Part shown: positions 1 to 26,272 of the stretch, in pieces
Layout of the letters: each line of letters opens with the position of its first letter
How positions within the stretch are numbered: position 1 is the first letter of the stretch
Assembly: GCA_947173915.1 (NCBI GenBank)
Contig: CAMWGZ010000003.1
Location: forward strand, 1 to 26,272
Length of the DNA: 26,272 nt
Source: an uncultured Alistipes sp.
GTDB lineage: Bacteria > Bacteroidota > Bacteroidia > Bacteroidales > Rikenellaceae
Direction: 5' to 3'
The notes under the pieces: model-generated
Databases searched by the model: none
What the model was told of the DNA's origin: nothing
Seen by the model: the letters and a program-made list of their open reading frames with translations, nothing else
Translations under genes and position numbers: made by a program

Positions 1-1799
1 CCCTCCTGCTGACGATGGACATGACCAAACTGGCCGACATGTCCTGCAACCCCGCCGTCGGAGGAATAGCCAAAGGACAGATAGTCAGAGAAATAGATGC
101 TTTAGGCGGTCAAATGGGACGCATTACCGATCTCACGGCCGTGCAATTCCGGATGCTCAACCGCTCGAAAGGGGCGGCCATGTGGAGTCCCCGGGCGCAA
201 TGCGACAAGCACCGCTTCTCCCAGGAGTGGCGCCGCACACTGGAAAACACCGTCAATCTCTATCTTTGGCAGGACGAGGCGGTAGAACCGATCATCGAAC
301 AGCAACCCGACGGGAGACCCCGCATCAAAGGGGTTCGCACACGCATGGGAGTCGAGTTCTCGGCCGACTGCGTGATCCTGACCGCCGGCACCTTCCTCTC
401 GGGCATGATGTACTGCGGCCGGGCACAGAGCGAGGGCGGCCGTGCCGGCGACCGCGCTTCGCACGGCATGACCGAGGCGCTCACGGCGCTCGGCTTCGAG
501 GCGGGGCGGATGAAGACCGGCACCCCGGCACGTCTCGACGCGCGCACGATCAATTTCGAGATTCTCGAACCGCAATACGGCGACGAATCCCCGGCGAAGT
601 TCTCCTTCTCGTCCGAGACGCAGCCTGTCCGGGAGCAGCTCCCCTGCTTCCTGGTCTATACCACCCCGGAGGTTCACGAGATCCTGCGCACCGGATTCGC
701 CGATTCGCCGCTCTTCAACGGCACGATCCGGGGCATCGGGCCGCGCTACTGCCCGAGCATCGAGGACAAACTCAACACCTTCGCAGACAAGGAGCAGCAC
801 CAGCTCTTCCTCGAACCGGAAGGGCGATCGACCAACGAATACTACCTGAACGGATTTTCGTCGTCGCTGCCCTGGGAGGTGCAGTGGAAAGCGCTCCATC
901 GGATCGCCGGATTCGAGGACCTGCATCTGTTCCGCCCCGGCTACGCAATCGAGTACGACTACTTCCTGCCGACGCAGCTCCACCACTCGCTCGAAACAAA
1001 ACAGATCGCCGGACTCTACTTCGCCGGGCAGATCAACGGCACGACCGGCTACGAGGAGGCCGCCGCCCAGGGGCTTATGGCGGGCATCAACGCCCACCGC
1101 AGTCGCACGGGCGAGGAGCCGCTCATCCTGAAGCGCGACGAAGCCTACATCGGCGTGCTGATCGACGACCTGGTAACCAAGGGGGTCGATGAACCCTACC
1201 GCATGTTTACCTCGCGGGCCGAATACCGCATCCTGCTGCGGCAGGACAACGCCGACCTGCGGCTGACTCCCATCGGCCGCAGGATCGGTCTGATAACGGA
1301 GAAGCGATACGCCGAATTTACCGAAAAAAAACGGCAGGTCGAGGCGCTCGTAGCCTTCGCCCGCGAACTGAGCGTCAAACCGCAGGAGGTAAACGCCTGC
1401 CTGGAGTCGCTCGGCTGCGACCCGCTGACGCAAGGCCGCAAACTGCGCGATCTGCTCATGCGCAACAACGTGACATTCATGACTCTGGCGGAAGTATTAC
1501 CCAAAGTGGCACGCTTCCTGAACGAGCACGGAATAACAGCCGAAGCGATCGAGGAGGCGGAGATTCAGATCAAATACCGGGGGTACATCGAGCGGGAACG
1601 CTTCATCGCGGACAAGTTGCACCGGCTGGAAAACATCCGCATTCCGCAGGATTTCGATTTCCAGACGATGAATGCCCTCACGATCGAGGCGCGGCAGAAG
1701 CTGACCCGCATCCGGCCCGCAACCATCGGTCAGGCATCGCGCATTCCGGGCGTATCGCCCGCCGACGTAAATGTTCTGCTCGTAAAGTTCGGAAGGTAA
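1..1799 (+). CDS. mnmG: tRNA uridine-5-carboxymethylaminomethyl modification enzyme MnmG (GidA), 5' truncated
   Basis: MnmG with MnmE builds the cmnm5 group on U34 of certain tRNAs, using FAD and methylene-tetrahydrofolate in the cytoplasm. The frame is open from base 3, and the codons before the first ATG (base 15) still read as family sequence (LLLTMDMTKLADMSCNPAVG), so the gene continues upstream. About 598 residues are visible; the family has about 620-630, so only the N-terminal stretch with the first FAD-binding glycines is missing. The family signatures MSCNPAVGGIAKG and GLYFAGQINGTTGYEEAAAQ and the helical C-terminal tRNA-binding region are present. It stands alone on the + strand and converges on the lipoprotein gene across a shared terminator. 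The promoter lies outside the window. Identification is secure. Confidence 0.97.
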   Translation, partial: LLLTMDMTKLADMSCNPAVGGIAKGQIVREIDALGGQMGRITDLTAVQFRMLNRSKGAAMWSPRAQCDKHRFSQEWRRTLENTVNLYLWQDEAVEPIIEQQPDGRPRIKGVRTRMGVEFSADCVILTAGTFLSGMMYCGRAQSEGGRAGDRASHGMTEALTALGFEAGRMKTGTPARLDARTINFEILEPQYGDESPAKFSFSSETQPVREQLPCFLVYTTPEVHEILRTGFADSPLFNGTIRGIGPRYCPSIEDKLNTFADKEQHQLFLEPEGRSTNEYYLNGFSSSLPWEVQWKALHRIAGFEDLHLFRPGYAIEYDYFLPTQLHHSLETKQIAGLYFAGQINGTTGYEEAAAQGLMAGINAHRSRTGEEPLILKRDEAYIGVLIDDLVTKGVDEPYRMFTSRAEYRILLRQDNADLRLTPIGRRIGLITEKRYAEFTEKKRQVEALVAFARELSVKPQEVNACLESLGCDPLTQGRKLRDLLMRNNVTFMTLAEVLPKVARFLNEHGITAEAIEEAEIQIKYRGYIERERFIADKLHRLENIRIPQDFDFQTMNALTIEARQKLTRIRPATIGQASRIPGVSPADVNVLLVKFGR

Positions 1800-1845
1800 A
1801 GCAATGAAGTCCGAATCGCGACGATTCATTTACAGAGAAAATAAA

Positions 1846-1874
1846 AAATAGCCAGGGTTTTGCCCTGGCTATTT
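1846..1874. terminator. bidirectional intrinsic terminator between mnmG and the lipoprotein gene
   Basis: A 12-base-pair perfect stem (arms 1846-1857 and 1863-1874, core AGCCAGGG/CCCTGGCT) with a 5-base loop. On the minus strand the stem is followed by a T-rich run (TTTTTTATTTT including the stem end), so it fits best as the terminator of the convergent lipoprotein gene. The + side has a weaker T-rich tail and can also stop mnmG. Confidence 0.85.
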
Positions 1875-1892
1875 ACTTTATACCGATATTAC

Positions 1893-2438
1893 CTAAAATT
1901 CCAGCTCCCGAATCAAACTGTCATACAACTCATATACATCCGAAGATAATGAATCAGTATCCATCGAGGACAATGAGATACCCGACAGATCAACCGGGAA
2001 ATACATAACGCTAATAATGGATTCCGAATACACCTCCAACACGACACTCATATCCTGTTTCTTATTTACGGCAAAGAATTTACCATCCTTCTCCCCAACA
2101 GGAATATACTTCGTCCAAAGAAATTCTGCCACCTCTTTTGCATAATAGGATTTTACCATGGCAGCCGAGGCATACAAGGAATTTTCCTCTCCGGTCAGAT
2201 AAATATAGCCCATTACCATACCAACGCCATCATACATCAATGCACCAACTTCATCCGCTAATAATTCATAGGGAACAGCCTTACGTATCTCTCTCTTCGT
2301 TGCACCCCACTTTATATAGGGTTCGTCGTATCCATCAAGAGTAAGTTCAGGCTCCGAATTGTTCAACGTGTCATCTTTCGAGCAGTTCGTGAACACAACG
2401 CAGGCAACAGCTGCGAGCAAGAATAAAAACTTTTTCAT
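1893..2438 (-). CDS. hypothetical Bacteroidales lipoprotein, 181 aa
   Basis: The start is set at 2438 because the protein then begins MKKFLFLLAAVACVVFTNC, a lipoprotein signal peptide with Cys19 as the probable lipidation site followed by SKDD. Longer in-frame extensions upstream run through low-complexity intergenic DNA and look spurious. The mature part (about 162 residues) is acidic and has no motif I recognise; a segment near residue 48 (IKWGATKREIRKAV) resembles openings seen in other small Bacteroidales lipoproteins. It is clearly more AT-rich than the neighbouring genes, which suggests recent acquisition or weak constraint. It is alone between convergent mnmG and codirectional ilvE. 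Its putative promoter contains a run of nine G. The function is unknown; attachment to the periplasmic or outer membrane is inferred. Confidence 0.85.
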   Translation of the reverse strand: MKKFLFLLAAVACVVFTNCSKDDTLNNSEPELTLDGYDEPYIKWGATKREIRKAVPYELLADEVGALMYDGVGMVMGYIYLTGEENSLYASAAMVKSYYAKEVAEFLWTKYIPVGEKDGKFFAVNKKQDMSVVLEVYSESIISVMYFPVDLSGISLSSMDTDSLSSDVYELYDSLIRELEF

Positions 2439-2467
2439 AGTCTCTTTGTTTAAATTGGGTTTCGGTA

Positions 2468-2496
2468 TAAAGTTACGAAATTCCCCCCCCCACAAA
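2468..2496 (-). promoter_or_regulatory. candidate promoter of the lipoprotein gene with a G9 spacer tract
   Basis: Read on the minus strand, TTTG (2496-2493) is followed after 17 bases by TAACTTTA (2475-2468), one mismatch from the Bacteroidetes -7 box TAnnTTTG. Nine of the 17 spacer bases are consecutive G (2491-2483). Other promoters in this window have spacers near 20, so the length of this tract would decide the spacing. Confidence 0.5.
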
Positions 2497-2814
2497 ATTT
2501 TAAGGCATAAATTATCAATTAAATTAACAATAAAGGCTATCTGCTGTTTTCGCTTTTGATCCGCCCATCGAAAACCAGCAGTAAAACAACAGCACAAATA
2601 CGAATTACCCCCGACCACAGCAGCAAGCACACCCCAAAACCTCATTATCAAACTCTGTAAATCCGTACTCAACACCCATAAAAAATAATTTACCACCAAC
2701 GCCCCACACTTCGATCACAACAACCGCATCACACCGCATCACACTACCCCACCCCACCTCCCTCTGCAAACCCTCCCCCAGAAATCCACGCAACTACACA
2801 CAACCTCCACATGT

Positions 2815-2856
2815 AAAAACAATCCGGGGATTGTTCCACGTGGAACAATCCCCGGA
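2815..2856 (-). terminator. ilvE intrinsic terminator formed by a 34-base perfect palindrome
   Basis: Bases 2823-2856 form a perfect inverted repeat with no mismatch, centred between 2839 and 2840. Read on the minus strand it lies 24 bases past the ilvE stop and is followed directly by TTGTTTTT (2822-2815), so it has the form of an intrinsic terminator. The centre of the same palindrome is a parS match, listed separately. Confidence 0.8.
2832..2847. promoter_or_regulatory. parS: parS-like ParB binding site
   Basis: TGTTCCACGTGGAACA matches the broadly conserved parS consensus TGTTNCACGTGNAACA at every defined position; the CC/GG version is the one I recall for pseudomonads. It is the only such match I found in the window. 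ParB nucleates on these sites, which cluster near replication origins, and a candidate oriC lies about 11 kb away. The caution is that the palindrome also serves as the ilvE terminator stem, so the match could be partly a by-product of that. Confidence 0.55.
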
Positions 2857-2880
2857 GTCTTGTCGCAACTATCGTCCGAA

Positions 2881-3894
2881 TTACAGAACGATCGTCGTCC
2901 ATCCGTGCGGATCCTCAATACGGCCGTACTGAATATCCAGCAGACGGTTGTAGAGCTGGAGCGAGATCTTGCCGACCTCGTCGCCGTAGCTGTAAGTCTT
3001 CTTCGTGTCCATATCATAAATGCTGCCGATCGGCGAGATTACGGCAGCCGTACCGCAGGCACCGCACTCCTCGAAAGTAGGCAGCTCCTCGATGTCGATA
3101 TGACGCTCCTCGACCTTCAGGCCCAGATCCAGCGCCAGCTGACGGAGGCTCTTGTTCGTGATCGAAGGCAGCACCGACTGTGACTTCGGCGTAACATAGG
3201 TGTTATCCTTGATACCGAAGAAGTTGGCAGCACCGCATTCCTCGATGTAACGGTGCTCCGTAGCATCGAGATACATAACGCTCGAATAACCCAGCTCATG
3301 AGCGTTCTCGCCCGACATAAGGCTGGCAGCGTAGTTACCGCCGACCTTCACGTCGCCCGTACCGCGCGGTGCCGCACGGTCCTGCTCGCGGTCAATAGCA
3401 ACCTTCATCGGCTTGATGCCGCCCTTGAAGTAAGCGCCTACGGGCGAACCGTAAACGATCAGCAGCGCATCCTTGGCGGGCTTCACACCCAGACCGGCCG
3501 TCGTACCGAACATCACGGGACGCAGGTAGAACGAAGCACCCGTTCCGTAGGGAGGAATAAAGCGCTCGTTGCGCTTAACGACCTCAATACAAGCCTTGAC
3601 AACCATATCGATCGTCGGAACAGGCAGGCAAAGACGCTTCGCAGAAGACTGCAGACGCTTCGCATTCTCCTCGACACGGAACAGACGAACCTTGCCGTCG
3701 GCACCGCGGTAAGCCTTCAGACCCTCGAACAGCTCGATACCGTAGTGCAGACACGATGCAGACATGTGCATCTGAATGTACTCGCTGTCCGTAATCTCCA
3801 TCTCACTCCACTTTCCGTCCGTGTAGGTGTAACGGGCGTTGCAGTCGGTCTTCATGTAGTTAAAACCAAGAGACCCCCAATCAATGTTTTCCAT
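2881..3894 (-). CDS. ilvE: branched-chain amino acid aminotransferase IlvE, 337 aa
   Basis: A class IV PLP aminotransferase that transfers the amino group between glutamate and the 2-oxo acids of leucine, isoleucine and valine. It resembles the longer BCAT type found in eukaryotes and many bacteria: GTGDVKVGGNYAAS around residues 178-191, with Lys183 as the expected PLP Schiff-base lysine, then YIEECGAANFF (216-226) and the phosphate-binding stretch SITNKSLR. Length is normal. ATG at 3894 gives MENIDWGSLGFNYMKTD, a normal N-terminus for the family. It follows metG on the same strand after 74 AT-rich bases; I see no terminator there and no clean TAnnTTTG promoter, so read-through from metG is possible. 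It ends in the palindromic terminator. Confidence 0.96.
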   Translation of the reverse strand: MENIDWGSLGFNYMKTDCNARYTYTDGKWSEMEITDSEYIQMHMSASCLHYGIELFEGLKAYRGADGKVRLFRVEENAKRLQSSAKRLCLPVPTIDMVVKACIEVVKRNERFIPPYGTGASFYLRPVMFGTTAGLGVKPAKDALLIVYGSPVGAYFKGGIKPMKVAIDREQDRAAPRGTGDVKVGGNYAASLMSGENAHELGYSSVMYLDATEHRYIEECGAANFFGIKDNTYVTPKSQSVLPSITNKSLRQLALDLGLKVEERHIDIEELPTFEECGACGTAAVISPIGSIYDMDTKKTYSYGDEVGKISLQLYNRLLDIQYGRIEDPHGWTTIVL

Positions 3895-3968
3895 TGTCTT
3901 TTTAGTTTAAGGTTTTGTTTATATTAATACTACAAATACTTAAAAATCAATTTATTAAAATCACAACA

Positions 3969-6011
3969 CTATCCTACGACCGCTCCCGCAACCGTCTTTT
4001 CGTCGGGCTGCAGCAGCCGCAGACGGCCCGTAACGTCCTCCGCCATGAGGATCATGCCCCGCGAGAGGATGCCCTTCAGTTCGCGCGGTTCCAGATTGAC
4101 CAGCACGAGGACCTGACGGCCCACCAGCTCCTCGGGTTTGTAGTGTTCGGCAATGCCCGAGACGATCTCCCGCTTGTCGATACCCGTATCGACGGTCAGC
4201 TTGAGCAGCTTTTTGGTCTTGGCCACCTTCTCGGCCGCCAGAATCGTCGAAACACGGATGTCCATCTTCTGAAAATCGTCGAACGAGACGCTCTCCTTCT
4301 GCTCGGCGACATGTTGCGCCGCTTCGTTCATCGCATTGGCCTCTTTCGCAGCCGCCAGCTTGTCGAGCTGACGCTGGATCGCATCGTCCTCGATCTTCTC
4401 GAAGAGCAGCGCTGCCTCCCCAATCCGATGGCCCGCAGCCAGCAGGTCGGAAGCCCCGAGCCGCTCCCAGCCGAAGGGACCGGCCTGAAGCATGCCGACG
4501 ATCTTCCGGGCCGAGAAGGGCATGAACGGTTCAATGGCCACCGAAAGGTTGGCCGTGATCTGCAAGGCGATGTTCAGAATGGTCTTGACCCGCTCGGGAT
4601 CGCTCTTAATGAGCTTCCAGGGCTCGGTGTCGGCCAGGTATTTGTTGCCCAGACGGGCGATGTTCATCGCCTCGCGGAGCGCCTCGCGGAAGCGGTAGTT
4701 CTCGATCTCGTTCTCCAGCGGCTCCTTCACGGCCGCCAGTTCGCGGAGCGTCTGGAGATCATACTCCGTAAGTTCTCCGCAGGCGGGCACCACCCCGTCG
4801 AAATATTTGTGGGTCAGCACCAGGGCGCGATTGACGAAGTTGCCCAGCACGGCCACCAGCTCGTTGTTGTTGCGCGCCTGGAAATCCTTCCACGTGAAGT
4901 CGTTGTCCTTCGTTTCGGGCGCATTGGCGCAAAGCACGTAGCGCAGCACGTCCTCCTTGCCGGGGAAATCCTCCAGATATTCGTGGAGCCATACGGCCCA
5001 GTTGCGCGAGGTGGAGATCTTCTCGCCCTCCAGATTGAGGAACTCGTTGGCCGGAACATTCTCGGGCAGAATGTATTCGCCGTGCGCACGCAGCATCGAG
5101 GGGAAGACGATGCAGTGGAAGACGATGTTGTCCTTGCCGATGAAATGAACCATCTTGGTCCCTTCGTCCTTCCAGTATTTCTCCCAGTCGGGCGTGAGGT
5201 CCTTCGTCGCCGAGATGTAGCCGATCGGCGCATCGAACCACACGTAGAGCACCTTACCCTCGGCACCCTTGACCGGCACGGGGATACCCCACTCCAGGTC
5301 GCGGCTCACGGCACGGGGCTGCAAGCCACCGTCGAGCCAGCTCTTGCACTGGCCATAAACGTTGGACTTCCACTCCTTGTGGCCGTCAAGGATCCACTCG
5401 CGGAGGAATCCCTCGTACTTGTCCAGCGGAAGATACCAGTGTTTGGTGCTGCGCTTCTCGGGCACGGAGCCGGAGACGGCGCTGCGGGGGTCGAGCAGTT
5501 CATCGGGCGAGAGCGTCGAACCGCACTTCTCGCACTGGTCGCCGTAGGCGCGCTCGTTGCCGCAGCGCGGACAGGTGCCGACGATATAGCGGTCGGCCAG
5601 GAAGGTCTGGGCCTCCGTATCGTAGAACTGCTCCGAAGTGCGCTCGATGAACTTGCCGTCATCGTAGAGCTTGCGGAAGAAATCCGATGCCGTCTTGGCG
5701 TGGGTTGCCGACGAGGTGCGCGAATAGATGTCGAACGACATGCCGAGCCCCTCGAACGAACGCTTGATCATCTCGTGGTAGCGGTCCACCACATCCTGCG
5801 GCGTAACCCCCTCCTTGCGGGCCTTGATCGTGATGGGCACGCCGTGCTCGTCGCTGCCGCACACCGAGATCACGTCGCGCCCCCGCAGGCGCAGGTAGCG
5901 CACGTAAATGTCCGACGGAATATAGACTCCCGCCAGATGGCCGATATGAACCGGTCCGTTGGCGTAAGGCAGGGCCGAAGTGACCAGATAACGTTCGAAA
6001 GATTTGCTCAT
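3969..6011 (-). CDS. metG: methionyl-tRNA synthetase MetG with C-terminal tRNA-binding domain, 680 aa
   Basis: Charges tRNA-Met with methionine in the cytoplasm. It is a class Ia synthetase: HIGH at residues 22-25, a zinc-knuckle insert with Cys147, Cys150, Cys160 and Cys163 (CPRC and CEKC), and the second signature as KISTS (331-335) instead of KMSKS, a form I associate with Bacteroidetes enzymes. Residues from about 570 to 680 form the EMAP/Arc1p-like tRNA-binding domain ([17 protein letters not shown], then [16 protein letters not shown]), which also dimerises the enzyme. The start at 6011 fits the family ([20 protein letters not shown]). A very long open frame lies opposite it on the + strand but is only the antisense shadow. 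It has its own promoter downstream of ybeY. Confidence 0.98.
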
Positions 6012-6049
6012 ATTGCTTCGTTGGAATGCTTGCGGTTACTATTTTGTGT

Positions 6050-6057
6050 CAAAAGTA
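6050..6057 (-). promoter_or_regulatory. metG -7 promoter element
   Basis: Read on the minus strand, TACTTTTG is an exact TAnnTTTG box about 38 bases upstream of the metG ATG. A TTTC lies 19 bases further upstream, an imperfect -33 element. This would give a leader of about 30 bases. Confidence 0.55.
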
Positions 6058-6144
6058 GTGATTTTTCCAATAATCGGAAACGAAAACCCCATTTATTCTT
6101 TCGGATCTGCACCGCCCCGAGCCGAGGCGCACGCAGGCTGCACC

Positions 6145-6175
6145 GCCCGCGAAGCGGGCAGCGGCCCTTCGGGGC
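6145..6175. repeat. two adjacent GC-rich hairpins between ybeY and metG
   Basis: GCCCGC-gaa-GCGGGC (6145-6159) and GCCC-ttcg-GGGC (6164-6175) sit just past the ybeY stop. Neither has a T-run on the minus strand, so they are not clear intrinsic terminators; they may stabilise the ybeY 3' end or act with Rho. Confidence 0.5.
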
Positions 6176-6190
6176 GACAGCCGGAGCGGA

Positions 6191-6637
6191 TCACTTCGCC
6201 GCGCCGGCGAACTGCTCCCACAGGGCGAGGTAGCGGTCCTCCTTGCGGTGCATCTGCGCATTTGCGCGCGGGGTCTTGTCCTTCTGGCCGCAGAGGTGGA
6301 GCACGCCGTGCACCACCACCCGGCGCATCTCGCCGAGCGCGGTGGCACCGTACTGCCGGGCGTTGTCGGCGACGGTCTCCACGTCGATGAAGACATCGCC
6401 CGAGACTACGCCCGAACCCTTGCGGTCGCTGTAGTCGAACGTGATGACATCGGTGTAGTAGTCGTGCCCCAGAAACTGCCTGTTCATCTCCAGCAGTCGG
6501 GCCGCCGAGCAGAAGACATAGGTCACATCGCCCAGCTCGTAGCCCTCCTCGCGGGCCACCGCGCGCAGCCATTCGGCCGTCAGCCGCTTCTGCGGCAGAC
6601 GGTAGGTGCAGTCGTCGTTGTAATAGCGTACAGCCAT
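6191..6637 (-). CDS. ybeY: rRNA maturation endoribonuclease YbeY, 148 aa
   Basis: A metal-dependent single-strand endoribonuclease for 16S rRNA 3' maturation and ribosome quality control. The UPF0054 core is clear: MNRQFLGHDYYTDVITFDY (51-69), GDVFIDVETV, then HGVLHLCGQKD (110-120). In the usual motif HGxLHLxGYDH three His bind zinc; here His110 and His114 are kept but Asp120 stands where the third His should be. The arginine that follows the aromatic residue in the E. coli protein (YR) is replaced by Leu56 (FL). From memory these changes occur in other Bacteroidetes YbeY proteins, so I read this as a lineage variant and not a dead enzyme. Normal length, ATG start at 6637, upstream of metG but with metG having its own promoter. 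Confidence 0.94.
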   Translation of the reverse strand: MAVRYYNDDCTYRLPQKRLTAEWLRAVAREEGYELGDVTYVFCSAARLLEMNRQFLGHDYYTDVITFDYSDRKGSGVVSGDVFIDVETVADNARQYGATALGEMRRVVVHGVLHLCGQKDKTPRANAQMHRKEDRYLALWEQFAGAAK

Positions 6638-6950
6638 ACCCCCAATCGTCGTTTAGTCGTTACATCGCAGGACCGCCCTTCCGGACCGCTCCGGAATCGT
6701 TCCAGAGAACGGGTAAGACCGGGAGCGGACAGCGATAATCCCGTTCAAAATTAGCTATTATTATCCGTTCCTCCAAAACGGGGCGGGAAAAACCGGCTCC
6801 GCCGCCCCCTTGCCGCAGCGAACGCCCCCGGAAGAACCGAGGTGTTGCATTTCTCGAATATGTTCGTTAAATTTGTCGAACATATTGACAAACACGGAAA
6901 GTGTAAGTTTGTTCCCGTTGAGCGAACGTAGGAAATTCAAAATATTTTCC
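6638..6950. other. intergenic region with divergent promoters and inverted repeats
   Basis: No gene is seen. Besides the ybeY promoter it holds a 10-base-pair inverted repeat (AATATGTTCG at 6857-6866, CGAACATATT at 6877-6886) and a second, imperfect one at 6888-6912 (ACAAAC ... GTTTGT). Both lie 40-95 bases upstream of the -7 box for the structured RNAs and could be operator sites for it. Confidence 0.6.
6746..6777 (-). promoter_or_regulatory. ybeY promoter
   Basis: Minus strand: TTTG (6777-6774), 20 bases, then TAATTTTG (6753-6746), an exact match to the Bacteroidetes primary sigma consensus. Transcription would start near 6740, giving a leader of about 100 bases that contains the inverted repeat TTCCGGA-ccgc-TCCGGAA (6679-6696). 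Confidence 0.7.
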
Positions 6951-6958
6951 TATTTTTG
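6951..6958 (+). promoter_or_regulatory. -7 promoter element for the first structured RNA
   Basis: TATTTTTG is an exact TAnnTTTG box. No TTTG lies at the usual -33 distance, so it may need an activator; two inverted repeats lie just upstream. Expected start of transcription is about 6965. At the equivalent place before the second RNA copy the sequence is GATTTTTA, a box degraded at two positions. Confidence 0.5.
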
Positions 6959-6964
6959 TATCGA

Positions 6965-7142
6965 AATAGTATTTGCGGCTGTTCTCTCGTAACTGAAAAC
7001 GACCAATTTGAGAGTATGCAGAGGAATAGTCATTGTGAATACACTCCACCGATGGGGTGTGTTCCTATGGCTTGTTTTAATGCATACGGGTGCTTGGTCG
7101 TACCTCAGTTAGTTAGAATGAGTACGGGAATGCACCTTTTTT
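6965..7142 (+). ncRNA. structured RNA, copy 1 (long hairpin, attenuator-like)
   Basis: About 178 bases from the predicted start to a U6 run. Nested stems are visible: TAACTGA (6990-6996) with TCAGTTA (7105-7111); ACGACCAA (6999-7006) with TTGGTCGT (7094-7101); GTATGCA (7014-7020) with TGCATAC (7081-7087); ATAG (7026-7029) with CTAT (7065-7068); and an apical 11-bp hairpin, 7037-7047 with 7054-7064. Against this fold, GGTGTGTTCC (7056-7065) can instead pair over 10 bp (two G-U) with GGAATGCACC (7127-7136), which is followed directly by TTTTTT. The rod shape, unpaired middle and size recall 6S RNA or the Rfam family Bacteroidales-1, but I cannot confirm either. There is no open frame of note. 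Confidence 0.6.
7089..7142 (+). terminator. intrinsic terminator of structured RNA copy 1
   Basis: GGTGC (7089-7093) pairs with GCACC (7132-7136), and inside it CGTACCTCA (7099-7107) pairs with TGAGTACG (7119-7126) with one bulged C. The outer stem is followed directly by T6 (7137-7142). An alternative partner for the right arm is 7056-7065. Confidence 0.6.
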
Positions 7143-7167
7143 ATTTATGGTATTTTAAACGGATTTT

Positions 7168-7332
7168 TATGTAACTGAATTCAACATATTCGGCATCGCT
7201 GATTTCTCCTGACTGAAAACGACCAAATTTCAAAAGTATGTAGAGAAAGGCAAAGGCGAATGCACCCCATTTTCGGAGGTGTATTTCTGTTGTCTCATCT
7301 ATATGGGAATCAGAAATGCACCTTTTATTTTT
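7168..7332 (+). ncRNA. structured RNA, copy 2, possible attenuator leader of the downstream gene
   Basis: A diverged second copy about 220 bases downstream of copy 1, sharing ACTGAAAACGACCAA and GTATGnAGAG at the same relative places. The long TTGGTCGT partner of copy 1 is lost. Three segments remain: A GAATGCACC (7258-7266), B GGTGTATTTCTG (7278-7289), C CAGAAATGCACC (7311-7322). A pairs with B over 9 bp, or B pairs with C over 12 bp (one G-U), and C runs straight into TTTTATTTTT (7323-7332). A:B and B:C exclude each other, the form of an antiterminator and terminator. It ends 63 bases before the secreted-protein ATG, which has no clean promoter of its own, so it may control that gene. The 5' end is uncertain. 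Confidence 0.5.
7278..7332 (+). terminator. intrinsic terminator of structured RNA copy 2
   Basis: A 12-bp stem, 7278-7289 with 7311-7322 (one G-U), loop of 21 bases, then TTTTATTTTT. The left arm is also the right arm of the preceding hairpin (7258-7286), so the two structures compete. Confidence 0.7.
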
Positions 7333-7395
7333 CTGGGCAACAGAGGAATCCGAAAATCTGGGAAAGAGTAGGAAAATCAAAAAAACATTAAACAA

Positions 7396-7926
7396 ATGAA
7401 AAAAGTAGTATTGTGCATGATGGCACTCATGTGTGCCATCGGCGTTTCGGCTCAAACCGCCGAAGAGATGCAGGCATCGAAAGAGCGTGCTGCAAAGCTG
7501 GAAAAATTGGTCCAACCGAAAAAATGCGGAATTGCAACGATCGACGAACTGACTTCGGCCGCAAGCCGTGTCGCAGTTGAATCGATTCAGATTACACCGC
7601 TGTTGCAAGGTTTGTATTACCGTTCAATCGGTCAGGCCGAAAACGGTGTTACGGATGTTACCGTAAAAAAGCCGACCGTAAATGAGTTGATGGAATTGAG
7701 CTCTCGAATCGGAAAGCAGGCAGTAGCTGTTGCTGACGCTACAAAATTGATACCCGAAGCCGGAGAGGAACTCAAAGGAGTTAAGAATCCGATGAAACTG
7801 GCAGCAGCTACGAAATCGGTAAAATACTCCACAGATGTTTTGGAGATCCTCGGTGTCGAAAGCGCATTCCAAGTGAAGGCTATCGCCGATATGATCAAGA
7901 CCGCGACTTCGAACGACAACCTGTAA
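7396..7926 (+). CDS. uncharacterised secreted protein, 176 aa
   Basis: I do not recognise a family. The N-terminus MKKVVLCMMALMCAIGVSAQ is a Sec signal peptide with probable cleavage after GVSA (residue 19); the Cys residues within it do not form a lipobox. The mature protein of about 157 residues is Ala/Lys/Glu-rich, probably mostly helical, with a single Cys at 44 and no transmembrane segment. The start at 7396 is supported by the signal peptide. It is moderately AT-rich compared with neighbours. It lies behind two tandem structured RNA elements with only 63 bases between the last U-run and its ATG, and no TAnnTTTG box close by, so its expression probably depends on read-through or on a promoter before the RNAs. 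It ends at a strong bidirectional terminator. Confidence 0.85.
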   Translation: MKKVVLCMMALMCAIGVSAQTAEEMQASKERAAKLEKLVQPKKCGIATIDELTSAASRVAVESIQITPLLQGLYYRSIGQAENGVTDVTVKKPTVNELMELSSRIGKQAVAVADATKLIPEAGEELKGVKNPMKLAAATKSVKYSTDVLEILGVESAFQVKAIADMIKTATSNDNL

Positions 7927-7935
7927 TTCGGAAAT

Positions 7936-7979
7936 GAAAAATGAAAGCGGGAAGGAGTTCCTTCCCGCTTTCATTTTTC
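7936..7979. terminator. strong bidirectional terminator
   Basis: A 21-bp perfect stem (arms 7936-7956 and 7959-7979) whose outer part is AAAAA/TTTTT, so it provides a U-run in both directions. It separates the + strand secreted-protein gene from the end of the - strand ABC operon. Confidence 0.93.
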
Positions 7980-7994
7980 GGGGAAACCCCGTCA

Positions 7995-9326
<1,332 letters not shown>

Positions 9327-9339
9327 AGTTTCGCTGTTT

Positions 9340-10314
9340 TTAACTGTTCGACGATTCGTTCCCGACAGGCTGCGCCTCTTCGAGCTGCCCGCCGACGGCG
9401 CGGATGAAGATGTCGTTCATCGAGGGGATCAGCTCCGTGAACGAACGCAGCTCGACTGTCTCGTTGATGCGGCCGATGACACTCCGCACGCGGGCATCGT
9501 CCTGCACGTGGATCTTGAGCGAGGCGTAGGCCGCTCCCAACTCCGGCTCGGGGTGCTCCATGATCTCGCACTCCCCCGCCAGCGCCCGGTCGAGCAGGTC
9601 GCGGTCGCCCCGGTAGGCCACCTGGAAGATGTTGTTGCCGTGACGGCGGCGGATCTCATCGACGCGTCCGGTCAGGACGTTGCGCGAGCGGTTGATGAGC
9701 GTGATGTGGTCGCAGATCTCCTCGACCGACGACATGTTGTGGGTCGAGAAGATGACCGTGGCCCCCTTGTCACGCAGGCCGAGAATCTCCTCCTTGAGCA
9801 GGTTGGCGTTGATCGGATCGAATCCCGAGAAGGGCTCGTCGAAGATGAGCAGCTCCGGCTCGTGGAGCACCGTGACGATGAACTGCACCTTCTGGGCCAT
9901 GCCCTTCGACAGCTCATCGACCTTGCGGTCCCACCACGACTCGATGCCGAACTTGACGAACCACTTCTTCAGCCCCGCGACCGCATCGCGGCGCGAGAGT
10001 CCCTTGAGCCGGGCGAAGAAGACCGCCTGCTCGCCCACCTTCATCTTCTTGTAGAGTCCCCGCTCCTCGGGCAGGTAGCCGATGCGGTAAACGTCCTCGG
10101 GCCGGATTTCGCGGCCGTCGAAGAGCACGCGCCCCTGGTCGGGAGCCGTGATGCGGTTGATGATGCGGATGAGCGTGGTCTTACCCGCACCGTTGGGTCC
10201 CAGCAGACCGTAAACCGATCCCCGGGGAATGGAGAGCGACACGTCGTCCAACGCCGTATGCCTGGCGAAGCGCTTGCTGACGTGCTCGACCTCCAGAATC
10301 ATGTTTTTATCCAT
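9340..10314 (-). CDS. ABC transporter ATP-binding protein, NatA/YhaQ-like, 324 aa
   Basis: Nucleotide-binding subunit for the adjacent permease. Visible motifs: Walker A GPNGAGKTT (about 39-47), the signature as LSKGMAQK in place of LSGGQ, Walker B LLIFDEPFSGFDP, and the H-loop in FSTHNMSS. After about residue 215 comes the C-terminal extension common to NatA-type subunits. The upstream Met is used (MDKNMILEVEHVSKRF); the Met at residue 5 is an alternative. It lies 31 bases after sppA and 13 bases before the permease gene, so the three are very likely one transcript. The pairing with a signal peptide peptidase suggests a shared envelope-maintenance role, which is inference. Confidence 0.94.
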   Translation of the reverse strand: MDKNMILEVEHVSKRFARHTALDDVSLSIPRGSVYGLLGPNGAGKTTLIRIINRITAPDQGRVLFDGREIRPEDVYRIGYLPEERGLYKKMKVGEQAVFFARLKGLSRRDAVAGLKKWFVKFGIESWWDRKVDELSKGMAQKVQFIVTVLHEPELLIFDEPFSGFDPINANLLKEEILGLRDKGATVIFSTHNMSSVEEICDHITLINRSRNVLTGRVDEIRRRHGNNIFQVAYRGDRDLLDRALAGECEIMEHPEPELGAAYASLKIHVQDDARVRSVIGRINETVELRSFTELIPSMNDIFIRAVGGQLEEAQPVGNESSNS

Positions 10315-10345
10315 CTGTTCGCTGTTTTATTGGTTCCGACAATCC

Positions 10346-12127
10346 CTATTCGATCTCGACTGCATAAGGGCAGTACATGACGATACCCTGCTGCCGCACC
10401 GCCTCGCGCATGCGGCTCCAGTCCGCCGCCCAGGGACCCAGTTCGCCGGCCACCAGGTCGGCCTTGACCTTGGCCGCGAAGCCCGAGAAGAGGGCCGCCA
10501 GTCCGGTCGGGGTCTCGACCCGCTCGACCACGCGGAAGCCGTCGCCCAGCCCCGCCTTCTCGGCCGCTACCGAGAGCGCCGCACGCAGGCCGCCGTTGGC
10601 ATCGACCAGACCGATTCCCACGGCATCCTCGCCGCTCCAGACACGGCCTCCCGCAATTTCGAGCACCTGCTCCAGCGGCAGGTTGCGCCCCTCGGCCACG
10701 TAGGAGGTAAAGGTGTCGTACACCTCATCGACCCCGCGCATGATCATCGCCCGCTCGGAACGGGTCAGCGGCCGCATCACGCCCATATCGGACGAGGTGT
10801 TGGTGCGCACCGCGTCGAAGGTGATGCCCAGCTTGTTGCGGAGCGCATCCTCCATCCGCAGGAACATGCCGAACACGCCGATCGAACCCGTGAGGGTCAT
10901 CCGGTCGGCCAGGATGGCATCCGCACCGCAGGAGATGTAGTAACCGCCGCTGGCGGCATAGCCGCCCATCGAGACGATGACGGGCTTCTGCTCGCGCAGC
11001 AGCTCCATCTCGCGCCAGATCACGTCGGAGGCGAGCGCACTGCCGCCCGGCGAATTGACACGCAGCACGACGGCCGCCACGTCGTCGTCACGGCGCACGT
11101 CGGCCAGCGTCGCAGCCAGCGTATTGCCGTAAATATCCTTGCCCGTACCCTTGCCATCGACAATGGCACCGTCGGCATAGACGACCGCCACCGCCGGCGA
11201 AGAGATATTCCGCACATCGACGGTCAGCTGCGAGACGTATTCGCCGAGCTTCACGAACGAAAATTCCCCCTCGTCGTCGGCCGTAGCGCCGTACTGGCGG
11301 AACACCTCATCCATCTGATCCTCGAACAGCAGTCCGTCGATCAGGCGGTGCTCCAGCGCCTCCGAGGCGAGCGACACCTCCAGCCCGTCGGCCAGACGGT
11401 TCAGCTCCGCCAGCTCGATCCCGCGCGAAGCGGCCACCGCCCCGGCGATTACCCCCCACTGGGAGTCGGTCAGGCGCTGCATCTGCCGGCGGTTCTCATC
11501 CGACATGCCGGTCAGAAAGTAGGGTTCGACGGCGCTCTTGTACTTGCAGGCGGTCGGACGGAAGATCTCGGCCTTGATATCCAGCTTGTCGAAAAGTCCC
11601 TTGAAAAACATGAGCGTCGAGGAGAGACCGCTCCACGACATTCCCCCGTGCGGCTCCATATACACCTTGTCGGCCACCGAAGCCAGGTAGTATTCTCCCT
11701 GAGAGAAGGTCTCGCTGTAAGCCACCACGAACTTACCGCTGCGGCGGAAATCCTCCACCGCACCGCGCAGCTCCTCCAGCACGGCCGCCGAACTCAGCCC
11801 ACTGCCTTCGGGGCGTATGTAGATGCCCTCGATACGGGGGTCGGCTTTCGCCGCGTCAATCGCCCGCAGCGCATCGTAGAGCGTCACGCGGGGTGTCGCG
11901 GTCATGGTGGAGAAATCGAACCCGTCGAAAGGATCCGCACTCGGCGCATCGACCAGATCTTCCGAAAAATCGATCTTCAGAATCGCATGCGCTCCGACCG
12001 TCGCGGGAGTCTGCGACGAAAGAGAACCGACGATTCCCAACAAGATCGCCACGCCGAAAAGGGTCATGACCGCCCCTCCGACGAAGAAGGCGAGCAGACC
12101 CGCCAGAAACATTTTCAAAAATTTCAT
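10346..12127 (-). CDS. sppA: signal peptide peptidase SppA, long form, 593 aa
   Basis: A membrane-anchored serine protease (family S49) that degrades cleaved signal peptides. This is the double-domain 67-kDa form. An N-terminal membrane anchor covers about residues 9-33. The first half carries the general-base lysine, Lys197 in KYKSAVEPYF, and the second half the nucleophile, Ser393 in GGYAASGGYY, followed by the LTGSIGVFG signature. This split Ser/Lys dyad is as in E. coli SppA. The start at 12127 gives MKFLKMFLAGLLAFFVGG, a good anchor. It is the first gene of the operon with the ABC exporter genes, with an exact-consensus promoter about 50 bases upstream. Length and motifs are normal. Confidence 0.96.
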   Translation of the reverse strand: MKFLKMFLAGLLAFFVGGAVMTLFGVAILLGIVGSLSSQTPATVGAHAILKIDFSEDLVDAPSADPFDGFDFSTMTATPRVTLYDALRAIDAAKADPRIEGIYIRPEGSGLSSAAVLEELRGAVEDFRRSGKFVVAYSETFSQGEYYLASVADKVYMEPHGGMSWSGLSSTLMFFKGLFDKLDIKAEIFRPTACKYKSAVEPYFLTGMSDENRRQMQRLTDSQWGVIAGAVAASRGIELAELNRLADGLEVSLASEALEHRLIDGLLFEDQMDEVFRQYGATADDEGEFSFVKLGEYVSQLTVDVRNISSPAVAVVYADGAIVDGKGTGKDIYGNTLAATLADVRRDDDVAAVVLRVNSPGGSALASDVIWREMELLREQKPVIVSMGGYAASGGYYISCGADAILADRMTLTGSIGVFGMFLRMEDALRNKLGITFDAVRTNTSSDMGVMRPLTRSERAMIMRGVDEVYDTFTSYVAEGRNLPLEQVLEIAGGRVWSGEDAVGIGLVDANGGLRAALSVAAEKAGLGDGFRVVERVETPTGLAALFSGFAAKVKADLVAGELGPWAADWSRMREAVRQQGIVMYCPYAVEIE

Positions 12128-12177
12128 AAACTGCTTTAATTGATTCGTTTCGCTAATCCGTTACATATTTTATAATG

Positions 12178-12209
12178 CAAATATAACGATTCGTATTTTG
12201 AAAAACAAA
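12178..12209 (-). promoter_or_regulatory. sppA-ABC operon promoter
   Basis: Minus strand: TTTG (12209-12206), 20 bases, then TATATTTG (12185-12178), an exact Bacteroidetes consensus. The predicted leader is about 45 bases. Confidence 0.75.
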
Positions 12210-12380
12210 TATATTTTATCATATTTCGATAATATGTTTTTTGCGATTCCGCTCTGGCAGCGGCTGCGCGGCCACACGGTGCGGAGAGGTGCTGCGGCCG
12301 CACGGCACCTCGCTCCCCGGTTGGCGAACGCCCGCCCGAGCGAGGGCCGTCCGACGAAAGCTTTCGCCGCCGATTATGTC

Positions 12381-12408
12381 TTGCGAACGAAATAAATCGT
12401 TATCTTTA
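12381..12408 (+). promoter_or_regulatory. mrp promoter
   Basis: TTG (12381-12383), 17 bases, TATCTTTA (12401-12408), one mismatch from TAnnTTTG. It implies a start of transcription about 15 bases before the ATG at 12430 and supports that start. Confidence 0.55.
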
Positions 12409-12429
12409 CAGCGCAAACCAATTCAAATC

Positions 12430-13479
12430 ATGGAAGAGAAAATCAGAGAATTGCTCGACGGAATCCTCCATCCCGAAACGCAGCGGGGAATCGTGTCGAG
12501 CGGTCTGGTCGAAAAAATCGCCGCCGACGGAGCGAAAATTTCCGTCACGCTGAATTTCCCCAAGGCGCGAGATCCTTTCGCCCCGAAAATCAAACGTCAG
12601 ATCGAAGCGCTGCTCCGCGAGCGTTTCCCCGAAACCGATAACGTCGCCGTCCTGATCAAGGAGGCGGCACCGCGGCGGCCGGAACCCGCCGAAAAGCAGA
12701 CCACCACGGGCGACATCGCCCGCGTGGTGGCGATCGCCTCGGGCAAGGGCGGTGTCGGCAAATCGACCGTAACGGCCAACCTGGCCGTCGCCCTGCGCGA
12801 CCGCGGCTTCCGCGTCGGCATCCTCGATGCCGACATCTACGGTCCCTCGCAGCCCCGCATGTTCGGTCTCGAAGGCTACCTCCCCGAGGCCGTCTCGGAG
12901 GAGGGGCGCGACATCATCCTGCCGGCCGAGGCGGAGGGTATCAAGATCATGTCCATCGGTTTCTTCATCAAACCCGACGACGCGCTGCTCTGGCGCGGCG
13001 CGATGGCCGTGAACGCCCTGCGGCAGATGATCCACCAGACGCGCTGGGGCGCGCTGGACTTCCTGCTCGCGGACCTGCCTCCCGGCACGGGCGACATTCA
13101 TCTGTCGATCATCTCCGAACTGAAGATCGCAACCGCGGCGATCGTCTCCACACCGCAGCAGGTGGCCGTCGCCGACGTGCGCCGGGGCGTGGAGATGTTC
13201 CGCAACCCGCAGGTGAACATACCGATCGCCGGCATCATCGAAAATATGGCCTGGTTCACGCCCGAGGAGCTGCCCGAAAACCGCTACTACCTCTTCGGCC
13301 GGGGAGGCGCCCGCCGCTACGCCGCAGAGCACGGGGTCGATTTCCTGGGCGAAATACCGATCATCCAGTCCATCATGGAGGGAGCCGACAACGGCACCCC
13401 CTCCGCTGCGATCGACCCGAGGGTGGCCCCCTACTACCGGGACATTGCCGACAGGATTGTTGAAAAGGCCCTTCGATAA
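12430..13479 (+). CDS. mrp: Mrp/NBP35-family Fe-S carrier P-loop ATPase, 349 aa
   Basis: A cytoplasmic scaffold or carrier thought to hold and deliver Fe-S clusters (ApbC/Mrp). Residues 1-80 form the MIP18-like N-terminal domain (MEEKIRELLDGILHPETQRG), then a linker, then the deviant Walker A SGKGGVGKS (104-112, Lys111) and the Mrp signature LLADLPPGTGDIHLS. Most Mrp proteins have a CxxC pair after the ENM motif; here IENMAWFTPEELPENRYYLFG has none, and I recall the same in other Bacteroidetes. The cluster would need other ligands, or the protein may act without one. The start is set by homology and by a promoter at 12401-12408; longer in-frame starts are rejected. It is the last gene before the candidate oriC. 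Confidence 0.94.
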   Translation: MEEKIRELLDGILHPETQRGIVSSGLVEKIAADGAKISVTLNFPKARDPFAPKIKRQIEALLRERFPETDNVAVLIKEAAPRRPEPAEKQTTTGDIARVVAIASGKGGVGKSTVTANLAVALRDRGFRVGILDADIYGPSQPRMFGLEGYLPEAVSEEGRDIILPAEAEGIKIMSIGFFIKPDDALLWRGAMAVNALRQMIHQTRWGALDFLLADLPPGTGDIHLSIISELKIATAAIVSTPQQVAVADVRRGVEMFRNPQVNIPIAGIIENMAWFTPEELPENRYYLFGRGGARRYAAEHGVDFLGEIPIIQSIMEGADNGTPSAAIDPRVAPYYRDIADRIVEKALR

Positions 13480-13749
13480 AGGAATAACTCTGTTGAAAAC
13501 CCGATAACAACTTTTGAAAAGAAAAACGGCAGTCCGCTTGCGAATCCGATCTTCACGACGGTATGGAAAAAATCACGGAACGGCAAAAAAAAGTTTTCGA
13601 AAGTTATCGCAGTGCGTTATCGACCGAAACGGAGGGAGAATGTGAACAACCCGAACATGTCGAAATGTCGAAAGCAGTTACGAACATTTGTCGATAACCC
13701 GACATATTCCCGGCTGCAAGGCCTTTCGGCCAGGAAAAGAGAGAACGGA

Positions 13750-13807
13750 TTATACACACGGATTTCAAAACATGTGGATAATGAATTCACAGGAAAAGTT
13801 ATCCACA
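13750..13807. promoter_or_regulatory. cluster of three DnaA boxes
   Basis: TTATACACA (13750-13758, +), TGTGGATAA (13773-13781, i.e. TTATCCACA on the minus strand) and TTATCCACA (13799-13807, +). Two are exact consensus and one is the common TTATNCACA variant. The gaps are 14 and 17 bases. A chance cluster of this quality is unlikely. Confidence 0.8.
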
Positions 13808-13815
13808 CAATTGAC

Positions 13816-13875
13816 AGGTATTATTTCTATTCTTGAATTATTCTTTAAAATTAAATAAAAAGTAAAAATAAAAAA
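13816..13875. other. AT-rich putative DNA unwinding element
   Basis: 53 of 60 bases are A or T, starting 9 bases after the last DnaA box and ending at the nadA start region. The position next to the DnaA boxes is that of a DUE. It must also serve as the nadA leader; no clean nadA promoter is seen in it. Confidence 0.6.
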
Positions 13876-13877
13876 CG

Positions 13878-14816
13878 ATGGTTGAAAACTCGTCGCAACT
13901 CATGGAGGAGATTCGCCGGCTGAAGCGGGAGAAGAACGCCGTGATCCTGGCACACTACTATACGCGGCCCGAAGTGCAGCAGGCGGCCGATTTTCTGGGC
14001 GACTCGCTCGCCCTGTCGATTCAGGCGCAGAAGACCGATGCCGCGATCATCCTCTTCGCCGGGGTGCGCTTCATGGGCGAAACGGCCAAGGTGCTCTCGC
14101 CCGAAAAGAAGGTGCTGCTCCCCTGCCCCGAGGCCGACTGTTCGCTGGCCGCCTCGTGCGATGCGGAGGAGTTCGCCGCCTTCCGGGCCAAATACCCCGG
14201 GCACAAGGTGGTCTCCTATGTAAATACGACGGTCGGGGTCAAGGCGCTGACCGACATCTGCTGCACCTCCTCCAATGCGCTGCGGGTCGTCGAGTCGATT
14301 CCGGCCGACCAGCCGATCCTCTTCGCCCCCGACCGCAACCTGGGCGGCTACATCCGCAAGCTGACCGGGCGGGAGAACATGGTGGTCTGGGACGGTGCGT
14401 GCCACGTGCACGAGGAGTTCTCGCTCGAGAAGATCCTGGAGCTGCAGCGGCAGCACCCCGAAGCCCGCACGGTGGCCCACCCCGAGTGCCGCGCCTATGT
14501 GGTCGAGGCGGCCGACTTCGTCGGTTCGACGGCCGCGATCCTGGAGTATTGCCGCACGAGCGGGGCGCGCGAGTTCATCGTGGCGACCGAGGCGGGCATT
14601 CTCGCCGAGATGAAGCGCCTCTGCCCCGACAAGGTGTTCCTTCCCGCGCCTCCCGACGATGCGACGTGCGGATGCAACGAGTGCCGCTACATGAAGATGG
14701 TCACGCTCGAAAACATCCTCTCCACGCTGCGCGACGAGTCGCCCGAGGTGCTCATCGACGAAGAGGTGCGCCGGCGTGCCGAGCGCTCCATCCGCAACAT
14801 GATCGCCATCGGATAG
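13878..14816 (+). CDS. nadA: quinolinate synthase NadA, 312 aa
   Basis: Makes quinolinate from iminoaspartate and dihydroxyacetone phosphate in de novo NAD synthesis, using a 4Fe-4S cluster held by three Cys. Candidate ligands are visible at Cys88 (CPEADCSLA), Cys175 (WDGACHVHEEF) and in the CGCNEC cluster at 264-269. The substrate-binding stretches AHYYTRPEVQQ (25-35), CTSSNA and FAPDRNLGGYI are present. Length is normal for the short bacterial form. The ATG at 13878 starts in the AT-rich edge of the candidate origin. nadB and nadC are not next to it. It is followed 60 bases later by the S46 peptidase gene on the same strand. Confidence 0.97.
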   Translation: MVENSSQLMEEIRRLKREKNAVILAHYYTRPEVQQAADFLGDSLALSIQAQKTDAAIILFAGVRFMGETAKVLSPEKKVLLPCPEADCSLAASCDAEEFAAFRAKYPGHKVVSYVNTTVGVKALTDICCTSSNALRVVESIPADQPILFAPDRNLGGYIRKLTGRENMVVWDGACHVHEEFSLEKILELQRQHPEARTVAHPECRAYVVEAADFVGSTAAILEYCRTSGAREFIVATEAGILAEMKRLCPDKVFLPAPPDDATCGCNECRYMKMVTLENILSTLRDESPEVLIDEEVRRRAERSIRNMIAIG

Positions 14817-14876
14817 CGGATCGTAAGGCAGAATACGGAACTTATCAACAAACTTTCAATAATTATCAAAACAACG

Positions 14877-17084
14877 ATGAAAAAACTGTTTTTGTGTCTG
14901 GCTGCGGCGGCCGTATCGCTGACCGCTTCGGCCGACGAGGGTATGTGGCTGCTGCCCTACCTCCAGAAAATGAACATCGGCGACATGCGTGCCAAAGGGT
15001 GCGAGCTGACCGCCGAGCAGATCTATTCGATCAACAGCGGCTCGCTCAAGGATGCCATCGTCATCTTCGGCAACGGCTGCACCGGCGAGGTGGTCTCGCC
15101 CGAAGGTCTGGTCTTTACCAACCACCACTGCGGCTACGCTTCGATCCAGGAGCTTTCGTCGGTCGAGCACGACTACCTCAAGGACGGCTTCTGGGCTTCG
15201 TGCAACGCCGAGGAGCTGCCCGCTCCGGGTCTGACGGTAACCTTCATCCGCAATATTCTGGACGTTACGCCCGAGGTGCTGGGGGCGATTCCCTCGATCG
15301 CCGGCGGCAGCGAGCGCATTGAGCTTGCCGAGCGCAACATCGATGCGGTGCGCGAGCGGCTTCAGGCGGAGTATCCCGGCAAGACGATCGCCATCAAGAG
15401 CTTCTTCGGCGGCAACCAGTATTTCGCCTTCGTGCAGGATATTTTCCGCGATATCCGTCTGGTGGGTACGCCCCCCTCGTCGATCGGCAAGTTCGGCGGC
15501 GAGACCGACAACTGGATGTGGCCGCGCCACACGGGCGACTTCTCGATCTTCCGCATCTATGCCGACAAGGAGAACAACCCGGCGGCCTACTCCCCCGAGA
15601 ACGTACCCTACCGTGCCGATAACCACCTGAAGATCTCGCTCGACGGCATCGAGGAGAACGACTTCGCGATGATCATGGGCTTCCCGGGATCGACGCAGCG
15701 CTACATGACCTCCTACGAGATCGACGAGCTGCTCAACGTGACCGGTCCCCAGCGCGTGGCCATCCGCGGCGCACGCCAGGAGATCCTTAAGAAGGACATG
15801 CTTGCCAGCGACAAGGTGCGCATCCAGTACGCCTCGAAGTATGCCGGTTCGTCCAACTACTGGAAGAACACCATCGGTATGATGCGCGGCGTGAAGAAGC
15901 TCGACGTGAAGGCCAAGAAGGAGGCTCAGGAGGCTGCCTTCCAGGCGTGGGCCGATGCCAACGCGCTGCCCGAGGAGGGATTCGCCCAGGCGCTCGGCAT
16001 GATTCGCGGGGCGCTTGAGGAGAGTCGTTCCTATACCGCTTCGCTCCAGTACCTGAGCGAGGCGTGCGGCATGGCCGTAGAGATCATTTCGCCGGCCATC
16101 TCGGCCCGCCGCATCCTCGGTGCCGAGGAGGTGTCCGACGAGATGAAGCAGCGTCTGGAGGAGTACTACGTGCAGTTCTACAAGGACTACAACATGCCCA
16201 CCGACCGCAAGGTGGCCAAGCGCATGCTGGCGATGGTGCGTGAGCACGTCGCGGAGCTTCCGAGCGTCTTCGCCGAGGTGATCGATGCCCGTTTCGGCGG
16301 CGACATCGACGCTTATGTGGATTATCTCTACGACAATTCGGCCTTTACCTCCTACGAGAAGGCGACGGCCGTCGCTCCCGACCAGCTTGCCGGGGATCCC
16401 GCCGTGGTGCTGGCCGAGTCGGTTATCGGCAAGATGGGCGAGCTGCGCGAGAAGATGGTTGCCACCAACTTGCAGTTCGCCGACGGCCACCGTCTCTACA
16501 TCGCCGGTCTGATGCGCATGCAGCCCGACAAGGCCTTCTACCCCGATGCCAACTTCACGCTGCGCATGACCTACGGCCAGGTGCTTCCCTACGAGCCGAT
16601 GGACGGCGTGAAGTACGAATACTATACCACGCTCAAGGGTGTGATGGAGAAGGAGAACCCCGAGAATCCCGAGTTCGTGGTGCCGGCCAAGCTGCGCGCG
16701 CTCTACGAGAAGAAGGATTTCGGCCGTTGGGCCGACCGCAACGGCGAGCTGCCCGTGGCGTTCCTGGCCAACTGCGACATTACGGGCGGTAACTCGGGTT
16801 CGCCGATGATGAACGGCCGGGGCGAGCTGATCGGTCTGGCATTCGACGGCAACTGGGAGGCTATGTCGGGCGACATAGCCTTCGAGCCGGAGGTGCAGCG
16901 CACCATCGGTGTCGATGTTCGCTACGTGCTCTTCGTGATCGACAAGTTCGCCGATGCGGGCTGGCTCCTTGAGGAGATGACCCTCGTGGGCGGCGACGGC
17001 GAGAAGAGCTGCTGCGCCGACAAGAAGGGCAGCGACAAAAAGGCGAAGAAGGCTGCGAAAAAGGCCAAGGCCGGCAAGAAGTAG
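14877..17084 (+). CDS. S46 family dipeptidyl-peptidase, DPP7-like, 735 aa
   Basis: A periplasmic serine exopeptidase that releases dipeptides from the N-terminus of oligopeptides, supplying peptide nutrients. The signal peptide MKKLFLCLAAAAVSLTASA is probably cut near residue 19. The chymotrypsin-like triad is visible: His in FTNHHCGY (about residue 84), Asp221 in RHTGDFS, Ser640 in TGGNSGSP. The residue 18 after the Ser, which sets P1 preference in this family, is Gly658, as in DPP7 (hydrophobic P1) and unlike the Arg of DPP11 (Asp/Glu); this assignment is from memory of the P. gingivalis enzymes. The last ~25 residues form an odd Lys/Ala-rich tail (KKAKKAAKKAKAGKK) after a CC pair. It ends at a clear terminator. 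Confidence 0.95.
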   Translation: MKKLFLCLAAAAVSLTASADEGMWLLPYLQKMNIGDMRAKGCELTAEQIYSINSGSLKDAIVIFGNGCTGEVVSPEGLVFTNHHCGYASIQELSSVEHDYLKDGFWASCNAEELPAPGLTVTFIRNILDVTPEVLGAIPSIAGGSERIELAERNIDAVRERLQAEYPGKTIAIKSFFGGNQYFAFVQDIFRDIRLVGTPPSSIGKFGGETDNWMWPRHTGDFSIFRIYADKENNPAAYSPENVPYRADNHLKISLDGIEENDFAMIMGFPGSTQRYMTSYEIDELLNVTGPQRVAIRGARQEILKKDMLASDKVRIQYASKYAGSSNYWKNTIGMMRGVKKLDVKAKKEAQEAAFQAWADANALPEEGFAQALGMIRGALEESRSYTASLQYLSEACGMAVEIISPAISARRILGAEEVSDEMKQRLEEYYVQFYKDYNMPTDRKVAKRMLAMVREHVAELPSVFAEVIDARFGGDIDAYVDYLYDNSAFTSYEKATAVAPDQLAGDPAVVLAESVIGKMGELREKMVATNLQFADGHRLYIAGLMRMQPDKAFYPDANFTLRMTYGQVLPYEPMDGVKYEYYTTLKGVMEKENPENPEFVVPAKLRALYEKKDFGRWADRNGELPVAFLANCDITGGNSGSPMMNGRGELIGLAFDGNWEAMSGDIAFEPEVQRTIGVDVRYVLFVIDKFADAGWLLEEMTLVGGDGEKSCCADKKGSDKKAKKAAKKAKAGKK

Positions 17085-17173
17085 CCAGACGAGTGCGACG
17101 GAGGGTGCGGGGGCGTGCGATAACGGCGTTCCGCCCGACACAGCGGGAGGTGCCCGCCGTCGGTATGGATCGG

Positions 17174-17212
17174 GGAGAGAGGTTTCGGAAGAGACCTCTC
17201 TCCTTCGTTTTT
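17174..17212 (+). terminator. intrinsic terminator after the S46 peptidase gene
   Basis: GGAGAGAGGT (17174-17183) pairs perfectly with ACCTCTCTCC (17194-17203), followed by TTCGTTTTT. It lies about 90 bases past the stop codon. Confidence 0.85.
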
Positions 17213-17297
17213 CCCGCTGGATGCGCGCGCTGTGGCGGGGTTTGCCGCCGGTGCGAAATTTTCCGGGGCAAGACGGCACAAAACGCCCGAACGCAGT

Positions 17298-17305
17298 TAT
17301 CTTTG
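17298..17305 (+). promoter_or_regulatory. -7 promoter element of the AlkD-like gene
   Basis: TATCTTTG, an exact TAnnTTTG box 38 bases before the ATG at 17344. It lies after the preceding terminator and argues against earlier in-frame starts such as 17221. Confidence 0.6.
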
Positions 17306-17343
17306 CGCGGCGGAACCGGTCCGATCGGCCGGACGCATGCCCG

Positions 17344-18084
17344 ATGGAGAGAAGGAAAAACAATGAGCGGACGAGACCGACCTGCCCCGAGGTGGTGGCG
17401 CGCCTGGAGGCGTGTGCCGATCGGGAGCACCTCTGCGGCATGGCCCGCTTCGGCATCGACACGACGACGGCGCTGGGAATCCGGGTCGTCGATCTCCGCC
17501 GGCTGGCCCGCGAGATCGGGCGCGACCACGCGCTTGCGCTGGAGCTGTATCGTCTCCCGATCCACGAGGGGCGCATCCTGGCTTCGATGCTGGCCGATCC
17601 GCTCCTTTTTTCCGAAGAGGAGATGGATCGCTGGGTCGGGGAGTTCCGTTCGTGGGACCTGTGCGACCAGTGCTGCATGAATCTGTTCCGGCATACGCCC
17701 TACGCCTACCGTAAGGTCGGGCAGTATGTCGCTTCGCCCGAAGAGTTTACGCGGCGGGCGGGCTTCGCGCTGCTGGCGACGCTCGCCGCAGGCGACAAAC
17801 GGGCGGACGAAGAGCGTTTCCGCGCCTGTCTGCCGCTGATCGAGCGTTATGCGCGGGAGGATTCCCGCGACAGGGTCCGCAAGGCGGTCAATTGGGCCTT
17901 GCGTGCGGTCGGCAAGCGCGGCGGGGAGCTTCTGTCCGAGGCGCTGGCTGTGGCGCGCCGGCTGGCCGACGACGGGACGTTTCCCGCAGCGCGCTGGATC
18001 GGCCGCGATGCGGTGCGCGAGCTGACCGATCCGAAGACGCTCGCCCGGATCGGGCGGATGCGGAGCCGCAGATCGGCCCGCTGA
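17344..18084 (+). CDS. DNA alkylation repair protein (AlkD-like HEAT-repeat family), 246 aa
   Basis: AlkD-type proteins are DNA glycosylases made of HEAT-like helical repeats that remove bulky or charged alkylated bases. The family pattern is clear: GMARFGIDTTTALGI, LRRLAREIGRDHALALELY, HEGRILASMLADP, DRWVGEFRSWDLCDQCCMNLF, then RKAVNWALRAVGKR and AARWIGRDAVREL. The start at 17344 (MERRKNNERT) is chosen because a promoter lies at 17298-17305; an ATG at 17363 preceded by AAGGAAAAAC looks like a better start signal but is in another frame, so the exact start is uncertain. It is in its own unit between a terminator and the kinase gene. Active-site residues were not individually checked. Confidence 0.88.
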   Translation: MERRKNNERTRPTCPEVVARLEACADREHLCGMARFGIDTTTALGIRVVDLRRLAREIGRDHALALELYRLPIHEGRILASMLADPLLFSEEEMDRWVGEFRSWDLCDQCCMNLFRHTPYAYRKVGQYVASPEEFTRRAGFALLATLAAGDKRADEERFRACLPLIERYAREDSRDRVRKAVNWALRAVGKRGGELLSEALAVARRLADDGTFPAARWIGRDAVRELTDPKTLARIGRMRSRRSAR

Positions 18085-18182
18085 CGATCGGCCCGGGGGC
18101 GTGCACCGGCTCCGGACGATTCGGACTGTTTTGCAACGATACCTTCCGCTCCGGTGCGGCGGTCGGTTGAAAAGAGAAAACT

Positions 18183-20648
18183 ATGAAGGAGTCTAATTCG
18201 GTACGTTTGAAAATGGCGGTCGGCTACCTGATCGTGGCGTTGCTCGGTGTGATGGCTGCGGTGGGTGTCTGGAGGCAGATCGCCCCCCTGATGATCGAGG
18301 ACGACAGCCAGAAGCAGCTTCAGCAGCGGCGGATGCTGGTCAGCCAGACTCTCTACCATCTTTACGAGGCGGAGAGCTGCGGACAGATGCTCATTGCCGG
18401 CTACCCCGATTACCGGGAGCGTTACACGGAGGAGGTGGAGCAGGTCCACCGCGACATCGACTCGCTGCGGGAGTGGACCGACGACAGCCTTCAGCGGAGC
18501 CGTCTCGATACGCTCGTGGTGCTGCTGCGCGAGAAAGTGGAGGGGGTGCTGGCGCTGGACCACAACCTGCGTGCCTCGTCCGAGTCGGCCGTGCTCCACA
18601 AGAACATCCGCCAGATCGTTCCCATGCTCGACTCGCTGGCCCGGCACGAACGCCACGACACGCTGGTCGTGCGCGACACGATGCGGCTCATGCCCCGCAA
18701 GAAGCGTAATTTTTTCCGCCGTTTCGGCGATCTGTTCGCTCCGCCCAAGGTCGATTCCCAGCTGGTCGTGACGACCCATGTGGAGATCGATACCCTGCCG
18801 CGCGATCTGGGCGATACGATCGCTTCGATCCTCGAGGTGCTGGAGCGCAAGGTAATGAGCGAACACATCGCACTCTACGACAAGGCGCGGCAGGAGGGGC
18901 TGCAGCTCGAACGCAACAACCGCCAGGTGGACCGCAGGATCTACCGCCTGATCGTCGATTTCGAAGAGGAGGAGACCGCCTACCTCTGGGACCGCATCCG
19001 CTCGCTCGGGGAGGTGCGCAGGCAGTCGCTGCGCGTGATGGTCTCGGTCATGGGCGGTCTGTTTCTGGTGGTGCTCTTCTTCGTCGGGATGCTCTGGCGC
19101 GACATCACGCGCAGCGACCGCTACAAGCGCCGTCTCGAACAGGCCAACGACCGCAACGAGGTGCTGATCGAAGAGCGCGAAAAACTGATGCTGGCCGTCA
19201 CGCACGACATCAAGGCGCCGCTTGGGGCGATCATGGGGTATATCGACCTGATGGCCCGCACCGAGCGGGAGAAAGGGTGCCGCATCTACCTGCATCGCAT
19301 GAAGGAGGCGGCCGACCGGCTGTTGGGGCTGGTGACCGATCTTCTGGACTTTTACCGGCTCGATGCCAACAAAATCTCGATCAGCTGGATCGTCTTCTCC
19401 CCGGCCGAGCTGTTCACCACCGTGTGCGAGAGCTTCGAGCCGCTGGCCGGGGAGAAGGGGATCGCCCTGCGCTGCAAGCTGGCTCCCGAACTCTCCCGTC
19501 GGATCGAGGGGGACTCCTCGCGCATCCGGCAGATCGTCGAGAACCTGCTTTCCAACGCCATCAAGTTTACCGACCGGGGATTCGTCGCCTTCGAGTCGTG
19601 GATGGAGGGCGATCGGCTCTATTTCCGCGTCAGCGACACGGGGCGCGGCATCGCTCCCGACGAACGGGACCGCATCTTCCGTGAGTTCGTGCGCCTCCCG
19701 TCGGCCGAAGGGGCCAGCGGCGTGGGGCTGGGACTTTCGATCGTCGATCGGCTGGTGAAGCTGTTGCAGGGACGGGTCGGGCTGGAGAGCGAGCAGGGTG
19801 CCGGCAGCCGCTTTACGGTGTGGATTCCCGTGCGTGAAGCGCCCGAAGCAGTTGCGGACGAGAGCGGAGCGGAACGGCCCGCCGCCGACCGTGAGTTGCG
19901 CCGCAGCGACGGGCAGCGGTTCCGCTGCCTCTGGATCGACGACGATCCTCTTCAGCTCGAGATGACCGCCGCCCAGTGCCGCTACCTGGGGGTGGATACC
20001 GAGAGCTGCAACCATCCGGAGTATGCCGACCGGCTGGTGTGCGAATTCGATTTCGACCTGGTGTTTACCGACATACAGATGCCCGGCATGGACGGTTTCG
20101 AGGTGCTGCGGCGCATTCGCGCCGTGCGTCCGGAACTTCCCGTCGTGGCCGTGACGGCCCGGTCGGACGATCGGGAGGTCTATCTGGCCAAGGGTTTTAC
20201 CGATGTGCTCAACAAGCCGTTCGCCCGGGGCGAGCTGGCCTCGTTGCTGTGCGGGCGTTTTGCCGCCGTTGCGGCCGACGAGGCTCCCGAATGCGAGGTC
20301 GTAGCGGCCGCTCCCGAAGGGTTGGAGGTGCTTACCGCCTATGCCACCGACGATCCGGAGGCGGCGCGCTCCATCGTGCGCGTGTTCGTTGCGGAGAACC
20401 GGCAGCATGTCGAACGGCTGCGCCGTGCCGCAGCGGCCGGGGACGACGACGAGATCCGGGCCGTCGCCCACAAGATGCTGCCCGTCTTCACGATGCTCGG
20501 CGAGCAGGAGCTGGTGGCCGTGTTGCGCCGCCTGGAGCGTTCGGAGGGGGTGCTGGACGGCATGTTGCGCGACGAAGCGCTTCACGCCGCCGAAAGAGTG
20601 GCCAAAATTGTCGATCAGGCAAAAAATGAATATCTTTGCGAAGAGTAA
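18183..20648 (+). CDS. hybrid sensor histidine kinase with receiver and HPt domains, 821 aa
   Basis: A membrane phosphorelay kinase. Order: TM1 (about 11-29), periplasmic sensor of about 250 residues rich in charged helices with no family I recognise, TM2 (about 285-305), a short coiled linker, HisKA with phosphoacceptor His341 (AVTHDIKAPLGAI), HATPase with N box IVENLLSNAIKF (Asn454/458), DTGRGIA and GVGLGLSIV, a receiver domain with Asp630 (LVFTDIQMPGMDGFE) and Lys678 (NKPF), and a C-terminal HPt domain with His763 (VAHKMLPVF). It therefore carries a full internal relay. The regulator gene starts 9 bases after its stop, so the two form a pair in which HPt His763 most likely passes phosphate to the regulator. 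The signal is unknown. A promoter for the regulator lies inside its last codons. Confidence 0.95.
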   Translation: MKESNSVRLKMAVGYLIVALLGVMAAVGVWRQIAPLMIEDDSQKQLQQRRMLVSQTLYHLYEAESCGQMLIAGYPDYRERYTEEVEQVHRDIDSLREWTDDSLQRSRLDTLVVLLREKVEGVLALDHNLRASSESAVLHKNIRQIVPMLDSLARHERHDTLVVRDTMRLMPRKKRNFFRRFGDLFAPPKVDSQLVVTTHVEIDTLPRDLGDTIASILEVLERKVMSEHIALYDKARQEGLQLERNNRQVDRRIYRLIVDFEEEETAYLWDRIRSLGEVRRQSLRVMVSVMGGLFLVVLFFVGMLWRDITRSDRYKRRLEQANDRNEVLIEEREKLMLAVTHDIKAPLGAIMGYIDLMARTEREKGCRIYLHRMKEAADRLLGLVTDLLDFYRLDANKISISWIVFSPAELFTTVCESFEPLAGEKGIALRCKLAPELSRRIEGDSSRIRQIVENLLSNAIKFTDRGFVAFESWMEGDRLYFRVSDTGRGIAPDERDRIFREFVRLPSAEGASGVGLGLSIVDRLVKLLQGRVGLESEQGAGSRFTVWIPVREAPEAVADESGAERPAADRELRRSDGQRFRCLWIDDDPLQLEMTAAQCRYLGVDTESCNHPEYADRLVCEFDFDLVFTDIQMPGMDGFEVLRRIRAVRPELPVVAVTARSDDREVYLAKGFTDVLNKPFARGELASLLCGRFAAVAADEAPECEVVAAAPEGLEVLTAYATDDPEAARSIVRVFVAENRQHVERLRRAAAAGDDDEIRAVAHKMLPVFTMLGEQELVAVLRRLERSEGVLDGMLRDEALHAAERVAKIVDQAKNEYLCEE
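20608..20638 (+). promoter_or_regulatory. internal promoter for the response regulator gene
   Basis: TTG (20608-20610), 20 bases, TATCTTTG (20631-20638), exact consensus, placed inside the last codons of the kinase gene and 19 bases before the regulator ATG. It would let the regulator be made without the kinase. Confidence 0.6.
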
Positions 20649-20657
20649 ACGGAAGAG

Positions 20658-22043
20658 ATGGATATGGAGAAAATATTGATTATCGACGATGATGTCACTT
20701 TGTCGGTCATGTTGCGCACGTGGCTGGGCAAACGGGGATTCGAGGTCGATACGGCGGCCGATCTGGCTACCGGTCGCAAATTGCTGGGAGCGGGGGATTA
20801 TGCGCTGATTCTTTCGGACATGCGTCTTCCCGACGGCGAGGGTACCGATCTGTTGCAGTGGACGGCCGAACATGCCGCCGCAACGCCCGTGATCGTCATG
20901 ACGGGTTATGCCGAGATCGGCAACGCGGTGAACAGCATGAAGCTCGGTGCCCGCGACTACATTTCCAAACCGGTGCGTCCCGACGAGCTGCTGCGCAAGA
21001 TCCGCGAGGCGATCGATTCGGCCGGCGAGGCCGCACCTGTCGCAGTGCCCGTCGCTGCGGCGACCCCGCCCGCGCGGAAGGCGGCCAAGGAGCGTTCGCC
21101 GCTGCGGCAGGAGGGTACCCTCAGCTACGTCGAGGGGCGCAGCGAGGCATCGCGCAAGCTCTACGAGTTCGCCGAGCTGGTGGCTCCGACCAACATGTCG
21201 GTGCTGATCGAGGGTGCGAGCGGCACGGGCAAGGAGCACATCGCGCGGCTGATCCACGAGCACAGCAAACGGGCCGGTAAACCCTTCGTGGCGGTCGATT
21301 GCGGCGCTCTGTCGCGCGATCTGGCCGCTTCGGAGTTCTTCGGTCACATCAAAGGCTCCTTTACCGGGGCGCTGGCCGACAAGAAGGGTGCCTTCGAGGT
21401 GGCGCACGGCGGTACGCTCTTCCTCGACGAGGTGGGCAACCTGAGCTACGACATCCAGGTGCAGCTGCTGCGCGCCCTGCAGGAGCGGCGCATCCGTCCG
21501 GTGGGCGGCGCCCGCGAACTGAGCGTCGATATCCGGCTGATCTGTGCGACCAACGAGGATCTGGAGGGGGCCATCGTGCGGGGATCGTTCCGCGCCGACC
21601 TCTACCACCGCATCGACGAGTTCGTGCTGCGGATGCCCGATCTTGCGGAGCGTCAGGAGGACATCATGCTTTACGCCAACTTCTTCCTGGAGCAGGCCAA
21701 CCGCGATCTCGACAAGCAGGTGGCCGGCTTCGATCCCGAGGCCGAGAAGCTGCTGCTCGCCTACGACTGGCCGGGCAACCTGCGCCAGCTGAAGAATACC
21801 GTGACCCGTTCCACGCTGATGGCCCGCGGGGAGTATGTCACGCCGGCCGATCTTCCCGCCGAGCTGACCGGTACGGAGCCGGCAGCTCCCGCCTCAGTGT
21901 CGCTGCGCGATCCGGCGGGCGAGGAGGAGCGCATCCGCCGGGCGCTGAATGCGGCGGGCGGCAACAAGTCGCAGGCGGCCCGTCTGCTCGGAGTCGATCG
22001 CAAGACGCTCTACAACAAGTTGCGTCAGTACGGAATAGAATAG
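20658..22043 (+). CDS. sigma54-dependent response regulator, NtrC family, 461 aa
   Basis: A transcription activator working with RNA polymerase-sigma54. Domains: receiver (about 4-120) with Asp54 (LILSDMRLPDG) and Lys104 (YISKPVRPDE); AAA+ domain (about 155-395) with Walker A GASGTGKE (186-193), the sigma54-contact loop as GSFTGA (233-238) in place of the common GAFTGA, Walker B LFLDEVGN and the arginine-finger region FRADLYHR; and a C-terminal Fis-type helix-turn-helix (about 424-461, NKSQAARLLGVDRKTLYNKL). Either Met1 or Met3 could be the start. It is the partner of the upstream hybrid kinase. Its targets are unknown; I found no convincing -24/-12 sigma54 promoter in the window. It ends at a strong terminator. 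Confidence 0.96.
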   Translation: MDMEKILIIDDDVTLSVMLRTWLGKRGFEVDTAADLATGRKLLGAGDYALILSDMRLPDGEGTDLLQWTAEHAAATPVIVMTGYAEIGNAVNSMKLGARDYISKPVRPDELLRKIREAIDSAGEAAPVAVPVAAATPPARKAAKERSPLRQEGTLSYVEGRSEASRKLYEFAELVAPTNMSVLIEGASGTGKEHIARLIHEHSKRAGKPFVAVDCGALSRDLAASEFFGHIKGSFTGALADKKGAFEVAHGGTLFLDEVGNLSYDIQVQLLRALQERRIRPVGGARELSVDIRLICATNEDLEGAIVRGSFRADLYHRIDEFVLRMPDLAERQEDIMLYANFFLEQANRDLDKQVAGFDPEAEKLLLAYDWPGNLRQLKNTVTRSTLMARGEYVTPADLPAELTGTEPAAPASVSLRDPAGEEERIRRALNAAGGNKSQAARLLGVDRKTLYNKLRQYGIE

Positions 22044-22098
22044 AACGGATTGGATACCCGCGGCATTCCGCATCGCAGGATGGTCGCCGGGACTTTCG

Positions 22099-22150
22099 GA
22101 ACGGGAAGAGCGCAGGGAGGCTGCGGAGACTCTTCCCGTTCTTTTTTTTT
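22099..22150 (+). terminator. intrinsic terminator of the response regulator gene
   Basis: GAACGGGAAGAG (22099-22110) pairs with CTCTTCCCGTTC (22130-22141), with a small inner hairpin (CGCAG/CTGCG), followed by nine T (22142-22150). Confidence 0.93.
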
Positions 22151-22335
22151 GCTGCCGCGGCCTGTTTCGGCACGCGATTTGCTTCTCTTTCCGCAGAACC
22201 GCCCGGTGCGCCGGCGGCCGATGAAGGGATGCGGCGCGAGGGCGGGAGAGGAGAGGATTTGCGTTAAGGTTGATATATTGAGTGTTTAAGTGATTTGAGT
22301 GGTTATTGCGGAGGAAGGAGCGATCCTTTACCGCA

Positions 22336-22377
22336 GCAGGGAGCGCTTCGGCTGACGAAGCGCTCCCTGCTTTTTTT
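22336..22377 (+). terminator. orphan intrinsic terminator, possible end of a small RNA
   Basis: A 15-bp perfect stem (22336-22350 with 22356-22370), loop GCTGA, then T7. On the minus strand there is no T-run after it, so it does not end the patatin gene. Immediately before it is another hairpin: TGCGG (22307-22311) with CCGCA (22331-22335) and AAGGA (22315-22319) with TCCTT (22324-22328). Together they look like the 3' half of a small RNA, or a back-up terminator for the regulator. Confidence 0.75.
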
Positions 22378-22429
22378 GTGTTCGGGATCCGGAAAACTGC
22401 GTTTCTCCCGGCCTTGCCGCGCAGGGAGA

Positions 22430-24739
22430 TCAATAGAAGTGACCGTTCGGAGCGAAGATCGCATAGCCGAAATTGAAGGTCAGATACATGTTGTTGCGGC
22501 TGCTCAGGTCGTATTTGGTCAGCGAGAGGCTTACCGGGCCGATCGGCGTGTGATAGACCAGCGAGGTTTCGACGATGTACTGCATGCTCTCTCCGGGCAG
22601 GGTGCGGTTGTCGCGCAGCATGGCGTAGAATCCCGTGCGGAGGAAGAAGTTGGGCAGCAGGTCGAAGGTGGGCATCACGCCTCCCGCCACGAACCTCTTG
22701 GCCCGGTAGTCGGGCATGAAGGCCATCTGGGAGTGGATGACGGGCTGGTAGGCCGGCAGCGAGAGCAGGGTGGCGGTGCGGTCGCTGAAGTCGGGGTGGT
22801 TGCTCCAGATGGCATCCAGGTCCAGTCCGAAGGAGAACCAGCGGCAGCCCGGCACGTCGAAATAGCGTTTCCAGTGAACCCTGGCCCCCAGCCACTCCCG
22901 GTGGATGTTGCGGGGCGCACCTTCGTAGGGTCTGTTTTGTTCGCACCCCGTGATGTAGATGCCCGAGAGCGAGATCTCCGATCCCCGGCGCGGGTAGAGC
23001 GGCTTGTCGAAGGTGTTGCGTACGATTTCGGGCTTGATGCCGAAGAAGAGCAGGCGCGTGAGGTCGGCGGTGCTTCTCGGGTCGGGCAGGCGGTCTTCGT
23101 AGTAGCGGTAGTTCTGCTGTCCGCCGTTGATCTGCAGGGCGAGCAGGCTGTTGTGGGTCAGCGGCATGGCCAGTCGCGCCGAAATGAAGTGCTCGCTCGT
23201 CTTGACCGATTCCGTGTTATCGACCGGCGTGATGTTGCCGAAATTGCCGTGCCGCAGGTTCTGCGCTTCGAAGTTGTAGGCGTATTCCAGCGAGAAGGGT
23301 TTCCACAGGAAGAAGTCGGTGCGTCCTCCGATGCTCGACGTGAGGTAGGTCGGACCCAGGTAGAGGCCCGCGAAAGCCCGTTGCGATACGCGGCGGACGG
23401 TGTGGTAGTCGAAGCCGATGAAGGCCTGGTTGAATACCGTCGAAGAGATGTTGCCGCCCACCAGGAAGCGGAAATCCTCGCTGGCCGCCATGCGCAGATC
23501 GACCGAGTAGCGTCCGTGTGCGGGGTCGTACCGGAAGCGGGGGTACTCGGCGGTGTAGTCGCCCGAACAGAGGACCGAGAAGAGCTTGCTGCGGAACTCC
23601 CCGAAACTCATCTGCCGCTGCCGTCTGTCGTAGGTGCGGTCCAGCCGCATCAGATCGCGCACGTAGGCGGTCTGCGGGGCGGAGAGTCCTTCGATCCGGT
23701 AATCGTCGAGCACGAGCGGAGGGCACTGGGCCCGGAACTCCTCCCGGCGGCGCTGCGCCTCTTCGGGGGAGAGGGTGCGGGCGATCCGCTCGCGCAGGGC
23801 GGGAATCTGTTCGAGGGCATCGCGGTAGCCCGATTCGATGATGGCTTCGGCGTTGTTGAAGTCGAGCATGCCGACATTGACCGCGCGGGCGATCATCACG
23901 CTCCGCTCCTCGGGCAGGTCGTAGTCGGTAATCCCCATCGCCAGCATGAAGGCCTGGTCGGTCAGGGGGCTGTCCGCATCGACGGCCGTGTTGCCCGCGG
24001 TGCATTTGCTGCCGATCAGGAAGTCGGGGCGGAACGCTGCGTCGAGCGGTTTCCAGGGGAAGTTGTCGTGGATGCCGCCGTCGTAGAGGAGCATCGAGTC
24101 CATCTTCATCGGCTTGAAAGCCATCGGTATCGACATCGACGAGCGGATCGCCGCACCCAGGTCGCCCCGGCGGAGCACCACCGGCCGGCGGGCGTTCATG
24201 TCGCTGGCCACGCAGAGAAAGGGGACCATCAGCCGGTCGAAATCGCCTCCGGCAGCCGCCGAGGCGGGGGCGAACAGATCGGCCAGCGCCAGGTCGATCT
24301 GCGTCGAAGAGATCAGGTAGGAGGGCAGCTTGAACCGTGCGGCGTTGGGTTCGTCGGGGCGCTCCTTCAGATTGAGACGCACCGTGAAGAAGACGGGCGC
24401 CTGGGCGCTCTGACGGCGGTAGTAGGGCAGATTGTTCGGGTCGATACGCCCCGAAACCCACTGCCGGACCTCGCCCGAGGCGACGATCTCCCGCATCTCG
24501 GCGGGGGAGTATCCGGCAGCGTAGAGGCCGGCGATGATCGAACCCATCGAGGTGCCCGAGACGTAATCGATCAGGATTCCGTTTTCTTCGAGTGCCTGGA
24601 GCACTCCGATGTGGTAGAGTCCTTTGGCTCCGCCGCCGCTCATGACCACGCCGACGCTCTGGGCGCAGGCATCGGGCAGCGGCAGCAGGAGTGCCGACAG
24701 CAGCGGCAGCAGGAGTAGATGGCGGAAGTTTCGTTTCAT
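22430..24739 (-). CDS. patatin-like phospholipase with POTRA and outer-membrane beta-barrel, 769 aa
   Basis: A lipid acyl hydrolase joined to an outer-membrane barrel, the layout of type Vd (PlpD-like) autotransporters. Signal peptide MKRNFRHLLLLPLLSALLLP to about residue 26 (ACA before Gln27). The patatin domain (about 28-300) has the oxyanion-hole SGGGAKG (34-40), nucleophile Ser64 in GTSMG, and Asp220 in YDGG, a complete Ser/Asp dyad. A POTRA-like segment follows (about 343-418), then a Bac_surface_Ag/Omp85-like barrel to the C-terminus, which ends in aromatic residues (GHFY). The start at 24739 is chosen for the signal peptide; a longer in-frame extension upstream is not supported. It stands alone, against the local strand. 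A weak -7 box (TATCTTCG, 24835-24828) lies about 90 bases upstream. Confidence 0.94.
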   Translation of the reverse strand: MKRNFRHLLLLPLLSALLLPLPDACAQSVGVVMSGGGAKGLYHIGVLQALEENGILIDYVSGTSMGSIIAGLYAAGYSPAEMREIVASGEVRQWVSGRIDPNNLPYYRRQSAQAPVFFTVRLNLKERPDEPNAARFKLPSYLISSTQIDLALADLFAPASAAAGGDFDRLMVPFLCVASDMNARRPVVLRRGDLGAAIRSSMSIPMAFKPMKMDSMLLYDGGIHDNFPWKPLDAAFRPDFLIGSKCTAGNTAVDADSPLTDQAFMLAMGITDYDLPEERSVMIARAVNVGMLDFNNAEAIIESGYRDALEQIPALRERIARTLSPEEAQRRREEFRAQCPPLVLDDYRIEGLSAPQTAYVRDLMRLDRTYDRRQRQMSFGEFRSKLFSVLCSGDYTAEYPRFRYDPAHGRYSVDLRMAASEDFRFLVGGNISSTVFNQAFIGFDYHTVRRVSQRAFAGLYLGPTYLTSSIGGRTDFFLWKPFSLEYAYNFEAQNLRHGNFGNITPVDNTESVKTSEHFISARLAMPLTHNSLLALQINGGQQNYRYYEDRLPDPRSTADLTRLLFFGIKPEIVRNTFDKPLYPRRGSEISLSGIYITGCEQNRPYEGAPRNIHREWLGARVHWKRYFDVPGCRWFSFGLDLDAIWSNHPDFSDRTATLLSLPAYQPVIHSQMAFMPDYRAKRFVAGGVMPTFDLLPNFFLRTGFYAMLRDNRTLPGESMQYIVETSLVYHTPIGPVSLSLTKYDLSSRNNMYLTFNFGYAIFAPNGHFY

Positions 24740-24885
24740 GGCGCAATCGGTTGTGGGGATGATGTTTCGCGGCACGGTCGCAGCCGCAGGCCGGGGGGCC
24801 TCCGGTGGAAGCGTGCCGTAGGGCGGACGAAGATATGGAAAAGGACTCTTTTTTCGATGCGCGGCGGAAAAAATCGGCCTTTTCG

Positions 24886-25098
24886 GACACTCCGGTCTCG
24901 GCATAATCGAGCTGACGCTTGCTTCTGCGCTCGACTTTTCGTATCTTTGGCTTCGCCTTAGATACTTCGCCTCAACAAAACTCAAACAAGTTTGGTTTTG
25001 TATTCGGCTTATTCGTATCTTTGGCTTCGCCTTAGATACTCCCGCTCGGCAAAATGCAAGCGAGCTTGCTTTTGCTCTCGCTTATTCGTATCTTTGTC
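24886..25098 (+). repeat. three tandem ~74-base promoter-bearing repeats upstream of pheS
   Basis: Units begin near 24886, 24961 and 25035. Each ends in the block CGTATCTTTG, an exact -7 box (TATCTTTG at 24942-24949, 25016-25023 and 25089-25096; spacing 74 and 73). In the first two units the box is the left arm of a hairpin GTATCT ... AGATAC (24941-24965, 25015-25039) with the inner stem GGC-ttc-GCC. The middle of each unit holds its own inverted repeat with changed sequence but kept pairing: 24976-24987 with 24990-25000, and 25049-25061 with 25064-25075. Confidence 0.8.
25089..25096 (+). promoter_or_regulatory. pheS proximal -7 promoter element
   Basis: TATCTTTG, exact consensus, with a TTG 20 bases upstream (25066-25068) and the pheS ATG 49 bases downstream. 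Two further copies of the box lie 73 and 147 bases upstream. Confidence 0.7.
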
Positions 25099-25145
25099 CG
25101 ATATACCGCATAAAAATACAAATTAACAGCGTAATTTCTGAGAAT

Positions 25146-26171
<1,026 letters not shown>

Positions 26172-26201
26172 CGCACGCACAACACCCCTCCGCAACGGAC
26201 C

Positions 26202-26223
26202 GGCGGCGGAACGTTACGCCGCC
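26202..26223 (+). repeat. small hairpin after pheS
   Basis: GGCGGCG (26202-26208) pairs with CGCCGCC (26217-26223). It could be the start of a terminator, but the T-run that would show this is cut off by adapter sequence. Confidence 0.4.
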
Positions 26224-26233
26224 AGCGCGGGAG

Positions 26234-26272
26234 CGGTCTCTTATACACAACTGACGCTGCCGACGATCTTAA
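26234..26272 (+). other. Illumina Nextera (Tn5) adapter sequence at the contig end
   Basis: GTCTCTTATACACA (26236-26249) followed by CTGACGCTGCCGACGA (26251-26266) is the Nextera transposase adapter with one substitution (A for T at 26250). The remaining bases fall where the index would begin. This is a library artefact and not genomic DNA. Confidence 0.93.

Follow-up and report, generated by a model that had tools for sequence, protein, structure and literature searches.

A predicted chromosomal replication origin between mrp and nadA in an Alistipes-like bacterium

Introduction

Where on the chromosome does replication start in an Alistipes-like bacterium, and is a short gene-free gap between mrp and nadA the place? 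Such a role was proposed in an initial annotation made from the DNA letters, which pointed to DnaA boxes beside an A/T-rich stretch. The question was followed up here in the window, i.e. the whole stretch of 26,272 nucleotides analysed, and in related genomes.

The locus and its assembly

The window corresponds to contig C3 of the source assembly (G000), which comprises 1.36 Mb in 214 contigs and is 85% complete. Among records with a name, the closest is that of 'Alistipes sp. isolate SC0410_S4_8', whose NadA protein shows 97% identity. The left neighbour of the gap is mrp (12241–13479, + strand), identified by a Pfam match as a NUBPL/ParA-type P-loop NTPase (PF10609), and the right neighbour is nadA (13878–14816, +), identified in the same way as quinolinate synthase (PF02445). 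Between the end of mrp and the start of nadA lie 398 bases (13480–13877), and the gene calls agree with the initial annotation that this gap is free of genes and flanked by these two. The whole intergenic region (13480–13877, +) is taken as the predicted oriC, on the basis of the genes, the box density and the gap length in relatives.

The annotation had also placed the origin away from dnaA, and this was borne out: the source genome has dnaA on a contig other than C3, and in the complete genome of a congener (G178) dnaA is located at 3.168 Mb and the corresponding element at 1,154,510.

Two other kinds of element were considered for the gap and rejected. A plasmid origin was dismissed since positions 13400–13900 had no match in 72,556 plasmid records, and an RNA leader or riboswitch was dismissed since no Rfam match was found there at the gathering score. 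Elsewhere in the window, the Rfam DUF805b cis-regulatory RNA motif was detected at 7340–7374 (+) with 46.4 bits (gathering score 35.6), 22 bases ahead of an open reading frame (7396–7926, +) that has no Pfam family over the cut-off; the same is true of the frames at 1893–2699 (−) and 6093–6754. No tRNA was found in the window.

DnaA boxes and the A/T-rich tract

The three DnaA boxes reported to lie within 58 bases are present as described, namely TTATACACA at 13750–13758 (+) and TTATCCACA at 13773–13781 (−) and again at 13799–13807 (+). Beyond these, the gap holds five more degenerate boxes with at most two mismatches: TTTTCAACA (13491–13499, −), TTTTCCATA (13562–13570, −), TTATCGACC (13617–13625, +) and TTGTTCACA (13641–13649, −) with two mismatches each, and TTATCGACA (13689–13697, −) with one. 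In the nearest relative, L010, the counterpart of TTGTTCACA reads TTATTCACA. The eight boxes within two mismatches of TTATCCACA amount to 20.1 per kb, compared with 1.97 per kb elsewhere in the window.

The simplest objection is that boxes of this kind gather by chance in an A/T-rich intergenic stretch. Over the whole window the enrichment of loose boxes is indeed mild, as TTATNCACA with at most one mismatch occurs 11 times against 6.3 expected and 7 of 100 shuffles contain as many, and hence the signal lies in the clustering. None of 500 shuffles of the gap reached eight boxes, the largest count being six, so the cluster is denser than chance. Together with the conservation in relatives described below, this makes a chance cluster scarcely credible.

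The genome-wide box count that had been suggested as a check of clustering gave a concordant result. The assembly contains 11 exact copies of TTATNCACA, three of which fall within the 58 bases, and the source assembly, which is 85% complete, gave no other place where three exact boxes cluster. Exact copies less than 1 kb apart were seen at one other place, contig C154:445–592 of the same genome, with 139 bases between the two. Loci that titrate or reactivate DnaA, such as datA and DARS, also carry clusters of DnaA boxes, and a locus of that sort lying near the origin but not at it would account for the box density. The lack of another three-box cluster in the assembly speaks against it, as do the conserved features and the skew data presented below.

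Next to the boxes, a stretch of 60 bases with 53 A/T was confirmed, starting at 13816. This value is the maximum for the window, and just three overlapping 60-base frames reach it, all of them here. By its composition, the tract at 13816–13875 is the predicted unwinding element.

A conserved core with apparently drifted boxes

The comparison of the mrp–nadA gap in related genomes, which had likewise been proposed as a check, revealed a conserved element. The survey covered 38 distinct gaps of the genus and its kin, including that of the window; loci without mrp on the same stretch or cut by a contig end were left out, as were L051 and L055, in which mrp is 1.9–2.2 kb away. The gap measures 340–441 bases in 36 of the 38 and 656–658 bases in two. 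In 35 of the 38 gaps, boxes within two mismatches exceed chance at the 0.05 level, and a common core pattern is located near the 3′ end in 37, the exception being L040, which gave no match to the search pattern. Both observations weigh further against a chance cluster. The core consists, in this order, of two abutting boxes mostly ending in ACAG, roughly three bases of spacer, TTATT-type triplets and the A/T tract. In the 37 cores the invariant columns are A-C-A of the first box, T and A-C of the second box, and T-T-x-T after the spacer.

In the window, the core starts with the TTATCCACA box at 13799–13807 (+), which is kept in L010 and belongs to the part found in 37 of 38 gaps. It is followed directly by a second, low-match box, CAATTGACA (13808–13816, +; four mismatches), recognized by reading the sequence and by the conservation of its columns. 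The profile R1, built from the core, matches 13785–13868 (+) with 49 bits, the window being itself among the 37 training rows.

The exact boxes emphasized at the outset are therefore real, but they are not the conserved part. Exact TTATNCACA occurs in only 7 of the 38 gaps, and the box at 13773–13781 is lost in L010, the one at 13750–13758 being kept. The commonest shared 8-mer is TGTTGAAA, present in 32 of 38 gaps and contained in the window in the box at 13491–13499, and TATCAACA is present in 24. From these two counts, the DnaA box of the Alistipes group has apparently shifted to TT(A/T)TC(A/G)ACA.

The core fits the published 'basal unwinding system' (BUS), whose rule asks for a DnaA box that may be followed by a second one, no more than 16 bases of spacer, and three or more NAN triplets read 3′–5′ (PMC8287927). 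Here the first box has no mismatch (TTATCCACA, limit two), the second has four (CAATTGACA, limit four), and the triplets begin 10 bases from the first core box, within the 16 allowed. The predicted DnaA-trios are six consecutive NAN triplets (CAT AAT AAA GAT AAG AAC, 3′–5′) at 13818–13835 on the − strand. Six were also reached by 14 of 200 shuffled tails (p 0.07), and this trio part is the weakest of the BUS reading. At least three trios are found in 35 of the 37 cores, a number that A/T-rich shuffled tails often reach too; the three-base phasing is conserved in the columns of the core alignment.

GC skew at the gap

Since the source assembly is too fragmented for a genome-wide skew of its own, the skew test called for in the initial annotation was run on relatives. 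The congener G178 is a complete single contig of 3,377,718 bases (3.378 Mb). From it, 60 stretches of 20 kb were sampled, of which 20 form an unbroken block around the element, and the cumulative skew was computed on a 5-kb grid with the mean removed and values filled from the nearest sample. The minimum was found at 1,150,000, and the element lies at 1,154,510–1,154,596, again between mrp and nadA. At base level, the minimum of the region 954–1354 kb is at 1,153,807, inside mrp and about 400 bases from the gap. Samples far from the element are individually noisy. A fit with two equal arms was best at 1,260,000, and the element ranks 13th of 169 positions.

A sign change at the gap was observed in three more genomes. 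In G070 (contig of 3,788,833 bases), each of the 10 samples to the left of the element is negative and each of the 10 to its right positive, the samples covering 2.7 of 3.79 Mb (up to 2.72 Mb). In G020, 14 of 15 samples left of the gap are negative and 8 of 9 on the right positive; in G023 the counts are 7 of 8 and 8 of 8. The minima of 200-kb stretches lie about 1.0 kb (G020) and 0.8 kb (G023) from the edge of the gap. Within the window, the skew is lowest at 15,875, which is 2 kb to the right of the gap, and this minimum is shallow (−518 vs −482 in mid-gap).

At the 10-kb scale the signal weakens: the skew on the right exceeds that on the left in 12 of 14 loci of relatives, with a strict switch from negative to positive in only six. 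Control loci with nadA but without mrp upstream behave differently, the right exceeding the left in 3 of 13 and a strict switch being seen in one.

These data bear directly on a datA/DARS-like locus placed merely near the origin. In stretches of three relatives the base-level minimum falls no more than about 1 kb from the gap, in G070 the minimum coincides with the gap on the sampling grid, and the A/T tract and the box–spacer–triplet core are conserved; such a locus is thus very improbable. The 398-base mrp–nadA gap is very likely the chromosomal oriC (we would put the probability at roughly 0.95), because DnaA-like boxes crowd it and four related genomes show a switch of skew sign at that place. 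Further support for this assignment comes from the A/T tract and the conserved core.

The element across the genus and its ties to mrp and nadA

A further explanation would make the gap a DnaA-regulated promoter or control region of nadA, which ties expression of the gene to replication and has no origin function. It was weighed against the distribution of the element, obtained by scanning with R1, a profile of 92 positions of the core trained on 37 gaps adjacent to mrp and nadA; the scan itself takes no account of genes. Of the 180 genus genomes scanned, R1 matches 157 and leaves 23 without a match; among the 70 with a completeness of at least 90% and no more than 5% contamination, it matches 67. 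As is expected of an element occurring once per chromosome, the match is single in 149 of the 157, including the source genome, and double in eight. The eight genomes with two matches (G069, G075, G098, G031, G106, G152, G164 and G166) may be mixtures of strains, or their extra match may be a second site or a weak side hit.

The places of the element are listed for 148 of the 157 genomes, on which the neighbour counts rest. The element is situated behind mrp in 127 of the 148, at a distance of 252–601 bases with a median of 312 (128 pairs). In 74 there is mrp upstream and nadA downstream. In 41, mrp is upstream and nadA was not found, many of these assemblies being incomplete so that its absence is unproven. 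In another 12, mrp is upstream and nadA is not within 400 bases downstream: in ten of them nadA is on another contig or more than 100 kb away, in one it is 1.9 kb further on, and in one both the element and nadA stand at contig ends. The remaining places have nadA downstream with mrp not among the matches listed (8 of 148), or neither gene among the matches listed (13 of 148, four of which have mrp 0.9–1.9 kb upstream); as these counts apply to the mrp matches listed, they do not mean that mrp is absent. In G001, G093, G135 and G159 the element is 0.9–1.9 kb behind mrp rather than about 0.3 kb, as if there had been an insertion between mrp and the origin.

A role in nadA control is consistent with the position of the element, which directly precedes nadA in the window, in 82 of the 148 genomes whose places are listed and in 30 of 36 loci of a wider set (see below), and with promoter-like hexamers that exceed shuffled sequence (4 vs a mean of 0.7). 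Yet the element is kept behind mrp where nadA is not found (41) or is far away (10), which shows it to be independent of nadA and not a regulator of that gene. In addition, the skew step is missing where nadA has no mrp upstream (3 of 13 vs 12 of 14), and the skew minimum falls on the gap or within about 1 kb of it. A nadA control region without origin function is accordingly given very little credence, and the gap continues to be read as oriC.

The core in other Bacteroidales

An ungapped matrix failed on most other Bacteroidales, since their spacer has one extra base, with the best match of the locus falling upstream of nadA in 4 of 36 loci (1.5 expected). A gapped matrix was therefore used, made from the 37 genus cores only, and a shorter form of it was scored in the 500 bases upstream of nadA. 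The wider set consisted of 37 loci (L053–L089), reduced to 36 as one had too little sequence, mostly from Bacteroides, Parabacteroides and Paludibacteraceae. The core was detected upstream of nadA in 30 of the 36 at p ≤ 0.01 (200 shuffles each, uncorrected for many tests), in most of them 60–125 bases before nadA and in three Parabacteroides loci at about 400 bases; the best match in L083, one of the 30, is out of register. The six misses are L053 (p 0.020), L057 (p 0.085), L071 and the Alistipes/Rikenellaceae loci L055, L058 and L061. The L055 core is found 1.9 kb upstream of nadA instead.

When the gapped search was extended to the whole locus, the best match was upstream of nadA in 14 of 36 cases, compared with 0.65 expected. 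The skew changes from negative to positive across the site in 24 of 30 wider loci with enough flank. In other families of the order, 18 of 24 genomes had a nadA match and 16 of these were testable; five of the 16 were positive at p ≤ 0.01 and some others look similar by eye, so that conservation throughout the order is not proven for the deep families.

Many Bacteroides loci have an equal or better match to the double box about 720–910 bases upstream of nadA. In the two loci examined, L084 and L067, this match is inside a reverse-strand reading frame. From its motifs, we take the frame to encode an RNA methyltransferase. We treat the upstream match as a coincidence of coding sequence, the alternative being a second DnaA site.

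These results suggest that the ancestor of much of the Bacteroidales had its origin beside nadA. We lean towards the broader view that the Bacteroidales have kept one ancestral nadA-side origin, in the form of a two-box, triplet-repeat module that persists in spite of the drifted boxes; scans for TTATCCACA would then miss most genomes of the Alistipes group. The same view would take in Bacteroides, Parabacteroides, Paludibacteraceae and Alistipes, with the module about 60–125 bases before nadA, or about 400 bases in Parabacteroides.

Gene order and direction around the gap

A survey of the genes around the gap covered 13 loci or stretches of relatives, picked by hand. The metG gene was found in 11, to the left of the gap in five and to the right in six, and each time it reads away from the gap. 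Inversions symmetric about an origin move a block to the other side and keep its direction relative to the origin; the change of side of metG at constant direction is the pattern expected of them. mnmG was found in 10 of the 13, on either side at 6–11 kb from mrp, and reads towards the gap in all 10. In the window, mnmG (gidA) occupies 15–1799 (+), some 12 kb to the left of the predicted origin. Less regular are the S49 gene, found in 12 loci and always on the mrp side, reading away from the gap in eight and towards it in four, and pheS, which reads towards the gap in all four loci of relatives where it was found but away in the window. Overall, the genes of the window diverge from the gap, with five of the seven Pfam-identified genes on the left on the − strand and six of seven on the right on the + strand.

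Relation to known origins and proposed initiation

Like the gap described here, the origin of Escherichia coli is not beside dnaA. It lies between gidA (mnmG) and mioC (PMC10225481), and mnmG is also close to the gap in the window, although not adjacent to it. A nearer parallel, compared by description, is the predicted oriC of Prevotella intermedia OMA14, a region of 476 bases assigned with Ori-Finder (PMC4755523), which is a DnaA-box cluster of similar size at a skew transition and far from dnaA. The same report describes an oriC far from dnaA as common in Bacteroidetes, so the distance seen here is no oddity (PMC4755523). Among the literature matches listed, there was no mrp–oriC–nadA arrangement and no Alistipes origin; a prediction for an Alistipes chromosome may exist in DoriC.

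BUS sequences were predicted in the origins of 1755 of 2070 species (PMC8287927). The core shares with the Bacillus subtilis type the tandem boxes, the run of at least three NAN triplets, the A/T-rich region and the order of boxes and triplets, and the spacer of 10 bases from the better box is within the published peak of 10–13 (PMC8287927). It differs in that the gap does not adjoin dnaA, in the apparently drifted boxes of the relatives and in their triplets, which by eye are mostly AAT, AAG and AAC rather than GAT.

On this model, initiation would begin with DnaA binding the cluster of eight DnaA-like boxes, degenerate and spread over about 320 bases. From the abutting boxes at 13799–13816, DnaA would extend onto the bottom-strand triplets at 13818–13835, stretch that strand and melt the tract at 13816–13875. 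The helicase would then be loaded at the melted tract and two forks would depart, one through nadA and one through mrp.

Significance

Alistipes and its relatives are gut bacteria, represented in this dataset mostly by fragmented assemblies. An origin defined by its sequence would anchor growth-rate estimates from read depth in such broken genomes, and gives a start coordinate for closing Alistipes genomes. A DnaA/oriC system with altered boxes would provide a test of how far the basal unwinding mechanism reaches, and the swaps of flanking genes at the gap offer a clear case for studying origin-symmetric inversions.
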